Source: a candidate division FCPU426 bacterium
GTDB taxonomy: Bacteria > Oederibacteriota > Muellerivitia > Muellerivitales > Muellerivitaceae
NCBI GenBank assembly: GCA_030041545.1
Contig: JASHNQ010000076.1
Location: 1-64,000, forward strand
Length of the DNA stretch: 64,000 bases
Direction: 5' to 3'
Each line of letters opens with the position of its first letter. Positions within the stretch are counted from its first letter, which is position 1. Position numbers and translations under genes: made by a program. Below, piece after piece: positions 1 to 64,000 of this stretch. The notes under the pieces are model-generated. The model worked only from the letters and a program-made list of their open reading frames with translations. It was not told where the DNA came from and made no database searches.

Positions 1-817
1 ATTGCATGACGGGCGTCAGTTTTACCCGGTTTTTCATTGCCGGATGGGGGTAAACACCGTAAAGGGCGATGCCGGGCCTCACCCAGGTCCCCTTGGATTG
101 GGGATAATAGGTGATCAGGGCCGCGCTGTTGGCCACGTGGGTGGCGGGCCGGATGCTGGTATGCCGGTGGATTTTATCCAAAGCCTGCTTAAAAAGGGTG
201 ATCTGCCTCCAGGCGTATTTGGGGTCGGTCCAATCAGCCGTGGCCAGATGGGTGTAAACGCCGGTGATTTGAATGCCGGGTACCCTTCGGATGGCCTCAA
301 TCTCCCTTATCACATGGGCGGTTTGTATCCCCACGCGCGCCATGCCCGTGTCGATCTTGACGTGGACAGCCGTGTTCCTCAAGCCCAGTTTCCGGGCCGC
401 ATAGGAGATTTCCTGGGCGCCTTCCACCGAGCTGACTTGGGGGATAAGGTTATTTTTAAGGAGGGAGAGGATTTCAGGGCGAAGGGTCGGGGTGAGGACC
501 AATACGGGGACCCAGATCCCAGCCTTTCTCAAGGCCACACCCTCCTGAACAAAGGCCACGGCCAGGAACTTGCTCCCAGCCTGAATGAAAGCCTTGGAAA
601 CCGGCACCAGTCCGTGCCCATAAGCGTTGGCCTTGACCACCGGAAAGACTTCGGAGCCCCCTGCGGTGAGCCCAGCCCGCCCTGAGATTGTCGAAAGGGT
701 CGAACCCGTCGAACGGGTCGAACCGTTGGCTAGCTTTTGGAGGGCCTTAAAGTTGGATTGAAGGGCGCTTAAGGAAACTTCCGCCCAGGAAGGAGTCGTG
801 GCAATGGGTGTTTTCAT
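1..817 (-). CDS. alr: Alanine racemase, 3' end outside window
   Basis: PLP-dependent racemase making D-alanine for peptidoglycan in the cytoplasm. The ATG is at 817 and the frame stays open to the window edge, giving about 272 of an expected 370 residues. Visible motifs are the PLP-lysine motif VVKANAYGHG (near residue 57), KIDTGMARVG, THLATAD, NSAAL and VRPGIALYG. Odd feature: residues about 32-52, between the first helix and the first strand of the barrel, are a Ser/Thr/Gly-rich stretch encoded by a dispersed repeat (664-725). The frame is kept and the catalytic motifs are intact, so the enzyme is probably functional. Confidence 0.95.
   Translation of the reverse strand, partial: MKTPIATTPSWAEVSLSALQSNFKALQKLANGSTRSTGSTLSTISGRAGLTAGGSEVFPVVKANAYGHGLVPVSKAFIQAGSKFLAVAFVQEGVALRKAGIWVPVLVLTPTLRPEILSLLKNNLIPQVSSVEGAQEISYAARKLGLRNTAVHVKIDTGMARVGIQTAHVIREIEAIRRVPGIQITGVYTHLATADWTDPKYAWRQITLFKQALDKIHRHTSIRPATHVANSAALITYYPQSKGTWVRPGIALYGVYPHPAMKNRVKLTPVMQ
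664..725. repeat. Dispersed repeat inserted in frame in alr
   Basis: The stretch around CTGAGATTGTCGAAAGGGT, preceded by CTGCGGTGAGCC, matches the repeat at 34976-35021 inside the OmpA fusion gene (CTGAGCTTGTCGAAGGGGT, also preceded by CTGCGGTGAGCC). In alr it is followed by a short tandem of GGTTCGACCC/GTTCGACGG units. It contributes about 20 codons without breaking the frame. Confidence 0.8.
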
Positions 818-862
818 GAGACGGTCATTGTAACAAAACCCAATACGGTTGAGCGGAAGGGT

Positions 863-2257
863 TTAGCGCTCGGAAACCTTGGAAGCCGACTCGAAGGTGG
901 TGTATTCGCGGCGGAAGACCACCGGCACGCTGTCCGTGGGGCCGTTGCGCTGCTTGGCCACGACCAATTCATAACTAAAGCGGGGCTGGTCTTCCCCGGC
1001 CTGGCTGGCGCTTTCCCGGTGGATGAAAACGACCACGTCAGCGTCCTGCTCGATGGCGCCGGATTCGCGAAGGTCGGAGAGCACGGGCCGTTTTTCCTCC
1101 TGGCCCTTTTGGGGCCGCGACAGCTGGGAGAGCACAATGATCGGAATGTCCAGGTCCTTGGCCAGGGCCTTGAGCTGGCGGGAAATATAGGCGATTTCCT
1201 GCTCCCGGTTGTCGGTGCGGATGCCCGCCTGGATGAGCTGCAGGTAGTCCACGATCAAAAGCCCGATACCATGCTCGCGCTTGAGGCGCCTTGCCTTGGC
1301 CTTCAGGTCCAACACCGTGATGGAGGAAGTGTCGTCGATGAAGAGCTTGGTCTCGTAAAACTGCCCCGTGATGTTGACCAGCCGGCCCCGGTCGTGGTCG
1401 CTCAGGTAGCCCGATCGGGCCTTTTGCAGATCGATGCGCGCCACCGAGCAAAGCAGGCGAAGGGCCAATTGCTTGGCGGTCATTTCAACGGAGAAGAAGC
1501 CCACGGGGATCTTTTTTTTCAACTGGTTGGTGCCCATGCAGGCGTGCTGGGCGATATTGAGGGCCAGCGAGGTTTTTCCCATGGAGGGCCGGGCCCCCAC
1601 CACGATCATTTCCGCGGGTTGCAGGCCGGCCGTCAGGTCGTCCAGGTCGTAAAAGCCGGTGGGCACGCCCGTGATGTGCATCTTTTGATCGGAGAGGTTG
1701 TTCACGTACTCGTAGGAGTTCCCGATCAGGTCCTTGATGCTGGAAAAATCCTTGCTCTCGCGCAGTTCCGTGGCCTCGAAAATGCGGTGCTCGGCGTTGT
1801 CCAGGAGTTCCTTGACGGGCATGGAATCCTCATAGGCGTCGGAGACCACCTGGGTGGCGGCCGCGATGAGCTTCCGGGAGGAGGACTTTTCCTTGACGAT
1901 GTTGGCGTAATACTCGGCGTTGGCGGACGTGGGCACCCGCTCAATGAGGGAGGTAAGGGCCGACACGCCGCCGATGGTCTCGAACTCGCCCATGCGCTTG
2001 AGCTCGTTGGAAAGGGTGATGATGTCCACCGGCTCCTTGCGGTCGTCGAGCGCCACGATGGCCTGGTAGAGCTTGCGATGGGCCTCCCGGTAAAAATCCT
2101 CGGCCTTGCAAATAGGAATGACCAGGCGGATGGCCTCGGAGGAAAGCATCATGGCGCCCAAAACCGACTGTTCGGCCTCCAGGTCCTGCGGCGGAACGCG
2201 GTAGTCGGAATGGTTGGGCAGGGGCGAGGGCGGGTTGCTTTTACGGGCGACTTCCAT
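863..2257 (-). CDS. dnaB: Replicative DNA helicase DnaB
   Basis: Hexameric 5'-3' helicase that unwinds the replication fork. The 464-residue length is normal. Residues about 20-125 form the N-terminal DnaB domain (starting PPQDLEAEQSVLGAMM) and residues about 195-460 the RecA-like ATPase. Walker A GARPSMGKTS is at 221-230, Walker B is in GLLIVDYLQLI, and the DnaB LSQLSR motif follows. The ATG at 2257 has a GGAG site six bases upstream. No intein is present. It lies downstream of the rplI/rpsR/ssb/rpsF group, a common bacterial neighbourhood, but is separated from it by toxin-antitoxin genes. Confidence 0.97.
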   Translation of the reverse strand: MEVARKSNPPSPLPNHSDYRVPPQDLEAEQSVLGAMMLSSEAIRLVIPICKAEDFYREAHRKLYQAIVALDDRKEPVDIITLSNELKRMGEFETIGGVSALTSLIERVPTSANAEYYANIVKEKSSSRKLIAAATQVVSDAYEDSMPVKELLDNAEHRIFEATELRESKDFSSIKDLIGNSYEYVNNLSDQKMHITGVPTGFYDLDDLTAGLQPAEMIVVGARPSMGKTSLALNIAQHACMGTNQLKKKIPVGFFSVEMTAKQLALRLLCSVARIDLQKARSGYLSDHDRGRLVNITGQFYETKLFIDDTSSITVLDLKAKARRLKREHGIGLLIVDYLQLIQAGIRTDNREQEIAYISRQLKALAKDLDIPIIVLSQLSRPQKGQEEKRPVLSDLRESGAIEQDADVVVFIHRESASQAGEDQPRFSYELVVAKQRNGPTDSVPVVFRREYTTFESASKVSER

Positions 2258-2372
2258 TGCGGCTCCAAAAAAATTCTAAGTGGTGGGCATTGTATCTTTT
2301 CCTTTTCAAAAGCAAACAAGAATTTATTTTAAATAATATTTTCGTCCACATATCACCCACAGGCAATCCGAG

Positions 2373-2765
2373 TTATCCACCGATTAAAAATTTATCCGGG
2401 GTATTGGCCTCTTTTATTTTTTGAGTTAGTTTCCTCGCTTCAAGTTCTTCCGTATCGTTTCCATCCCCGGTGCAAATAAACGCCGGAAGAAGGCCGGCCA
2501 TTTTTTCATCGTCCAAAAAATCCTTAGGGCTTGCGCCCCGCGAAGCGCGGGCCTCCTCCATGAATCGGTTCCATCCTTCTGTTTTTGGTTGGAGGCCGAA
2601 AAACTTGGCCCATTGGCCCAAAACCTCCTCGTCCTTCGGAGGAGGATTCACGCCTCTTTCAATCTTGCTCCAGTAGCCGGCATCAAGGCCGTTCTCCAGA
2701 CAAAACTCCCGAAGCGTCTTTTTGCTTTTAATTCGAAGGTCATTTACGTAATTCCCAAAGTCCAT
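2373..2765 (-). CDS. XRE-family HTH regulator (orphan antitoxin-like)
   Basis: Predicted DNA-binding protein of about 130 residues. The first 65 residues form a lambda-Cro-type helix-turn-helix (TLREFCLENGLDAGYWSKIERG). The C-terminal half is charged and not recognised. I chose the ATG at 2765 over an upstream in-frame start because GGAGGG lies just before it and the extra residues are not conserved-looking. A double GTATAC site upstream (2799-2814) is a likely self-operator. Proteins like this are often antitoxins, but no toxin gene adjoins it: dnaB lies downstream and a repeat element upstream. It may be a remnant partner of the Panacea locus or a stand-alone repressor. Confidence 0.7.
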   Translation of the reverse strand: MDFGNYVNDLRIKSKKTLREFCLENGLDAGYWSKIERGVNPPPKDEEVLGQWAKFFGLQPKTEGWNRFMEEARASRGASPKDFLDDEKMAGLLPAFICTGDGNDTEELEARKLTQKIKEANTPDKFLIGG

Positions 2766-2798
2766 GATCCCTCCAATGCGAACACCGCTGTGATAAAA

Positions 2799-2814
2799 GT
2801 ATACACCCGTATAC
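2799..2814. promoter_or_regulatory. Likely operator of the XRE regulator
   Basis: Two copies of the palindromic hexamer GTATAC are separated by four bases, so their centres are 10 bp (one helical turn) apart. They lie 34-49 bases upstream of the regulator's ATG. This is the usual arrangement for cooperative binding of an XRE dimer. Assignment by position and symmetry only. Confidence 0.45.
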
Positions 2815-2831
2815 ATTTGATTCAAGGGAAC

Positions 2832-3048
2832 TATCAACTTAAGTCCCTTGTTGTCATTGCGAGGAATGAGCCCCGAATAGGGGCTCGTTTATGACGAAGC
2901 AATCCCAGTTTAAATAAGCCGTTCCAGCGAATCCGGAACCCAAGGCAAAACCACCCATGAACTGAGGTTGCTTCGCCTCAAAATTCGAGGTTCGCAAAGA
3001 CGACACCACACATTAAATTTCCCCTTCGCTTAGGGACTTAAGTTGATA
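2832..3048. mobile_element. MITE-like element with 17-bp terminal inverted repeats
   Basis: TATCAACTTAAGTCCCT at 2832-2848 is repeated exactly in inverted orientation at 3032-3048. The interior holds two inverted, diverged arms: GTCATTGCGAGGAATGAG ... GACGAAGCAATCC, then a reverse-like GAGGTTGCTTCG ... GTTCGCAAAGACGAC. This resembles the GTCATTGCGAG-type palindromic repeat seen in many environmental bacterial genomes. No ORF of note is inside. It fills most of the 375-bp gap between the XRE gene and the toxin gene. Confidence 0.6.
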
Positions 3049-3140
3049 AGTCCCTAATTTAAGGGTTCTTATTTGGGCCGGAATGAAGAGAGGGTTCAAC
3101 AAAGCTGGGCCGGATGCCCACAACGGCTTTTACTGGCAAA

Positions 3141-3575
3141 TCAATGGATGATGTCTTTGGTTTTCTCATCCACTAAGGGGCTCGCCAATACGGCCTTTCT
3201 CAGCCGTTCCACTATGGATATACCCGCCTCGCCCCTCATCTTCAGTTCTTTCATTTTAAATTTCCCGATCAGGTCCTCCACGGGTATTAACCGGGGATAA
3301 TTGCAGTCAAAAGCGGACTCTTTTTTCAAAAAAGGCGCTTCCTCGGGTTTTAAAACAACAAGGGTCCCGGCCGGAAGGCCGCGGTGGGATATGAAAAACC
3401 GCCGTTTTTCGATTTTAGTGGTCGCGTTCACCAACACCAGCAATTCATTGGTTTGGGGGTCTTTATTCAGGATGACGAAATAATGGGGATCCTCGCCGGT
3501 TGATTCCTGGTGGGCAAAGTAAAAGACCGAACCGGGTTTTAAAATCTTGCGGAGAACCTGCGGCGGTAGTTCCAA
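3141..3575 (-). CDS. Putative toxin paired with a Panacea antitoxin
   Basis: A 144-residue soluble protein starting at TTG 3575, with AGGGA eight bases upstream. It begins 12 bases after the stop of the Panacea-domain gene, so the two form one operon. The N-terminal half (VFYFAHQ, HYFVILNKDP, ELLVLVNATTKIEK) suggests an SH3-like barrel as in PemK/MazF RNases. The C-terminal half is basic and helical and I do not recognise it. Panacea antitoxins pair with many unrelated toxins, so position is the stronger argument. A MazF/PemK-type activity is only a guess. Confidence 0.55.
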   Translation of the reverse strand: MELPPQVLRKILKPGSVFYFAHQESTGEDPHYFVILNKDPQTNELLVLVNATTKIEKRRFFISHRGLPAGTLVVLKPEEAPFLKKESAFDCNYPRLIPVEDLIGKFKMKELKMRGEAGISIVERLRKAVLASPLVDEKTKDIIH

Positions 3576-3587
3576 TGCGGCGTCCCT

Positions 3588-4193
3588 TTAAAGCCAAAGG
3601 GACGCTAACTCCGCCTGTTCATCGAAAATTTCCCTGCTCCCATTAAGAAGCTTGGGGTCGATTTTAAATGGATCGGAACCGGCGCGGGGATCCCCGAAGA
3701 AGTCCTTAAAAGACATGGGTTCCCGCGTGGCCGCGTTGTTTTTAAACCGGGACGCGAATTTCGCCCATTCCGGGTAACGGTGGGTTAATTCGGATAAGTC
3801 GAATTGGCCCATGTGGCCAAAATTCTTTTGGGCAAAACCCAAAGCCTCCAAATCCGTTTGGGAGAAAACATTTAAATCAGGTTCGCGCAATGAAAGAAGG
3901 GTGTAGTTGTCCGTGGGCTTGATATAACGGCTCGAATAGGTTTTTTCTTCGCTGGAAAGGAAGTCGGACTGTTCGGCAATGTCCTTAACGGAAGAAGCCA
4001 CGGGCCCGTACTGCATGGCCATATAGCGGTCACCGGTTATGGGGCGGGCGTACTTGCGGAGGTGGTAACGGTCCGCCGCCCAAATGAGCTTAATGGCCTT
4101 CATTTTGTTTATCTTCTTAGCCCTTTCTTGCCTGGCTAAAAAGTTAAGGGCCTGGGTGGCTTTTTTGTAGTCGAATTCCGTGGAGGAGATCAT
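3588..4193 (-). CDS. Panacea-domain (DUF4065/SocA-like) antitoxin
   Basis: A 201-residue protein. Residues about 10-75 carry the family signature: KAIKLIWAADRYHLRKYARP, then a D-x-Y-x-AMQYGPVASS stretch and a following DI. Known Panacea (PanA) proteins neutralise many different small toxins, usually encoded next door. Here the neighbour downstream by 12 bases is a 144-residue candidate toxin. The ATG at 4193 has only a weak upstream purine run. The C-terminal 80 residues are the likely toxin-binding part. The antitoxin-first order matches most toxin-antitoxin operons. Confidence 0.75.
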   Translation of the reverse strand: MISSTEFDYKKATQALNFLARQERAKKINKMKAIKLIWAADRYHLRKYARPITGDRYMAMQYGPVASSVKDIAEQSDFLSSEEKTYSSRYIKPTDNYTLLSLREPDLNVFSQTDLEALGFAQKNFGHMGQFDLSELTHRYPEWAKFASRFKNNAATREPMSFKDFFGDPRAGSDPFKIDPKLLNGSREIFDEQAELASLWL

Positions 4194-4399
4194 AGCGGGG
4201 GCCTCATGAGCGGCTTATCTTAGCAGAAATCTTGGCCTAAACCAAATTTGAGCGGGTTAAGATACGGACAAAGTTCTGATTTTGCAATGGATTTTCCTGA
4301 TCCATATTCGCCGTTTAAACCCGCAAAAGGGTTTCGGTGAGTTTTTCGATGTAAGTCGCCTGAGGACATTAGCCGAAGACGACGATTGCCCGTGGCGAA
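4194..4399. other. Intergenic region upstream of the Panacea operon
   Basis: About 205 bases between the rplI stop and the antitoxin start. It contains a short hairpin (AAACCC/GGGTTT, around 4317-4334) without a clear T-run. No gene or consensus promoter could be assigned; the toxin-antitoxin promoter should lie here. Confidence 0.4.
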
Positions 4400-4843
4400 T
4401 TAAAGCTTCGCGACTTCCACGCGCAGGGGGGCGGTCACTTCGGTGTGCAGTTTGATTTTCACGTCGTGGCTGCCAACGAGGCGGATGGGTTCGTCCAGGA
4501 TGATTTGCTTTTTGTCGATTTGGAACCCCTTTTGATGAAGGGCCTCGGCCACTTCCGCCGAGGTGATGGAACCGAAAAGCCGGCCTTCCTCCCCCGCCTT
4601 GTGGCGCAAGGTGAGGGTGGTTCCTTTGATCTTGGCGGCCAGGGCTTGGGCGTCCTCCTTTTCCTTGGCTTTACGGCGCTCATGGGCCTTTTTATCCTCT
4701 TCATACTGCTTCATGGTCCCTCCCGTGGCTTCCACGGCCAGGCCGTTGGGGATGAGGAAGTTGCGGGCATAGCCTTCCTTCACTTCCAACAGCTCGCCCT
4801 TTTTTCCTATCTTGGGGACGTCATTCTTCAGCAATACCTTCAT
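4400..4843 (-). CDS. rplI: 50S ribosomal protein L9
   Basis: Ribosomal large-subunit protein of 147 residues, the usual length. The N-terminal domain has the L9 signature (MKVLLKNDVPKIGKKGE, then a GYARNFLIPNGLA stretch), followed by the long charged helix and a C-terminal RNA-binding domain. I placed the start at ATG 4843, preceded by AAGGAAA, because this is the conserved N-terminus; an upstream in-frame ATG adds 14 unlike residues. It ends the rpsF-ssb-rpsR-DUF2232-rplI series on the minus strand. Confidence 0.97.
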   Translation of the reverse strand: MKVLLKNDVPKIGKKGELLEVKEGYARNFLIPNGLAVEATGGTMKQYEEDKKAHERRKAKEKEDAQALAAKIKGTTLTLRHKAGEEGRLFGSITSAEVAEALHQKGFQIDKKQIILDEPIRLVGSHDVKIKLHTEVTAPLRVEVAKL

Positions 4844-4899
4844 GGCGTTTCCTTTTGCTTCTACTCCTGATTGCCTGGAATTCAAGAGTAAGTTTGAGT

Positions 4900-4990
4900 T
4901 CGCAGTTTCAAGTTATGAGTTTCGCAAGCTTTTGAACCGAAGGTTCAAAAGCATTCATTAACTCAAAACTAAAACCTCAACACTTATAAC
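4900..4990. repeat. Intergenic hairpin plus AACTCAAAACT repeat
   Basis: A perfect hairpin (GCTTTTGAACC, GAA loop, GGTTCAAAAGC; about 4928-4952) is flanked by degenerate AACTCAAAACT/AGTTTGAGTT units. The same combination recurs near 31306-31590 and a related one near 47570-47625. It sits just downstream of the DUF2232 gene and could serve as a 3' processing or termination structure. Confidence 0.5.
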
Positions 4991-4996
4991 TATCTT

Positions 4997-5764
4997 TTAG
5001 GAGGCTATCTCCGGCCGGGACGTTTTGATCTTCCGGAAGTCGAACCAGATGTCCAGGACGCCCAGGGCGCAAACCGCGTCCAGTGGAAGCTGCACTAAAA
5101 TCAGGTAACTCAAGACCCGCAGGGTGGCCGGCAGCCGCCACTTATGCAGGAAAAAGGAAACGATGCAGAACCCGCCCAGCACGTAGACCACGAAGAAGAA
5201 AAACAGGAGGTTGCTGCCCAAAATGTCCATCCAGCCATGGTCCTTGGCTGCGATTTTCAGGATCCCCGCGACGATCAACCCGAAAACCAGGGGTTCGGGA
5301 ATCACCCACTCCCGAAACGCCATGGCCTTGGGGACCCGCGGAGTGACGCGGGAAAGGATGAGGGAAAAGACGTAATAGGCCAAAAGCCCGCCCACCAGGC
5401 AGCCGGCTAAAACCCAGCCCGGCAGGAGGTCGTAAAAGTATTTTTGATAGTCGTCCTTGAAGCCGTCCAGCTTGTCCGCCGCCACCCCCATTTTAAGGGC
5501 GGCCTCACGGTCCGTCTTCCATTCTTCCTCGAAGTGCCGGGGTTCGAAATACTGTTGGAAGGATACCCAAGGGAATTTCGACGCGTCGTCCCGGCCCAGG
5601 ATGAACAACGCCGTGACCAAGAGAAGAAGTGTCCCAAAACCGGTCAACACCACCGAACGGGGCTTGAACCCCCGCAGGAGGGCCCAGGAGGAAGTCAGCC
5701 CGGCCGCTCCGAAAAAAAGCAGGGCCAATGCCAACTGCAAAAGGGTTACCAACAGCGCGTCCAC
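4997..5764 (-). CDS. DUF2232 (YybS-like) integral membrane protein
   Basis: A 255-residue polytopic membrane protein. Hydrophobic segments lie near residues 3-25, 38-57, 115-140, 155-170, 185-207 and 217-240. The C-terminal half (PEPLVFGLIVAGILKIAA, then segments running to DIWFDFRK) fits the DUF2232 family, whose genes often lie between rpsR and rplI as here. Family function is not established. The region around residues 60-110 is a hydrophilic loop. The GTG at 5764 is the first plausible start and lies 22 bases after the rpsR stop, so it is co-transcribed with the ribosomal genes. Confidence 0.75.
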   Translation of the reverse strand: MDALLVTLLQLALALLFFGAAGLTSSWALLRGFKPRSVVLTGFGTLLLLVTALFILGRDDASKFPWVSFQQYFEPRHFEEEWKTDREAALKMGVAADKLDGFKDDYQKYFYDLLPGWVLAGCLVGGLLAYYVFSLILSRVTPRVPKAMAFREWVIPEPLVFGLIVAGILKIAAKDHGWMDILGSNLLFFFFVVYVLGGFCIVSFFLHKWRLPATLRVLSYLILVQLPLDAVCALGVLDIWFDFRKIKTSRPEIAS

Positions 5765-5786
5765 CGGAAAGTCCCTTCCTTGAAAT

Positions 5787-6101
5787 TTAAGGATTCGCGA
5801 ATGGCAGCAGGGCGATGTTGCGGGCCCGCTTGATGGCCTTGGTCAATTCCCGCTGGTGGCTGGCGCAGGTGCCCGTCATGCGGCTGGGGACGATCTTGCC
5901 CCTCTCGCTCACGAAGGACCGGATTCTATTGAAATCCTTGTAATCGATGGCCACCACCTTTTCCGCGCAAAAGCGGCAGGACTTGCGGCGTGGCCGGCGG
6001 AAACGGCCTCCCCGGCCTTCGCCCCCTTCGCGGCCTCCCTCGCGGGGTCCTTCCCGGTGTCCTTCCGTACGGGGTTTGAATTCCTTCTTTGGCTCTTCCA
6101 T
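5787..6101 (-). CDS. rpsR: 30S ribosomal protein S18
   Basis: Small-subunit protein that pairs with S6 on the platform. It has 104 residues; the conserved core starts at [10 protein letters not shown] (about residue 39) and contains [18 protein letters not shown] and the [19 protein letters not shown] segment. The N-terminal 38 residues are an Arg/Gly/Glu-rich extension, probably disordered. Cysteines in CRFC plus the later TC could bind zinc as in some S18 proteins. ATG 6101 has GGAGAAG immediately upstream. Confidence 0.97.
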
Positions 6102-6120
6102 TTTCTTCTCCTTGGTTAAG

Positions 6121-6156
6121 TTCAGGTGTCAGGTACCAGGTGTCAGGTTTCAGTAA
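6121..6156. repeat. Short GGTGTCA/CAGGT tandem repeat
   Basis: CAGGTGTCAGG, TACCAGG, TGTCAGG and TTTCAG units run head to tail between ssb and rpsR. A second short copy (AGGTGTCAGGTGTCAGC) lies just after fbaB at 14260-14277. It is non-coding. Confidence 0.55.
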
Positions 6157-6167
6157 ACCCCTAAAAC

Positions 6168-6593
6168 TCAGAACGGTATATCCTCTTCGCTTCCGGAAGC
6201 GGCGGGCCCTTGGGGCGCACCCTCGTCCTCCATGGCCTCATGGCCGCCCTCCACCGGTCCCTTGCCCCGGTTGAGGAACTGGATGCGTTCCGCCACCACT
6301 TCCATGATGCTCCGTTTTTGTTTGTCCTCGGTTTCCCAAGTGCGGCTCTGCAGCCGGCCTTCCACGAAAAGGGGGTCGCCCTTCTTCAGGTACTCGCCCG
6401 CGGCCTCGGCCTGCTTGCGCCAAACCACCACGGTCACGAAACAGACGTCCTCTTTCTTCTCGCCCGATTGCAGTTGGTAAACGCGATTGATGGCCATTCT
6501 AAGATTTGCCACGGGCGCCCCGCCGGCCGTGTACCTCAACTCCGGGTCCTTGGTGAGGTTTCCCATCAGGAATACTTTGTTGAAATTAGGCAT
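6168..6593 (-). CDS. ssb: Single-stranded DNA-binding protein
   Basis: Tetrameric ssDNA-binding protein for replication and repair, 141 residues. The OB fold occupies residues 1-108 (NKVFLMGNLTKDPELRYT, FVTVVVWRKQAE, GDPLFVEGRLQSRTW). A short acidic, Gly/Pro-rich tail ends in EEDIPF, the conserved tip that binds partner proteins. ATG 6593 follows GGAGGGACGAT. Between rpsF and ssb lies a hairpin with a T-run (6606-6627) that may set the amount of readthrough. Confidence 0.97.
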   Translation of the reverse strand: MPNFNKVFLMGNLTKDPELRYTAGGAPVANLRMAINRVYQLQSGEKKEDVCFVTVVVWRKQAEAAGEYLKKGDPLFVEGRLQSRTWETEDKQKRSIMEVVAERIQFLNRGKGPVEGGHEAMEDEGAPQGPAASGSEEDIPF

Positions 6594-6605
6594 ATCGTCC
6601 CTCCG

Positions 6606-6667
6606 AAAAAAGGGCTATCAACCCTTTAGTCGTAAAATTTTGTATGAACCTACGAAAATTTTCCGAC
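6606..6667 (-). promoter_or_regulatory. rpsF-ssb intercistronic hairpins (possible attenuator)
   Basis: On the minus strand AAAGGG, a 7-base loop and CCCTTTTTT (6606-6627) form a small terminator-like stem ending 12 bases before ssb. Just upstream, GTCGTAAAATTTT (6629-6641) pairs with AAAATTTTCCGAC (6655-6667) with one mismatch. The pair could attenuate transcription into ssb or be a processing site. Confidence 0.4.
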
Positions 6668-6747
6668 CAAAAGGACCGGATACTATTACCTAAAAGTTCA
6701 CATTTTAATTTGAGCACAAGCTCCCCCTTTGGATCCTTCCATTCGGG

Positions 6748-7206
6748 TTAGGGGTTGGTATCGGACACGTGGGCCGAAGGGGCCGGGGCCGCGGATTCCG
6801 GCGGTTTGGGGGCCGAGGGCCGGGGCGCCCCCGGGCGTTGACCGGCGCCTTCCGCCGCGGGCGGGCGGACGCCGCCCGTGCGGACCGGTTTCACCTTGGC
6901 CTTCAAGTGGCTGATGGTATCCTTGACGACGGAGAACTTGATGACCTTTTCCATCAGGCGCAGGTTGCGGGCGATTTCCGCCACGGTCTCAGGCGAAACC
7001 GACACGTGGTAAAACACGTAATGGCCCTCGCGGTGCTTTTTGACCATATAGGCCAGGCGGCGCTTGCCCCAATCGTCCTTTTTTAGGATGGTCCCCTTGG
7101 CGTCACCCACGATCTGTTCGACCTTGGCGCCGACCGCGGCCATTTCCTCGGCCGTCGAATTGGGGTCCAGTATGTAAATGATGTCGTATTTCAAAAGGTT
7201 CGGCAT
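6748..7206 (-). CDS. rpsF: 30S ribosomal protein S6
   Basis: Small-subunit platform protein and S18 partner. The ferredoxin-like core is residues 1-95 (MPNLLKYDIIYILDP, GKRRLAYMVKKHREGHYVFY, ETVAEIARNLRLMEKVIKF). The tail from about residue 110 is Pro/Ala-rich and longer than in E. coli; total length is 152. The start is ATG 7206, preceded by GAGGAGG at normal spacing; the frame is open further upstream but without S6 similarity. It is the first gene of the rpsF-ssb-rpsR-DUF2232-rplI series. Confidence 0.96.
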   Translation of the reverse strand: MPNLLKYDIIYILDPNSTAEEMAAVGAKVEQIVGDAKGTILKKDDWGKRRLAYMVKKHREGHYVFYHVSVSPETVAEIARNLRLMEKVIKFSVVKDTISHLKAKVKPVRTGGVRPPAAEGAGQRPGAPRPSAPKPPESAAPAPSAHVSDTNP

Positions 7207-7216
7207 TGAACTTTTC

Positions 7217-7259
7217 CTCCTCTTGGATTCTCCCCCGCCGGGGGAGATGGTTCCCCCGG
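7217..7259 (-). promoter_or_regulatory. rpsF leader with two mutually exclusive hairpins
   Basis: Upstream of rpsF, CCGGGGGA (7252-7259) can pair with TCCCCCGG (7238-7245), while CTCCCCC (7240-7246) can instead pair with GGGGGAG (7230-7236). The two stems share bases and cannot coexist. The second lies directly before the ribosome binding site. Many bacteria autoregulate rpsF through an S6:S18-binding leader; whether this is a variant of it is inference. Confidence 0.4.
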
Positions 7260-7412
7260 TCTTTCTTGAAGGGAACAAGGTTCCGGCGAAGGGCTGAGCG
7301 CCGATGGCGGGAACAAGCCGTGAAGCGCGCCTCGCAAAGGAAGATCCCACTTCAACGGGGAGTGAAGTATAGGCCCCGGAAGTTTTGTTGGCAATATGAA
7401 AATGGCGGGGTT

Positions 7413-8093
7413 TTAGGGTGTTGGGGCGGCGGGTTTGTTTTTCAGCCACGGCAGAAAGGAAAGCTTGGGGTCATGGACCACCACTGTTCCCGCGATAAAA
7501 TCGTGGATGGCCCGTTTTTTCCGATTGAGGAACAAAACCACGAATTCGCTCAAGACAAAAGCCTGGTTGGCCCATGCAATATACGTGGCCGTCCGGGGGA
7601 TGAAGGCCTCGATCAGTTCCTTCTTCTTCGCCATGTCTGCTGCGGCGTATTGGGCGGGTGCGACCTTGCTGGCGGCGATCAGTTCCAACACCAGCACCAC
7701 GGTGACGAGGACCGTTTCCACCGAATTGCGCAAAAAAGCATTGAGCGGGCCCGCCGAAGCGCCGCTCAATTTGACGATTTTGATCTTGGCCGCCATTTTG
7801 CCGGGTGTCTGCCCCCAAAGGGCCACGCAGCCGATATGGTAAAAACGGTAAAAGAGGAAGCCACCCAAGGTCACGAGGGAAAATCCGGTCAAGGAATAAG
7901 TCCGGACGAGGAGAAAAAGCCGCGCCGCCCCCGTGATGATGGCTTTATCGACCATGGAAGCCAGGACCCTTGTCCAAAAACCCGCGTAAATGCAGAAACG
8001 ACATTGGGGGCACTTGGGGCCGGAAGCTTTTGTGCCGCACTTCGGGCAGGTCCACTCATCGGTCTGGGAAAATAGGCTTTTTCCATGGTTCAA
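7413..8093 (-). CDS. RDD-family membrane protein with N-terminal zinc ribbon
   Basis: A 226-residue protein. Residues 15-34 hold CPKCGTK...CPQCRFC, a likely zinc ribbon. The RDD domain follows (AGFWTRVLASMVDKAI, GQTPGKMAAKIKIV, AIHDFIAGTVVV) with about four membrane segments. RDD proteins are inner-membrane proteins; some are linked to ion or metabolite transport, but no function can be assigned. The TTG start at 8093 lies 11 bases after the pfp stop, so it is probably translated from the pfp transcript. No strong ribosome site is seen. Confidence 0.75.
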   Translation of the reverse strand: MNHGKSLFSQTDEWTCPKCGTKASGPKCPQCRFCIYAGFWTRVLASMVDKAIITGAARLFLLVRTYSLTGFSLVTLGGFLFYRFYHIGCVALWGQTPGKMAAKIKIVKLSGASAGPLNAFLRNSVETVLVTVVLVLELIAASKVAPAQYAAADMAKKKELIEAFIPRTATYIAWANQAFVLSEFVVLFLNRKKRAIHDFIAGTVVVHDPKLSFLPWLKNKPAAPTP

Positions 8094-8104
8094 ATTTTTT
8101 GCCG

Positions 8105-9784
8105 TTACTTTCCCCGTTCGAGTCTCAAGGTTTCAGGAACGGCGTCCGCCACCTCGGAGGGCCCCCAGAATTGGATGGGGCCGGGGCTGGTGTAATCATC
8201 CTCCACCACCCATGTTCCACGCAGCGCGGCGAGGGTCCTGAAGGGTTTTCCTTCCAGGTCCACCAGGGCCTTTTGAATGACGGGTTTGTCCTTGCCGTGG
8301 CGTCGTTCCATGTTCATCATCATGGTCAAGGGAACCCCTCCCACCCGCCACTGGGCGGCTGGCTTTAAGAGATCCCGTACCGAAGAAAGGTAACCGGTTA
8401 AGCCCGCGGCCACCAGGTAGGCGGCGGTGAAACCCAAGGAGTAGCAGTAATCCGCGTCGAAGTTGGAAGGGTCCGCGCAACGGCCTTCGTAACCGAAAAA
8501 ATGCCCCTGGGCCGAGAACTTGCCGTCGTATTTCCCTTCCCGCTTCCAATGCCGCAGCTTCAAATCCACCGCCTCCATCAAAAGTTTCTCCGTTTCGATC
8601 TTGGACACCTGCACGTTGCCGTGGGGGTCCCGGTCGGCCAGGAGCTGGACCTGGATGGAATGCGGCAGGGAATAAAAGGCCTTTTTGGATTCCTCGCCCA
8701 ACTGGTATTTCACGAAATCGATTTTTTCTTGGGCCGTTTCCAGCTTCTCGAACTCGGCGTTGTGGGCCAAGAGGTCGTTGAGCTCGCCGATGAGCTTTTT
8801 CACCTCGGGGATGAATTCCAAGAGCCCCTCGGGCACCAAGACCACGCCGTAGTTCATCTTTTTGGCCGCGCGGTCGGTTACGGCTTGGGCCACTTGTTCC
8901 ACAATTTGATCCAGCGTCCACTGGTTGGCCGCCACTTCCTCCGAGATCAGGCAGATGTTGGGATGCGCCTTCAAGGCCACTTCCAGGGCGATGTGGCTGG
9001 CGGATCGGCCCATGACCTTCATGAAATGCCAGTATTTTTTCGCCGAAAGGCAGTCCCGGCCCACGTTGCCGGCCAGTTCGGCGTAAACCTTGGTGGCCGT
9101 GTCGAAGCCGAAGCTCACCTCGATTTGCCCGTTTTTCAGGTCGCCGTCAATGGTCTTGGGGCAGCCGATGACGCGGAGGGGGTCGTTGTGGGCCTTGAAA
9201 TACTCGGCCAGCACCGCCGCGTTGGTGTTGGAATCATCCCCGCCCACCACCACCAGGGCCGAAACGCCCTCCTTGAGCAGGTTGCTTTTCACGGACTCGA
9301 ACTGTTCCGCGGTCTCCAGCTTGGTGCGGCCCGACCCGATAATGTCGAATCCGCCCGTGTTGCGGTAGCCCACCAAGAGATTGTCGGTGATCTCCATCTT
9401 CTTGTTTTCCACCAGGCCGGAGGGACCGCCCAAGTAGCCGATGAGTTGGTTTTTCTTGTTCAGCTTTTTAAGTCCATCGAACAGCCCGGCCGCCACGTTG
9501 TGCCCGCCCGGGGCCTGGCCGCCGGAAAGCACCATGGCCACCTTGATGGTTTTCTTCATGGAAGCCGGCGCCTTGCCGGAAACGAAAAATGCTTCAGGCT
9601 GGCCGTAAGTGTTTTGGAAAAGATTCTCAATAGCCGCTTGGTCCCTGAGGGGCCGGGTGGGTTTACCCAGCTTGAGGGCGACCTTGGAGGGATTACCGGC
9701 CAGGACTTTGGGAAGCTTGGGTTGGTATTCCGACCGTGCCGCTTGCAGAGCGGAAACGTTGGATTTCTTGGATGGGGACTTCAT
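8105..9784 (-). CDS. pfp: PPi-dependent 6-phosphofructokinase
   Basis: Cytoplasmic enzyme interconverting fructose-6-P and fructose-1,6-bisphosphate with pyrophosphate. It has 559 residues, the length of the long PPi-PFK class. GGDDSN (181-186) carries the Asp that favours PPi over ATP, followed by PKTIDGDL (209-216) and MGRSASHIALE (about 249-259). ATG 9784 begins a basic N-terminus. The RDD gene follows closely. With fbaB nearby (13.2 kb) this indicates reversible, PPi-linked upper glycolysis. Confidence 0.93.
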   Translation of the reverse strand: MKSPSKKSNVSALQAARSEYQPKLPKVLAGNPSKVALKLGKPTRPLRDQAAIENLFQNTYGQPEAFFVSGKAPASMKKTIKVAMVLSGGQAPGGHNVAAGLFDGLKKLNKKNQLIGYLGGPSGLVENKKMEITDNLLVGYRNTGGFDIIGSGRTKLETAEQFESVKSNLLKEGVSALVVVGGDDSNTNAAVLAEYFKAHNDPLRVIGCPKTIDGDLKNGQIEVSFGFDTATKVYAELAGNVGRDCLSAKKYWHFMKVMGRSASHIALEVALKAHPNICLISEEVAANQWTLDQIVEQVAQAVTDRAAKKMNYGVVLVPEGLLEFIPEVKKLIGELNDLLAHNAEFEKLETAQEKIDFVKYQLGEESKKAFYSLPHSIQVQLLADRDPHGNVQVSKIETEKLLMEAVDLKLRHWKREGKYDGKFSAQGHFFGYEGRCADPSNFDADYCYSLGFTAAYLVAAGLTGYLSSVRDLLKPAAQWRVGGVPLTMMMNMERRHGKDKPVIQKALVDLEGKPFRTLAALRGTWVVEDDYTSPGPIQFWGPSEVADAVPETLRLERGK

Positions 9785-9923
9785 GGGGCCTCCGAAGGCG
9801 GCTCGCGGTTCACAGCCGACAGTTTACAGTTACGCCTGAATCCATTTCGTGAGCCGCAAGTTCTCGGCCGGTTCAAGAATGGGCGGTATTATAGGGCGAT
9901 CTTTTATTTCGGCATAAGCAAAA

Positions 9924-10736
9924 TCAGTCTTTCGCCGGGTTGGTTCGTCTAATTTCCACGATTTGCTCGCGCGTGAGTCCTTGGGGCTCCCGCCCCGTTT
10001 GCTTGCAGAGAAGGTACAGGGTCGCCGCCTTGTTCATGGCCTCCACCAGGTCGAAAGCCTCATCCGGGTCGGCGCCGACCGCCAAGGCCCCGTGTTTTTC
10101 CCACATCACCACCTTATGGCCCTTCTCTATTGCCTCCACGGTGGCTTGGGCTAATTCTTCGGAACCCGTCAAGCGGTAGGGCACCAACCCTATACCCCGC
10201 GGGACAAACAACTTGGCCTCGGGAATCATTCCCCACAAAGCCCCGTTTAAAGCGTCCTGGTTGTTGGTTTGGGGTAAATGGGTCAAGGCAATGATCTCGT
10301 TCGGATGGGTGTGAAGCACGACTTTCAACTTGCCGCCCCATTTCAAGAGCGAATGCTGCATCCGCAGGTGGGAACTTAATTCGGAAGTGGGCCCGAATCC
10401 TGGCCTTTTGCCGCCCCAGATAATGTGGTAGCCGCCTCCTTTTTCCGAAGGCCGGAGGGCGCAAAGACAACCCTCCGGGTCTTTTTCAATATCCCGGAAG
10501 CGGGTTCCGGTGCCGGTCACCAGGAAACAACGTCCCGCTGTTTCTTTCGGAAGGCGTGGGTTTTCCCGAAAGGAAGAGGCTTTCGGTTGTGCGGGCTTGA
10601 CCCGGGTCAGGTCCGTCACATCCCAAGAGAGGTTGCCCGCGTTTTTTTCCGCCCAGCCTTTTTGCCAGAGCCTTTGGCCGACGTCAGCGACGGATTAGAT
10701 TGCTTTAATAAGTTCGGGGTTTAATCGGGATGTCAT
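9924..10736 (-). pseudogene. RhaD-like class II aldolase interrupted by an in-frame TAA
   Basis: From ATG 10736, which has AGGGGAG five bases upstream, the frame gives 13 sensible residues, then TAA at 10697-10695, then resumes in the same frame to 9924. Total length with the stop read through is about 270 codons, the size of rhamnulose-1-phosphate aldolase. The sequence just after the stop (GQRLWQKGWAEKNAGNLSW) is the conserved substrate-binding N-terminus of class II aldolases, and HTHP (zinc ligands) and a later HG occur downstream. Initiation at GTG 10619 would omit that conserved part. It is either a recent pseudogene or a sequence error. Confidence 0.75.
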
Positions 10737-10801
10737 TTAGCTCCCCTTCGCGGACAAACTCCGCCTATGGAAATAATCCCGAGATGACTTTAAGTCCGTC
10801 C

Positions 10802-11137
10802 TCAACGCGTGACATCGTCCATTCGTCTAATTTCCCAGCCGAATCCAATTAAAGAGGACTTATCCAAGGTGACGAGTTGGGAAGCGTTGACCACCGAATC
10901 CTTGGGCAGGCCGGTTTTAGCGGCGGCTAAAAGGACGTTCCCGGGCGCCTGGGCCAGGCGAAGATTCGATGTCAGTCCGACAGCCAGGACGGTTTGGATC
11001 CGGCTTTGGTTGAAAAAATCCGATTGAACGATAAGGACGGGGCGCTTATAGCCGCGCTCCGGACCCTCCGGCGTTGGAAGGTCGGCCCACCATATTTCAC
11101 CCCTGGCCGGAACAGGAAGGTTTCCCGGGCTCACCAA
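10802..11137 (-). CDS. mazF: MazF/PemK-family toxin (mRNA interferase)
   Basis: A 111-residue toxin of the MazF fold, expected to be a sequence-specific endoribonuclease. The signature RGEIWWADLPTPEG lies near residues 12-25, then GYKRPVLIVQSDFFNQ, AVGLTSNL and VNASQLVTLDKSSL. It starts at TTG 11137 (or GTG 11134), overlapping the end of the antitoxin gene by a few bases, the usual translational coupling. It is a second toxin system, unrelated to the Panacea pair. Confidence 0.9.
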   Translation of the reverse strand: MVSPGNLPVPARGEIWWADLPTPEGPERGYKRPVLIVQSDFFNQSRIQTVLAVGLTSNLRLAQAPGNVLLAAAKTGLPKDSVVNASQLVTLDKSSLIGFGWEIRRMDDVTR

Positions 11138-11373
11138 TGGTTCCGGGAAATGGCTTTCGCTTGGGGTTTTTTGAGTTTAGGGTCAAGCCGGGAATCGATA
11201 TGGCCGTAAACCTCATTGAGCTTGGCGGTGATCGCTTCCCCCTCATGGGCTTCCACATAGCTTTTAATAGCCGTCACATAAAGCTGGCTTCGGGAAACCC
11301 CCATTTTCCCCGCAAGTTTCTCGGCGGATTTAAAAATTTCTTGGGGAATGGAAATAGCCGTTTTCATAACCAT
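11131..11373 (-). CDS. Ribbon-helix-helix antitoxin of MazF
   Basis: An antitoxin of about 80 residues. The N-terminal 45 residues (MKTAISIPQEIFKSAEKLA, then GVSRSQLYVTAIKSY) form a ribbon-helix-helix DNA-binding domain; the Lys-rich C-terminus should bind MazF. Two starts are possible, ATG 11373 and ATG 11367; I list the longer. It overlaps mazF by 7 bases. The operon is probably repressed by its own complex. Confidence 0.85.
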   Translation of the reverse strand: MVMKTAISIPQEIFKSAEKLAGKMGVSRSQLYVTAIKSYVEAHEGEAITAKLNEVYGHIDSRLDPKLKKPQAKAISRNHW

Positions 11374-11442
11374 AAGGTGTAACCCTAGTATAACTTTGTC
11401 AATACAGGCAAAAGCAAAATAGGCATGGTTCCCCAACGCGGA

Positions 11443-12429
11443 CTACCGTTTTAGATAATCATGAATTTGGGCAAAAGACCGCAATCCAGTCGTAGCCCCC
11501 AAGGCGCTCACCGCGCAGGCGCCGGCGGCGTTGCCAAGCTGGAGGCATCGTCTTAAATCCCGTCCTAAGGATAGTCCCTTGATGAATCCGGCGCAAAAGC
11601 AATCGCCGGCACCGGTCGTGTCTACCACCCGGGGTTCGAAAGCCGGGACATGGTGTCTCTCGCCTTGCCGGGTCATCAAAAACGAACCCTTTTCCCCCAT
11701 CTTCACAATGACGCATTTGGCGCCCAAGGCCAGGAAGGCTTTGGCGGCCCTGACCGGGTTGATATGACCTAAAAGCATTTTCTCTTCCCGCTCACTGGGC
11801 ATGAAGTAATCCAAATAAGGCAGGCATGGTTTGAGGGCCTTCATCCAGCGGTTTTTCATGTCCCAGGCGGTATCTAAAGATGTTGTTAAGCCACGCTTCT
11901 GAGCCGCTTTCAGGATTCTGGCCATGGGCGGACCATCCAAACGGGGAAAAAGGAAATAACCGCCAACGTGGAGGTGTGAAAAGCGGGAAAAGTGTGAAAG
12001 GCGAACATCTTTTTCGTGGATATGGTCATTGGCGGCGACGGAGTGGAGGAAGGAGCGGCGGGCCTTGGAATCCACCAGCACGACCGTTGCCGAAGTGGAA
12101 ACACGGGAATCCTCCACCATTCCGGAAACATCCACCTGGGCCTGTCTTAATTCCGTCATGGCAAAAGAGCTGAAGGGGTCTTGACCAACCTTGCCCCAAA
12201 GGGAAGTGGGAACGCCCAGGCGTCTCAAGGCCAATGCCGTGTTAGAAGCGCATCCGCCCAGGGCCATTTCCACATGGTCCACGGCCAGCAACCCGCCGGG
12301 TGGAGGAAGCCTGTTGACGGGCTTGACCAAAACGTCTACCAACACATTTCCCAGACACACAACCCGAAAGGAAGAAGGCACAAAAACCTCTTTTGCCACG
12401 GATGAATGGGATTCATGGGATGACTTCAA
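11443..12429 (-). CDS. PfkB-family sugar/nucleoside kinase
   Basis: A ribokinase-fold kinase of 328 residues. It has the N-terminal glycine-rich sugar site (LGGCASNTALALRRLG, near residue 57) and the C-terminal catalytic signature DTTGAGDCFCAGF (about residue 268), whose Asp is the base. The substrate cannot be read from sequence; the broken RhaD-like aldolase nearby suggests a carbohydrate-degradation context. The N-terminal 18 residues look unconserved, so a start nearer the VVCLGNVLVDV segment is possible. A palindrome at 12508-12536 lies upstream. Confidence 0.85.
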   Translation of the reverse strand: MKSSHESHSSVAKEVFVPSSFRVVCLGNVLVDVLVKPVNRLPPPGGLLAVDHVEMALGGCASNTALALRRLGVPTSLWGKVGQDPFSSFAMTELRQAQVDVSGMVEDSRVSTSATVVLVDSKARRSFLHSVAANDHIHEKDVRLSHFSRFSHLHVGGYFLFPRLDGPPMARILKAAQKRGLTTSLDTAWDMKNRWMKALKPCLPYLDYFMPSEREEKMLLGHINPVRAAKAFLALGAKCVIVKMGEKGSFLMTRQGERHHVPAFEPRVVDTTGAGDCFCAGFIKGLSLGRDLRRCLQLGNAAGACAVSALGATTGLRSFAQIHDYLKR

Positions 12430-12507
12430 AGGCTGATGCGCTATCCGGCTAGCAGATGCTGAAAAAGCCGGTTTTTGGAGTAACTTTCAATTGCCGGTTG
12501 TTTCGAG

Positions 12508-12536
12508 ATACTCAAATTCCGCAGGAATTGAAGTAT
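12508..12536. promoter_or_regulatory. 29-bp palindrome between divergent genes
   Basis: ATACT-CA-AATTCC-GCA-GGAATT-GA-AGTAT is an almost perfect inverted repeat in the divergent spacer between the pfkB-family gene and the ArsC/Spx-like gene. It looks like the operator of a dimeric regulator. Stem length and the lack of a T-run argue against a terminator. Confidence 0.45.
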
Positions 12537-12646
12537 AGCAGGCCGCGTCAAAGGTGATTATTTTCATTTTTCAAAGGCCTGCTGGTTTTCCGTTCCTTTT
12601 TCAAGTTAAATGACCCTTTTGAAACTCTGATTTTCAGGAGCAAAAA

Positions 12647-13000
12647 GTGCTTCACTTTTACCACTACCCGAATTGCTCTACCTGCCGGAACGCCCAAAAG
12701 TGGCTGGAAGGCCGCCAAAAGGCCTTGAGCCCCATTGACGTCACCTTGAACCCACCCAGCAAGACCGAACTGAAAAAAATACTGGCCTTGAGCGGAAAAA
12801 AAATTACCGACCTGCTGAATAAAAGTGGCGAACAATACCGCCTTCTGAGCATGAAGGAAAAAGTGAAAACCATGACCGAGGATCAAATCCTGGAATTGCT
12901 CTCCAAGAACGGCCGGCTGATCAAACGGCCGATCCTCACCGACGGCAAAAAAGCCACCATTGGGTTCAAAGAAGAAGAATTTGATAAAACCTGGAAATAA
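12647..13000 (+). CDS. ArsC/Spx-family thioredoxin-fold protein
   Basis: A 117-residue protein of the arsenate reductase/Spx/YffB family. It begins LHFYHYPNCSTCRNAQKWLE with a CxxC pair at residues 10-13. It contains the family's RPIL motif (near residue 93), where the Arg sits in the anion pocket of ArsC. No ars genes are nearby, so a redox or regulatory role (YffB/MgsR-like) is as likely as arsenate reduction. The GTG start at 12647 follows CAGGAGC at good spacing. Confidence 0.85.
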   Translation: MLHFYHYPNCSTCRNAQKWLEGRQKALSPIDVTLNPPSKTELKKILALSGKKITDLLNKSGEQYRLLSMKEKVKTMTEDQILELLSKNGRLIKRPILTDGKKATIGFKEEEFDKTWK

Positions 13001-13181
13001 GAAAGACTGCGACTTAGATTTCAGCCGTGAGGGGATGGCTAAAGGCCAACATCGAAAACCAACCGGTCGCCTTTTGACTTGCTTATTCCTTCTTTATTTT
13101 GTATTAGTAATTGCTCGTTTTGACGCTTTCACGGCAAGATAACGATTTTTTAGCCGTCAAACCTCAACGAAGGATGGGACC

Positions 13182-14249
13182 ATGAATATCTCCGATATCG
13201 AAAAACACTTAGGGGGGCAGGCCAAGGATTTGCTCTCATATAAGTGCAAGGGCATCTCCAAGGACATGCTCCATGTCCCGGGCGGCGACTGGGTGGACCG
13301 CATCTTCGCCCCTTCCGACCGCAACAACCGCGTCCTGTCGAGCTTGAACTGGCTTTATCACACCGGCCGCCTAGCGGGTACGGGCTATGTTTCCATCCTG
13401 CCCGTGGACCAGGGCATCGAGCATTCGGCCGGGGCCTCCTTCTCCAAGAACCCCATCTACTTCGACGCGGAAAACATCGTGAAGCTGGCCATCGAGGGCG
13501 ACTGCAACGCGGTGGCCTCGACCCTGGGCGTGCTGGGCATCGTTTCCCGCAAATACGCCCACAAGATCCCCTTCCTGGTCAAGCTCAACCACAACGAGCT
13601 ATTGACCTATCCCAACAAGGCCTCGCAATTCTATTTCGGGTCGGTCAAGCAGGCTTATGACATGGGCGCGGCGGGCGTCGGCGCCACCGTGTATTTCGGC
13701 AGCGAGAATTCCCAGCGTGAGATCGAGGAGACTACCAAGGCCTTCCAGCAGGCCCACGAATACGGCATGTTCACCGTGCTGTGGTGTTACATCCGTAACA
13801 AGGCCTTCAAGACCAAGGAGAAGGATTTCCACGTCTCCGCCGACCTGACCGGCCAAGCCAACCACTTGGGCGTGACCATCGAGGCCGACATCATCAAACA
13901 AAAGCTGCCGGAGAACAACGGCGGCTTCCTGTACCTGAACCAGGAATCCTCCTACGGCAAGTTCGATAAACGCATGTACGACACCCTCTGCCCCGACCAC
14001 CCCATTGAGTGGACCCGCTGGCAGGTGGCCAACTGTTACATGGGCCGGGCGGGCCTCATCAACTCGGGCGGCCCCTCGGGCGAGAACGACTTTACCGAGG
14101 CGGTCAAAACGGCCGTCATCAACAAGCGCGCGGGCGGCATGGGGCTCATTTCGGGCCGCAAGGCTTTCCAGCGGCCCATGGAAGAGGGAGCCAAGCTCCT
14201 GCAGACCATCCAGGACGTCTATCTTTGCAAGGACGTTACGGTGGCTTAA
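13182..14249 (+). CDS. fbaB: Class I fructose-bisphosphate aldolase (FbaB type)
   Basis: Glycolytic/gluconeogenic Schiff-base aldolase, 355 residues, the length of bacterial FbaB. Recognised by [20 protein letters not shown] (residues 67-86), [27 protein letters not shown] and the phosphate-binding end [16 protein letters not shown] with [21 protein letters not shown] precedes the ATG. It partners metabolically with pfp. The base sequence is strongly codon-biased (many NNC/NNG codons), as expected for a highly expressed gene. Confidence 0.93.
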
Positions 14250-14259
14250 AGGCGGGTTT

Positions 14260-14277
14260 TAGGTGTCAGGTGTCAGC
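14260..14277. repeat. GGTGTCA tandem repeat after fbaB
   Basis: A short copy of the tandem repeat seen at 6121-6156 (AGGTGTCAGGTGTCAGC), located about 10 bases after the fbaB stop codon. Confidence 0.5.
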
Positions 14278-14362
14278 AAAAATAATGGAATGGATGGTAT
14301 CTCCGAAACGCTTATTTAAGTCCAATCGCAGAGAACCGCCTATTGAATTACGTTTGCAGATA

Positions 14363-14923
14363 TCAATAATCGCCGGTCGGTCTTTCCATGTTCGCCTTGC
14401 GGATGGCGTCCAGTTGCTCTTGTACAAGGCCGGCTTGGGACAATGCGGACAAAATGAACTCCGTCTTCTTCCGGGTATACTCTTCGATCGAAAATCCAAA
14501 TTGGAACGCCAAGGACTTTTTGAGGTTCGAGTAAGCCTCGCGCGCTTCGGCATTCATTCTTAAATGGTCCCGGAAGAGGAGATGGTTGCGAAGGGCCAAG
14601 CAGCCATCGGAGCAAACATATAAGTGGTGCGCGATTGGGCCTTCGGGCGCGTCAAAAGCCTCCCGGCCTTCAATCCCTAGGTTCCCTTTATGCGCGTATC
14701 CCAATCCCCGGACCCTTTGAACGGCGTTTCGAAGGGCGGGCGGCGAAACGATGATGTCCATATCAATGACCGGCTTTGCCGCCAACCCAGGAACCGAAGT
14801 GCTGCCGACATGCTCGATGGCGATGGCAACGTCCTTCACCCGAGGCCACAATTTTCCCTTCAGCCCTTGGAACAACCCAGGCCATCTTTCGTCGTAGTCC
14901 TCGACGACCATTGGCCTTGTCAT
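14363..14923 (-). CDS. GrpB/UPF0157 family protein
   Basis: A 186-residue protein of the GrpB family, related to nucleotidyltransferases. Signatures are the N-terminal YDERWPGLFQ, then IEHVGSTSVPGLAAKPVIDM (about residues 36-55), HHLYVC and LRNHLLFRDHLR. The GS...D.D arrangement matches a nucleotidyltransferase core, but no substrate is known for the family. It lies 19 bases downstream of a secreted-protein gene on the same strand. The start ATG 14923 is preceded by a weak purine run. Confidence 0.85.
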   Translation of the reverse strand: MTRPMVVEDYDERWPGLFQGLKGKLWPRVKDVAIAIEHVGSTSVPGLAAKPVIDMDIIVSPPALRNAVQRVRGLGYAHKGNLGIEGREAFDAPEGPIAHHLYVCSDGCLALRNHLLFRDHLRMNAEAREAYSNLKKSLAFQFGFSIEEYTRKKTEFILSALSQAGLVQEQLDAIRKANMERPTGDY

Positions 14924-14942
14924 TCCAAGTCGGCACCGCTGA

Positions 14943-15641
14943 CTAACCGTTGGAGGCCATTTTTAACAGTTTGCCCGTTTTCATGTCGATCCGGCCCTCC
15001 GAGCCATCGTCAAAGGTGATTTCCAACTGGTCCTGGTCATCCAATATCATGAAGGAAATATGGCTTCTCCCGCCGTTGCCGTCCTGGGGCGATGGCACCT
15101 TTTTCTCCCACAAAAGCTTCCCTGTGGGCAGGTCGTAGGCGCGGACCTTCTGATGGCCATAGGTGACATCGCTGTCCGCCTCGATGTAATAATCCCCTTT
15201 TAAAATGGGCTCCACGCGAGTGCCGTCGGTGTAATACACCGAGGGGTCATCCGGCTGTTTCATGAAACGGGCGGGCTTTAAAAATTCGCCGGTATGTCGC
15301 TCCACGACGAACCAGATCCCCTGTTCATTCTGCAGGACGAGCCTGTTGCCCAAGTCCAGGTACATTTTCTTGAGGTAGACGTCCTGGGAACCAGGATCCT
15401 TGGCTGGATCGATCCAGACCCGGTAAAAATACTTGTCCCAGATTTTCTCGCCCGTGGCCTTCAAATAGGCCGCCACGTGGCCTTCCCAGCAGGGGTTTTG
15501 GCGGTGATCCCCAGGTTCGTTGAAGGCCACGAAACGGTAGGCGCCGTCATCCACGGGCGGCAGGACCGGCGGCGGAAGGCGCTTGGCCCAAGACGGAACC
15601 GTTCCAAGAAGGCAAATAATCAGGAAAATAATTTTTCGCAT
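14943..15641 (-). CDS. Secreted protein of unknown function
   Basis: A 232-residue protein with a clear signal peptide (MRKIIFLIICLLGTVPSWA, cleavage after residue 19). The mature part has repeated short strands, including YDLPTGKLLWEKKV, a PQQ-propeller-like blade, and a terminal IDMKTGKLLKM. It could be a small fragment of a beta-propeller fold, but the length allows only three or four blades. No catalytic motif is seen. Probably periplasmic, and co-transcribed with the GrpB gene that follows. Confidence 0.6.
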   Translation of the reverse strand: MRKIIFLIICLLGTVPSWAKRLPPPVLPPVDDGAYRFVAFNEPGDHRQNPCWEGHVAAYLKATGEKIWDKYFYRVWIDPAKDPGSQDVYLKKMYLDLGNRLVLQNEQGIWFVVERHTGEFLKPARFMKQPDDPSVYYTDGTRVEPILKGDYYIEADSDVTYGHQKVRAYDLPTGKLLWEKKVPSPQDGNGGRSHISFMILDDQDQLEITFDDGSEGRIDMKTGKLLKMASNG

Positions 15642-15745
15642 AAGCGATCCCGTTTGAAAGTGCCCTTATGTTACCCGGAATGGCACTTATAATGCCTTAA
15701 AACTTCTTTTAGTGTTGTTCCGATGAAAGCAGCCGGTTCAAATTC

Positions 15746-17893
15746 CTATGTCCTCTCCCAAAACCGGGCCGCGCCCCAAGCGGTCCCCGCCACCCCAAAT
15801 AAAAGAGAGATGAAAAGGCCCAGCCGGAACGAGCCGGGCTCATACCGGAAAACCACTTGGTGCATGCCTTCCCCCGCCAGGGGCACGGCCATGAAAAGGC
15901 CGTCGGCGCGGAAAATGGCCTTTGGATTCCCATCCACCCAGGCGTGCCAGCCCGGCGAATAGCTTTCATCGAAAACCAGGAAACCCTGTTTGGCGTTTTT
16001 CACCTCAAACCGTGCCTCGCAGGGAGAAAACCGTTGAGCCTGGATGGACAGGGGGTTTTTCAAGAACCGACCGATGAAATCCGTGATCCAACCGTTGGGG
16101 GAGGGCCCAAACCCCCTCAAGATCCGGTTGGAAGGCTTGAGGCACACCGACCCTCCACCCGGGGCCCGTTCCGTGTAAACCTCGTCTTCCAGGAAGGCCT
16201 GGGGATCGAGCAGGGCCTTGAAAACCGAGGGCCGGTCCGGAAATTCCCGGATCTTTTCCGCTTCCCAGGCCGCGGGCATGGCGCCCGCGTTGCGCGTCCA
16301 GACACAGGAGTCGTAATCCTCATAAAGGTGATACTTGAAATCCAGCAGGTTCTTGGAAAAAAGGATCAGGTCCACGCCCGCCGCGTCCAGCACCCGGCCG
16401 TCATAAGGGTAGCCCCGTTCCAGGTAACGGTTTAAGTTTTGGAACCCATCGGTATAAATGGTCAGGTAGCCCCGGGCCGACCTCAAACCCCATACCACGT
16501 TGGTATTGGGCGCCAGTTGTTCCGCCGTTTCGAGGATGGCCTCCCCCATGTCGCCCCCGGGAGGTTGATAGAACCTCCCGACTTCCCTCAGGCTGGCCAG
16601 TCTCCCTTCGCCGGTCATGGCCTGGGCCTTCAAGGCCGCCTGCTTCACTTGGGGATTTTGGTAAGGGTCTTCCACGGTTTGGATCACCCGGTACGGAACC
16701 AAGAGAAGGTCGGCCACCCAAAGGGCGCCGCCCAGCCAGGCCCACATCCAAAAACGGCTTTTCCAGGGGGTGGCCGCAGCTTTCTCCTGCAGGCCGAGGG
16801 CAATGGCGGTAAAGGCGCAAAAAACGAAAAGGAAACAGGCCTTGGCGGGTTCCAAATGGTCTATCCATTTTTCGGGCAACAACCGCCAAAGGGGAAAATG
16901 GATCCCGGCGAACCAAAAAGGCAGGGCCAGGGCCGCGAACTTCCAAAAGCGGTCCTTGGAATAGGGCGAGAAGAAAGACCAAACCCAAACCCCTAAAGGC
17001 ACCAGGCCCAGGTAAAGGTTGTCGAAGATGTAGCAAGGGTAATCCCCCTGGTAGCCCGGTGTGCCGGGGAAACCCAGGATTTGGGGTTGGAACAGCGTCA
17101 GTTCATCCTTCCAACGAAGGCTGTACAGTTGGTCGCCCCAACCCTCCCGGTGCAGGAAACCCAGGAAGTCCAGGAAGGGCAGCCATTGGCAGGCGGTGAC
17201 TCCCAGGGCCGCCATGAAAGCCGAGAGGTGAAACCCTAGCGCCTTCCAATCGGGCCACCGGATCAGCAAAAACATCCCAAAGAACAACACCGTATAAAAG
17301 GTACAAAAGGGATAGCCCGCCAGGATTTGAAAAACCCAACAAAGACAGAAGATTCCACAGTTTGGAAGGGAAGGTTTTTCCAACAGTTTCAGGCTGGCCC
17401 AAAAAATCCAGGGGACCCAAGCCGCCGAAGCCAGATGGGTTGGGAACCCCCAATAAAAGGCCATCATCGCCGAACCCGCGAAACCCCAGGCGCAAAGCGT
17501 GGCGGCCAGGGATGGAACCTTCAAGGCCCTCAGCCATAGGTAAAAACCAGCCGCCGCAAGGGCTTCATGAAGCAGGGCGACGATGAAAAACCAATTCGTC
17601 AAACCGGTCAAATTCCAGAGCCAAAAGAGGGGATAAAAAACCGCCGGCTGGAAGGCCGCCAAGTGGGGCGTACCACAGGCGATATAAGGGTTCCAAAGGG
17701 GAATATGACCCTGTTGCCAGCACTGGACATTGAACCATTTTTCCGGGAACACGTACTCGATGGTGTCCATGAAGGCCGGGAAACGGCCCCACAGCCGGGC
17801 CGCCCAAAAGAGGAGAAGGCCCCCAAAACAGGCCCAAAGTCCCCAAAACACCTTTTTGTTGTTCACAAGGCCGCCTTTATTTAAAAAAGGCAT
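15746..17893 (-). CDS. YfhO-family membrane protein, copy 1
   Basis: A polytopic inner-membrane protein of about 715 residues and about 12 hydrophobic segments, followed by a soluble C-terminal part. The first loop has FMDTIEYVFPEKW and GHIPLWNPYIACGTP, and the C-terminus has GWHAWVDGNPKAIFRADG and VVFRYEPGSF, both YfhO hallmarks. YfhO proteins of Gram-positives are GT-C-type glycosyltransferases decorating teichoic acid; in a diderm the acceptor is unknown. I used the first ATG (17893); TTG 17902 and a later GTG are alternatives. It is transcribed apart from copies 2-4. Confidence 0.8.
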   Translation of the reverse strand: MPFLNKGGLVNNKKVFWGLWACFGGLLLFWAARLWGRFPAFMDTIEYVFPEKWFNVQCWQQGHIPLWNPYIACGTPHLAAFQPAVFYPLFWLWNLTGLTNWFFIVALLHEALAAAGFYLWLRALKVPSLAATLCAWGFAGSAMMAFYWGFPTHLASAAWVPWIFWASLKLLEKPSLPNCGIFCLCWVFQILAGYPFCTFYTVLFFGMFLLIRWPDWKALGFHLSAFMAALGVTACQWLPFLDFLGFLHREGWGDQLYSLRWKDELTLFQPQILGFPGTPGYQGDYPCYIFDNLYLGLVPLGVWVWSFFSPYSKDRFWKFAALALPFWFAGIHFPLWRLLPEKWIDHLEPAKACFLFVFCAFTAIALGLQEKAAATPWKSRFWMWAWLGGALWVADLLLVPYRVIQTVEDPYQNPQVKQAALKAQAMTGEGRLASLREVGRFYQPPGGDMGEAILETAEQLAPNTNVVWGLRSARGYLTIYTDGFQNLNRYLERGYPYDGRVLDAAGVDLILFSKNLLDFKYHLYEDYDSCVWTRNAGAMPAAWEAEKIREFPDRPSVFKALLDPQAFLEDEVYTERAPGGGSVCLKPSNRILRGFGPSPNGWITDFIGRFLKNPLSIQAQRFSPCEARFEVKNAKQGFLVFDESYSPGWHAWVDGNPKAIFRADGLFMAVPLAGEGMHQVVFRYEPGSFRLGLFISLLFGVAGTAWGAARFWERT

Positions 17894-18004
17894 TTTTGCC
17901 AAGCCAAAATAACCGTAATTTAAAATTCAAAATTCATAATTGCGTTTGTTGGGGATGAGTTTAGGGAATACGCGGGTTCCTGTAAACGGTTTAAAGTCAC
18001 CGCC

Positions 18005-18031
18005 TTGACAAAGGCCATTTCGCACTATAAG
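18005..18031 (+). promoter_or_regulatory. Candidate promoter of vapBC
   Basis: TTGACA (18005-18010) and TATAAG (18026-18031) match -35 and -10 hexamers with a short 15-base spacer. The -10 lies 34 bases before the antitoxin ATG at 18065. The spacer is shorter than ideal, which fits a tightly repressed promoter. Confidence 0.4.
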
Positions 18032-18064
18032 TTCTACATAGGTTTTCCCCTAGGAGGAATTCCT

Positions 18065-18313
18065 ATGACATGGCATCAGGTAAACGTGGCGTTCCCCGAA
18101 CCCCTTTATCAAAAGTTTATAAAGCTGGTCCCCGCCGGCCAACGCACGAAATTCCTGACGGAATTGGCGGAAGCGGGTCTTCAACAGTTGAAATTCCGCA
18201 AGGCGTTGCAGGAGTCCTACGGGGCTTGGTCCCATGAGGATCACCCGGAGCTTAAGAGCGGTACGGCGCCTTACCTCCGCAAGCAGCGCCGCGACCGCAA
18301 GACTTCCCGATAG
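18065..18313 (+). CDS. VapB-like antitoxin
   Basis: An 82-residue protein encoded just before a PIN toxin (9-base gap). It starts MTWHQVNVAFPEPLYQKF, a likely ribbon-helix-helix strand and helix, and ends in a very basic tail (KQRRDRKTSR). The ATG at 18065 follows TAGGAGG. I do not recognise a named subfamily; the antitoxin role rests on position, size and the DNA-binding-like N-terminus. Confidence 0.75.
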   Translation: MTWHQVNVAFPEPLYQKFIKLVPAGQRTKFLTELAEAGLQQLKFRKALQESYGAWSHEDHPELKSGTAPYLRKQRRDRKTSR

Positions 18314-18322
18314 GGTCCTTCC

Positions 18323-18712
18323 ATGTTGACTTATCTTTTCGACAGTGACGTTTTGATCGATCACCTCCGGCAGAAAACGAACCTTCAAACCTATGTGGGG
18401 GAATCGCGCCCGGCCGTCCGCTTCGCTTGTTCCACGATGACAGTCGCGGAAGTATATGCCGGCATGCGGGTAAGCGAGGAAACCCCGACAAGGCATCTCA
18501 TAGAAGGGCTTATCCACTTCCCCATCACGAGCCCCATCGCCGAAAAGGCGGCCCAACTTCAGCGGGATTACGGGAAAAAGGGAACGACCATACCTTTGGC
18601 GGATTGCCTGATCGATGCCACCGCCCTTTTGGAAAAGGCAACCCTCATCACAACGAATGCGCGGCATTATCCCATGGTGGCGGACAAGATCACCCAACCG
18701 CCTAGCCTTTGA
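18323..18712 (+). CDS. vapC: VapC-family PIN-domain toxin (RNase)
   Basis: A 129-residue PIN domain, expected to cleave tRNA or rRNA. The acidic metal-binding residues are visible: the Asp pair in YLFDSDVLIDHL (near residue 8), Glu in TVAEVYAGM (about 42), Asp in LADCLIDA (about 94-98) and a final TTNARHY motif. It follows the antitoxin by 9 bases. It is the third toxin-antitoxin pair of the window and splits the glycan region between YfhO copy 1 and the PQQ propeller. Confidence 0.92.
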   Translation: MLTYLFDSDVLIDHLRQKTNLQTYVGESRPAVRFACSTMTVAEVYAGMRVSEETPTRHLIEGLIHFPITSPIAEKAAQLQRDYGKKGTTIPLADCLIDATALLEKATLITTNARHYPMVADKITQPPSL

Positions 18713-18746
18713 ATTTAATTCTGAAAGCAACTTCTTCAGCATCCTG

Positions 18747-20369
18747 TCAGGGCATGCTCGACGCGGGGAAAAGTCCATAAACCACCAGGCTGTTGGAGGT
18801 GGGGACGTAAACCTTGCCGTTGATGATGGTGGGCGGGGTGAATTTGTTGTTGGGGCTTCCGGTCGAGTCCCGGCGTCCGGCGGCCTGGGTGGAGTTGTAA
18901 AGCTCGTGGGCCAGGTTGGTGGCGTCATAGGCCCTTAGCACGGCGGTTTTTCCCGGCTGGATGGCCCAGACGATTCCATTCCTCTTTCCGTCGGAGGAAA
19001 CGCTGGGAGTGCAGCCTGGATAAGCGAATTTTTCGGGGGTTTCGGAGGAAGCTCTTGTCCTGTAACGTCCGTGGGTAAGGTGGTAGGCCTTCAAGGGTTG
19101 GGCCACCATGCTCCAATACACGAATCCATCGAAACAGGCGGGCGTGGAAAAACATTGGTTGTTATGGAGGGCCGCGGCGTGGAACTCCTGCACCACGGCA
19201 TCGCTTCCGCCCTTCCCGTTCCGGTATCCCCCCAAATGATCCCGGTCCAACAGGTAAATTTCGCCGGTCTTGTCCCCGCCGGTCAAAAGGTGATGATGGG
19301 CGCTGCTTCCATAAGTATCGGGAAGTAGGATTTGGCCCACCGATCCCACGTCCTGGTCGTGGTCGCTGAGGTCCCCCTGGTTGGAGGGAGTGAAGTAATC
19401 CGCCACCTTCAGGAAGGACGTGCCGGTACCGGAAAGCCTCAGGATGCTGCTGCTGTAATCGTGCCCCCCTTGGTCCGCGTCAAAGGTGCCGTTCGCGGTT
19501 TCGACGTAAAGATTCCCCACCTTATCCACCGAGGGCGCGTCGCCCGAACTCCAAATGGATCCCTCGCTGCCGTCGGGCGTCACGTTGAAGACGCCCTCCT
19601 GCTGGGTGACCGCTTGGGCGTTATACCCGATCAGCCAGCCGTGGTAAGTACCCCAATTGTTGAAATCACAATGGGAGGTGAAGGCGATGTAAACGGTCCC
19701 GTTCACCAGCGCCAGTCCGCTGCGGTTTTTATACGACCGGGGATTCAAGATGTCCATGGCTCCCCCATCCCCCACGCCGGGGCTCATGGCCCCAAGGGTG
19801 CAGGGACCGCCGAATTTCTCCGCGCCGGAAGACAGCTCCAAGGCGTGCAACTCCTGGAAAAACTGGGTGCCTCTGCCTGAAACCAGTTTGGTCATGGCCA
19901 CCAGGTAAAGGGTGTTGGTGGTTAGGTCGATGACGGGCGTGTCCGTGATGCCGATCTCCGGCGCGATCTGCTTGCAGCCGCCGGCGTCCTCAACCGAAAC
20001 CGTGGTGACACCCGCCGCCGCGTCCAGGAAATTCACGTGCCAGAGGGGGGCCTGGTAAGTGTCGGCGTCAAAGGCGTAAACGCTGTCGTGCTCGGTCGCG
20101 ACAAAAATCACGTTGTGGGTTACGCCCCCGATGGAAAGATGGGGGACATAAAGGGGCTGGGTATAGACATTCCCGTCCACCCGCTGGGTGAAAAGCTTGC
20201 CGAAGGAGGCGCCGTTGATGTCCGAGGGCCTCAGGATGGTTTCATGGAGGTTCAAGCCCGTACGGTAGGGGTCATTGTGGTAGGTGAGTACGGCATCCTG
20301 GGCCCATGCCATTCGGCAGGCGACCAGGAAAAACAATAAGGGGAGACAAGGAACGTTTTTGGTTTTCAC
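18747..20369 (-). CDS. Secreted PQQ-type beta-propeller protein
   Basis: About 540 residues, with a signal peptide (NVPCLPLLFFLVACRMAWA) and blades of the PQQ-propeller kind: VIFVATEHDSVYAFDADT, NTLYLVAMT, LTGGDKTGEIYLLDRD, KVYVPTSNSLVVYGL. Whether it binds PQQ is unclear; many such proteins are structural or bind carbohydrate. I chose GTG 20369 because it gives a compact signal peptide; the frame is open to 20432, overlapping the preceding dehydrogenase gene. It is probably the last gene of the operon that starts with YfhO copy 4. Confidence 0.65.
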   Translation of the reverse strand: MKTKNVPCLPLLFFLVACRMAWAQDAVLTYHNDPYRTGLNLHETILRPSDINGASFGKLFTQRVDGNVYTQPLYVPHLSIGGVTHNVIFVATEHDSVYAFDADTYQAPLWHVNFLDAAAGVTTVSVEDAGGCKQIAPEIGITDTPVIDLTTNTLYLVAMTKLVSGRGTQFFQELHALELSSGAEKFGGPCTLGAMSPGVGDGGAMDILNPRSYKNRSGLALVNGTVYIAFTSHCDFNNWGTYHGWLIGYNAQAVTQQEGVFNVTPDGSEGSIWSSGDAPSVDKVGNLYVETANGTFDADQGGHDYSSSILRLSGTGTSFLKVADYFTPSNQGDLSDHDQDVGSVGQILLPDTYGSSAHHHLLTGGDKTGEIYLLDRDHLGGYRNGKGGSDAVVQEFHAAALHNNQCFSTPACFDGFVYWSMVAQPLKAYHLTHGRYRTRASSETPEKFAYPGCTPSVSSDGKRNGIVWAIQPGKTAVLRAYDATNLAHELYNSTQAAGRRDSTGSPNNKFTPPTIINGKVYVPTSNSLVVYGLFPASSMP

Positions 20370-20410
20370 CACAAAGAGTCTAGGGGGAGCCGTTTTCAGT
20401 GTAAATGGCT

Positions 20411-21430
20411 TTAGCCTTTTAAATTTTTCCAATCGAAAACCACGCCCATGGCCTGGGAAGGTCCTGAAAGGAGCATGGAATAAACCTTCGCCGCCTCCAG
20501 CGGATTTTCCCGGTGGGTCACCAGGTCCGATACGTTCATGCGCCCCTGGGAAAGGTAATCGTAAAAAAGCGCGGCCATTTCAGGATGGGTCCAGGGATTG
20601 AATTCCGAATAATCCGTTGGGGCCATGGAGGCGTGGATTCCCAGGATGGACAGGGAATTCGCCACCACGCGGGGCCCTAAAACTTGTTGGGAAGGGGTGG
20701 TCGTGTCCCCCAAAAGGACCAAACGGCCCAGTTTCCGTAAAAGACGGCTGGCCGGCGCCAAAACCGCCGGATGGCCGGTGATGTCAAAAACGGCGTCCAG
20801 CATCCTTCCGCCCGTAATCTCCTCCACGGGCTTGACCGCGTTACGGATGTCCGTGTTCAGCGGGTGGGTGGCGCCATGGGCTTGGGCCATTTCAAGCCGA
20901 CTAGGGATGGTGTCCATGGCGATGATCCGCCGGGCACCATGAACCCTCAAGTACTGCACCACCAGTTGTCCCAATAAACCCAACCCCACCACCCCCACGG
21001 TTTCGCCCAATTGAAGCCCAGCCCGGCGGACGCCCAACTGGGTGGTGCAAGCCAGGTTGCTCCAGGTCCCGTCCTCTTCATTGATTCCTTGGGGAAGCAT
21101 TAGCGCCGATGCAATCCCCACGATGAAATACTGGCGATGGGGAACTCCGTTGGCCCAAACCCGGTCCCCCGCCTTAAACCCCTGGACGCCTTTTCCAATT
21201 TCCAAAACACGCCCCACCATGGAATAACCGGGATGGAAGGGGTATTGGACCCACTCTTTCCAATTGGTTTCCGGGTCAAACAGTCCCCTTAGGCACCGCG
21301 TTTCCGTGCCGGTACTGACGAGGGATTTTTCCGCCGCGCAAAGCAGTTCGCCTGCGGCGGGAGACCCGACTTCCTCCTCCCAAACTTCGACCTTCTCTCT
21401 TTCCGGAAATAAGATGTTTTTGGATTTCAT
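20411..21430 (-). CDS. MDR-superfamily dehydrogenase lacking zinc ligands
   Basis: A 339-residue medium-chain dehydrogenase/reductase. The Rossmann motif GVVGLGLLGQLVVQYL lies near residue 143. The usual zinc features are missing: the catalytic-Cys region reads KSLVSTGTE and the GHE motif is GYS, as in BchC-like or bi-domain oxidoreductases that act on sugars or related compounds. ATG 21430 overlaps the stop of YfhO copy 2 as ATGA, so the two are translationally coupled. The context suggests oxidation or reduction of a glycan building block. Confidence 0.75.
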   Translation of the reverse strand: MKSKNILFPEREKVEVWEEEVGSPAAGELLCAAEKSLVSTGTETRCLRGLFDPETNWKEWVQYPFHPGYSMVGRVLEIGKGVQGFKAGDRVWANGVPHRQYFIVGIASALMLPQGINEEDGTWSNLACTTQLGVRRAGLQLGETVGVVGLGLLGQLVVQYLRVHGARRIIAMDTIPSRLEMAQAHGATHPLNTDIRNAVKPVEEITGGRMLDAVFDITGHPAVLAPASRLLRKLGRLVLLGDTTTPSQQVLGPRVVANSLSILGIHASMAPTDYSEFNPWTHPEMAALFYDYLSQGRMNVSDLVTHRENPLEAAKVYSMLLSGPSQAMGVVFDWKNLKG

Positions 21431-23706
21431 CCGTTGATCTCCCTTGGATTCCAGGTGCCTTGAAGAACCATGAAAACCCACAAACCACATACAACCAACG
21501 CGCAAAATAACCCCAACCGGAAGCTCAGCGGTTCAAAAGTAAAGGTCGCCTGGGTTTCCCCATCGTTTAAAACCACGCCACGGAAGGAATGATTGACCGT
21601 TTCGACCGCCCTGTCCTTCCCGTTCACGTCGGCCCTCCAACCCGGATAAACTGTTTCAGATGAAACAATAAGCGCCTTTCCCTTGCCCTCCGCCGTAATC
21701 CTCAATTGATTGGGGCTTGAGCCCTGGCTTTTCACCGATCGTCTCTCATAGCGGCCTTGAAGGGAAGCGTCCTCCACGAAACAGGCTTCGGAATAATCCA
21801 TATGATTCCGGGCCGCCCTGGCAAAATCAGCATCCAAAGCAGGACCTTCGGGAACCGCTTTCTTAACCGAAAACCATCTTGGCATCGGTGTCGTATTTTC
21901 GGTGATTTCAACCAAAGTTCCGCCCGAATTCACCTTCGTAAAATCCTCGAATTCGTTTCTTCCAAAAACATAGCGGATTCCCAAGTAGTCCAGTACTTCC
22001 CGGGAATGCCCTAGGGAGTACCGGAAGGCGTTGAAAGTCCATTCAAAGGAATTTTTCAACTGAAGGGTGTTGTACATCGGCGCTTCTTCTCTTCCGAAAG
22101 CCAGGGGCCAGTTGGGATACATCTTTTCCTTGGCCGCCTCGTAAGCTTGTTCCATAGTATCACCTTGGAGGATGACGGCTTCCTGGAGAAGAGGAGGGGT
22201 GAAGAAAATCCGGCCCGGCTTGGTGAGCAATGCCAAGGTTGAGGGCGGGATTTCGTAATAAGACCTGTCTAACAGGATGTTAAGGCTGGATGCCGCCGAA
22301 CCCAAGGAGAAAACAACGGCAAGGGCCAGAGCGCCCCACCGAAGCCCTGGGTGTCGCACCGCCGAAGCCAACACCGCCAAGGCCAAGGAACCTATGAAAG
22401 CAGCGAAAGGCATGGGCGCATGCGTGAAATATGAGGTGAGAAACGACGCAAAGAACACACCCACAACGATGCCCGCCCAAAGCAGCGTGTTTTTCGCGTC
22501 CGGGTTCTTAACCGTGAAATCCCGCAACGGTTCCATGGACATCCACGCCATCCAAAAGATCACCAGGGCGAGCCAATAACCCGAATGAATGACAAGGGAA
22601 TAGCCGGGGAAAAAACTCCGCAATAAGGTACTCAAACCCAAGACCCCCAGGCTCAACACCAGGAGAAGGGGCAGAAGTCCCCATGGCGTTTTACGGTAAG
22701 CCAGCCGTAACGCGCCCCATATCAAAAGGCAAAGGGTCGGAAGTCCTACAAAGTAAGTGGAAACCCAATAGTGGGGGCCGTGATAGCCGGACATCAGGGG
22801 ATGCCCTTGGTCAAAGGGGCTCAATAACGTGGCGAAATCCAGCCAACCTAAATCCTGGAAACGGCTGGCCCCATTCTCATAATTACTCAGCTTGAAAAGT
22901 TCGGCGAAAGACAGGCCCCATACTAGGTTGTAAAAGATGGCGATAAAGCCGGCGGCAAAAACCTTCTCCAACAAAACCACATGACTAAATCCCCCCCAGC
23001 CCCCCTTTTTCAAAGGGGGTTTATTCCTATTTCGATTGCTCCCCACTTTGAAAAAGGGGGGCTGGGGGGGATTTGTGGTAATCCTCCAAAGCAAATGCAT
23101 TCCCACCGCCAAGGTTGTCAGATAGGTCAACACGGGATAGCCCGCCGCCAGCTGCATGGCCCAGGCGATGGATAAAAAGAGGAAGCCGCTCTTTTCCCCC
23201 CGGCAAACTTTTTCCACCGTGAAAAAAATCCAGGGGATCCAACTGATCGTCATCAAAGCCACCGGCGTCCAGGAGGAACAAACCACGTGGAGGGAGAATC
23301 CAAAGACGAAACTTCCCAAAAATGAGGCCCTGGCTGAAAAACCCTGGTGTCGGGCGAAAACCCAAAAGCCCAGCAAGGCCCAGAAATGGTGGAGGATGGT
23401 GAGGGCCGCGAAGGCGGCCAACGGCGGAAACAGGAGATAAAAGATGGGTACCGGTGGATAGGCGTAAGCCATTTGGGGGTCGGCGAAATAGGGGGTACCG
23501 AATTGGGCGTCCGGGTTCCATAGCGGTATCCACCCCTGCTTCAGCGCTTCCCCGCCCCATTTCCAAAGGGGGTAAAAAAACCGGGAAGCGTCCACGAAGA
23601 CGAAAATGGAATGGCCGAAGATCACCTTCCAATAAAACAGGACAACCAGCAAAGCCAAGGCCAAAGGGCCGAGAACATTTGGGGAAAATTCTCTTACCTT
23701 CCTCAT
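21427..23706 (-). CDS. YfhO-family membrane protein, copy 2, with repeat insert
   Basis: A 759-residue polytopic membrane protein. The first periplasmic loop has FVDASRFFYPLW and GWIPLWNPDAQFGTP; the C-terminus has YPGWRADVNGKDRAVETV and ATFTFEPLSFRLG. Likely role: sugar transfer at the periplasmic face from a lipid carrier. Odd: residues about 211-240, between two membrane segments, are encoded by a palindromic repeat (22987-23074) and read NPPQPPFFKV ... KPPLKKGGWGGF. It overlaps the ligase gene upstream (ATGA at 23706) and the dehydrogenase downstream, so it sits in a tightly packed operon. Confidence 0.8.
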   Translation of the reverse strand: MRKVREFSPNVLGPLALALLVVLFYWKVIFGHSIFVFVDASRFFYPLWKWGGEALKQGWIPLWNPDAQFGTPYFADPQMAYAYPPVPIFYLLFPPLAAFAALTILHHFWALLGFWVFARHQGFSARASFLGSFVFGFSLHVVCSSWTPVALMTISWIPWIFFTVEKVCRGEKSGFLFLSIAWAMQLAAGYPVLTYLTTLAVGMHLLWRITTNPPQPPFFKVGSNRNRNKPPLKKGGWGGFSHVVLLEKVFAAGFIAIFYNLVWGLSFAELFKLSNYENGASRFQDLGWLDFATLLSPFDQGHPLMSGYHGPHYWVSTYFVGLPTLCLLIWGALRLAYRKTPWGLLPLLLVLSLGVLGLSTLLRSFFPGYSLVIHSGYWLALVIFWMAWMSMEPLRDFTVKNPDAKNTLLWAGIVVGVFFASFLTSYFTHAPMPFAAFIGSLALAVLASAVRHPGLRWGALALAVVFSLGSAASSLNILLDRSYYEIPPSTLALLTKPGRIFFTPPLLQEAVILQGDTMEQAYEAAKEKMYPNWPLAFGREEAPMYNTLQLKNSFEWTFNAFRYSLGHSREVLDYLGIRYVFGRNEFEDFTKVNSGGTLVEITENTTPMPRWFSVKKAVPEGPALDADFARAARNHMDYSEACFVEDASLQGRYERRSVKSQGSSPNQLRITAEGKGKALIVSSETVYPGWRADVNGKDRAVETVNHSFRGVVLNDGETQATFTFEPLSFRLGLFCALVVCGLWVFMVLQGTWNPREING
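22987..23074. repeat. Palindromic repeat inserted in YfhO copy 2
   Basis: A 29-base arm (22987-23015) is repeated exactly in inverted orientation at 23046-23074, with a 30-base spacer. The arm is a C7-AG-C6-T5 run flanked by AAAT and CAAAG. This C-run/T-run palindrome belongs to a type widely scattered in bacterial genomes, usually between genes. Here it is in frame and adds about 30 residues. Confidence 0.85.
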
Positions 23707-26699
23707 GGAGTCGTCTCTTTTTCGAGTAATTCGGCCTCCATCGGAGGAAGGCTGACGAGTTTTTTCTCAACGTCGCCAATCCGCTCCTCGTTCTTCCATC
23801 TATCATAAACTTCCAGGGCCTTGCGGAAATCCTCATCGGCCTCCTTGTAACGATGGCTTGCGTACAGGAGCCATCCCAGGCGCTCCCATGCCTCCGCGTA
23901 ATTGGGTTCCAACTCGACAGCCTTTTGTTGGCAAGCGATGGCCTTGTCGACTTGACCAAACCCGTAAAAAAAGCTTTCGTCCTGCCGCACGAAAGCATTG
24001 AAAGGCATTGTGCTTTGGGCTTCCTTTAAGGCATCTTCCGTTTTCTGGAGATCCTCTTGGGACGATTCGGATGAAAAGTAGTCAAGCCGACGCATGAGCC
24101 TCTCGGCTTTGTTCAGTCTTATTTGGCCGTCGGTTTGCTCCAGCTCCAAGGCCCGGTCAAAAGTCTCGTCCGAAAGTTTTTTCCAAGCCGGGTACCCCGG
24201 TGCCGAATAATAAAGTCTTTCAAGGTAATCTGCCTTGGCTACGGCATAACGTGAATCCCATGCGTTTAATTTTTCGGCTGCTTCCAAGCACCGGAGGGCT
24301 TGCGGTAGCTGATGGCCTAGGGCGAGCTTTTCCGATTGTCCCTTCAGTGCCGGTCCGAAAGCCGCCGAAGCGAAAAGGCTGAGGCCCAATCCCAAGGCCA
24401 GGAAAGCAGCCGTTCCACAAGGTTTCGACTTTGTATTTGCTGGTTGCGCCAGGAGGCCGGCACCTTGGAGGGCGATGAGCGGCGTATGAAAGCAAAAGTC
24501 GAAAAAAGAGGCCGTGCCCAAGGCGGCCAAAGCCGCCTTCCGTCCCGGTTCTTTGGAAGGCCACAGCCTTTTCACCAAAAAAAACGCCCAAACCAACCCC
24601 ACGAGGCCGAAGGCGGTTAAAAATTCCAGGAACTCATTGTGGGCATATTCAGCGTCCATGAGGTAGCGGCTGACACCCGACGAGCGGGGGCTTTTCACCT
24701 GGTCAAAAAGGCCCGCAAAGGCGCCGGGCCCAACGCCTTCGAGCGGCTCCATGCTCCAGACCTGGAGGGCGGCTTTCCAAATCAGGAACCGGTCCCATTG
24801 TGTAGGATTTTTATCCAAGGAACTGAACACCGTCACGCGATAAGCCAGCACCAAGGCGATGAAAAGACATCCCAAGAGGGCCGCGGCAACGCGCTGTTGT
24901 TTTTTGACCAAAGCAATCGTTCCCGCCGCCAGCCCCACCATGGCGCCAAAGGCCCTCAGGCAGACCATCGTGGCCGCCGAATACAAGAGCACCAGCAAAT
25001 CGGTAAAACTTTTCGCGCCCTTGGACAGTGGCTTTAAATCCAAAGGCGAGCGGGCCCGTAAAAACAACAGCGCCAAGAGAAAGGTTCCAACTTGCTTGGG
25101 ATTAGGGAAAATATGCCAATCCTTGATATCCGAAGACTGGAAAGAAAACCGCCAAACCTGAAGCGCCCAAACCAACCCCAACCCGCAAAACCATTTGAAG
25201 AAACGTCGGGGGTCGGGCAAACCCTTTAAAAGAAGCCCAAAGGCCAATACAAGCCCGCTGACCTCAAAAAACCAAACCGCACCCATGGCTGAGGGTGAAA
25301 AAAATGCCCGCAATGCCACAAACACCCCGCCTGCGAAAACCCATAAGGGAAGGTTCTCCAGCTTTTGCTGGAAAAAAGCCATGGCCGCCCATAGAACGCA
25401 GGCGGCCATGGCCATGTTCCAGGTACGAAAGGGTGGCCAAAAACCTGAAATCAAAAGAACTCCCAATACCCCACATTCCACCCAAGCTGTAGGAATAACC
25501 GGCAGGCGCAAGGGTTTCTCCGGCCTGAACTCCAAGCGGGCCGCCAAAAGGCAAAACATCCATAGCAGTTCGGGCATCTGAAAGGGCAAGTCCACCAAGG
25601 AAAATAAGAGGAATGCGAGGATGCCGGTCATGGCCCCCCAACCTTCCCACCGGGACGGCACCTTGAACCTTCGGGCCAGGCTGAAAAGCGCAGCGAGGAA
25701 AAGGATAGTTCCCACCAATCCCGTTTCCGCCAAAAGCTGGAGCAGGAGGTTATGGGCGTATTTGGAGGCCCCGGAATCAAGTGGATAGCCCGCCTGCTGG
25801 TAGGCTTCGCCGAAGGTTCCCAGGCCCGACCCGAAAAAAGGGTGCTTTAGGAAAAGATGGAAAGCATGGTCCCACAAACCAACCCGTCCCGAAAAAGACG
25901 AGATGTCCCAATGCTGGAAGCCCCTGGACCCGATGACACCCGCCACTGCGGCCAACCCCACCGCCAAAACCGAAAGGACCCCGGCCCAGGATTTCCGAAA
26001 AGCCAAGACCGCCAGTCCGGCCAAGACCAGGGCCGCGAAGGCCCCCACGCTTTGGGCGGTCAAAAGGGCCAGTAAAAGCAGGAGGGTCACGGCCCCGAAA
26101 AACCACCGTTTAAAGCCCCTTCCAAGGGCGCAAAGGGTGAACGACAAAGGGAGGAAAAGCGCCATGAGCGCGGCCAAGGCCCCGGGCGTCACCAGCGGAC
26201 CGGAAGCCCGATGATAATAAACCGCCTTTTCCGCCACCCGGAAATCCATGCCGGTCAACCGGGGTAAAAGCGCCTGGGTTTCCCCAAAACCGAAAAGCCA
26301 TTGGTGAAGCGCCAGGACAGCGGCCATGGCCGCCAAAAGGAGCCCACCCACCTCCATGCGGCCCTGGGTCGCGGGTTCGTTGGACCTACCCATCAGGTAA
26401 AGGAGCGCGCCCAAGAAAGTGAAACCCGCGGACTGCAGGCTGACGCCGGGTTGGAGGGACCAAAAAGCGGAAACCGGAAGCAGGGTCAGGAAGAGCCATC
26501 CCGCCCTTCCCAGGATTTGGGACGATTCAGCCGGTAAAGGGCGGAATAACAGAAGGAGGAGGCCGCCTCCCAACGCCACCGCGTAGGATTGGGGAAAGGC
26601 CATCGGCGGGAAAAGCAGGAGGTAAAAAGCCATGGAAAGATAGGAAATTCCCCATATTCGGGTGGAGGAAACCGTCACCGCCGCGAGAGACTGGAGCAT
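23703..26699 (-). CDS. Tandem O-antigen-ligase-like membrane protein with TPR tail
   Basis: A 998-residue protein with about 20 hydrophobic segments. Two halves each carry the Wzy/WaaL/PglL-type loop: first LWDHAFHLFLKHPFFGSGLG then KYAHNLLLQLLAETGLVG (about residues 275-335), second IWKAALQVWSMEPLEGVGPG then AEYAHNEFLEFLTAFGLVG (about 640-705). From about residue 780 the protein is soluble with TPR-like repeats (NYAEAWERLGWLLYASHRYKEA). Enzymes of this class join lipid-linked glycans to an acceptor: lipid A, another glycan, or protein Ser/Thr. The start is ATG 26699, 30 bases after the YfhO copy 3 stop. Confidence 0.8.
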   Translation of the reverse strand: MLQSLAAVTVSSTRIWGISYLSMAFYLLLFPPMAFPQSYAVALGGGLLLLLFRPLPAESSQILGRAGWLFLTLLPVSAFWSLQPGVSLQSAGFTFLGALLYLMGRSNEPATQGRMEVGGLLLAAMAAVLALHQWLFGFGETQALLPRLTGMDFRVAEKAVYYHRASGPLVTPGALAALMALFLPLSFTLCALGRGFKRWFFGAVTLLLLLALLTAQSVGAFAALVLAGLAVLAFRKSWAGVLSVLAVGLAAVAGVIGSRGFQHWDISSFSGRVGLWDHAFHLFLKHPFFGSGLGTFGEAYQQAGYPLDSGASKYAHNLLLQLLAETGLVGTILFLAALFSLARRFKVPSRWEGWGAMTGILAFLLFSLVDLPFQMPELLWMFCLLAARLEFRPEKPLRLPVIPTAWVECGVLGVLLISGFWPPFRTWNMAMAACVLWAAMAFFQQKLENLPLWVFAGGVFVALRAFFSPSAMGAVWFFEVSGLVLAFGLLLKGLPDPRRFFKWFCGLGLVWALQVWRFSFQSSDIKDWHIFPNPKQVGTFLLALLFLRARSPLDLKPLSKGAKSFTDLLVLLYSAATMVCLRAFGAMVGLAAGTIALVKKQQRVAAALLGCLFIALVLAYRVTVFSSLDKNPTQWDRFLIWKAALQVWSMEPLEGVGPGAFAGLFDQVKSPRSSGVSRYLMDAEYAHNEFLEFLTAFGLVGLVWAFFLVKRLWPSKEPGRKAALAALGTASFFDFCFHTPLIALQGAGLLAQPANTKSKPCGTAAFLALGLGLSLFASAAFGPALKGQSEKLALGHQLPQALRCLEAAEKLNAWDSRYAVAKADYLERLYYSAPGYPAWKKLSDETFDRALELEQTDGQIRLNKAERLMRRLDYFSSESSQEDLQKTEDALKEAQSTMPFNAFVRQDESFFYGFGQVDKAIACQQKAVELEPNYAEAWERLGWLLYASHRYKEADEDFRKALEVYDRWKNEERIGDVEKKLVSLPPMEAELLEKETTP

Positions 26700-26729
26700 G
26701 GGGTTATTCTATCAGGCTGGCACTTGTTC

Positions 26730-28991
26730 TCAGCCCTTAAACTGTTTCAGGAATTGCTTCCTCCAGGGCCCACAAACCCAGGCCGCCAAGGATAAAAACC
26801 AGAGCAAGAGCCCCACCAGCAAGGGCTTCCACCAAACGGGTTCGTAACGGAATGTAACCTCATGCTCCCCTGACGGCACCCAAAGAGCCCGGAAGGCATG
26901 GTCGGCGGTGAAAAGCTCGGTGGGATTTCCGTCCACCCAGGCTTTCCAACCGGGATACGCCATTTCCGAAAACACGGTCCAGCCGCCCCGATTGAGCCTC
27001 ACGTGGAACGCCTCTTCGTCCGGATCATCGCGGATAAACTGGTATTCCAAATGCCCGGGACCGGTGTCCGCCTTGGCCGCTTCCGGCAGGGTTTGCGAAA
27101 AACAAGCCGTCTCATAGGGGTCGAAGTTGGGGCTTCGCATGGCTTGTAGCCCAAGTTGGTCGCCGTCCAAAACCAGGGCTTGGGCCGGGGAATAAACAAA
27201 GGGAACGTTTTGGGGGTTCAAACCGTAAGCCACGCCGTTCTCCCGGACCGTGGAAAAGCCCGGGATCTTCCAACGGTCCGCCGCCGTGGCGTAGCACTTG
27301 ACCGCCATCAGCTTAAGGAGGGTATTGGCAGGGATAGAATAAAGTTCCGTGGTCTTGTCCAGGCTCAGGGGATTGTAACCAAAGGCGATCCGCACCCCGG
27401 CCACGTAAACGGAATCCGGCGGAAGTTCGGTTTGGATTTCCTTGCCACCCGCGTCCACCTGGTAAGGAAGCCGGTCGCCGATGAGGGCCCGCCCCCCATG
27501 GGCGTCCGCCGCCAGCCTCCGGAGCACCCTGGAATGGCCTAAGTAATCAAAATTGGAGGGCGGCCCCCAACGGGAGGAAGCGCAATCCCAGGCCGTGGGC
27601 AAAAGGGCGGCCAAGAGGGATAAAAGGAAAACCCGCAAGGGCCACTCCATTGGTTTTTTCCCTACCGATCCCCAATAAATGGCCATGCCTCCTAGGATCA
27701 ACGCCGCTAACTGTGGAATGGGGTTTTCACTTTTCCACATTCCACCCGCCAAGAGAAGAAGGGCGTAAAGCGCCGCGGCAATTCCCCACGCTTGCTTTGC
27801 CGGTCTTTCCCGGGGGCCTGTTTCCATCGCTTTCAAGGCCTCAAAACCAAGGGCCGCCAGCAGGGAACCCGCCAGGCAATAAAGGAAAAGGTAACGGTAA
27901 GGCGCCCGCATCAGGCCGAACCCTGGCGCCATATAACAAAGAAAACGGTGTAGCGGAAAATATTTTCCAAAGGCCGTCAAGACTGCCAATAATCCCGTAA
28001 CGGCAAGGAAGCCGTTCATTCTTTTTTCCCGCCCCCGCCAAATCCCCAGGGCGAAGAGGAACAAGGCCCAAGGGCCTAGATAGCCCGCGTTCGCCAGGGT
28101 GCTGGCCAGGGGACGGGCCTGGCTCGTTGCGGTATCAAAGGGCTTCACGGGAAAGATAAAACCAAGGAGGGACCGGGGGTCCAATGACAAATCCGCTTGG
28201 AAGGTTTCATAATCCAAAGCGGCGTGCAAACGCCCGGATAGGTTCAGGAATTCATGGGCCGGTAACCATAGCAACAATAGCGGTAGGCCCCCCCAGAGGA
28301 AGAAGAGGGTGGATAACAGCAGCCTTTTATTCCTGGCCGGTTCCCTCTTCCATCCCCTCCTTGCCAGCAACCGGTAGGCCAGGTAAAGGCCTCCCCCATA
28401 AAGGGCTCCCAGGGTCATCTGGAAGCTCCCCGATAAAAACAGCAGGGCGAAAGCCAAACCGGCGACAAAGGCCCAGGCCGGTTCCAGCTTTTGGGAGACT
28501 TTTTCCAGTGCCGCCCCCCACCAAGGCACCCAAGCGAACGCGGCCAAGAGGGGTGGATGGATGGTCTCCCACCAGAAAAAGCCCGAAAAAGCAAGGAGCA
28601 ACCCGGCTAAAAACCTTGAGGCCGGGGATAACCCCAGCGCCTTGGCCCAGAAGTGCATCCCCCAAGCCGCCAAAAGAAAGTGGAGGAAATAAAAAACGCC
28701 GAAACCATAGGGCACTGGCAATGGAAGCAACAGGTAGGTGAAGGGATAGGCTGCCATGGCGTTGGGATCGGCAAAAAAAGGCTGCCCGCCCATAAGGTAA
28801 GGACACCAAAGTGGAAAATGCCCCTGGGCGATGCAGGATTTTAAGTACAACCGCATGGGGACATAAGCGGCCAGGAGGTCCCCGTCAAAAAAGGCCTTGT
28901 TGCCCAGCAGGCAGGGTGAAAAAACCACGAGTGCGGCGATGGAATAAAAAAGGACGCCGTGGAGCGTTCGGCTTTCAATAAAATTTCTCAT
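26730..28991 (-). CDS. YfhO-family membrane protein, copy 3
   Basis: A 753-residue polytopic protein, clearly the closest relative of copy 4 in length, motif wording and loop sequence. First loop: FFDGDLLAAYVPMRLYLKS, then GHFPLWCPYLMGGQPFFADP. C-terminus: YPGWKAWVDGNPTELFTADH and HEVTFRYEPVWWKPLL. The conserved acidic residues in the first loop are those expected for a GT-C enzyme that uses a polyprenyl-phosphate sugar. It lies 77 bases after copy 4 and 30 bases before the ligase gene. Confidence 0.82.
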   Translation of the reverse strand: MRNFIESRTLHGVLFYSIAALVVFSPCLLGNKAFFDGDLLAAYVPMRLYLKSCIAQGHFPLWCPYLMGGQPFFADPNAMAAYPFTYLLLPLPVPYGFGVFYFLHFLLAAWGMHFWAKALGLSPASRFLAGLLLAFSGFFWWETIHPPLLAAFAWVPWWGAALEKVSQKLEPAWAFVAGLAFALLFLSGSFQMTLGALYGGGLYLAYRLLARRGWKREPARNKRLLLSTLFFLWGGLPLLLLWLPAHEFLNLSGRLHAALDYETFQADLSLDPRSLLGFIFPVKPFDTATSQARPLASTLANAGYLGPWALFLFALGIWRGREKRMNGFLAVTGLLAVLTAFGKYFPLHRFLCYMAPGFGLMRAPYRYLFLYCLAGSLLAALGFEALKAMETGPRERPAKQAWGIAAALYALLLLAGGMWKSENPIPQLAALILGGMAIYWGSVGKKPMEWPLRVFLLSLLAALLPTAWDCASSRWGPPSNFDYLGHSRVLRRLAADAHGGRALIGDRLPYQVDAGGKEIQTELPPDSVYVAGVRIAFGYNPLSLDKTTELYSIPANTLLKLMAVKCYATAADRWKIPGFSTVRENGVAYGLNPQNVPFVYSPAQALVLDGDQLGLQAMRSPNFDPYETACFSQTLPEAAKADTGPGHLEYQFIRDDPDEEAFHVRLNRGGWTVFSEMAYPGWKAWVDGNPTELFTADHAFRALWVPSGEHEVTFRYEPVWWKPLLVGLLLWFLSLAAWVCGPWRKQFLKQFKG

Positions 28992-29068
28992 GGTTTTCCA
29001 GGATAAGTCCCGTTGACAGGGCTTCCAAGCGCTATTTCCTCGAGATGGAAAAAGCTCCGATTATTCGG

Positions 29069-31342
29069 TCATGCCTGGGGGGCCGGCCAAAATTTCCGCC
29101 GCCCCGGCCCCAAGACAAGCAGGAGCACCGAAAAGGCCCATGCGGCCAGTCCCCCCAGGAGGGGCTTCCACCAAGGGGGCTCATAGCGAAACGTCACTTC
29201 ATGGCTCCCGGACGGGATCCAAACCGCCCGGAAGGCGTGGTTGGCGGTAAAAAGGGCCGAAGCGTTTCCATCCACCCAGGCTTTCCAGCCCGGATACATA
29301 ACCTCGGAAAACACCACCCAGCCCGGAAGATTCATGACGACCTTAAAACCCCTCTCATCCGGGTTGTCCCGGACCAGGTCGTATTCCAGGTCGGTCGCCA
29401 ATCCGTTGTTTCGGGAGAAGTCGGAAAGGGATTCGGAGAAATAAGCTTTCTCATAAGGGTCGAATCCCGGCTTTCGCATGGCTTCCAGCCGCGCCTGGCC
29501 GTCCGTGATGGTTTCCACCTTGGAAGGATGGTAAACATAGCGGATTTTGTCGCGGTTCACGCCATAGAGCACGCCTCCCGCTTCGGAAGTCGAAAAGCCG
29601 GGCAGGTTCCATCTCCTGTCCCCTGCCGCAAAGGCCTTCACGGCCATCAGCCGGGCGTAGGTCCCCAGCCTAAGGGTGTAAAGGTCCGAAGTCCTATCCA
29701 GTCCCAGCGGGTTGTAGCCGATGGCGTCCTGGACTTGGGCGGCATAGGCCGAATCCGGGGGGAGGTCGAAAGGAACCGGACGTCCCTCCGACTCCACGGA
29801 ATAGGGAATATGGTCCCCGATGAGTACCCGGCCACAGGCGGATTGCTGTTTGAGTTCGGAAAGGACAGGCGATCTTTCCAGATAATCAAAATTGGACGGG
29901 GGCCCCCACCGGGAGGAGGCGCAAGTCCAGGCTGTCAGGATAAGGGAAAGGGTAATGGACAGGAGGACGATCTTATGGCCCAGGGCTTGGGATTGTTTTT
30001 CCCCCCATAAAAAACACAGCCCTGCCGGGACCAACGTCAGGGCGGGCAGTTGAAGCCAAACCGCCTTCCCTTCCCAAAACCCCAGGACCAGGATGGCCGC
30101 GCCATAAACCAAAGCGGCCAGCTTTATATTCTTTCCAAAATCCTTTTTCCCCTTCTCCCGTCGTTTTTTACCCAAGGATTCAAAACCGAAAGCCGCCAAA
30201 AGGGCCCCCCCGACCACGTAAAGGAAGAGATAGCGGAAGGGAGCCCGCATCAACTCGAAACCCGGAGCCACGAAACAAAGGAGGCGGTGCAAGGGAAAAT
30301 ATCTTCCAAAGGCCGTCAATACCGCTAGTCCACCAGCCACGGCAAAAAAAAGCGGGATTCCCTTCCGTTTCTTCAGGCCCAAGGCGAAAAGAAAAAGGGC
30401 CCAGGGATCCAGGTAGCCCGCGTTCGCCAGGTAATCAGCCACTGGTCGGGCCTGGCCTGAGGGGTCAAAAGGCTTGAGGGGTAACAGGAAACCCAGGAGA
30501 GTCCTGGGATCCAGCGACAGGTCCGCCTGGAAGGTTTGGTAATCCATGGCGGCATGAAGGCGTTCCGACAAGTGGATGAATTCCCTGGACGGTATCCAAA
30601 GCACCAGCAATGGCAGGGCGCCCCAAAGGAAAAACAGCGGCGCGGCCAGCAGACGTTGGTCTTTTTTCGGTTCTTTCCGCCATTCCCTCCGGATGAGCAG
30701 GCGGTAGGCCAGGTAGAGGGCGCCCCCGTATAGGGCTCCCAGGGTCATTTGGAAGTTCCCGGATAAAAAAAGCAGGGCGAAGACCAGCCCGGCCGCGAAG
30801 GCCCAGGCCGGTTCCAGCTTCTGGGTCAATTTTTCCAGCGTCGCACCCCACCAGGGCATCCAGGCGAAGGCCGCCAACAGGGGTGGATGGATGATCTCCC
30901 ACCAGAAGAAGCCCGAAAAAACCATGAGCAGCCCAGCCAAAAGCCCCGACTCCCTAGACAAGCCCAAGGTCTTCGCCCAGAAATACATGCCCCAGGCCGC
31001 CAGGAGAAAATGCAGGAAGTAGAAAACGCTGAAGCCATAGGGGATGGGCAGGGGAAGAAGAAGATAGGTAATGGGATAGGCCGACATCGTATTGGGATCG
31101 GCGAAAAAAGGCTGGCCTCCCAGGAGATAGGGGCACCAAAGGGGCAGATGCCCCTGTAGGAGGCAGGCCTTTAGGAAAATCCGCATAGGGACATATTGGG
31201 TCAACAGGTCCCCGTCAAAGTAGGCCTGGCCCATGAAAAGAACGGGCGCGAACACCACAAAGCCGATGAGAGGATAAAAAACGAGAGGATGGAAGAAGCC
31301 AGAAAGCAGTTTTGAGTTATGAGTTTTGAGTTTTGTCCTCAT
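29069..31342 (-). CDS. YfhO-family membrane protein, copy 4
   Basis: A 757-residue polytopic protein, the tandem duplicate of copy 3 (YFDGDLLTQYVPMRIFLKA, GHLPLWCPYLLGGQPFFADP, then YPGWKAWVDGNASALFTANH). It is the first gene of the operon YfhO-4, YfhO-3, ligase, YfhO-2, dehydrogenase, propeller. Its first 14 codons, MRTKLKTHNSKLLS, are encoded by a copy of the intergenic AACTCAAAACT repeat, so either the repeat has extended the gene or the true start lies slightly downstream. ATG 31342 has AGGGAAAA upstream. Confidence 0.82.
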   Translation of the reverse strand: MRTKLKTHNSKLLSGFFHPLVFYPLIGFVVFAPVLFMGQAYFDGDLLTQYVPMRIFLKACLLQGHLPLWCPYLLGGQPFFADPNTMSAYPITYLLLPLPIPYGFSVFYFLHFLLAAWGMYFWAKTLGLSRESGLLAGLLMVFSGFFWWEIIHPPLLAAFAWMPWWGATLEKLTQKLEPAWAFAAGLVFALLFLSGNFQMTLGALYGGALYLAYRLLIRREWRKEPKKDQRLLAAPLFFLWGALPLLVLWIPSREFIHLSERLHAAMDYQTFQADLSLDPRTLLGFLLPLKPFDPSGQARPVADYLANAGYLDPWALFLFALGLKKRKGIPLFFAVAGGLAVLTAFGRYFPLHRLLCFVAPGFELMRAPFRYLFLYVVGGALLAAFGFESLGKKRREKGKKDFGKNIKLAALVYGAAILVLGFWEGKAVWLQLPALTLVPAGLCFLWGEKQSQALGHKIVLLSITLSLILTAWTCASSRWGPPSNFDYLERSPVLSELKQQSACGRVLIGDHIPYSVESEGRPVPFDLPPDSAYAAQVQDAIGYNPLGLDRTSDLYTLRLGTYARLMAVKAFAAGDRRWNLPGFSTSEAGGVLYGVNRDKIRYVYHPSKVETITDGQARLEAMRKPGFDPYEKAYFSESLSDFSRNNGLATDLEYDLVRDNPDERGFKVVMNLPGWVVFSEVMYPGWKAWVDGNASALFTANHAFRAVWIPSGSHEVTFRYEPPWWKPLLGGLAAWAFSVLLLVLGPGRRKFWPAPQA

Positions 31343-31590
31343 TTTTCCCTTTTTGAGTATCGGGCAAAGCCCGATGAAGGTAATGAGGGCGACATTGTTT
31401 TCTTTACGGGACCGGAGGCCCCATTTAAAAAGGAAAAACAGTGTGAGTTACTGAACATTTTTGAACCTTTGGTTCAAAAATTTAAAGGCTTTATTCAACC
31501 TTTTTAAATGTCGAAAGGTTTTATTTTTGCAATTAAATTTAGAAGTTTTTCAATCCTCGATTGAAAAACTGTCCACAACTCAAAACTTAC
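31306..31590. repeat. Hairpin and AACTCAAAACT repeat cluster
   Basis: This spacer between aroQ and YfhO copy 4 holds AGTTTTGAGTTATGAGTTTTGAG (about 31310), a hairpin TTTTTGAACC-TTT-GGTTCAAAAA (31458-31480), a second hairpin AGTTTTTCAATC-CTC-GATTGAAAAACT (about 31543-31569) and then GTCCACAACTCAAAACT (31570-31586) abutting the aroQ stop. Similar units occur near 4900-4990 and 47570-47625. Confidence 0.55.
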
Positions 31591-32036
31591 TTTTCTTTTC
31601 CGGGAAGGGGGAGCTGGACGGCCGCCTCAAGGGCTAAAAGGTAGCTGTTTTTCCCGAAGCCGGAAATCTGGCCCACGACCACGGGGGAAACGTGGGAGGA
31701 CTGTCGGAACCCCTCCCGGGCATGGATGTTGGATAGGTGCACTTCGATGGCGGGAACCCTGACCGCCGACAATGCGTCCCGGATGGCCACCGAGGTGTGG
31801 GTATAGGCCGCTGGGTTGATGAGGATCACCTCGGCCCAATGGCGGGCGTTCTGGATGGCCTCCACGATTTCGCCCTCGTGATTAGACTGCACGATGCGAA
31901 GCTCCACATCCTTTTGGGCGGCTAGTTCCTTGAGTTCCTTGTTGATTTCCTCCAGGGTGACCGAACCATAGACGTTCGGCTCCCTCTCGCCCAACAAATT
32001 CAGGTTAGGACCGTGGATCACCAGCACTTTTCGCAT
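31587..32036 (-). CDS. aroQ: Type II 3-dehydroquinate dehydratase
   Basis: Shikimate-pathway enzyme (3-dehydroquinate to 3-dehydroshikimate), a dodecamer of small subunits; 149 residues as usual. The conserved N-terminus is [19 protein letters not shown]; the catalytic Tyr is in PNVYGS, the active-site QSNHEGE and [17 protein letters not shown] segments are present, and [14 protein letters not shown] contains the catalytic His. ATG 32036 has GGGAGAAAC just before it; an in-frame upstream start adds 11 unlike residues. It stands alone between opposed glycan genes. Confidence 0.96.
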
Positions 32037-32168
32037 CGTTTCTCCCAGCGGATTGGTTGGCAGGCTCAAAGGCTTGAGGAATCATGCTAATCAGAAGGAT
32101 TCCCAGGGACAAGGACAAAATCCCCTTTTCCTGGAAACCGCACCCCAACACCCCTAAAATCGGCCCAT

Positions 32169-34334
32169 ATGGAAAGCAAGGACCTCTTCACTTGGAAACA
32201 AGCGCCCCCTTGGGCCCCCGGGGTTTGTTTCCTTTGCCTCTTTTTTTCCAACTGCGTTTTTTCTTATTCCAACCTTTCCCTCTTGTGGAAGATGGAAATC
32301 GGCCTTTTCTTTTTCGTCCTTCCCTTGTCGGCCCTCGTGGGCTGGAACCTCCGCGCCCGGCCCCTGCCGGAGGCGAACTTTTCCGTATCCCCCTGGCTTT
32401 GGGCTTTTCTTCTGGGCGGTGCCCTCCTGCTGCGGATCTATCGCCTCGATTTCCTTTCCTCTTGGCCCGTGGTCGACGAAGGAAGGTACGGTTACTTCGC
32501 CACCCGGCTGGAACAAGGTTGGAACTGGAACCTGGCGCACTCCCCCCTCTACATTTCCTCGGTTTACTGTTGGATCCTTTATGTTTCCTTCCGGCTTTTT
32601 CACAACTCCTTATTGTCCCTTTGGCTTCCCCCGGCGCTTTTGGGCTGGGGATGCCTGCTGTTCTTCCCTTTCCTCAACCGTAAAATCGTTCCCGTTTCAA
32701 CCGCCCTTTATTCCCTGGGCTGGATGGCCTTCGGGTTTTGGCCCCTCTACTTGGGACGCTTCTCCAATCAAGCGACTTTTTTCGTTTTCTGGGAATGCCT
32801 GGTCTTGGCCGTCCTGCTGTCATGCCTGGAAGGCTCGACCGTCGATTCCTCACCGAAGGGCTGGTGGAGATGGGGGGGATTGGCTCTCTTGACCGGCCTG
32901 GGCTTTTACACTTACCTGGTCTGGCCCATGGCGGTTTTACTGGTTTTCGCGATTTTTTTCTCAAGGTGGATGGGACCTTGGAGCTTGAGACTGTTGAAAA
33001 ATCCAATCACAGATGGGTTTTTCAACGCTCCCAGACTGAGGCTGGGAGCCCTGGTCTTATTCACCCTGGGAGTTCTCCTGCCAGCCCTTCCCTTGTTGGT
33101 TTCCATGAGCCGAAACTACCAATACTACCTGCAACACCTCTGGGCCTTTGGAACTCCAGAGCCATTTTGGGAAAGGTTCAGGCTTCCGGCGGCCTATTTA
33201 AAGGGTATTTTTTGGGGATTTCCCCAACCAGGTCATTTCTCGTTGGGCCCCCTTTGGGGAGGGCTTTTAAGCCCGGTCCAAACCGCCTGTTTTTCCCTCG
33301 GGGCGGTTTCCCTGTCAAAGCCCGCTTGCCGGACCGCGGGGGCCTGGCTCGCCGCCGCGATGGCCGTTTTCTCGGTGCCCGCTTTCCTGACAAATAACCT
33401 CGAATTCACGCGTTTGTGCGGCCTGGTCCCCTTCCTAGCTTATGTCAGCGCCTTGGGCGTCCGGGAACTCGTGGCCGCTTTCCCGCCGCGAAAAGCCGCC
33501 GTGGTTTTCTCCCTGTTCCTCACCGGCTCGTTGCTTTTGGATGCCCACCAACTGTTCCAAGTCTACCCGGAGGTCCAAAAATCCTTTCCCGGCTACTACG
33601 GCCTGCACAAGTCGCCCGAACACGAAGAAGCTTACGTTCTTTTAAAGCCCCTGGCGCAAAAGGAGGGACCCGGCCTGTTGCTTTTGAACGGCGTTCCTGA
33701 CCCCTTTGACCAGACCCTCTTTGCCGCTTCCTATTCCTTCAACGCGGCGCAGAACCGGCAATTAAACCCCCAGTCCGCCTCCTGGGCGGCGATCTTGGCC
33801 AACATCCACGAGCAACCCTATCTTTCTAAAATTTTTCCAGGCATGGAGTGGAAATGGCTCTCCGAGGGGCTCCAAAGGGAAGACGGGGGCTTGATGCTGG
33901 CGGTGATCCCCATCGACGAGGCCTCGGGGGACAGGATCCGGCGGTGGGCCCAGGCCGACCGGTCCCTTGAGGCATTGACCGATTCCGTGATGGAATTCGG
34001 CGTCGACCCCGATCAAAGCCGCATGCTTGGAATTTTGGAGAGGGCCTATCCCTTTTTCAAGGGCGACCGGATTTTGGAATCCCGGTATTGGCGGCTTTGG
34101 GCGATTCACCAAGCGGCCGCGGGACGCATGGACCTGGCCGTCCAAGGGGAGGAAAAAGCCGTCCGTCTCGGATATCCCATGGCCCACCTCTACAACGAAT
34201 GGGGCTGTCTATTGTTTAAGGAAGGCCGGCCGGCCGATTCGAGGAAGGCCTTTGGGGAAGCCCTGCGCTTGAACCCCAATTGCACCAACGCCGCGGTGAA
34301 CCTTCACAATCTTTCCCTGCCCCAAAACCAATAA
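32169..34334 (+). CDS. GT-C glycosyltransferase with C-terminal TPR
   Basis: A 721-residue protein. Residues about 1-460 contain 11-13 membrane segments typical of ArnT/PMT-like GT-C enzymes; the first periplasmic loop has VVDEGRYGYFATRLEQGWN, with the expected acidic pair. The soluble C-terminus ends in a TPR-like unit (HLYNEWGCLLFKEGRPADSRKAF). Such enzymes transfer a sugar from a polyprenyl phosphate at the outer face of the inner membrane. Residues about 272-288, LRLLKNPITDGFFNAP, are encoded by a dispersed TTGAAAAA-type repeat (32984-33030) that kept the frame. It is opposite in strand to the YfhO operon. Confidence 0.78.
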   Translation: MESKDLFTWKQAPPWAPGVCFLCLFFSNCVFSYSNLSLLWKMEIGLFFFVLPLSALVGWNLRARPLPEANFSVSPWLWAFLLGGALLLRIYRLDFLSSWPVVDEGRYGYFATRLEQGWNWNLAHSPLYISSVYCWILYVSFRLFHNSLLSLWLPPALLGWGCLLFFPFLNRKIVPVSTALYSLGWMAFGFWPLYLGRFSNQATFFVFWECLVLAVLLSCLEGSTVDSSPKGWWRWGGLALLTGLGFYTYLVWPMAVLLVFAIFFSRWMGPWSLRLLKNPITDGFFNAPRLRLGALVLFTLGVLLPALPLLVSMSRNYQYYLQHLWAFGTPEPFWERFRLPAAYLKGIFWGFPQPGHFSLGPLWGGLLSPVQTACFSLGAVSLSKPACRTAGAWLAAAMAVFSVPAFLTNNLEFTRLCGLVPFLAYVSALGVRELVAAFPPRKAAVVFSLFLTGSLLLDAHQLFQVYPEVQKSFPGYYGLHKSPEHEEAYVLLKPLAQKEGPGLLLLNGVPDPFDQTLFAASYSFNAAQNRQLNPQSASWAAILANIHEQPYLSKIFPGMEWKWLSEGLQREDGGLMLAVIPIDEASGDRIRRWAQADRSLEALTDSVMEFGVDPDQSRMLGILERAYPFFKGDRILESRYWRLWAIHQAAAGRMDLAVQGEEKAVRLGYPMAHLYNEWGCLLFKEGRPADSRKAFGEALRLNPNCTNAAVNLHNLSLPQNQ
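32984..33030. repeat. TTGAAAAA-type palindrome inserted in the GT-C gene
   Basis: CTTGAGACTGTTGAAAAATC ... GATGGGTTTTTCAACGCTC is an inverted repeat closely matching the left arm of the element at 47081-47232 (GAGAGTGTTGAAAAACCCATC ... GATGGGATTTCTCAAC). Reverse-frame translation of the two copies gives near-identical peptides, confirming homology. It is in frame. Confidence 0.7.
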
Positions 34335-34838
34335 TCCTTCAAGCGAATGGGAGATTTTGCGCTGGGAATCGCCGGCGGAACTATGACTTTGGCAAAGCAA
34401 AGATTAAATCTTATTCTGTCCCGTTCCATCTTCGCTTATTACGGCCTCATCCGTCCCGCTCGGCCGCTCCCCTCGCTTTCCTTCATTATGGCTCGGGGCC
34501 TGGGCAGGCTCCTGGTTCCTCCCGCCGCGTCCGTCCGGTTCCCTACTTTTATCTCCCCATCCTTGCCTCCATGCCGCGCGATTTAAAAAAACATCCAACA
34601 CGAAGAGACGAAGACGTAAAGGACGGCAAAAGGACATTTTTTGAAAAAAATTAAGAAATGGGGCCTTGTTTCTTTTCTTCGTGGCTTTGTGGCTTCGCAT
34701 TGGTTGTGGGTTTGCCAGCCTGAACAGGTACGTTCCTTCAAATTTTAATCCCATTTTATCCCATGCATCTGTGGCAATAGCCTTTGCTTTGTGAAGCACA
34801 TAGTTCCGATCGCCGGCATACTTTCCGTTGTCCCACGG
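34335..34838. other. 500-bp gene-free spacer with repeat traces
   Basis: No convincing gene lies between the convergent GT-C and OmpA-fusion genes. At 34598-34700 there is a diverged CACGAAGAGACGAAG ... CTTCGTGGCTTTGTGG pair, of a type common between genes in environmental genomes, separated by an A/T-rich core. The minus-strand ORF across it has composition like a random frame. No terminator with a clear T-run was found. Confidence 0.45.
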
Positions 34839-37001
34839 TCAAGGAGCCGTCTGGGGCGCGGGGGCCGCGGGCACCTGGGCGGAGGGTTGGCCGGGCTGGG
34901 GCGGAAGGGCCGGCAGCGCGGGGTTGCCGGAAGGAGCGGCGCCGGAAACCGGCGCGGCCGGGGCCGGGGCGGCCTGCGGTGAGCCTGCCTGCCCTGAGCT
35001 TGTCGAAGGGGTCAAACCCGCCTGCGGCGCGTACTGTTGCATCCATTGCCTCAAACCAGGGTTGTTGGGATTGTACTTCAAGGACAGGAGATAGGCTTGG
35101 ACGGCCTGGGCCTTGCCGCCCAGCCTCAGGTAGCAGTCCCCGGCCAGTTGGTAGGCCTTGGCGTTGCGGCTGTCGGACTGGAGGGCCTTGAGGAAGCGGT
35201 CCAAGGCCTCGCGGTAATTGCCTTCCTTGAACATGTCCACGCCGTCCTCGATCAAGTAGGTGGCCGTGGCGTCCATGACGCCGGACACCACCAGCTCCAC
35301 GCGCCGGTTCTTGGCCCGGCCTTCCTTGGTGGCGTTGGAGGCGATGGGCCGGGTGTCGCCGTAACCCACTACGCTGAGCTTGGAGGGGTCCAGGCCGTTT
35401 TGGACCAGGTAGGCCTCCACCGCCTGGGCGCGGGCCAGGGAAAGCGCCTGGTTGTCCTTGAACTTGGAGCCGGCGCCCAGTTTTTGGTTGTCGGTGTGCC
35501 CGGCGATGATGATGACGCTGTCCGGGTAACGGCGCCGGATAGCCTCGGCCGCCTTCTGGATGGCCTCATAGCCGCGGGGCTGCAGTTCGGCCTTGCCGGA
35601 GTCGAACAGCAAATCCCCGGGGACTTGGAAGGTGTACTGGTAGGGCACCCGCTTGGGGACCCACTTGGCGTAGGTCTGGGTCGGGCGGGACGCGCCCTTC
35701 ATCTCGTTGTCGTCGGTGACCTCCAGGTTGAAGGTATAGTTGCCCTGGGGCACCAGCTCTCCGTCCTGGTCGCGTCCGTCCCACAGGAAACGGGCGGGCG
35801 GGTTTCCCTTTCCCGGGAAGGACCTCACCAGCCCGCCGTTGGAATCCAGGATGGTGATTTTGTAGTTGACGATGGGCTCCTCGCTCTGGGTGACGAAGTT
35901 CACCCCCACCGCCTGCTGGCCCAAAATAAAGGCGGGGTAGGCCGTGGCGTAGGCCTGGGGCCGGGCCATGGCCCCCCCAATGATCACGCTCAGGGAAATG
36001 CGGTTCGTGTCGCCCAGGATCCCGTAGGGGGCGTAGGCGTAGTCCAACTGCGCGTCGAAGTCGTCGAACCGGTGGCCGATGCCCGCACCGGCGGTCAACC
36101 CCTCCAGGGTGGCGTCGTCGCTGTACCCCAGCCTCAGGAAGACGTCGTTGCGGCCGAAGCTCATGCGGTACTCGTCCCCCGCCCCCAGGGTGAACCCGGT
36201 GTCGCTCTGCAGGTCGATGTCGGCGGCGAGGATGTCCTGGTCCTTTTTCATCAGCAGGTCGTGCAGCCAGTAGGAGCCGCCGAATTTGCCCATGAGGGGC
36301 TGGCTGAAATCCTGGATTTGGGTGCCCGCGTTCATCAGCACCGCGCCAAGGTAGAAGGTCTTGCGGGTGACCTCGTAAAGGAGGCCCAGGTTGAACGCCG
36401 CGCCCGCGTTGCCGATGTTGACCAGGTTCTGGCCCACCACCGTGGCGCTGACGCCCGCCATGAGCCTTTTAAAGAAGTTTCCCGGGATCCAGTTCCCCAG
36501 GCGCTGGGCGTAGGCCACCGATCCCGCGAAGTCGTTGGCGCTGATGGTGGGGCCCACTCCCCCGTAGGTGCCGTCGGGGTTTTCCAGGGCGCCGGGGAAG
36601 GAACCGCTGTCCAGGTAGCTGAAGCTTCCCCCGAAGGCCCCGTCCTTGTCGATGTTCTGGCTGAAGGAGAAAAACTCGCTGGTGACGCCTAAAAGCCACT
36701 GCCCCTCCGTAAGGGAAAACTCCGTGCCCCGGGCCAATACCAGGCCCGCCGGGTTCCAGAAAACCGCCGTGGAGTCGTCCGAAACCGCCGTGAAGCTGTT
36801 GCCCATGCCCGCGGCCCGGGCCCCCATGCCGATTTTCTGGAAATTGGTGCTGGTGCTGCCAGCGCCCGAAACCTCCTGGGCCGGGACCCGCGCCACCGTA
36901 AAAAACAACAAGAGGAAGGCTGAAACCAAAAAGTTAAAAAGCGGAAAAGCGGGACGGAAGGGCCGGAAAGGATGGGCACCGAGCGCGGTATTTCTTATCA
37001 A
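34839..37001 (-). CDS. PorV-like barrel fused to FlgD-like, OmpA and TPR domains
   Basis: A 720-residue outer-membrane protein. Order: signal peptide ending VARVPAQ (about 1-42); PorV/UPF0164-type barrel (about 50-350; starts FQKIGMGARAAGMGNSFTAV, then AVFWNPAGL); an Ig-like segment of the FlgD kind (about 370-435; FLWDGRDQDGELVPQGNYTF); OmpA peptidoglycan-binding domain (about 450-570; IIIAGHTDNQKLGAG, VGYGDTRPIASNATKEGRAKNRRVEL); TPRs (about 580-655); a Pro/Ala tail. PorV proteins handle type 9 secretion substrates in Bacteroidetes. Residues about 661-675 (GLTPSTSSGQAGS) come from a dispersed repeat. The start TTG 37001 is uncertain. Confidence 0.8.
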   Translation of the reverse strand: MIRNTALGAHPFRPFRPAFPLFNFLVSAFLLLFFTVARVPAQEVSGAGSTSTNFQKIGMGARAAGMGNSFTAVSDDSTAVFWNPAGLVLARGTEFSLTEGQWLLGVTSEFFSFSQNIDKDGAFGGSFSYLDSGSFPGALENPDGTYGGVGPTISANDFAGSVAYAQRLGNWIPGNFFKRLMAGVSATVVGQNLVNIGNAGAAFNLGLLYEVTRKTFYLGAVLMNAGTQIQDFSQPLMGKFGGSYWLHDLLMKKDQDILAADIDLQSDTGFTLGAGDEYRMSFGRNDVFLRLGYSDDATLEGLTAGAGIGHRFDDFDAQLDYAYAPYGILGDTNRISLSVIIGGAMARPQAYATAYPAFILGQQAVGVNFVTQSEEPIVNYKITILDSNGGLVRSFPGKGNPPARFLWDGRDQDGELVPQGNYTFNLEVTDDNEMKGASRPTQTYAKWVPKRVPYQYTFQVPGDLLFDSGKAELQPRGYEAIQKAAEAIRRRYPDSVIIIAGHTDNQKLGAGSKFKDNQALSLARAQAVEAYLVQNGLDPSKLSVVGYGDTRPIASNATKEGRAKNRRVELVVSGVMDATATYLIEDGVDMFKEGNYREALDRFLKALQSDSRNAKAYQLAGDCYLRLGGKAQAVQAYLLSLKYNPNNPGLRQWMQQYAPQAGLTPSTSSGQAGSPQAAPAPAAPVSGAAPSGNPALPALPPQPGQPSAQVPAAPAPQTAP
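34976..35021. repeat. Dispersed repeat inserted in frame in the OmpA fusion
   Basis: CTGCGGTGAGCCTGCCTGCC followed by CTGAGCTTGTCGAAGGGGTC is the same element as at 664-725 in alr. It encodes the peptide LTPSTSSGQAGS in the linker between the TPRs and the Pro/Ala tail. Confidence 0.8.
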
Positions 37002-37167
37002 TGGAAGACCCTTTGAAGGAAAAACGATTTAAAAAACACCGGTTTATCGGACTATCATAATTTCATTCTCGTTAAACCGCCATTGTCTTTTTCGGCGGCT
37101 TCTCCCTCGATTAAAACTTGGGGAACAAGTCGGCCAAGCGGAAGCGCTTTTGAAACCGGTTCCACGG

Positions 37168-38100
37168 TCATCGGACCAGCAGGATTCTTGCGGTATGTTC
37201 ACCGAGGGGTTCCATTAAGTAAAGGATGTACACCCCGCTGGCGCAGGTGTCGCCGTACTTGTTCTTCCCATCCCAGCTGTACCACTGGCTCACCGGGCCT
37301 GACAAGGGCCGGTCATCAAGGGTTTTAATGTGCTCCCCCGCGGAGTTGTAGATCCGCAGGGCATATTGGCCCGGATAAACCGTGTAATTCACGTAAATGG
37401 AAACGGGATTGGAGGGACTGAAGGCGTTTTTGGAGACGTAAAAAATGTCGGCGGTGTAAGGCGTCGGGGTGGGGGTGCAGGTGTTGCCCGGAAAACCGCA
37501 AGGCGTATCGGTGATGGTGGGCGTGAAGGTGGAGGTGGGTGTGCCGGTGGGGCTCGCGGTGAAGGTCGGCGTCGGGGTCAAGGTAATCGTCGGCGTTGCC
37601 GAAGGGACGGGCGTCAAGGTGAAAGTAGGCGTTGCGGTGGGCGTGCTGGTTGTGCAGTTGACGGTGAAAGGAAGGGGACTCAAGTTGATGACCGTCTGGG
37701 GCGAGCTTATATCGACGGAAGACAGGTTCGATCCCGAGGTCGTGGCGCAGGAACTGACCGTGAAAAAGACCGTCACGGTATCCGAGGTGCCGGAGGGCAC
37801 GTTTCCCAAATTCCAAACCACTTCTTGGCCATTATTGGAGCAGGAAGCGCCGCTACAGCTGGTGAAGGTGAAATCGGTTGGAAGGGTATCGACGATGCTG
37901 ACTTGGCCATAGGTGCTTCCGGTATTATTGTCGATGTTAATGGTAACGGAATAAGAATCGCCCAAAATCAATTGGGCCTGAGCCCGCGCCGCGCCCCAAG
38001 CCGCGAAAAAAAGGAAACCCGAAACCAAAATGACTTTTTGGATAACGCGGCCGTCCTGCTTTGGAAAAGCTTCTAAAGGCCGGGAAAGAAAAAACCCCAT
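37168..38100 (-). CDS. Secreted modular protein 1: DUF11-like + PT linker + C-module A
   Basis: A 310-residue protein. Signal peptide ([19 protein letters not shown], to about residue 40); a DUF11-like domain (about 42-145; [39 protein letters not shown]); a Pro-Thr linker of about 70 residues; then C-module A (about 218-310; DIFYVSKNAFSPSNPVSIYV, then a segment ending GVYILYLMEP and a final ILLVR), a FlgD-like Ig fold resembling sorting domains. It probably acts at the cell surface. The N-module recurs in protein 4 and the C-module in proteins 3 and 6. Confidence 0.75.
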   Translation of the reverse strand: MGFFLSRPLEAFPKQDGRVIQKVILVSGFLFFAAWGAARAQAQLILGDSYSVTINIDNNTGSTYGQVSIVDTLPTDFTFTSCSGASCSNNGQEVVWNLGNVPSGTSDTVTVFFTVSSCATTSGSNLSSVDISSPQTVINLSPLPFTVNCTTSTPTATPTFTLTPVPSATPTITLTPTPTFTASPTGTPTSTFTPTITDTPCGFPGNTCTPTPTPYTADIFYVSKNAFSPSNPVSIYVNYTVYPGQYALRIYNSAGEHIKTLDDRPLSGPVSQWYSWDGKNKYGDTCASGVYILYLMEPLGEHTARILLVR

Positions 38101-38130
38101 TTTTCAACCTGTCTCGTTTCATTAGCTGAC

Positions 38131-38178
38131 CCCGCCAAATAAACGCCGGGTAACACCAAACAAAATTTTATCACACGC
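38131..38178 (-). promoter_or_regulatory. Conserved leader of secreted protein 1
   Basis: The block CCCGCCAAATAAACGCCGGG ... AAATTTTATCACACGC (plus-strand view) lies 31-78 bases upstream of the ATG. It matches the leader of secreted protein 4 at 42900-42948 in sequence, spacing and position. It could hold the promoter and a regulatory structure, or be carried along by duplication of the 5' half. Confidence 0.4.
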
Positions 38179-38371
38179 GGCTCAAAAACAGCCTTTTCGG
38201 CTGCTTCGGGCCAAGAAAAGGAATGAGGGAGGACGCGGGCTTCCTCCGGCAAAATTTAACATGAGTGATGTCCAACCACATTACGTCCTTACAAGAATTC
38301 GACCAGGATTCATTGAACGATTTAAAAACCTGGAAAACCTTATTTTCGCTGTTTTTTTGATCCATGGGTCT

Positions 38372-40492
38372 TTACTGCCTCGCGACCAGCAGCTTCCCGG
38401 AAAGCAAGGTCGAGTTGCCGTTTTTGATGACGTAATAATAAACGCCCGCGGAGACCGGGACCCCGTTTTGGTTGGCGCCGTACCAGTAGATATACCCGGA
38501 AGAATTGGGGGTGAGCTGGTCCACCATCTCCCCGGAAAGGGTATAAAGGCTCATGGTGGCGCCGGAAGGAACTTGGTAGGCCTTCAAGGCCCCTCCCACT
38601 GCGTATTGGGGGTTGAAGGGGTTGGGCCAAACGTGAAGCCCCGCGGGCGTGGGGGTGGATGTGGCGGTGGGTTGGGGTGTAGGGCTCGTGGAAGGAGTGG
38701 CGGTTGCGGTCGGGGTGGACATGGTGGCGGGCGTTGGGGTGCCGGCGGGGGTAAGGGTGGGGGTTAAGGTGGGCGTGGAAGTGGGAGTGGCGCTTCCGCA
38801 GGTCAAGGCGCCGGCCTGGTTGGTATTCATGAAGGTGCTCGCGTTCCACCCTCCCACCGAGTAAATCACGCCGTTCACCGTGTCCGCGCCTTGCGCCGAT
38901 TGGATGTCCGGCATGGCGGCGGGCGTGCTCCAGCTGTTGGTCGCCGGGTTATAGGCCTGGACCGCGCTCACCAGGCCCGGATAGGTCCCGTTCCCCGCGC
39001 CCCCCAGCACATACAACTGGCAGCCCAAAACCGCGCTTCCCGCCTCCATCATGGCCGTTGGCATGGCCGCCAGGCCCGAAGTCCAAGTGTTCGTGGCCGG
39101 GTTATAGGACTCCACCGTATTCACCGCCCCCACCGACGTCTGAAAGCTCGTGTTGGGGTCCCCCCCCGCCACGTAAATGATCCCGTTGACCGCCCCCCCC
39201 ATCAACTGGGAAAGGGCCGTGGGCATGGCCGCCAAGCCCGAAGTCCAAGTGTTCGTGGCCGGGTTGTAGGATTCCACCGTGGACTGCGGAGTGGCGCTGG
39301 CGTTATCACCCCCGAAAACGTAGATGATCCCGTTGACCACCGCCGACCCCATATTGGAGAACGCGGTGGGCATCGGCGCCATCTCGGTCCACGCGTTGGT
39401 CGCCGGGTTGTAGGCCTCCACATTGCTGAAGGTCGTGGTCAAGTTGTCCCCGCCGATGGCGTACAGGATTCCGTTCACGCTGTCCACCGTCAGGTCTTCC
39501 CGGCCCGTGGGCATCGTGGCCATCTCGCTCCAGGTATTCGTGGCCGGGTTGTAGGCCTCCACCGTTGTCAAGGCATTGCCCGAGTTGTTTTGACCTCCTA
39601 CCGCGTAAAGGATGCCGTTGACGTCCCCCAGCGCCAGGCGGTCCCGGGAGGTGGGCATGGTAGCCAGCTCGCTCCACGACAGGCTCCCCGACGGGCAACA
39701 AATGGGGGTGGGGCTGGGTGTATAGGTGGGTGTCGGAGTGATGGAAGGGGGGCAGGCGGAGGAACAAGGGCCTTCTCCGGCATTGGGATCCAGCGCACCG
39801 GAGCTGTTGAGGACTTCCTGCACTAATTGGCCGTTGTAAAGCATCACGAAATAGGGGCTGTCATACCAGCCGCTGCCCGGACAGCTGGCGCCGTTTCCAA
39901 TATGGCTGTAGTAATTGGCGATGGTGGTGGAACAGCTGTTCTCGCCCAAGTAAAGCTCATCGCTTTGGCCGATCCAATAACCGCCGTTGGCGGGTATCGT
40001 GGCGGGGCCGCTTCCGACGGTGGCGCCGGTGATGCAATAAGTGACGGCTTCGTTGGCCCAATGGACCGTGCCGTAGGAATCCGTCGCGCTGGGAGTGCAG
40101 GCCGCGATGGCCCCGATCGCCACCGAAGTGGTGGCGTTGACGTTGCCGACCTGGGCTCCGCCCGGCTGGTAGATGGCCCCAAATCCCCCTCCCCAACCGC
40201 TTAGGTTCATGGGATTGGAGCAGACGCTATACCCATAGAGGACGAAACAAATCCCTTGGAGGGAAACGGCGGTGGACCCGTAATTGGTGACCTGGACGTC
40301 GTATTGCTCCTCCTGTCCACTGACGGAATTGCATTGGACCTGGAGGTTCAACAGGGGCGTGGTGACGCCGCCGTTTCCACCTGCGCAGGTTGGGGTGGAA
40401 GTGGGAGTGTTGGTTGGGATTTGGGCGAAAAGCAAAATAGGAAAACCAAATAAGCCTGCTGTGAAGAATATTTTTTTTATTCTTTTTAGCAA
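38372..40492 (-). CDS. Secreted modular protein 2: Kelch-type propeller + PT linker + C-module B
   Basis: A 706-residue protein. Signal peptide (KKIFFTAGLFGFPILLFA), a short PT spacer, a domain of about 200 residues resembling a lamin-tail-like or carbohydrate-binding beta-sandwich (about 30-245), a second PT spacer, then a Kelch-type beta-propeller (about 270-570) with repeats of the form VEAYNPATNTWSEMATMPT and GILYAVGG. Next is a PT linker (about 575-615) and C-module B ([10 protein letters not shown] ... [20 protein letters not shown]). It starts at TTG 40492 with GGAG eight bases upstream. Likely surface-anchored or secreted adhesin or enzyme carrier. Confidence 0.75.
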   Translation of the reverse strand: MLKRIKKIFFTAGLFGFPILLFAQIPTNTPTSTPTCAGGNGGVTTPLLNLQVQCNSVSGQEEQYDVQVTNYGSTAVSLQGICFVLYGYSVCSNPMNLSGWGGGFGAIYQPGGAQVGNVNATTSVAIGAIAACTPSATDSYGTVHWANEAVTYCITGATVGSGPATIPANGGYWIGQSDELYLGENSCSTTIANYYSHIGNGASCPGSGWYDSPYFVMLYNGQLVQEVLNSSGALDPNAGEGPCSSACPPSITPTPTYTPSPTPICCPSGSLSWSELATMPTSRDRLALGDVNGILYAVGGQNNSGNALTTVEAYNPATNTWSEMATMPTGREDLTVDSVNGILYAIGGDNLTTTFSNVEAYNPATNAWTEMAPMPTAFSNMGSAVVNGIIYVFGGDNASATPQSTVESYNPATNTWTSGLAAMPTALSQLMGGAVNGIIYVAGGDPNTSFQTSVGAVNTVESYNPATNTWTSGLAAMPTAMMEAGSAVLGCQLYVLGGAGNGTYPGLVSAVQAYNPATNSWSTPAAMPDIQSAQGADTVNGVIYSVGGWNASTFMNTNQAGALTCGSATPTSTPTLTPTLTPAGTPTPATMSTPTATATPSTSPTPQPTATSTPTPAGLHVWPNPFNPQYAVGGALKAYQVPSGATMSLYTLSGEMVDQLTPNSSGYIYWYGANQNGVPVSAGVYYYVIKNGNSTLLSGKLLVARQ

Positions 40493-40550
40493 CCTGGATA
40501 CTCCACAAATTAAAAACGTTTTAAGTCAAAAAACAACAACTCGATTAGCT

Positions 40551-40585
40551 ATCACAAAAATACCGCATATAATGCGGAATTTCAC
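40551..40585 (-). promoter_or_regulatory. Conserved hairpin leader of secreted protein 2
   Basis: Plus-strand ATCACAAAAATACCGCATATA... carries CCGCAT-TAT-ATGCGG, a perfect hairpin, flanked by CAC-AAAAATA and AATTTCAC. The same frame of bases with a diverged hairpin lies at 45648-45683 before secreted protein 5. It is 59-93 bases upstream of the start codon. TTGACA lies just upstream on the minus strand (40597-40602). Confidence 0.45.
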
Positions 40586-40642
40586 CTTAAAGTTGTCAAG
40601 AAAAGGATTTTGAGGAGGCGCTTTTTTGAACCGGTTCCACGG

Positions 40643-41848
40643 TCAGCGGACCAGCAGTATTCTGTTTATTTTTTCGCTGAGGGGTTCCATTAAGTAAAGG
40701 ATGTATACCCCGCTGGCGCAGGTGTCGCCGTACTTGTTCTTCCCATCCCAGCTGTACCACTGGCTCACCGGGCCTGACAAAGGCCGGTCATCAAGGGTTT
40801 TAATGTGCTCCCCCGCGGAGTTGTAGATCCGCAGGGCATATTGGCCCGGATAAACCGTGTAATTCACGTAAATGGAAACGGGATTGGAGGGATTGAAGAC
40901 GTTTTTGGAGACGTAAAAAATGTCTTCGTTAGGGGGTGTCGGCGTGGGGGTGCAGGTGTCGCCCGGGTAACCGCAGGGCGTCTCGGTTGGGGTGGGCGTG
41001 AAGGTGGAAGTGGGCGTGGAAGTGGGTGTGCCCGTGGAGGTCGCCGTAAAGGTCGCCGTCGGGGTGAAGGTGGCCGTCGGAGTTGGAGTGGCGGTGGGAG
41101 TGGAGGTATTCGTGGACGTGAACGTGATCGTGGCCGTGAAGGTGGGGGTGGGGGTTGGCGTAGTGGTAGTGCAGGCCACCGTATAAGAAAGCGTATAGTT
41201 GACGCCCTGCGAGTCGCCATACTGATTCCCGTCCTCAATGGCCAAGATGTCGCTTCCAGCGTTAAAGTCGGAGGCTGGAACCGTAAAGGATAGGCAGGTA
41301 CTCCAAGTTACGTTGGGCACGCTAATGGAATTTCCATTGACGAAAACGCTCATGGGTTCACCGTCTTGGTTCCCATCGTCCGCGGCGATCGTTAAAGTGG
41401 CATTGGTGACGACGGCGCCGGCGGGCAGGCTGAAATATTCAAGGTAATAATAATTTCCGCTGCCGGCGGCGACGGAACCTGAGCCAGTGGTAGAGGAAAT
41501 CCAATAGGGGGTCACGCCCGAACCCGCGATACTGCAAGCCGCCGTCCATCCGGGGTTGAGTGGGTTCACGGTCACGGCTTGGGACCATCCGCTGGCCGTT
41601 GCGCTGTTATAGCCCGCGGAATTCCAGGCGTTGCCGCTGCCGTCAGGGCCCGGCGTCACCGCGGAATTGGGGAAAATAAGGTTTGTCGTATCGCTGACAA
41701 TATAAAAAGTCGATCCGCATGTGGACGTGCTCGTAGGGGTATTGGCTTGGGCGAAGGAGAGGACGGGAAACAATAAAAACGCGGAAATGAACGGTATCGG
41801 TTTAATCAAGGCTTGATATGGAAAGTCCTTAATCTTTTTTTGCTTCAT
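40643..41848 (-). CDS. Secreted modular protein 3: beta-sandwich + PT linker + C-module A
   Basis: About 401 residues. Signal peptide (IPFISAFLLFPVLSFA), short PT spacer, a beta-rich domain (about 40-225; YLEYFSLPAGAVVTNATLTI, DDGNQDGEPMSVFVNGNSI) that reads like a jelly-roll ligand-binding fold, a PT linker of about 90 residues, then C-module A, almost base-for-base identical to that of protein 1. I chose ATG 41848 because GGAG lies 10 bases upstream; GTG 41860 is an alternative. The 3' flank beyond the stop is also shared with protein 1, so the copied unit includes downstream sequence. Confidence 0.72.
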   Translation of the reverse strand: MKQKKIKDFPYQALIKPIPFISAFLLFPVLSFAQANTPTSTSTCGSTFYIVSDTTNLIFPNSAVTPGPDGSGNAWNSAGYNSATASGWSQAVTVNPLNPGWTAACSIAGSGVTPYWISSTTGSGSVAAGSGNYYYLEYFSLPAGAVVTNATLTIAADDGNQDGEPMSVFVNGNSISVPNVTWSTCLSFTVPASDFNAGSDILAIEDGNQYGDSQGVNYTLSYTVACTTTTPTPTPTFTATITFTSTNTSTPTATPTPTATFTPTATFTATSTGTPTSTPTSTFTPTPTETPCGYPGDTCTPTPTPPNEDIFYVSKNVFNPSNPVSIYVNYTVYPGQYALRIYNSAGEHIKTLDDRPLSGPVSQWYSWDGKNKYGDTCASGVYILYLMEPLSEKINRILLVR

Positions 41849-41940
41849 ATTCCATTTCACTCCATAAAAAAGCTAAAAATATGCGGTTACACGCAAAAAC
41901 ACGTAAAACAAAAAGACTCAACGCCGATCCCATCGAAAAT

Positions 41941-42873
41941 TCATGGGCTCCTTACCACCATTATTTTTCCTGAAAGCAGGGTGGAGTTCCCGTTTTGGAT
42001 GACGTAATAGTAAATTCCAGCGGAGACCGGTACGCCGCTTTGGTTGGCGCCGTACCAGTAGATATAGCCGGAGGCATTCGGGGTGAGTTGGTCCACCAGC
42101 TCCCCGGAAAGGGTGTATAGGCTCATGCTGGCGCTGAGGGGCACCTGGTAGGCCTTCAAGGCCGGCTGGCCGTTGACCGGCACGGCGTACTTGGGGTTGA
42201 AGGGGTTGGGCCAAACGTGGAGCGGCACGAGGGTGGCCGTGGGGGTGGGAGTCACGGTGGGGGTGAAGGTATTCGTGGGCGTGAAGGTGATCGTGGGAGT
42301 AAAGGTGGGGGTAGGGGTAAAGGTGATGGTAGGTGTAGAAGTAGGGGTGGAAGTAACCGTTGGTGTAAAAGTGACCGTCGGGGTAAAGGTCATAGTCGGA
42401 GTCAAGGTGATCGTGGGCGTGTCGGTGGCGCAATCGACGGTGAAAGGTAGTGGATTCACGCCTATCACCGTCTGGGGCGAGCCCACATCGATGGAAGATA
42501 GATTCGTTACCGAAGCCGAGGCGCAGGAGCTGACGGTGAAAAAGACCGTCACGGTATCCGACGTGCCGACGGGCACGGTTCCCAAATTCCAAACCACTTC
42601 CTGGCCATTATTGGAGCAAGGGGCGCCGGTGCAGCCGTTGAAGGTGAAATCGGCTGGAAGGGTGTCCACCACGGAAACTTGGCTGTACGTGGTTACCGAA
42701 TTGTTGTAATTGATCGTGATGCCTAAGGATTCACCCAAGGTCAGTTGGGTCTGGGCTCTCGCCGGGCCCCAAGCCGCGAAAAAAAGGAACCCCAAAGCCC
42801 AAATGATTTTTTGAATGACGCGGCCATTGCATTGGGGGGAAGTCCCGGTCGTTCGATGAGAAAAAAATTTCAT
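41941..42873 (-). CDS. Secreted modular protein 4: DUF11-like + PT linker + C-module B
   Basis: A 310-residue protein. Signal peptide ([19 protein letters not shown]), DUF11-like domain closely matching protein 1 ([39 protein letters not shown]), a PT linker of about 70 residues made of TPTxTFTPT units, and C-module B ([20 protein letters not shown] ... [20 protein letters not shown]). It thus combines the N-module of protein 1 with the C-module of proteins 2 and 5. The C-module has a small insert (VPVNGQPA) relative to the others. Confidence 0.75.
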
Positions 42874-43137
42874 TTTTCAACCTAAATTTAATAAGGAGTC
42901 CCGCCAATAAAGACGCCGGGGAGTTTTGGGTGAAATTTTATCACACGCAACTTAATTAAGGGTTTTGTACGGGAGCCGGCCGTGGGGGGTTACGGAAATG
43001 GGTTTTCTTTTCAGGATTTAACATTCAACCGGGCAGAAAATGCCGATGAAGCCGTCAGGCCGGGTGGATAGGACCGCCTTTTTAAAAGTTGGAATCCACG
43101 CAAGAGGGATGAGACTGTGGAAAGTGGATGGGAAAGC
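42874..43137. promoter_or_regulatory. Spacer with the conserved leader of secreted protein 4
   Basis: The block at 42900-42948 (CCCGCCAATAAAGACGCCGGG ... AAATTTTATCACACGC) matches the leader at 38131-38178. The rest, to the stop of protein 5, shows no gene or clear terminator. Confidence 0.4.
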
Positions 43138-45576
43138 TTACTGATTCCTCAAGACCAGTATCTTCCCGGATAGCAGGGTCGAGTTGCCGTTCTTAATAAC
43201 GTAATAGTAAATGCCGGCCGCAACCGGCGCGCCGTTGGAGTTGGCGCCGTTCCAAGTAATATAACCGCTGGTGTTGGCCGTCAAGGCAGGGTTGACTACC
43301 GCTTCCCCGGAAAGCGTGTAAATGCCCATGGTGGCGCCCGGGGGCGCCTGATAGGCCTTCAAGACTCCTCCCACCGCGTATTGGGGATTGAAAGGATTGG
43401 GCCAAACGTGCAGCCCCACGGGCGTCGGGGTAAAAGTGGCGGTGGGTTGGGGCGTGGAGGTGATGGTGGGAGTGAGTGTATTGGTAGGGGTCCCAGTGGG
43501 TGTAGATGTCGGAGGGAGAGTTCCGGTTGAAGTCGGTGTGAATGTTGGAGTGATTGTGGGTGTGTTAGTTGGGGTGCCGGTGATGACGCAAGTTACAGCC
43601 AAGGTAACGGGATTGGAAGTCGTGGGTGTTATGTTATTGGCGCTGGCGGTGAATTGGTTGGTAATGGGCCCGGGGCAGGCAACAATTCCCCACCAAGAAA
43701 CGGGGCATTGGTCGGTCACCGCGGCCGCGTAGTTCCAAACCAAAGGCCCGTTGGGCGCGCCGGAAGTCGGGAGGGGGCTGGCGCCCGAGTAAGTGACTCC
43801 GGTCGGAATGGGGTCGGTAATCGTGGCATTCACCACCGACCCGCCGCTATAAACCTGAAGATTGGCGAAATAATCTGTCTGGGTGGTTGTATACGCCTGC
43901 CAACCCTGTAACCAGCCGCAGGAACATCCTGTAATAGTCCCGGGGTTATTAGGCGCTCCGTTATACAAAGTATAATCGGAAGCATTATTGGGATCGACGT
44001 AAACGAAGGTAGCCGCGTCCGCAGGAATTCCCTTGGGCCAAAGTATGGCGGTGTAAGTGATGGGTCCATTTCCCGAAAATTGGACATTCACGTTCACCGT
44101 ATACCAATTTCCAATGATGATGGGATCTTGATTGCCGTCACCACCGGGGTTAACAGCGGTAGGAAATAAGGGGAGGTTATTGGTTCCCATGGGCGATGGA
44201 TAAATATCGGGGTTATAATTTTGGTTTTTTTGAAAGTAAAAATAATCCGGAGTGTTGTTTCCGGATATGGCGGCAACCATGGTGACTCCCTGCGATGGAT
44301 TCACCGCTACAACCATGGCGCAATCCCCGTCGCTCGCGCCCTGCGCCGTTACAGGAATTTGCAAGTCTCCCTGAACCGTAAATCCGCTGCAAATATTAAC
44401 CCCCGGCCCGGTTCGGATCAGCGCCGGATAGTCTTGGGAAACCCCGCCACTACTGTAATACTCAGTGTTGCCGATAATAAAATCGTTACCTTGTGAAACC
44501 GCCACCTGCCAGGTCCCCAGGTCCCCATCCACTGCCGCGTATTGTGTATAAGGCGTTCCATCAAACCCCGTGATCGCAGCGTTGGCCAAACCCGTTTCAT
44601 TGTAGTAGGAATCGTAAAGTTGAAGGTTATCGCCGATCGTATCCCAATTCAGCGTGTAGGTGACGCTGCTACCGGCGGCCAAGCTCGAGGCGGACTCGCT
44701 TTTGATCAAACCGAGTTGGGGTTCCTGAACCGTCACATTCGCCGGGCCCAACGAACTGCTACAGCCCGTGCCGCTGAGAGTTGCGGAATTCGGAATAACG
44801 GTTCCAGCCGTTACCCCTGGGTTGACGCTCAGCAGGGCCCAGGCCACACTTGTTACGGGTTGTGAAACAGTGCCAATATTCCAGGTGACGTTGGTGGCGG
44901 TTGTAACGGCATTAGGACCCGCGCCTTTGAGGGTGACATTAGCCGGAAGGTTATAAACAATGGTGCTGGCGCCGGTATTCGTGAAGATGTAATTCACGTC
45001 GAATAAATAAAGCCCACCTGGAGAGGCCGTCACCCCGGCTGTCGCGACGGATCCAGAGCAACTTGGCGGAGGCGGCGGGATGGTGAAAGTCACGGCTATT
45101 TGACTGTTAATTTGGAGGCTGTTGCAGCCTATATAATTCGCCGCTCCAGCTACGATATACGTGTAAGTCGCCCCTTGCGATAAGCTGTTGGGAACGGTGG
45201 TGTTCCAAACAACTTGTTGGGTTGTCGGGCAAGTGGTAACCCCGTTATTTTGTGGGGTGCCGCCGTTCCATCCGCCGCTCGGGGCCGTATCCGTTTGGTT
45301 TGTTCCATTACTATCCACCGTAAAAATCTGGCCGGTCGCTGGGCAGGTTTGGACCGTGGCCGCTTGATTGATCACCCCAAAAAAGTAGGAGCTGTCGTAG
45401 TAACTGGACGCGCAATAGGTAAAAGTCACCGACAGGGCTGAACCCAAGGTGGGATTGGTATTGGATAATTCAACGGATTCAATCGTCACCGTTTGGGCCA
45501 TGGGAAGGGAGGGACAGCCGAACGCCAAAATGAGGAGGAAGAACCTACTAAAACATATTTTTTTCACGGTTCTCAT
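43138..45576 (-). CDS. Secreted modular protein 5: multi-domain DUF11-like + PT linker + C-module B
   Basis: An 812-residue protein, the largest of the set. Signal peptide (FFLLILAFGCPSLPMA), an N-terminal beta domain (about 28-170), a DUF11-like domain (about 185-280; YLFDVNYIFTNTGASTIVYN), a middle region of about 300 residues that reads like a LamG/DUF1080-type sandwich (YFYFQKNQNYNPDIYPSPMG), a further DUF11-like piece (NATITDPIPTGVTYSGASPL), the PT linker and C-module B ending LLSGKILVLRNQ. Likely exposed on the surface. No catalytic motif recognised. Confidence 0.72.
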   Translation of the reverse strand: MRTVKKICFSRFFLLILAFGCPSLPMAQTVTIESVELSNTNPTLGSALSVTFTYCASSYYDSSYFFGVINQAATVQTCPATGQIFTVDSNGTNQTDTAPSGGWNGGTPQNNGVTTCPTTQQVVWNTTVPNSLSQGATYTYIVAGAANYIGCNSLQINSQIAVTFTIPPPPPSCSGSVATAGVTASPGGLYLFDVNYIFTNTGASTIVYNLPANVTLKGAGPNAVTTATNVTWNIGTVSQPVTSVAWALLSVNPGVTAGTVIPNSATLSGTGCSSSLGPANVTVQEPQLGLIKSESASSLAAGSSVTYTLNWDTIGDNLQLYDSYYNETGLANAAITGFDGTPYTQYAAVDGDLGTWQVAVSQGNDFIIGNTEYYSSGGVSQDYPALIRTGPGVNICSGFTVQGDLQIPVTAQGASDGDCAMVVAVNPSQGVTMVAAISGNNTPDYFYFQKNQNYNPDIYPSPMGTNNLPLFPTAVNPGGDGNQDPIIIGNWYTVNVNVQFSGNGPITYTAILWPKGIPADAATFVYVDPNNASDYTLYNGAPNNPGTITGCSCGWLQGWQAYTTTQTDYFANLQVYSGGSVVNATITDPIPTGVTYSGASPLPTSGAPNGPLVWNYAAAVTDQCPVSWWGIVACPGPITNQFTASANNITPTTSNPVTLAVTCVITGTPTNTPTITPTFTPTSTGTLPPTSTPTGTPTNTLTPTITSTPQPTATFTPTPVGLHVWPNPFNPQYAVGGVLKAYQAPPGATMGIYTLSGEAVVNPALTANTSGYITWNGANSNGAPVAAGIYYYVIKNGNSTLLSGKILVLRNQ

Positions 45577-45647
45577 CAGCCCGCCGGTTTAAAACGTTAT
45601 TTGATCGCTTCGCAAAAAACCAGCTTCACCATTTTGCGATTTATTTA

Positions 45648-45683
45648 CACATTAAAAATATCGCATTTGGGGCGAAATTTCAC
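45648..45683 (-). promoter_or_regulatory. Conserved leader of secreted protein 5
   Basis: Plus-strand CACATTAAAAATATCGCATT, then GGGGCGAAATTTCAC, aligns with 40551-40585 before secreted protein 2 (CAC-AAAAATA-YCGCAT-GCG-AATTTCAC). It lies 72-107 bases upstream of the ATG. Confidence 0.4.
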
Positions 45684-45756
45684 TCCAATATAAGTTTTAA
45701 GAGGGATGGAATTATCAGGAGGAATTTTCGGGAGCGCTTTTTCGGCCTTTTTCGGC

Positions 45757-46998
45757 CTACCGGATCAATACGACCCTTCTCATCTTTTGGCTGAAAGGCT
45801 CCACCAAATAGATGATATAAACCCCGCTGGCGCAGGGGTCGCCGTACTCGTTCTTCCCGTCCCAGCTATACCATTGGCTGACGGGTTCGGAAAGGGTCCT
45901 GGAATCCAGCGTTTTGATGTGCTCCCCGGCCGTGTTGTAGATCCAAAGGTCGTACTGCCCCGGATAGGTGGTGTAATCGACGAGGATCGAGACCGGGTTG
46001 GCGGGGCCGAAGGCGTTCTTGGAGACGTAAAAGACGTCCGCGTAAACGGGCGTGGGGGTGATGGTGGGAGTCGAAGTGGGAGTGCAGGTGTTTCCCGGAT
46101 AACCGCAGGGAGTCTCGGTGGCGGTGGCGGTGACCGTAGGGGTGGGGGTGGGGGAGGAGGTTGGCGTGGCCGTGGGACCGCTGGAAAAGCTCCCGGCCTG
46201 GATGAAAACATTCGAATCAAGGTTGCAATCCCCGACGTCGCAAATGGCCAGTTCCATGGTGTTCGTCACCCCGGCGTTGACCGGGGCGTTCACCGTCAAG
46301 ACGGTGGTCAAGCCGGTCATGGTGGTGTTCAAATTCGCCGAGGGAAAGTCGAGGATGCAGGATCCCAGGGTGGTGGGTTGGTTATTGTTGTTGATGTAAT
46401 AGGAAGAATTGGCGCAGGCATTGACGTTATTGACGTCGATAATGGTGGAAGTCCCCGGGAGCACCGCCACATCGTCCGCCGGCGCGTTTCCATTGAGGAA
46501 AAAGGCGAAAACGTCGTTGTATTCCGAGCCGACGTATTGGTTGTATTCGGAGGAGGCGAAAACATACTGGAAGGTGATGTTGTTGAAATCCGGCACAAAA
46601 TCGAAGGAAAGGATGGTGACGTCGTAAATATCGGTAGCGGCCACCCCGGCCAGGTTGGCCAGCTCTTGGTTTTCCTCCGGATTCGGATTGTTGCAATTGC
46701 TGGTTCCACTGCCGCTGGGACCCACCACGCTGGCCGCGTTCCCATTGCTGAGGATAATGCCGGAATTAAACCCGATAACGCCGTTGCCTCCCGTGAAAGT
46801 TCCCGAGGACCACGCTGTTCCGGTATAGCTGACGTTGAAGTAATTGACGCCCAAACCCATGAGGTTTTGGACCAAAGCCGAGGGGGCGGTTGGTTGGTTC
46901 CCCAGGATCGCGACGGAAAGGTTTTGGGCCCAAACCCCGCCGCATAAAGGCAGCAAAGCCCCTGCCGCGAGGAGGCGTTTAAAGGAACCTCTTTTCAT
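45757..46998 (-). CDS. Secreted modular protein 6: choice-of-anchor L domain + PT linker + C-module A
   Basis: A 413-residue protein. Signal peptide (RLLAAGALLPLCGGVWA), then a choice-of-anchor L domain (about 25-275) recognised by ILSFDFVPDFNNITFQYVFA, SSEYNQYVGSEYNDVFAFFL and the later VLPGTSTIIDVNNVN. A PT linker follows, then a diverged C-module A (DVFYVSKNAFGPANPVSILV ... GVYIIYLVEP). Choice-of-anchor domains occur on proteins fixed to the surface by varied C-terminal anchors, which fits the modular theme. ATG 46998 is preceded by AAGGGAAA. Confidence 0.78.
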   Translation of the reverse strand: MKRGSFKRLLAAGALLPLCGGVWAQNLSVAILGNQPTAPSALVQNLMGLGVNYFNVSYTGTAWSSGTFTGGNGVIGFNSGIILSNGNAASVVGPSGSGTSNCNNPNPEENQELANLAGVAATDIYDVTILSFDFVPDFNNITFQYVFASSEYNQYVGSEYNDVFAFFLNGNAPADDVAVLPGTSTIIDVNNVNACANSSYYINNNNQPTTLGSCILDFPSANLNTTMTGLTTVLTVNAPVNAGVTNTMELAICDVGDCNLDSNVFIQAGSFSSGPTATPTSSPTPTPTVTATATETPCGYPGNTCTPTSTPTITPTPVYADVFYVSKNAFGPANPVSILVDYTTYPGQYDLWIYNTAGEHIKTLDSRTLSEPVSQWYSWDGKNEYGDPCASGVYIIYLVEPFSQKMRRVVLIR

Positions 46999-47080
46999 TT
47001 ATTTCCCTTCTATTGTGAAAATCAAATAAAGCGGTTGAGCGATATTTTCCCTAACCCCGTTCTAGCCGGAACCAAAGATT

Positions 47081-47232
47081 GAGAGTGTTGAAAAACCCAT
47101 CTTCGATGGGATTTCTCAACGGCACCTTCAAGGTAACCCCACGATTTCCTGCGGAAATCTTTAGGGTCGAGTCTGTTGCAAGGTCGCTTTATGTCCCTGG
47201 AACTCTGTTCCATGGACTTTTTCAACAGTCTC
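47081..47232. mobile_element. MITE-like TTGAAAAA element
   Basis: Imperfect terminal inverted repeats of about 20 bases: GAGAGTGTTGAAAAACCCAT (47081-47100) and, inverted, GAGACTGTTGAAAAAGTCCA at the right end (to 47232). The left end forms its own hairpin (GTTGAAAAACCCATC/GATGGGATTTCTCAAC). The interior has no gene. A partial copy lies in the GT-C gene. Confidence 0.6.
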
Positions 47233-47501
47233 AGATTTACAGTAATTTTATCCCTTTTCGCCCGGTTGTCGCGTCCCTTGGCGGGCCAATTTGGACCTTT
47301 TGGAGGAATTCCTCACTTTTCCCCCTAACCTAATTACGAACAGAAACCAAACAAAAGACATTACGTTCGTATTAGCTCCGCTCTTGAGGGGAAACCCCTC
47401 TCCCCATTACCCCCTCAGCTTCGCTCGTAGGGGAAAAGCCCCCTACGTTACCCCGCCCAACTTCCAAGGGGGGCCAAGCCCCCCTTGAACCCCGGGGCGG
47501 G

Positions 47502-47540
47502 AAAACAAAAAAGCCCCGCCCCCTTTCGGGAACAGGGCTT
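47502..47540 (-). terminator. Intrinsic terminator of glnA
   Basis: On the minus strand AAGCCCTGTTCCC, a GAAA loop and GGGGGCGGGGCTT form a strong GC-rich stem followed by TTTTTTGTTTT. It lies about 90 bases after the glnA stop, past the AACTCAAAACT repeat. Confidence 0.8.
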
Positions 47541-47569
47541 TGGAACAATTTTTTTGGTCTTAAGTTCCA

Positions 47570-47625
47570 AGAAATTTTTGGTCAAAGAACAAAAATTTGT
47601 CCACAACTCAAAACTCAGAACTGCC
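47570..47625. repeat. Hairpin plus AACTCAAAACT repeat after glnA
   Basis: AAATTTTTG ... CAAAAATTT forms a hairpin followed by GTCCACAACTCAAAACTCAG abutting the glnA 3' end. The order and the GTCCACAACTCAAAACT string are the same as after aroQ (31543-31586). Confidence 0.5.
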
Positions 47626-47628
47626 TTT

Positions 47629-49044
47629 TTAAATATCGTGGTACAGCACGAATTCATACGGATGGGGCCGCAGGCGGATGGCGTCGATCTCCTTGCTCCG
47701 CTTGTAGCTGAGCCATTCGCTGATCAAGTCCTCGGTGAAGACCCCGCCCTTCATCAGGAACTCGTGGTCGTCCTCCAGGGCGTCCAGGGCCTCGTTCAGG
47801 GAGCCGGGCACGCTCTTGATCTTCTTCAACTCGCGTCCCTCCAGCTCGTAGAGGTTCATGTCGTGCGGCTTGCCCGGGTCGATCTTGTTCTCGATGCCGT
47901 CCAGTCCCGCCATCAGCATGGCCGCGAAAGCCAGGTAGGGGTTGCAGGACGGGTCCGGCGTGCGGAACTCGACCCGCTTGGCCTTCGGGCTCTTGGAGTA
48001 CAGCGGGATGCGGCAGGCCGCCGAGCGGTTGCGCTGGCTGTACACCAGGTTGACCGGCGCCTCGAATCCGGGGGTGAGGCGCTTGTAGCTGTTGACCGTG
48101 GGGCAGATGAAGGCGCAAAGGGCCGGGGCGTGCTTGAGGAGGCCGCCGATGTAGTAAAGGCCGGCCTGGGAGAAGCCCCCGTAGCCCTTCTCGTCGTACA
48201 TCACGTTGGTGTTGCCCTTCCAGATGGACTGGTGCACGTGCATGCCGCTGCCGTTGTCGCCGAAGAGCGGCTTGGGCATGAAGGTGGCCACCATGTTGTG
48301 GCGGCGCGCCACGTTCTTCACGATGTACTTGTACTTCAGGAGCTTGTCGGCCATGTTGACCATGGTGTCGAAAACCATGTCGATCTCGGCCTGCCCGCCC
48401 GTGGCCACCTCATGGTGGTGAGTCTCGATGGGGATGCCCACTTCCTGCATGAGGGTCACCATCTCGGAGCGGATGTCCATTTGGCTGTCCGTGGGCGGCA
48501 CCGGGAAATAGCCTTCCTTATTGCGCACCTTGTAGGCCAGGTTCGGGTACTCGTCGCGGCCCGTGTTCCAGAGGCCCTCGGTAGAGTCCACCGAGTAGTA
48601 GCCGCTGTTCATGGTCTGGTCGAACTTCATGTCGTTGAAGATGAAGAACTCGGCCTCCGGGCCCCAATAGCAGGTATCCGCGATGCCGGTGGACTTCAGG
48701 TATTTCTCGGCCTTTTGGGCCACATAACGCGGGTCGCGGGAGTAGGATTCCCGGGTGACCGGATCAATCACATTGCAGGTCAGGACCAATGTGGTTGCCT
48801 CGAAAAAGGGATCGATGAAGGCGCTGGCCGGGTCGGGGATCAACAGCATGTCGGATTCGTTGATGGCCTGGAACCCGCGGATGGAGGAACCGTCGAACCC
48901 CTTGCCGTCCTTGAAGGTGTCCTCCTCAAAGAACTTCACCGGCGAGGTGGTGTGCTGCCAGATGCCCGGCATGTCGATGAAGCGGAAGTCCACGTATTTC
49001 ACGTCTTTTTGCTTGATCAAATCCATCACTTCTTTCGCCGTCAT
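47629..49044 (-). CDS. glnA: Glutamine synthetase, type I
   Basis: Cytoplasmic dodecameric enzyme making glutamine from glutamate, ammonia and ATP. From ATG 49044 (AGGAGG seven bases upstream) it has 471 residues, the usual GSI length. Motifs: FDGSSIRGF, the metal site [43 protein letters not shown] and the C-terminal NLYEL whose Tyr is the adenylylation site, so GSI-beta-type covalent control is possible. The frame is open upstream to 49140 with a very basic 32-residue stretch. A sigma-54 promoter lies at 49318-49333 and a NifA-like gene is next upstream. Confidence 0.96.
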
Positions 49045-49140
49045 TCCTTGCCTCCTGATCAGTTTTTTCGCTTCCTTGCGGCCTCGTCGAACGACCTTTT
49101 TCGCGGTTTTTTTGCGCCCCTTATTCTTTTTCTTCCGCAT
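49045..49140 (-). other. In-frame basic extension or leader peptide before glnA
   Basis: Starting at ATG 49140, 32 codons run into glnA without a stop and encode a peptide in which more than half of the residues are Lys or Arg ([16 protein letters not shown]...). It lies downstream of the sigma-54 promoter and so would be transcribed. The strong ribosome site directly before ATG 49044 argues for initiation there; the upstream ATG has only a weak site. Confidence 0.35.
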
Positions 49141-49317
49141 GGGCCCAACCGCCTGACGAATTTGGAAAGCCGTTCCTTACCGCCGCAACGACGCTTCTGC
49201 CGAAAAATCCAGCCTTGGGAGCTGCGGTGATAAGGAAAACAGCCGTCCTCCCCCTGAAAAACCGGAACAGTATAGTCATCGGGGGGCCAAGAACAAGCCA
49301 GAATCGCATCAAGAAGT

Positions 49318-49333
49318 AGCAAATCCCCTGCCA
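49318..49333 (-). promoter_or_regulatory. Sigma-54 promoter of glnA
   Basis: Minus strand TGGCAGGGGATTTGCT matches the sigma-54 consensus TGGCAC-N5-TTGCW, with exactly ten bases between the invariant GG and GC. It lies 274 bases upstream of the glnA ATG and points towards it. No clear TGT-N10-ACA activator site was found in the 240 bases behind it. Confidence 0.75.
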
Positions 49334-49577
49334 AAAGCCGGATTTTTCTTTGGGTCGGTTCTTCTTTTAAAAATCCAGGACATTCATGGCTATTTAAACG
49401 GTGGATAACCTGAGGCGGTGAGGAGAGGCTGAAATTCTTAACGGAAAACTTACAAAAAAGTAGGTTTCCGCGCAATTTTGTAATTTTGAAGTTTTTACGC
49501 CTGGACGCGCAACCCCGCCCGCTGTATCTGTCGGAAGGGGCCGGAACAGGTGAATGGAGGGGTTGTAAGACGCTTGC

Positions 49578-51155
<1,578 letters not shown>

Positions 51156-51530
51156 GGTGACCTCGGTTGAAGCCCCGCGGGCAGAACCCGTGGTACTTTT
51201 ATGGCCCGCCTACGCCAAGGCTTCGGCGGGCATCCTTCACAACTCGGCGAAATCCGCCGTAGCTTTCCCGCTTTCCCCACGGGTATCGCCCGTGATATCA
51301 GGGCGAAGGCGGATGGAATGGCTCCAACAATTTTGATAGGCTTTTCGTTTTTAGCAAAAAACTACAAATTCGTCAACCCCCTAAAAAATTGTCGATGTCT
51401 CCGAAATTATCCTTCAACACCCTTTTCCTTTTCCTGGCGTCCAAACGAGCAAAGAATTCCTGTTTTCATAGTCCAAATTTCCGTTTTTGGTTTATCGTGT
51501 CCTCGAAACCAAACCCCAAATGGAAGAAAC
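51156..51530. other. Divergent spacer between activator and efflux operon
   Basis: It holds the repeat at 51205-51230 and related half-sites (GGCGAAATCCGCC near 51245 and GGCGAAGGCGGA near 51302). Promoters for both divergent units must lie here, but no consensus was convincing. The plus frame is open through the spacer into the TolC gene without looking like protein. Confidence 0.4.
51205..51230. repeat. CCCGCCTACGCCAAGGCTTCGGCGGG palindrome core
   Basis: A nested palindrome: CCCGCC/GGCGGG outside and GCC/GGC inside, separated by TAC and TTC. It belongs to a short repeat type often seen between genes in environmental genomes and sometimes translated as a YAKASAG-like peptide. It lies 50 bases upstream of the activator gene. 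Confidence 0.55.
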
Positions 51531-52814
51531 ATGAAGTTTTGCAAATGCCTTTCCATCCTAACGCTATTTCTTTGGTTCAACGCGGGCCCTTTGCCGGCCC
51601 AAACCGCGCTGACCTGGGAGGATGCCGTTAAGGAAGCCGCCGCCCACAACCTGGACCTGTTGACCGCCGTACAAACCGAAAAGGCGGCAGAGGACACCAA
51701 AATCGCCAGTCTCGGCCAGTTCTTTCCCCAAATCAACTTCAACGCTTCCATCAGCCGTTCGGGCCCTGGGGGCCTGAACGACGCCTTGAATTCCCCGGAT
51801 TACGGCCAAGGCGCCAACTACTCCCTGAGCGCCAGCCAGGACATCTTTTCCGGTATCAAAGACATTGCCGCCGTGGACCAAGCCAATGCCCAACTGGACA
51901 ACGCGAAAGCGGAACTGACCCAGGCCAAATCCCAGTTGTCCTATAATTTAAAAACCGCTTTTTATACGCTTCTTTTTTCCCAACAACAAATCGACCTGCT
52001 CAAATCCATCCGGGACCGGGACAAGGCCAACGCGGACCTGGTCCAAATGAATTACGATGGGGGCACCGACAACAAGGGGTCCCTCATGCAAGCCCAAGCC
52101 GCCGTCACCGAGGACGGCTATTTGGTGGACCAAGCCGTGCTTTCCCTGCGCGTGGCCCAGCGCCAGTTGGATGAGGTCTTAGGCCGCAGCCCCATGGGGG
52201 ATGTCAGCGTCGCGGGAAACTTTGATGTCCCCATCCTCCCCGGCCAGGAGCCGGATTTCGTCGGTTTGACCAATCAAACCCCCGCCCACCTGGAAGCCTT
52301 GGCCCAGTTGCACATCGCCGAAAGCCAGTACGTGACCGACCGCGGCGCCTTTCTTCCCACCCTCTCCGCCAACGCTTCCCTCGGCCAGGGAGGCTGGAAT
52401 TTCGGGACGCTGAATCCGGTCGGTTGGTCGGCCGGATTGGAGCTGAGCCTTCCGATTTTCGACGGCGGCGCCAATATCTTCACCTTCAAGAGCGCTGAGG
52501 AGTCCAAGGTCGGCGCCAAGGACACCCTGGAAAGCACCGACCTGAAAACCGATTACGGCTTGGAAAACGCCTATGCTAGTTATAAAGAGGCGGTGGACCA
52601 GATCCAGGTCCAACAGTTCCAGGTGGAGGCGACGCAGGTGCAGGAGCAAGTGGCGAAGGTGGAGTATTTGAACGGGTTGATCATCTTCGTGGATTGGAAC
52701 GTGGTGGAGACCAACTTGAGCACCCAGCAAAAAAACCTTCTTTCGGTCGAACTCAGCGCCAAAACAGCCGAGGCCAGCTGGGAGTTGGCCGAGGGAAAAG
52801 GAGACATTCCATGA
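51531..52814 (+). CDS. TolC-family outer membrane efflux protein
   Basis: A 427-residue outer-membrane channel component. Signal peptide MKFCKCLSILTLFLWFNAGPLPAQ; two OEP repeats follow, with long Ala/Gln-rich helices (about 30-215 and 235-425) and repeated IxxxG beta-hairpin segments (INFNASISRSGPGG, LSANASLGQGGWNFG). The ATG at 51531 was chosen because the signal peptide begins there; the frame is open far upstream. Its stop overlaps the next start (ATGA), so it is coupled to the adaptor gene. Confidence 0.85.
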   Translation: MKFCKCLSILTLFLWFNAGPLPAQTALTWEDAVKEAAAHNLDLLTAVQTEKAAEDTKIASLGQFFPQINFNASISRSGPGGLNDALNSPDYGQGANYSLSASQDIFSGIKDIAAVDQANAQLDNAKAELTQAKSQLSYNLKTAFYTLLFSQQQIDLLKSIRDRDKANADLVQMNYDGGTDNKGSLMQAQAAVTEDGYLVDQAVLSLRVAQRQLDEVLGRSPMGDVSVAGNFDVPILPGQEPDFVGLTNQTPAHLEALAQLHIAESQYVTDRGAFLPTLSANASLGQGGWNFGTLNPVGWSAGLELSLPIFDGGANIFTFKSAEESKVGAKDTLESTDLKTDYGLENAYASYKEAVDQIQVQQFQVEATQVQEQVAKVEYLNGLIIFVDWNVVETNLSTQQKNLLSVELSAKTAEASWELAEGKGDIP

Positions 52815-53890
52815 AACGGCGGTCCGTCGTTCGCAGTTCGCAGTCCGTGGCTAAGGCGGATTTTCGGCCGCGGCCGAAAATCTTCCGGAACTTCGAATTA
52901 AAAACTTCGCGCTTCAAGCTGGCCTTGGTAATGGCCGCCGCTTGGTCGGCCCTGGGCGGCTGTTCCCATGGACACGGCGGCGCCGCCGGCTACCGGCCGA
53001 TGAAGGTGAGCCGCAGCGACATCCAAGTGACCGTGCTCGCCACCGGCAATGTCCAGCCCAACAACGAATTGGCGGTCTACCCGGCCATTGCCTGCCGGAT
53101 CGAGAGGATCCGCATCAAGGAAGGGGATACGGTGCGCAAGGGAGAGACCTTGATGGACCTCAGTTCCACGGAAAGGGCCACGGTCTTGGACGAGGCCGCC
53201 GCCGAAGGCGCCTCCCAATTGGCCTATTGGCAGCAAATCTACGAGGAAACGCCCCTGATTTCCCCCGAGAACGGCCAGGTCATTTACCTTCCCACGGTCC
53301 CCGGCCAAGTCTGCTCCACGGGAACGACCATGATGGTCATGTCCGACCACCTGATGGTGAACACCCAAGTCGACGAAACCGACCTGGCACAAATCAAAAT
53401 TGGGGAGGCGGCCACCATCACCTTGGACGCTTATCCGGACAAGCCTTTCCCCGGCGTCGTCCACCGCATTTCCTATTTTTCCACGCTCGTCAACAACGTC
53501 ACGACTTACGAAGTGGACGTTTGGCCAGAGCCGGTTCCCACCTTCATGCGCACCGGCATGACATCCAACGTGGTTTGCAACGTTTCCACCAAGGAGGACG
53601 TGCTGACGGTCCCCTCGTCGGCCCTGCAGCAGCAAGACAACCAGACCGGCGTCTTCGTTCCGGGTGACAACGGCAAGCCCAAGTTCCAGCCCATCCAGAC
53701 GGGCGTCACGGATGGCAGGAGGGTGGAGGTGGTTTCCGGGCTCAACGAAGGCGACACGATCCTGATCAAGTCCTTCTCCGCGGGGCAATTCGCCCATACC
53801 CAGTCCTCCACCAACCCCTTAATGCCGGGCGCCCCCGGCGGCGGCAATCGTGGGGGTGGGGGCGGCGGGGGTGGCGGTTATGGACACTAA
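52811..53890 (+). CDS. HlyD/MacA-type periplasmic adaptor lipoprotein
   Basis: A 359-residue membrane-fusion protein linking the MacB-like pump to the TolC-like channel. A lipobox-like ALGGC occurs near residue 50, after a hydrophobic stretch. The biotin-lipoyl-like part is ACRIERIRIKEGDTVRKGETLMDL and later ENGQVIYLPTVPGQVCSTG; the barrel domain has QVDETDLAQIKIGEAATITL. The alpha-hairpin is unusually short. Odd: the first 35 residues before the signal are encoded by a repeat-like GTTCGCAGTTCGCAGT region, and the C-terminus is a Gly tract. The start ATG 52811 overlaps the TolC stop; a downstream start is possible. Confidence 0.82.
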   Translation: MKRRSVVRSSQSVAKADFRPRPKIFRNFELKTSRFKLALVMAAAWSALGGCSHGHGGAAGYRPMKVSRSDIQVTVLATGNVQPNNELAVYPAIACRIERIRIKEGDTVRKGETLMDLSSTERATVLDEAAAEGASQLAYWQQIYEETPLISPENGQVIYLPTVPGQVCSTGTTMMVMSDHLMVNTQVDETDLAQIKIGEAATITLDAYPDKPFPGVVHRISYFSTLVNNVTTYEVDVWPEPVPTFMRTGMTSNVVCNVSTKEDVLTVPSSALQQQDNQTGVFVPGDNGKPKFQPIQTGVTDGRRVEVVSGLNEGDTILIKSFSAGQFAHTQSSTNPLMPGAPGGGNRGGGGGGGGGYGH

Positions 53891-53980
53891 TCGCTTCGGC
53901 AACCGTCTAAATAACGTTTAGCTGTTAGCCGACCACGCCCGCTACCAGCCACCCGCCAATAGCTGATTTTCGAGGTTGGA

Positions 53981-55963
53981 ATGAACGTCATCGAAATCAA
54001 GGACATCCATAAGGTCTACAAGATGGGCGACACGGAGGTGCGCGCCTTGAACGGCGTTTCCCTCAAGATCGAGGCCGGCGAGTTTTTGGCCATCATGGGC
54101 GCCTCGGGATCAGGCAAATCCACCATGCTGCAGATCCTGGGGCTCTTGGATTCCCCCACTTCGGGTTCCTATAAACTCCTAAGCAAGGAAGTCTCGACCC
54201 TGCAAGAAGATGAACTGGCGGCGGTCCGGGGCGAAACCCTGGGGTTCATATTCCAGATGTTTAACCTCTTGCCCCGCACTTCGTCCCTGGAGCAGGTCGC
54301 CCTTCCCCTCCTTTATGCCGATCCTTCCGCCTCACATAACAAGCCTGAGGAACTGCTCAATATGGTGGGCTTGGGCGAACGGATGCACCACAAACCCAAC
54401 GAACTTTCCGGCGGCCAACAGCAGCGGGTGGCCATCGCCCGTGCCCTCACCAACCAGCCCAAAATCATCCTGGCCGACGAGCCCACGGGCAACCTGGATT
54501 CCAAGAGTTCCGAGGATATCATCGCTTTCCTCGGCAAGATGAACGCCAGCGGCATCACGGTGATCCTGGTCACCCACGAGCCGGACATCGCGGCCCACGC
54601 CCGGCGCATCATCACCATGAAAGACGGGAAGGTCATGAGCGACAAGGAAAACCGCCGGTCAGCCGCCCCCCCTCCCAAGCCCGGCAAGACCCACGAAGTC
54701 CTCAAGAACGCTGTTTCCTCAACCCACTCCACCATCAGCCTGCGCCACGTGAAAGCCTACTTCCGCCAAGCCATGCGGGCGCTGATGGCCAACAAGGTGC
54801 GCTCCGTGCTTTCCATTTTGGGGGTCATGATCGGCGTGGGCGCGGTCATCGGCAGCCAGGCCATCGGCACGGGCGCCCAAAAACAAACCGAGGCCCAACT
54901 GGCCTCCCTGGGCACCAACCTGGTGACCCTGCGGCCCGGCTCCGTGGCGGTCGGCGGGGTGCAACAGGGAATCGGCACGACCAGCCGCATCATGCTCTCG
55001 GACGCAATGGCGGTCACTTCCGTTCCCATGATCAAGCGCATCGCGCCCGAAATCCAGGGCCATGTCCAGGCCACCTACAGCGACAAGAACTGGTACACCC
55101 AAGTGATCGGAACCACCCCCAACTACGCCGATATGAAGGCGGACCAGCCCATTTACGGGCGCTTTTTCAACGGCGACGACGTCAAGAAACGCAACCGGGT
55201 CTGTCTTTTGGGGATGACCGTCATCAAGAATCTCTTCGGGGACAACGCCAATCCGGTGGGCGATTGGATCAAGATCAACCGGATCAACTTCCAAGTCATC
55301 GGCGTCCTGCCCGTGAAGGGCTACAACGGCTATTTCGACCAGGACGACCTCATCCTGCTCCCGGTCACCACCGGGATGTACCGCCTGTTCGGCAAACTTT
55401 ACGTCAACCAGGTCGATATCGAAGCCGACAACGCCGAGGACACCGACCCGGTGGCCACTTCGGTCTTCAATTTCATGATGCACCAGATGCGCATCCCCAA
55501 CACCCCGGACAACGCCAACGCCTTCAACGTGCGAAACATGGCGGATATCCAGGCCGTCCGCAACCAGGCGGCCCAAACTTTCACGACCCTCTTGACCGCC
55601 ATCGGCGCCATTTCCCTCCTGGTGGGGGGAATCGGCATCATGAACATCATGCTGGTGTCGGTGACCGAGCGCACCCGCGAGATCGGGTTGAGGAAGGCCA
55701 TCGGCGCCCGGGGAGTGGACGTCCTTTCCCAATTCCTTATTGAAGCGGTGGTGATCAGCCTCATCGGGGGCCTTTTGGGGATAGGGCTGGGTTGGTTTTT
55801 CTCGGAAATCATCCAAGTATGGAAGGCCATGCCCACCCTTATCACGCCCATCGCGGTCATCGTCTCGACCATCTTCTCCGCCCTGGTGGGCCTCATCTTC
55901 GGCATGTGGCCGGCCTACAAGGCCTCGCGACTAAGTCCGATTCTGGCCTTGCGATATGAATAA
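53981..55963 (+). CDS. macB: MacB-type ABC exporter (ATPase-permease fusion)
   Basis: A 660-residue inner-membrane protein. ATPase domain 1-230: Walker A GASGSGKST (about 39-47), Q-loop FQMFNLLP, signature LSGGQQQR, Walker B ILADEPTGN and H-loop THE. A linker, then the FtsX-like permease: first membrane segment near 265-290, a large periplasmic domain about 300-535, three membrane segments to the C-terminus (LLVGGIGIMNIMLVSVTERT, EIGLRKAIGA). This is the MacB layout. Family substrates include macrolides, peptides and glycolipids; export of a glycan-linked product is possible here but unsupported. Confidence 0.92.
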   Translation: MNVIEIKDIHKVYKMGDTEVRALNGVSLKIEAGEFLAIMGASGSGKSTMLQILGLLDSPTSGSYKLLSKEVSTLQEDELAAVRGETLGFIFQMFNLLPRTSSLEQVALPLLYADPSASHNKPEELLNMVGLGERMHHKPNELSGGQQQRVAIARALTNQPKIILADEPTGNLDSKSSEDIIAFLGKMNASGITVILVTHEPDIAAHARRIITMKDGKVMSDKENRRSAAPPPKPGKTHEVLKNAVSSTHSTISLRHVKAYFRQAMRALMANKVRSVLSILGVMIGVGAVIGSQAIGTGAQKQTEAQLASLGTNLVTLRPGSVAVGGVQQGIGTTSRIMLSDAMAVTSVPMIKRIAPEIQGHVQATYSDKNWYTQVIGTTPNYADMKADQPIYGRFFNGDDVKKRNRVCLLGMTVIKNLFGDNANPVGDWIKINRINFQVIGVLPVKGYNGYFDQDDLILLPVTTGMYRLFGKLYVNQVDIEADNAEDTDPVATSVFNFMMHQMRIPNTPDNANAFNVRNMADIQAVRNQAAQTFTTLLTAIGAISLLVGGIGIMNIMLVSVTERTREIGLRKAIGARGVDVLSQFLIEAVVISLIGGLLGIGLGWFFSEIIQVWKAMPTLITPIAVIVSTIFSALVGLIFGMWPAYKASRLSPILALRYE

Positions 55964-56037
55964 TGGTATGTTTTTGTTGGACCCTGCCAAACAAAAACTT
56001 CATTCACTTCGAACTGCGGACTCCGAACTTACGCCGA

Positions 56038-57093
56038 CTAGTCGATTTTCCCGCCCTTGGCCTTGGGCTTGGCCGAAAGGGAACTTACCCAGGCCGAGGC
56101 CATTTCCTCCATGGAAACGGTCTTGGCCCAGCGGAAGCCCGTTTCCATTTCCTGGGAGGAAAATCGGGCCTCCAAGTCCACGGAAAGGGCCACCATGCGG
56201 TCTTTGGTCTGCTGGCGGCAGGTGGGGTGGGACAGGGCCACCATGAGCAGGCCCACGGCCTTACGCTCGTCGCCCTGCGCCTTCAGGAGGCGGGCCACGC
56301 CGGTCAGCGCGTCCGCCAGGAGGGGTTTGCACTGGGTGAGCGCCACTTTTTGGATGGCTTTTTGGAAGCGCCGCTCCGCCTCCGGATAGTCCTTTTGGTC
56401 GCAGGCCACCTCGCCTAAATGGATGACGGTGGCCACTTGCCCTAATTCATCCTTCAATCGCCCGAAAAAGCCAAGGGCTTCCAGGAACCGTTCCGTGGCT
56501 TGGGGCAAATCCCCCCGGAAAAAGGCCAGGGTCCCCAAGTGGAATTGGTTCCAAGCCCGGTTTTCCAGGTTCTCCCCCTTCTCCTCGACCATGGAAAAAG
56601 CCGTGCGGTAGAAAAGCTCGGCCTGCCGGTCCTCCCTTAAGGCCAGTTGAAGGTTGCCCATCAAGTCATGCACCCAGGCTTGGCGGGCCAAGTTGCCCGA
56701 CTCCCTGAAAAGAAAAAGCGCTTCATCGAGGAACCTCGCCGCCTCGGTGTAATCCCCCGTGGCCCAAGCCACGTTCCCCAGGCAACCCTTCAGGAAGGCC
56801 AAATTCTCCCTCGCCCCCGAATGAAGGAATATCTTCAGGCCCGCCTCATAAGCCGCCCGCGCTTGGGGGTATTCCCCCATCCATTCAAAAGTCCTTCCCA
56901 GTTTCATCAGGCATTGCCCCTCGCCGGAGGAGTCCCCGGACTTGCGGAAGGCCGCCAAGGCTTTTTCCAGGGATTCCTTGGCGGTCCCCAACCGCGCCGC
57001 GGATAAGGCGTTTTCGCCCTTTTGAAGGTCGGTACCGGGGCTCCCCCTGTTGGGCTTTTTGTTTTTGGGATTCCTGGGATGAGATTGGGTCAA
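56038..57093 (-). CDS. TPR-repeat protein
   Basis: A 351-residue soluble protein made almost wholly of tetratricopeptide repeats from about residue 20 to 300 (for example GQCLMKLGRTFEWMGEYPQA and GNVAWATGDYTEAARFLDEA), six or seven units of the longer Kinesin-light-chain/TPR_12 sort. No signal peptide or membrane segment. A basic, unstructured N-terminus precedes the repeats and a Lys-rich tail ends it. Such proteins are scaffolds; the partner is unknown. It is convergent with the efflux operon and divergent from clpS. Confidence 0.75.
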   Translation of the reverse strand: MTQSHPRNPKNKKPNRGSPGTDLQKGENALSAARLGTAKESLEKALAAFRKSGDSSGEGQCLMKLGRTFEWMGEYPQARAAYEAGLKIFLHSGARENLAFLKGCLGNVAWATGDYTEAARFLDEALFLFRESGNLARQAWVHDLMGNLQLALREDRQAELFYRTAFSMVEEKGENLENRAWNQFHLGTLAFFRGDLPQATERFLEALGFFGRLKDELGQVATVIHLGEVACDQKDYPEAERRFQKAIQKVALTQCKPLLADALTGVARLLKAQGDERKAVGLLMVALSHPTCRQQTKDRMVALSVDLEARFSSQEMETGFRWAKTVSMEEMASAWVSSLSAKPKAKGGKID

Positions 57094-57309
57094 GGATTAC
57101 CTCCCTTTGCGAAAAAGGTTCGGCCTTAGGGTTGGACCTTCGTTGAAAAAACTCAATGGTGGGTTGGGTCGCAGTTGGCTGGGCTAAAGGCGGTCAGGCC
57201 GCCCGGCCAGGATGGGTCGGACTCCATTATTTTACACCTTCCCAAGCGGTTAGGCGTTTTAACTTTTCCGGGAAAAGTGGTTTAACTTAAACCCTTTTTC
57301 TAGCCTAAA

Positions 57310-57597
57310 ATGGGTCAACGGATGAAACCCGAAACCCTCGAAACCACGGAACCAAAAACCGAACTGGGGAACCCCTGGCAGGTCGTCTTGTTTAACGATG
57401 AGGTTCACACCTTTGACGAAGTGATACTTCAGCTTCAAAAGGCAGCCGGTTATTCCATCGAAAAGGCCACCGAACTCACCTTCCGAGTCCATAACAACGG
57501 AAAGGCCGTCGTTTATATCGGGACTAAAGAAGATTGCGAAAAGGTAGCCGGGGTTTTAGGGCAAATACGCCTGACCACCCAGGTTGAAAAGACTTGA
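57310..57597 (+). CDS. clpS: ATP-dependent Clp protease adaptor ClpS
   Basis: A 95-residue adaptor that hands N-degron substrates to ClpAP. The N-terminal 20 residues are a flexible extension. The conserved core is NPWQVVLFNDEVHTFDEVIL (21-40; the ND pair and the hydrophobic pocket bind the N-end residue), then TFRVHNNGKAVVYIG and EKVAGVLGQIRLTTQVE. ATG 57310 is listed; ATG 57322 is also possible. No clpA follows, which is unusual though not rare. Confidence 0.92.
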   Translation: MGQRMKPETLETTEPKTELGNPWQVVLFNDEVHTFDEVILQLQKAAGYSIEKATELTFRVHNNGKAVVYIGTKEDCEKVAGVLGQIRLTTQVEKT

Positions 57598-57665
57598 TTT
57601 ATTTTGTTTGCCGGTTTGCTTTGTGATATTTTTAGGAAAGGTCGTATTTGGAGAGGGGTTCAACC

Positions 57666-58037
57666 ATGCCCGAAGCCAATATTTCCTTCAATAAAAGAGC
57701 CTATCCTAGGGTTCCCGCGCACATTCCCGTCTCCTTCCTGGTGATGAAAGAGCACAAGGAACTCAAGAACATAAGGGAATTGATTGAAAAAACGAAAACG
57801 GTCGAAAGCGTGGACGCCAGCCTGGGGGGCATGAAATTGGGTGGCGAACCGGCATTGGTCCAAGGGGACATTCTCACCTTGAAATTTTCGATCCCCACTA
57901 AAACCGCCCCTATTTCCGCCTTCGCGGAAGTGGCTTGGGTCGGCCCGGAGGGTGCCGGCATCCGTTTCTTGGCCCTCAAGGACGAGGACCGGCAATCACT
58001 GGAGTTATATCTCCAAAGCTTTCCACCCAAAACCTAG
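57666..58037 (+). CDS. PilZ-domain protein
   Basis: A 123-residue single-domain PilZ protein, a likely c-di-GMP receptor. The binding motifs are present: KRAYPRVPAHIPV (Arg-rich loop, RxxxR approximated by KRAYPR) and DASLGGM (DxSxxG, about 45-51), then AEVAWVGPEGAGIRFLAL. ATG 57666 is preceded by GGAGAGG at long spacing. It precedes a cyclase gene, which may suggest a shared second-messenger theme, but a 300-base spacer separates them. Confidence 0.85.
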   Translation: MPEANISFNKRAYPRVPAHIPVSFLVMKEHKELKNIRELIEKTKTVESVDASLGGMKLGGEPALVQGDILTLKFSIPTKTAPISAFAEVAWVGPEGAGIRFLALKDEDRQSLELYLQSFPPKT

Positions 58038-58339
58038 CCGGTCGCTGAAAAAATCCGGTTTGACCGCCGGGCAGGGGCGGGTCCGGGACCCGCCCCCCCA
58101 AAACCGGTCTTGGGTGGAAACTCTCTATCATTTTTATTCGAACGAAGAATCGGCCCGCCTGTAGCCCCTTAGCCCGTAAAATCTTCCATAAATTTGGGGA
58201 AGATTTTACGGGCTAAGGGACCGGGCGCCATTGGCGTGGTTTCACCCATAAACCATTGAGGATGCTTTCCTTGGTGGTTCCGGCTCGTCCGGGTTAGGAT
58301 AGGAGCCGATGGGATCAAGCCGTCCGGAGTCCTTTCCGA
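58038..58339. other. Spacer between PilZ and cyclase genes
   Basis: It contains a perfect 22-bp palindrome (58166-58219) and, near 58045, a GCTGAAAAAATCCGG trace of the TTGAAAAA repeat family. No gene is seen. Confidence 0.5.
58166..58219. repeat. Perfect 22-bp inverted repeat
   Basis: The arm at 58166-58187 (CCCTTAGCCCGTAAAATCTT + CC) is repeated exactly, inverted, at 58198-58219, with a 10-base A/T-rich loop. There is no T-run on either side, so it is not a simple intrinsic terminator. It could be a transcript-end structure, a protein site or a dispersed palindrome. Confidence 0.7.
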
Positions 58340-60085
58340 ATGAAAAATGCCAGGTTGCTGCCTATTTGGGTTTTGACAACAACCTTCGTTCCTTTGGGCC
58401 TGTTTTGGGCGCTTTCTTCCACCCTCTTGAGAAAAAACATCAAAAGCACCGTGGTCAACGACCCCCCTTCGGCCTTGGCCCAAAGCCTGAACGGCTTGGA
58501 AGGAGCCTACAATCAGGCCCTTAACCGGAACCTCCTGGCCGCCCTTCGGGTGGCCGGGCAGGAGTCGCTGGCGAAAGCCCTCGCGGCTCCCACTCCCATG
58601 AACACCGTGGTAAAAAACCTGGGTCAATTGGAGTCCCAATCCTCCCAACTGCCCCTCCTTTTGTTGGCCGACAGGAAAGGAAACGCGCTTTACGCCACAC
58701 TCAGCCTTCCCAAACCAACCCCTTCCCCCTCCCCGGTCGTTTCCTCCAAGAGGAAAAAAGCCAATTCCGCTAAAAAATCGCCTTCCTACCCCAATGTGCG
58801 GGACTGGCCGGGCATGGATCGCGCCTTGGACGACTTGAATGCCAGCGGAGTCCTTGATGTCCAAGGGGTCCCCTACTTGGCGTCCTTTGTCCCGGTCCGA
58901 AGCCATGGCCATACCCTCGGCGTCGCCGCGGCGGGGACAAGGATGGACAAGGCTTTCCTCGATAATTTAAAAACGGAGGCGGTGAACGACGTGGCCTTTT
59001 ATTCTCAGGCCCAAACCCTCTGCACCAAAGCCGGCCCCCTCCCTCCCCTGGACCCCAAAACACTCTCACCCAGGGACCACCCTGCGCTCCAATGGCAAGG
59101 GGCCGCCTATTTGGCGGGCGCCGTCCCCTTTTTCGGGTTGGACTCCAAAATCGCGGGTTACGGGGTGGTCTTCCAACCCGTCAAACAAACCCTGACGGTG
59201 GGGGGCTCCCTGTGGAAAGACCTTTGGGAGGCCGGTTTTCTCGTTTCATTCCTGGCCCTCTTGGGCGCCCTGGTTTTCTTATGGCGATGGATGATTCCCT
59301 TTCACCAACTGCGGGGGGCCGTGGAGCGGATGGCCCAGGGAGATTGGAACGCCTTCCTGCCGGTGAGGCGTCCGGATGAATGGGGGCTCATGGCCCGGGG
59401 ACTTCAAGAAATGGCCGAGAGCCTGCGGGAAAAAGAAAGGGTTTCCCTTGTCTTGGGAAAGGTCGTGGATCCCCAGGCGGCCAAAAAAATCCTGGGCGAT
59501 AAGGACTATTTCGCCTTGAAAGGCGAACGGCGGGAATGCACCCTGCTTCAAGCGGACTTGAAGGGTTTCAACACCTTGAGCGAGAACATGGCGCCTGAAG
59601 CCCTGGTGGAAGCCTTGAACCGTTATTTCAGCCTCATCAACGAAATCGTCTTCAAGTATGAGGGCATGTTGGATAAGTTCATGGGGGATGCCGCCCTGGC
59701 CGTTTGGGGCGCCCCTTTCACCCACCCGGACAAGGAATGGAGGGCCGTGAGGGCGGCCCTGGAAATCCAGGAGGCCCTCAAAGAATTCAACATTTCCAGG
59801 ATCAAAACCGGCCATCCACCGTTTACCGTGGGTATCGGCATCCATACGGGAACCGTGGTTTCGGGCAACTTGGGTTCGGATAGGCGCCCGGATTACAGCG
59901 TCATCGGCGAGCCCCTGCATGTGGCGGGGCGGCTTTGTTCCATGGCCGCGCCGGGACAAACCGTGGTTTCGGATGAAACCCATGAAAAAATCAGCGCCTG
60001 GGTGAAGGCGAAACCGCTGAATCCGATCGCCGTGAAGGGTTCGCTGGAATCCCTTAAGACCTATGAGGTGATACAGTTTCTTTAA
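58340..60085 (+). CDS. Membrane class III nucleotidyl cyclase with altered catalytic residue
   Basis: A 581-residue protein: membrane segment 8-28, a large periplasmic sensor region (30-295), membrane segment 297-318, HAMP-like linker (319-372), cyclase domain (about 395-575). Metal-binding Asp residues are present (D406 in LLQADLKGF; D450 in KFMGDAALAV), as are the purine-specifying Lys446 and Arg531. The catalytic Asn of the usual VNxAARL motif is His527 (LHVAGRL), so activity may be reduced or changed. Ligand sensing in the periplasm would control cAMP or another signal. Confidence 0.85.
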   Translation: MKNARLLPIWVLTTTFVPLGLFWALSSTLLRKNIKSTVVNDPPSALAQSLNGLEGAYNQALNRNLLAALRVAGQESLAKALAAPTPMNTVVKNLGQLESQSSQLPLLLLADRKGNALYATLSLPKPTPSPSPVVSSKRKKANSAKKSPSYPNVRDWPGMDRALDDLNASGVLDVQGVPYLASFVPVRSHGHTLGVAAAGTRMDKAFLDNLKTEAVNDVAFYSQAQTLCTKAGPLPPLDPKTLSPRDHPALQWQGAAYLAGAVPFFGLDSKIAGYGVVFQPVKQTLTVGGSLWKDLWEAGFLVSFLALLGALVFLWRWMIPFHQLRGAVERMAQGDWNAFLPVRRPDEWGLMARGLQEMAESLREKERVSLVLGKVVDPQAAKKILGDKDYFALKGERRECTLLQADLKGFNTLSENMAPEALVEALNRYFSLINEIVFKYEGMLDKFMGDAALAVWGAPFTHPDKEWRAVRAALEIQEALKEFNISRIKTGHPPFTVGIGIHTGTVVSGNLGSDRRPDYSVIGEPLHVAGRLCSMAAPGQTVVSDETHEKISAWVKAKPLNPIAVKGSLESLKTYEVIQFL

Positions 60086-60086
60086 T

Positions 60087-60155
60087 CAAGAGTTAGACAT
60101 ACGCGCGAAGTATGGAATCCCTTTAAAAACGAATCCTGGCGCACTCTAACTCTTG
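60087..60155. terminator. Possible terminator-like inverted repeat after the cyclase
   Basis: CAAGAGTTAGA (60087-60097) pairs exactly with TCTAACTCTTG (60145-60155). The interior has a second small hairpin (CATAC/GTATG). TTTAATATT follows the right arm, a weak T-rich tail. It could terminate the cyclase transcript in the plus direction. Confidence 0.35.
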
Positions 60156-60197
60156 TTTAATATTCATTAAAGAAGAAAATGAACTCTCAGGGACTCA

Positions 60198-61280
60198 ATG
60201 GTCAAAACGGCCTTAACCAACCATAACAACCCAGACCCGCTCCTATTTCAGGAATCCCTCCTGAGCTGGTTCGACCAATATAAGCGGGACCTGCCCTGGC
60301 GCCGGACCCGCGATCCCTACGCCATCTTCGTTTCCGAAATGATGCTGCAGCAAACCCAGGTGAAAACCGTCATTCCTTATTATGAAAGGTTTCTCCAAGA
60401 GTTGCCCGATTGGGAAAGCCTGGCGAAAGCCAAGGAAGAAAAAGTTTTAAAGCTGTGGGAAGGATTGGGTTATTACCGCCGGGCCCGGAACTTAAGGGCC
60501 GCGGCCCAAAAAATCATCCGGGATTACGCCGGCCGGCTGCCGGACACGATGGAAGGGATCTTGGAAATTCCGGGAGTCGGCCCCTACAGCGCTGGCGCGG
60601 TGCTTTCCATTGCTTACCAAAAACCTTATCCCGTGGTGGATGGCAACGTTATCCGGGTCTTTTCCCGCCTTTTCCTGATCAAGGGCAACCTCAAAACCGG
60701 GGAGGGCCATAAAAAAGTATGGGAATGGGCGGAAAAGCTGGTCTCCCGCCAACGCCCGGGCGATTTCAACCAAGCCGTCATGGAATTGGGTGCCACCCTC
60801 TGCCTTTCCGAAAATCCCCAATGCTTGTTGTGTCCGCTCCTCAACCGATGCCCGGCCGCCCAGGGGGGGCTTCAAAGCGTGTTTCCACATGCCTTGAAGC
60901 CGTCGGCAACCGTCGAGGTGCCCATGTCCGCGCTCTTCATCGAACGAAAGGGTAAGGTCCTGGTTAAAAAGCGATCCCAAAATGAGAAATGGTTGAAAGG
61001 AATGTGGGAATTCCCCAGCGCCGGGGGGAAAAACTTCGAGGAGGCCCGGCGGAAACTGGCGGGGGACTTGAAGGTGAGGGCCCGGCGCAAGCCAATGTTG
61101 GAGGTCAGGCACCAAATCACCCGCCACAAAATCCGGCTCCGGCTATTCGGGGCGTCGGCTCCGCGTCGCCTCCCCCTCTCGGGCGGCTTCCAATGGGTGG
61201 CGTTGAGCCGTCTCCAGAAACTGCCCTTTGCCAGCGCCCAGGGGAAACTTCGGGAATGGCTCCTTCTAAACCGCGGTTGA
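60198..61280 (+). CDS. mutY: A/G-specific adenine glycosylase
   Basis: Repair glycosylase removing adenine opposite 8-oxoG, 360 residues as usual. N-terminal HhH-GPD domain: LPWRRTRDPYAIFVSEMMLQ, IPGVGPYSAGAVLSIA, VDGNVIRVFSRLF with the catalytic Asp. The 4Fe-4S cluster cysteines follow in C-x6-C-x2-C-x5-C form (CLSENPQCLLCPLLNRC). The C-terminal NUDIX-like domain (about 240-355) recognises 8-oxoG. ATG 60198 has AGGGA six bases upstream. Confidence 0.95.
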   Translation: MVKTALTNHNNPDPLLFQESLLSWFDQYKRDLPWRRTRDPYAIFVSEMMLQQTQVKTVIPYYERFLQELPDWESLAKAKEEKVLKLWEGLGYYRRARNLRAAAQKIIRDYAGRLPDTMEGILEIPGVGPYSAGAVLSIAYQKPYPVVDGNVIRVFSRLFLIKGNLKTGEGHKKVWEWAEKLVSRQRPGDFNQAVMELGATLCLSENPQCLLCPLLNRCPAAQGGLQSVFPHALKPSATVEVPMSALFIERKGKVLVKKRSQNEKWLKGMWEFPSAGGKNFEEARRKLAGDLKVRARRKPMLEVRHQITRHKIRLRLFGASAPRRLPLSGGFQWVALSRLQKLPFASAQGKLREWLLLNRG

Positions 61281-61375
61281 CGGTCGCCGGGGTTCCGGCC
61301 AAAACCGGCGTTTCTTTTTGGGACGCCAGGGGTTATATTCTGCGTGCTTATTCATCTCCCCGGCGAAAGAGGATC

Positions 61376-61720
61376 ATGAAAAACCGGATAGTGGTTTACT
61401 TGGCTTTGAACGCTTGGTTGGCCGCCGCGGCTTACGCCCAAAGCGCGGAAAATTCAACTTCCCTGCCTTCCCATTCCGCCGGCGGCGCGCTTCCGGCCGC
61501 CGTCCAAATGTCTCCATCCCCCGCGCAAGAATCCGCGACCGACTTGGGGCCCATGCCCTTTTCCAACGCCGAAGCGAATTTTTACCGCCGCGCTTGGCCG
61601 GTGGATAAAAGCCACTCGGCGGGCGCCCTTATCCTTTTCGGAACGGTTGTGGCCGTCCTGCTCTTCGGGCTTATCCGCCAAATGGCCAAATCCGGGCCCC
61701 GGAAACCCCCGCAGGAATAA
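61376..61720 (+). CDS. Small secreted/membrane protein of unknown function
   Basis: A 114-residue protein with a signal peptide (IVVYLALNAWLAAAAYA), a Ser/Pro-rich middle and one membrane segment near the C-terminus (AGALILFGTVVAVLLFGLI, about 80-98) followed by a short basic tail. Unless the first segment stays as an anchor, the topology is outside-in. ATG 61376 has AAGAGG five bases upstream. No family recognised. It follows mutY by about 95 bases and may share its transcript. Confidence 0.6.
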   Translation: MKNRIVVYLALNAWLAAAAYAQSAENSTSLPSHSAGGALPAAVQMSPSPAQESATDLGPMPFSNAEANFYRRAWPVDKSHSAGALILFGTVVAVLLFGLIRQMAKSGPRKPPQE

Positions 61721-61740
61721 AAATGGGGTACGAGAACGGC

Positions 61741-62424
61741 TCAGTGTCCCGGCGTTCGATCCTTGAGGTTCGGTCCCTGGAGGGCCTGGGTGGGGGTGGA
61801 AGAGGACTGGAGCAGGCTGAAAAATGGAAGTTTCTCGATCAAGGGGTAAAGCGGCCAAGATTCGTCGGTGAAAACCGCGTCCCTTACCTGTGCCCCCGTG
61901 CCCATGTTGAAACACCGGGCGCTGGATTTTTTAATGCATTTGCCCCGGTCATCATAAAAGCGGTCCCGAAGCACCTTCACCAGGAACTGCTGGTCCTGGC
62001 CCTTGCTCTTTTCATAAGCCCCGAATCGCCTAAAATCCAGGTGACTTTTCTCGAGGGTACCGTCCTCCCGGAAATAATAAAGGAGGTACTGGACCCAGTC
62101 CTTGGCGGGGCTTTTGAGTTCCATGGAAACGAGGACTGGCGCTGGTCCCTGAAAATAAGCCAGAGCCTTCCGGAAAAAGCCTTTGGGGGCGGCCGCTTCC
62201 ATCGCCGCTTCGTTCGGGTATTCCGCCCAGGCATTGGGCTGGGCCATGGATAAAACCGCGAAAAACCGGGGGGACAAGGCGCCGCTTTGGGAAGCCGAAT
62301 CAATGGCGGCGCAGGATTGGTTGATTTCCCGCAGTTCCTCGCCGAGTTTCCCGGCGGAGACGGTTGAAGCGAATAAGGTGTAAAAAAAGGCCAGGCACCA
62401 AGCGAACCACCACCTTTGACGCAA
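61741..62424 (-). CDS. Secreted protein of unknown function
   Basis: A 227-residue protein with a signal peptide (WWFAWCLAFFYTLFASTVSA, to about 24). The mature part is mixed alpha/beta with no known motif; two cysteines (KCIKKSSARC) could form a disulfide. Start TTG 62424 has AAGGAA upstream. It reads towards the previous gene (convergent). Confidence 0.55.
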   Translation of the reverse strand: MRQRWWFAWCLAFFYTLFASTVSAGKLGEELREINQSCAAIDSASQSGALSPRFFAVLSMAQPNAWAEYPNEAAMEAAAPKGFFRKALAYFQGPAPVLVSMELKSPAKDWVQYLLYYFREDGTLEKSHLDFRRFGAYEKSKGQDQQFLVKVLRDRFYDDRGKCIKKSSARCFNMGTGAQVRDAVFTDESWPLYPLIEKLPFFSLLQSSSTPTQALQGPNLKDRTPGH

Positions 62425-62502
62425 GCGCCGTTCCTTTCAGGGATCACTATGGTTTATACCGTTGTGATTTTAGCAGAGGAAGAAAAAGTCCCAACTCTTT
62501 TT

Positions 62503-62685
62503 TCAGGTTTCGCTTTCCGAACCGCCTTCGAGGATTTCCATGGTTCTTTCAACGAAATTCCGGGGCAAGGTTCGGGTTTCCCGGGCCTTTTGGTGTTCCT
62601 TTTTCCATATTGGATGCTTTTGGAGGTAATCCCGGTCCTTGGCGCTTAACTTTTTCAGCCAATCCTCAAAGGCCGCAAAGTCCAT
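62503..62685 (-). CDS. Small acidic/basic soluble protein
   Basis: A 60-residue protein (MDFAAFEDWLKKLSAKDRDY...) with strong helix propensity and high charge. ATG 62685 is preceded by GGGGAGAAGG. It lies 37 bases after the stop of the aromatic-rich secreted protein, so it is probably in the same transcript. Function unknown; size and charge would fit a regulator or a partner peptide. Confidence 0.5.
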   Translation of the reverse strand: MDFAAFEDWLKKLSAKDRDYLQKHPIWKKEHQKARETRTLPRNFVERTMEILEGGSESET

Positions 62686-62722
62686 GATCCTTCTCCCCGG
62701 GAAATTTCCAACGCCGGCCTTC

Positions 62723-63829
62723 CTAATTAGCGGCGGTTCCACCGGACCCCTGGTTAAAGGGATTGCCGTCGGAATCGAACATTTGGAAGGAACCGTCGTT
62801 GAAAATCACGAGGATTTGAAGGGGCTGACCATTCTGCCCGTTCGAAAACTTGACTTCCTTAACGCCGGAAGCCAGGAAAAAGGGCTTATTGTCGGTTTCT
62901 CCCGGGGCCGTGTCATAGAGGAAGGCGTCCCCGTTCACGATCTTCACCGTCCGGGTTCCATCCTGGCTGTTGAAGGAAATCCCCGCCGAAGGGCCCGCAG
63001 CCTGGGGGGCCATTGCGGGTTGCTGTCCTGGCGCGGCCTGCGCCGTGGTGGTGACCTGCGCTGAGGCGGCCGGCTCGTATTGGCCGTTGTTGTAAACATA
63101 AACGACGTCCACTTGATAAGGGTCCTGCCACCACCACCAACCGTTGTACCAGTAGCACCAGCGGAATAATACCGGATCGTACCACCACCAGTTTCCGGCG
63201 TACCAACGCGTCCAAAAACACTGGCCGCCCCAATACCAGCCATACCAGTGGTAACCCCAGGGATCGTAAAAGTGGCAGTAATTGTAACCGCCCCAGGTGT
63301 GCCAATAATAGTGGTTCGCCACGATTTCGTTGCTGTTGTAAAGGTTGATCTGAGCCGTAAAAGCCGCGTTGTGGGCAAAGGCGTTCATATGGCTTTGGAT
63401 CACCACCGCGCTGGCGCCTCGGGGTTCGATCACCGACGCGTGCAAGGCCCCCCCTCCGGGCCCGACCCGGGGCTGGACGAAGGTGGAATGTTGGGGATCG
63501 GCACTCAGCATCTTGCCGCGGGCCAAGGTCGGAGGAAGATGGGTGATCCCCATGTTCCGCAGCTGCGGTGAAACCGCACGGGGGTGGTTGAAATTGTGGC
63601 CGGAGGCGCCGGGGCGGTAAGCTTGGCCTTGGGCGCGTTGGTTGTTCCCGGTATTGGCCCGGTTGAAATGCCGTTGGTTGTTCCGGTTTCCATGACCCTT
63701 GGCCCGGTGCCGTCCATCCTTGCTCTTTTCATACCCCGGACCGCCGTTGCCGTTGCCTTGGTCTTGGGCCCAAACAACCGTGGCCAGGGATAGGAATAAA
63801 ACCTGGGAAAAGAGCGCGAGTTTTTTCAT
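62723..63829 (-). CDS. Secreted protein with Trp/Tyr-rich core
   Basis: A 368-residue protein. Signal peptide (KKLALFSQVLFLSLATVVWA), a Gly/Asn/Arg-rich disordered part (about 22-95), a helical stretch, then a core of about 70 residues (about 175-245) in which about half of all positions are Trp, Tyr or Phe (YHWYGWYWGG, NWWWYDPVLF, YNGWWWWQDP). A Gln/Ala spacer and a beta-type C-terminal domain (ISFNSQDGTRTVKIVNGDAF) follow. I do not know the family. The aromatic core may bind glycans or stack in the envelope. ATG 63829 is preceded by AAGGTGG at long spacing. Confidence 0.6.
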   Translation of the reverse strand: MKKLALFSQVLFLSLATVVWAQDQGNGNGGPGYEKSKDGRHRAKGHGNRNNQRHFNRANTGNNQRAQGQAYRPGASGHNFNHPRAVSPQLRNMGITHLPPTLARGKMLSADPQHSTFVQPRVGPGGGALHASVIEPRGASAVVIQSHMNAFAHNAAFTAQINLYNSNEIVANHYYWHTWGGYNYCHFYDPWGYHWYGWYWGGQCFWTRWYAGNWWWYDPVLFRWCYWYNGWWWWQDPYQVDVVYVYNNGQYEPAASAQVTTTAQAAPGQQPAMAPQAAGPSAGISFNSQDGTRTVKIVNGDAFLYDTAPGETDNKPFFLASGVKEVKFSNGQNGQPLQILVIFNDGSFQMFDSDGNPFNQGSGGTAAN

Positions 63830-63859
63830 AAGATGTCCACCTTTGGGGAATAAACTCAT

Positions 63860-64000
63860 TTTCTCACAACAATAGGGGTTTGGTTACAAGTTCTTAACCC
63901 GGACGAGCCGGAACCAAACAGGGTTGCATCCGCTACTTTCACGGGTGAATCCAGTGTAAAAGCGCCCGATCCCTTAGGTCGGGAAACCCTTCGATAAACT
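63860..64000. other. Right edge, no feature seen
   Basis: About 140 bases upstream of the aromatic-rich protein. They should hold its promoter; no consensus was clear. Confidence 0.3.

Follow-up and report, generated by a model that had tools for sequence, protein, structure and literature searches.

An array of putative type IX-like cargo genes in candidate phylum FCPU426 with re-paired N- and C-terminal modules

Modular cargo is a general feature of the type IX secretion system (T9SS) in Bacteroidota, and PorE (PG1058) of P. gingivalis has an OmpA/TPR make-up. PorE is an outer-membrane, peptidoglycan-binding protein required for one class of cargo, PorZ and PorU bear type A C-terminal domains (CTDs) with a seven-stranded Ig-like fold, and CTD proteins and T9SS are given as restricted to Bacteroidota in a 2023 review (PMC10202324; for the restriction also PMC4793230). 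Recombination that exchanges modules between genes can diversify type IX cargo, as described for the gingipains and haemagglutinins of P. gingivalis, in the rearrangement of which the adhesin domains vary and the C-terminal domain, according to that account, is conserved (PMC5266723).

The locus described here belongs to a little-known soil bacterium of candidate phylum FCPU426 (genome G000; 3.8 Mb in 115 contigs), and lies within a window of 64,000 nucleotides, this being the whole stretch of DNA that was analysed. Our reading of this locus, to which a probability of about 0.72 is assigned, is that it represents an array of T9SS-like cargo genes which evolve by recombination in their linkers and whose products take a SprA/PorV secretion route. 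The array (37168-46998) contains six complete open reading frames, all on the minus strand and named from low to high coordinate (Table 1), each of which specifies one or more secreted N-modules, one or more Thr-Pro linkers, and a C-module of type A (g1, g3 and g6) or type B (g2, g4 and g5). Transcription proceeds from g6A to g1A and then to the gene for a PorV-OmpA fusion, with intergenic gaps of 80-271 bp, and signal-peptide-like N-termini, as judged by eye, are present in all six proteins. An initial annotation of this DNA had described six consecutive minus-strand genes with different N-domains joined through Thr-Pro linkers to one of two C-modules in the order A, B, A, B, B, A, which is confirmed by the reading frames and by the identities between C-modules. 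The N-domains that it listed were retrieved as DUF11 in g1 and g4, Kelch in g2 and choice-of-anchor L in g6, but g2 is itself a multi-domain protein, as is g5, while the N-parts of g3 and g5 have no Pfam match. The DUF11 domain does occur once with tail A and once with tail B as annotated, g1 and g4 being 80% identical at the nucleotide level over 417 nt. What the annotation had missed are the T9SS-like nature of the tails, the PorV-OmpA neighbour, and a conserved frame including glnA and a sigma54 regulator.

Table 1. Coordinates, within the window, of the array genes, their recombinant parts, the flanking genes and the dispersed elements.
Feature	Position	Strand	Description
Short dispersed repeats	34483..34653		Between PorV-OmpA gene and convergent neighbour
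PorV-OmpA gene	34839..37001	-	Downstream end of array; candidate receptor/anchor
Palindrome-like element	34993..35008		CCTGAGCTTGTCGAAG, in frame within C-terminal tail of PorV-OmpA gene
g1A	37168..38100	-	Signal peptide, DUF11 (Pfam), Thr-Pro linker with CGFPGNTC loop, module A
g1A module A tract	37228..37452	-	219/225 nt identical to g3A
g1A linker	37453..37644	-	Best match changes here from g4B (N side) to g3A (C side)
g2B	38372..40492	-	N-part, linker, Kelch propeller (Pfam), linker, module B
g3A	40643..41860	-	N-domain, linker, module A
g3A module A tract	40703..40927	-	Partner of g1A near-identity tract
g3A linker	40928..41161	-	Mosaic: 5' part g4B-like (83-88%), 3' part g1A-like (75-85%)
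g4B	41941..42873	-	Signal peptide, DUF11 (Pfam), linker, module B
g5B	43138..45576	-	Long multi-domain N-part, linker, module B
g6A	45757..46998	-	Choice-of-anchor L (E 3e-63), linker with CGYPGNTC loop, module A
Dispersed intergenic repeat	47085..47233		About 150 bp, upstream of g6A
glnA	47629..49140	-	Upstream border of array in most relatives
GAF / sigma54 activator / Fis-type HTH regulator	49578..51155	-	Outer border of frame

An Rfam scan of the 64-kb window gave no match, and the repeat upstream of g6A accordingly belongs to no Rfam family; full or partial copies of it, 86-94% identical, are present at other sites of the genome and also in further genera of the family. The short repeats downstream of the PorV-OmpA gene (57-94 bp, 96-98% identical) are also found on contigs C109, C68, C84 and C69, and short matches to the stretch around the palindrome-like element recur on other contigs.

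The C-modules correspond to the last 88-94 residues of each protein and are of two kinds, with amino acid identities of 73-93% within A (g1, g3, g6) and of 66-79% within B (g2, g4, g5); in a tree of 86 C-modules from eight genomes, A and B form two separate groups, each of which is fully supported. Against the sorting-domain model TIGR04183 (cut-off 23), module B scores 23.5 in g5, 21.7 in g2 and 20.7 in g4, module A scores 13.4 or has no match, and 13 of the 15 matches found genome-wide reach the cut-off; the score with the Pfam model Por_Secre_tail (PF18962) is 13.5 versus a cut-off of 27. The nearest Pfam family of module A is FlgD_ig (PF13860; E about 2e-4, under the curated cut-off). In a profile search, PorZ of P. 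gingivalis was matched by B with an E value of 7.6e-6 and by A with 0.0036, in the latter case behind FlgD, the best sequence match of A (7e-5). AlphaFold models of both tails (pLDDT 96 each) show a C-terminal Ig-like fold, with seven strands in A and six strands of at least three residues in B, and the first PDB match of both models is a PorZ entry (E 9e-5 for B and 3.2e-4 for A), followed for B by the T9SS substrate NucA. The fold match of A is less specific, with Ig-like domains of glycosidases and C5a peptidases close behind PorZ. Modules A and B are in consequence described as Ig-like domains closest to the C-terminal sorting domains of T9SS, B being the clearer case, and most likely they would act as an export or anchoring tag. 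Weaker tails of the same general kind are present on further proteins of the same genome.

The FlgD match of module A, the resemblance of its fold to Ig-like domains of glycosidases and C5a peptidases, and the fact that only B nears the T9SS cut-offs would also be expected if A and B were structural Ig-like linkers or adhesion domains, spread by ordinary domain shuffling, rather than export tags. That reading is considered unlikely, given that the tails are strictly C-terminal in the carriers counted, that they follow very different N-domains, that PorZ of T9SS is the first fold match of both, and that genes for a candidate SprA-like translocon and for PorV are present.

A further feature associated with one of the tails is a Cys loop (C-G-[FY]-P-G-[ND]-T-C; for example residues 202-209 of g1A), which was found no more than 60 residues from the tail in 15 of 51 A carriers and in none of 36 B carriers. 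This loop (as C-x-[FYW]-P-x-N-T-C) was evaluated as a fossil of tail exchange and dropped: the B-tailed N1 protein of relative G003 retains it further upstream, and alignment revealed the same N-side loop in an A-tailed relative, so that it is a loop conserved on the N side in both and was not used as evidence of swapping.

Concerning the secretion machinery, the PorV-OmpA protein combines a PorV/PorQ-family barrel with a FlgD_ig domain, an OmpA peptidoglycan-binding domain and TPRs; it scores 115.9 bits with the NCBIfam model PorV_fam (cut-off 90; E 2.8e-33), and 17.7 versus a cut-off of 27 with the T9SS-specific Pfam PorV model. An open reading frame of 2026 aa on contig C104 (about 89898-95975; L181) displays collinear matches to the SprA model (best E 1.8e-36), and a SprA-like protein of about 2000 aa is encoded in 17 of the 19 genomes of the phylum tested. 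Matches in the family lie under the curated cut-off of 200 bits, which is reached in two other FCPU426 genomes, and the protein of the array-bearing genome, when searched alone, retrieved no significant Pfam or PDB match. No PorU-type C25 protease (PF01364) was matched in the eight family genomes by a search that did find one in genome G009, matches to the PorU model NF033707 in the family proved to be tail regions and not protease, and a search for GldM (TIGR03517) gave no match, nor did any control match. Since C25 was not found, the SprA-like protein scores under the cut-off and, searched by itself, has no significant Pfam or PDB relative, and GldM gave no match, the system is named type IX-like and is not filed as T9SS. 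A more far-reaching proposal, which is put forward tentatively and is rather doubtful, is that FCPU426 employs a reduced type IX-like route consisting of SprA and PorV-OmpA fusions without PorU, where A and B would operate in parallel and exchange of tails at the linkers would re-route a binding module between two outer-membrane receptors or modes of anchoring.

The N- and C-halves of the array genes were compared separately, this having been set beforehand as the refuting test of the annotated swapping, and their histories are not congruent. The C-module of g4B is closest to that of its counterpart in congener G002 (85.2%), while its N-module is 75.7% identical to that of g1A versus 58.2% to that of the G002 counterpart. 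The tail of g2B is closest by nucleotide identity to that of g4B (82.4%), and its Kelch DNA has two counterparts of about 81% identity, bearing other tails, on contig C79 of this genome. An L-type lectin gene of G002, designated xA, possesses an A tail closest to that of g6A in G000 (90.2%). One group of the tail tree (support 98) comprises the B tails of g2, g4 and g5, those of the g5-position genes of G001, G002, G003 and G005, and the tail on the PorV side of the G007 locus; the N-modules of these genes differ. Swapping is real, halves with different histories having been re-paired, and new array genes appear to draw their tails from the locus itself. As an additional observation, contig C79 (52001-90000; L141 and L142), on which the Kelch proteins with other tails are encoded, carries two further PorV-family/TPR genes, one of which (L142, 3038-4642) directly adjoins a Kelch gene with another tail.

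The positions at which the halves were joined were located by sliding comparison: g1A resembles g4B through most of its N-half (73-92%) and g3A through most of its C-half and C-module (94-100%), with the switch falling in the linker, and the linker of g3A is first g4B-like (88% and 83%) and then g1A-like. The breakpoints of re-pairing thus lie in the linkers, and together with the discordance of g4B and the mosaic nature of g1A they bear out the initial annotation's claim of swapped halves. That annotation had also proposed the linker DNA as a natural crossover site, which is valid for some pairs only: Smith-Waterman scores of 69 for g1/g3 and 55 for g3/g4 exceed the maxima of 24.5 and 22.5 obtained with 200 codon-shuffled linkers (0/200), but several other pairs are no more similar than such shuffles. 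Long exact stretches common to linkers were also considered as crossover seeds and set aside, as at 10-18 nt they are mostly within what codon shuffling yields.

The relative timing of one such event can be estimated from the first 225 nt of the tail, where g1 and g3 are identical at 219 positions (97%; 6 differences) and g1A and its G002 counterpart at 202 (90%; 23 differences; Fisher p 0.0017). Over the whole module, 4 synonymous codon differences separate g1 from g3, versus 14 between g1 and the G002 counterpart; the divergence between G000 and G002 is 9% for porV and 7% for glnA. This tract is therefore younger than the split from the congener. Past it, identity between the g1 and g3 tails falls to 46/57, which is more suggestive of a conversion tract than of a copy of the entire gene, and we infer recent gene conversion or duplication.

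Comparison of the locus across relatives, as the initial annotation had suggested, revealed that its architecture is not identical, in that a frame is kept and the cargo changes between species. The order of the frame is sigma54 regulator, usually glnA, two to six cargo genes and PorV-OmpA; the PorV-OmpA gene is present in all eight family genomes and adjoins a cargo array in every relative with a readable neighbourhood. To the set g6A, g5B, g4B, g3A, g2B and g1A of G000 correspond, in the two genomes of the same genus, g6A, xA, g5B, g4B with an extra module, and g1A in G002 (locus over four contigs, on which no g2B or g3A was found), and g6A and g5B in G001 (two contigs). In the remaining relatives the cargo consists of g6A and g5B (1302 aa) in G005; of N1-B, N2-B and g5B in G003; of N2-B, N1-A, an IgGFc-binding-B gene, a g5-like gene cut by a contig end and a B tail before PorV in G007 (two contigs); and, in G006, of two B genes that adjoin the sigma54 regulator on one side and PorV on the other, glnA being absent. 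The locus of G004 is too fragmented to be read, and for loci broken by contig ends these gene lists are a minimum to which more genes may belong. N1 is thus combined with tail B in G003 and with tail A in G007 in the same glnA-side frame. The simplest history is that g5B and g6A are the oldest members, an old g6A-g5B pair of this part of the family having been followed by lineage-specific additions. In the g5B relative of G005 (L133:3955-7863), extra modules and linkers separate the N-part from the tail. Most of the named relatives retrieved with the PorV-OmpA protein bear the label candidate division FCPU426; JAJPJW010000073.1 (G001; Centralia_MAG_561) was deposited as Proteobacteria, yet it has the locus and groups with FCPU426 genomes.

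A search for other carriers of A and B, likewise suggested by the annotation, showed that the eight family genomes together encode 87 strong carriers at about 60 places, 51 with tail A and 36 with tail B. Of the 12 N-families that have more than one member, 6 are combined with both tails, and the N-trees force at least two A/B changes in a g5-type set of 14, which comprises two deep subfamilies with both tails in each, and at least two in a seven-member set. One change suffices for the six-member G003 N-family, so that repeated swapping does not apply to every mixed family. Other loci are mixed in tails too, re-pairing not being confined to the array. Linkage of PorV to cargo was rejected as a general rule, a PorV gene being present in only 8 of 64 carrier loci, 7 of which represent this array (most of the stretches being short).

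The initial annotation had viewed the locus as one that makes new surface proteins by recombination, of which the re-pairing stands and the notion of a special generator is not supported, considering that the tails occur at about 60 places and that neither recombinase nor cassette was found in the flanks examined. Repeated modules lying side by side, the recent g1/g3 tract, and the differences in gene content between species might all be produced by a dedicated locus for phase or antigenic variation, with fast, programmed switching of N- and C-halves, but this is very unlikely: a separate start and an entire N-part are present in every gene, many other loci show these tails and re-pairings as well, and the changes are at species or genus distance. 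No sign of such a fast generator was found; there is no recombinase or silent cassette among the open reading frames and flanking genes examined, and no invertible element was seen in the flanks examined, where inverted repeats were looked for unsystematically. Since these flanks hold no site-specific recombinase, silent copy or switch, the process is regarded as evolution over species time, and the best reading is that the array evolves slowly, by changes between species and genera, with the same process taking place elsewhere in these genomes.

Equally, little credence is given to old tandem duplications followed by ordinary divergence, with a single origin of the A/B alternation and simple inheritance thereafter; this would account for g5B and g6A having the same tails and positions in three genera-level lineages (G001, G002 and G005) and for the single change required in the six-member G003 N-family, and is contradicted by the discordance of g4B, by a g1/g3 tract that arose after the species had separated, by the breakpoints in linkers and by the changes forced in the two other N-trees. 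It is also highly improbable that linker and tail repeats caused wrong halves to be joined during assembly, even though these are metagenome-assembled genomes and contigs of G001 and G002 break off within linkers or tails of the array, because G002 has DUF11-A and DUF11-B on one independent contig, the contiguous loci of G003, G005 and G006 have the same tails with other N-modules, and the breakpoint paralogues are sufficiently diverged (about 6-25%) for collapse not to be expected.

According to the favoured reading of a recombining type IX-like cargo array, the products of the locus would be cell-surface cargo of a SprA/PorV route, each with one or more N-modules of a binding type. Tails A and B would guide these proteins through the SprA-like channel, after which PorV-type outer-membrane proteins, such as the adjoining PorV-OmpA fusion, would keep them at the surface, with the receptor attached to peptidoglycan through its OmpA part. 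Recombination in linkers, be it duplication, gene conversion or unequal crossing-over, would combine a tail of the locus with an N-module other than its own; the new pairings may result from homologous or unequal recombination within the repeated DNA of linkers and tails, and some of the N-modules taken up would also exist elsewhere in the genome. The array then constitutes a readable record of surface proteins gaining new heads and exchanging tails, and illustrates how the surface proteins of such bacteria may be rebuilt in the course of evolution. As natural N-twins that differ in their tails, g1A and g4B would allow a direct test of what tail A means versus tail B. With tail-like domains, a SprA-like protein and PorV-OmpA present together and PorU not found, the question of which machine parts are essential becomes a testable one.

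In the literature searched, the coverage of which is incomplete, no report of type IX parts in FCPU426/Goldbacteria was found, and as far as that literature goes the phylum, the PorV-OmpA frame, the apparent absence of PorU in the family and the repeated exchange of tail type are new. The array is like the cargo with T9SS type A sorting domains (TIGR04183 / PF18962) in having a C-terminal Ig-like tail, seven-stranded in T9SS, on many unrelated secreted proteins, and like T9SS in having a PorV-family outer-membrane protein at the array and a candidate SprA-like translocon in the genome. It differs from the T9SS of Bacteroidota in its FCPU426 host, in that no C25 sortase was found in the family, and in the fusion of PorV to OmpA and TPR, and from T9SS cargo in being an array with long Thr-Pro linkers and two tail types, one of which is FlgD-like. 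Module A does match the FlgD Ig-like domain (PF13860), but it has no flagellar hook-cap context and is terminal on secreted proteins. The OmpA and TPR parts of the PorV-OmpA protein are like those of PorE, whereas in FCPU426 they are fused to a PorV-family barrel. Finally, recombination of modules among cargo genes is common to the gingipains of P. gingivalis and to the FCPU426 array, but in the latter it is the tail type itself which changes, and it does so between species.
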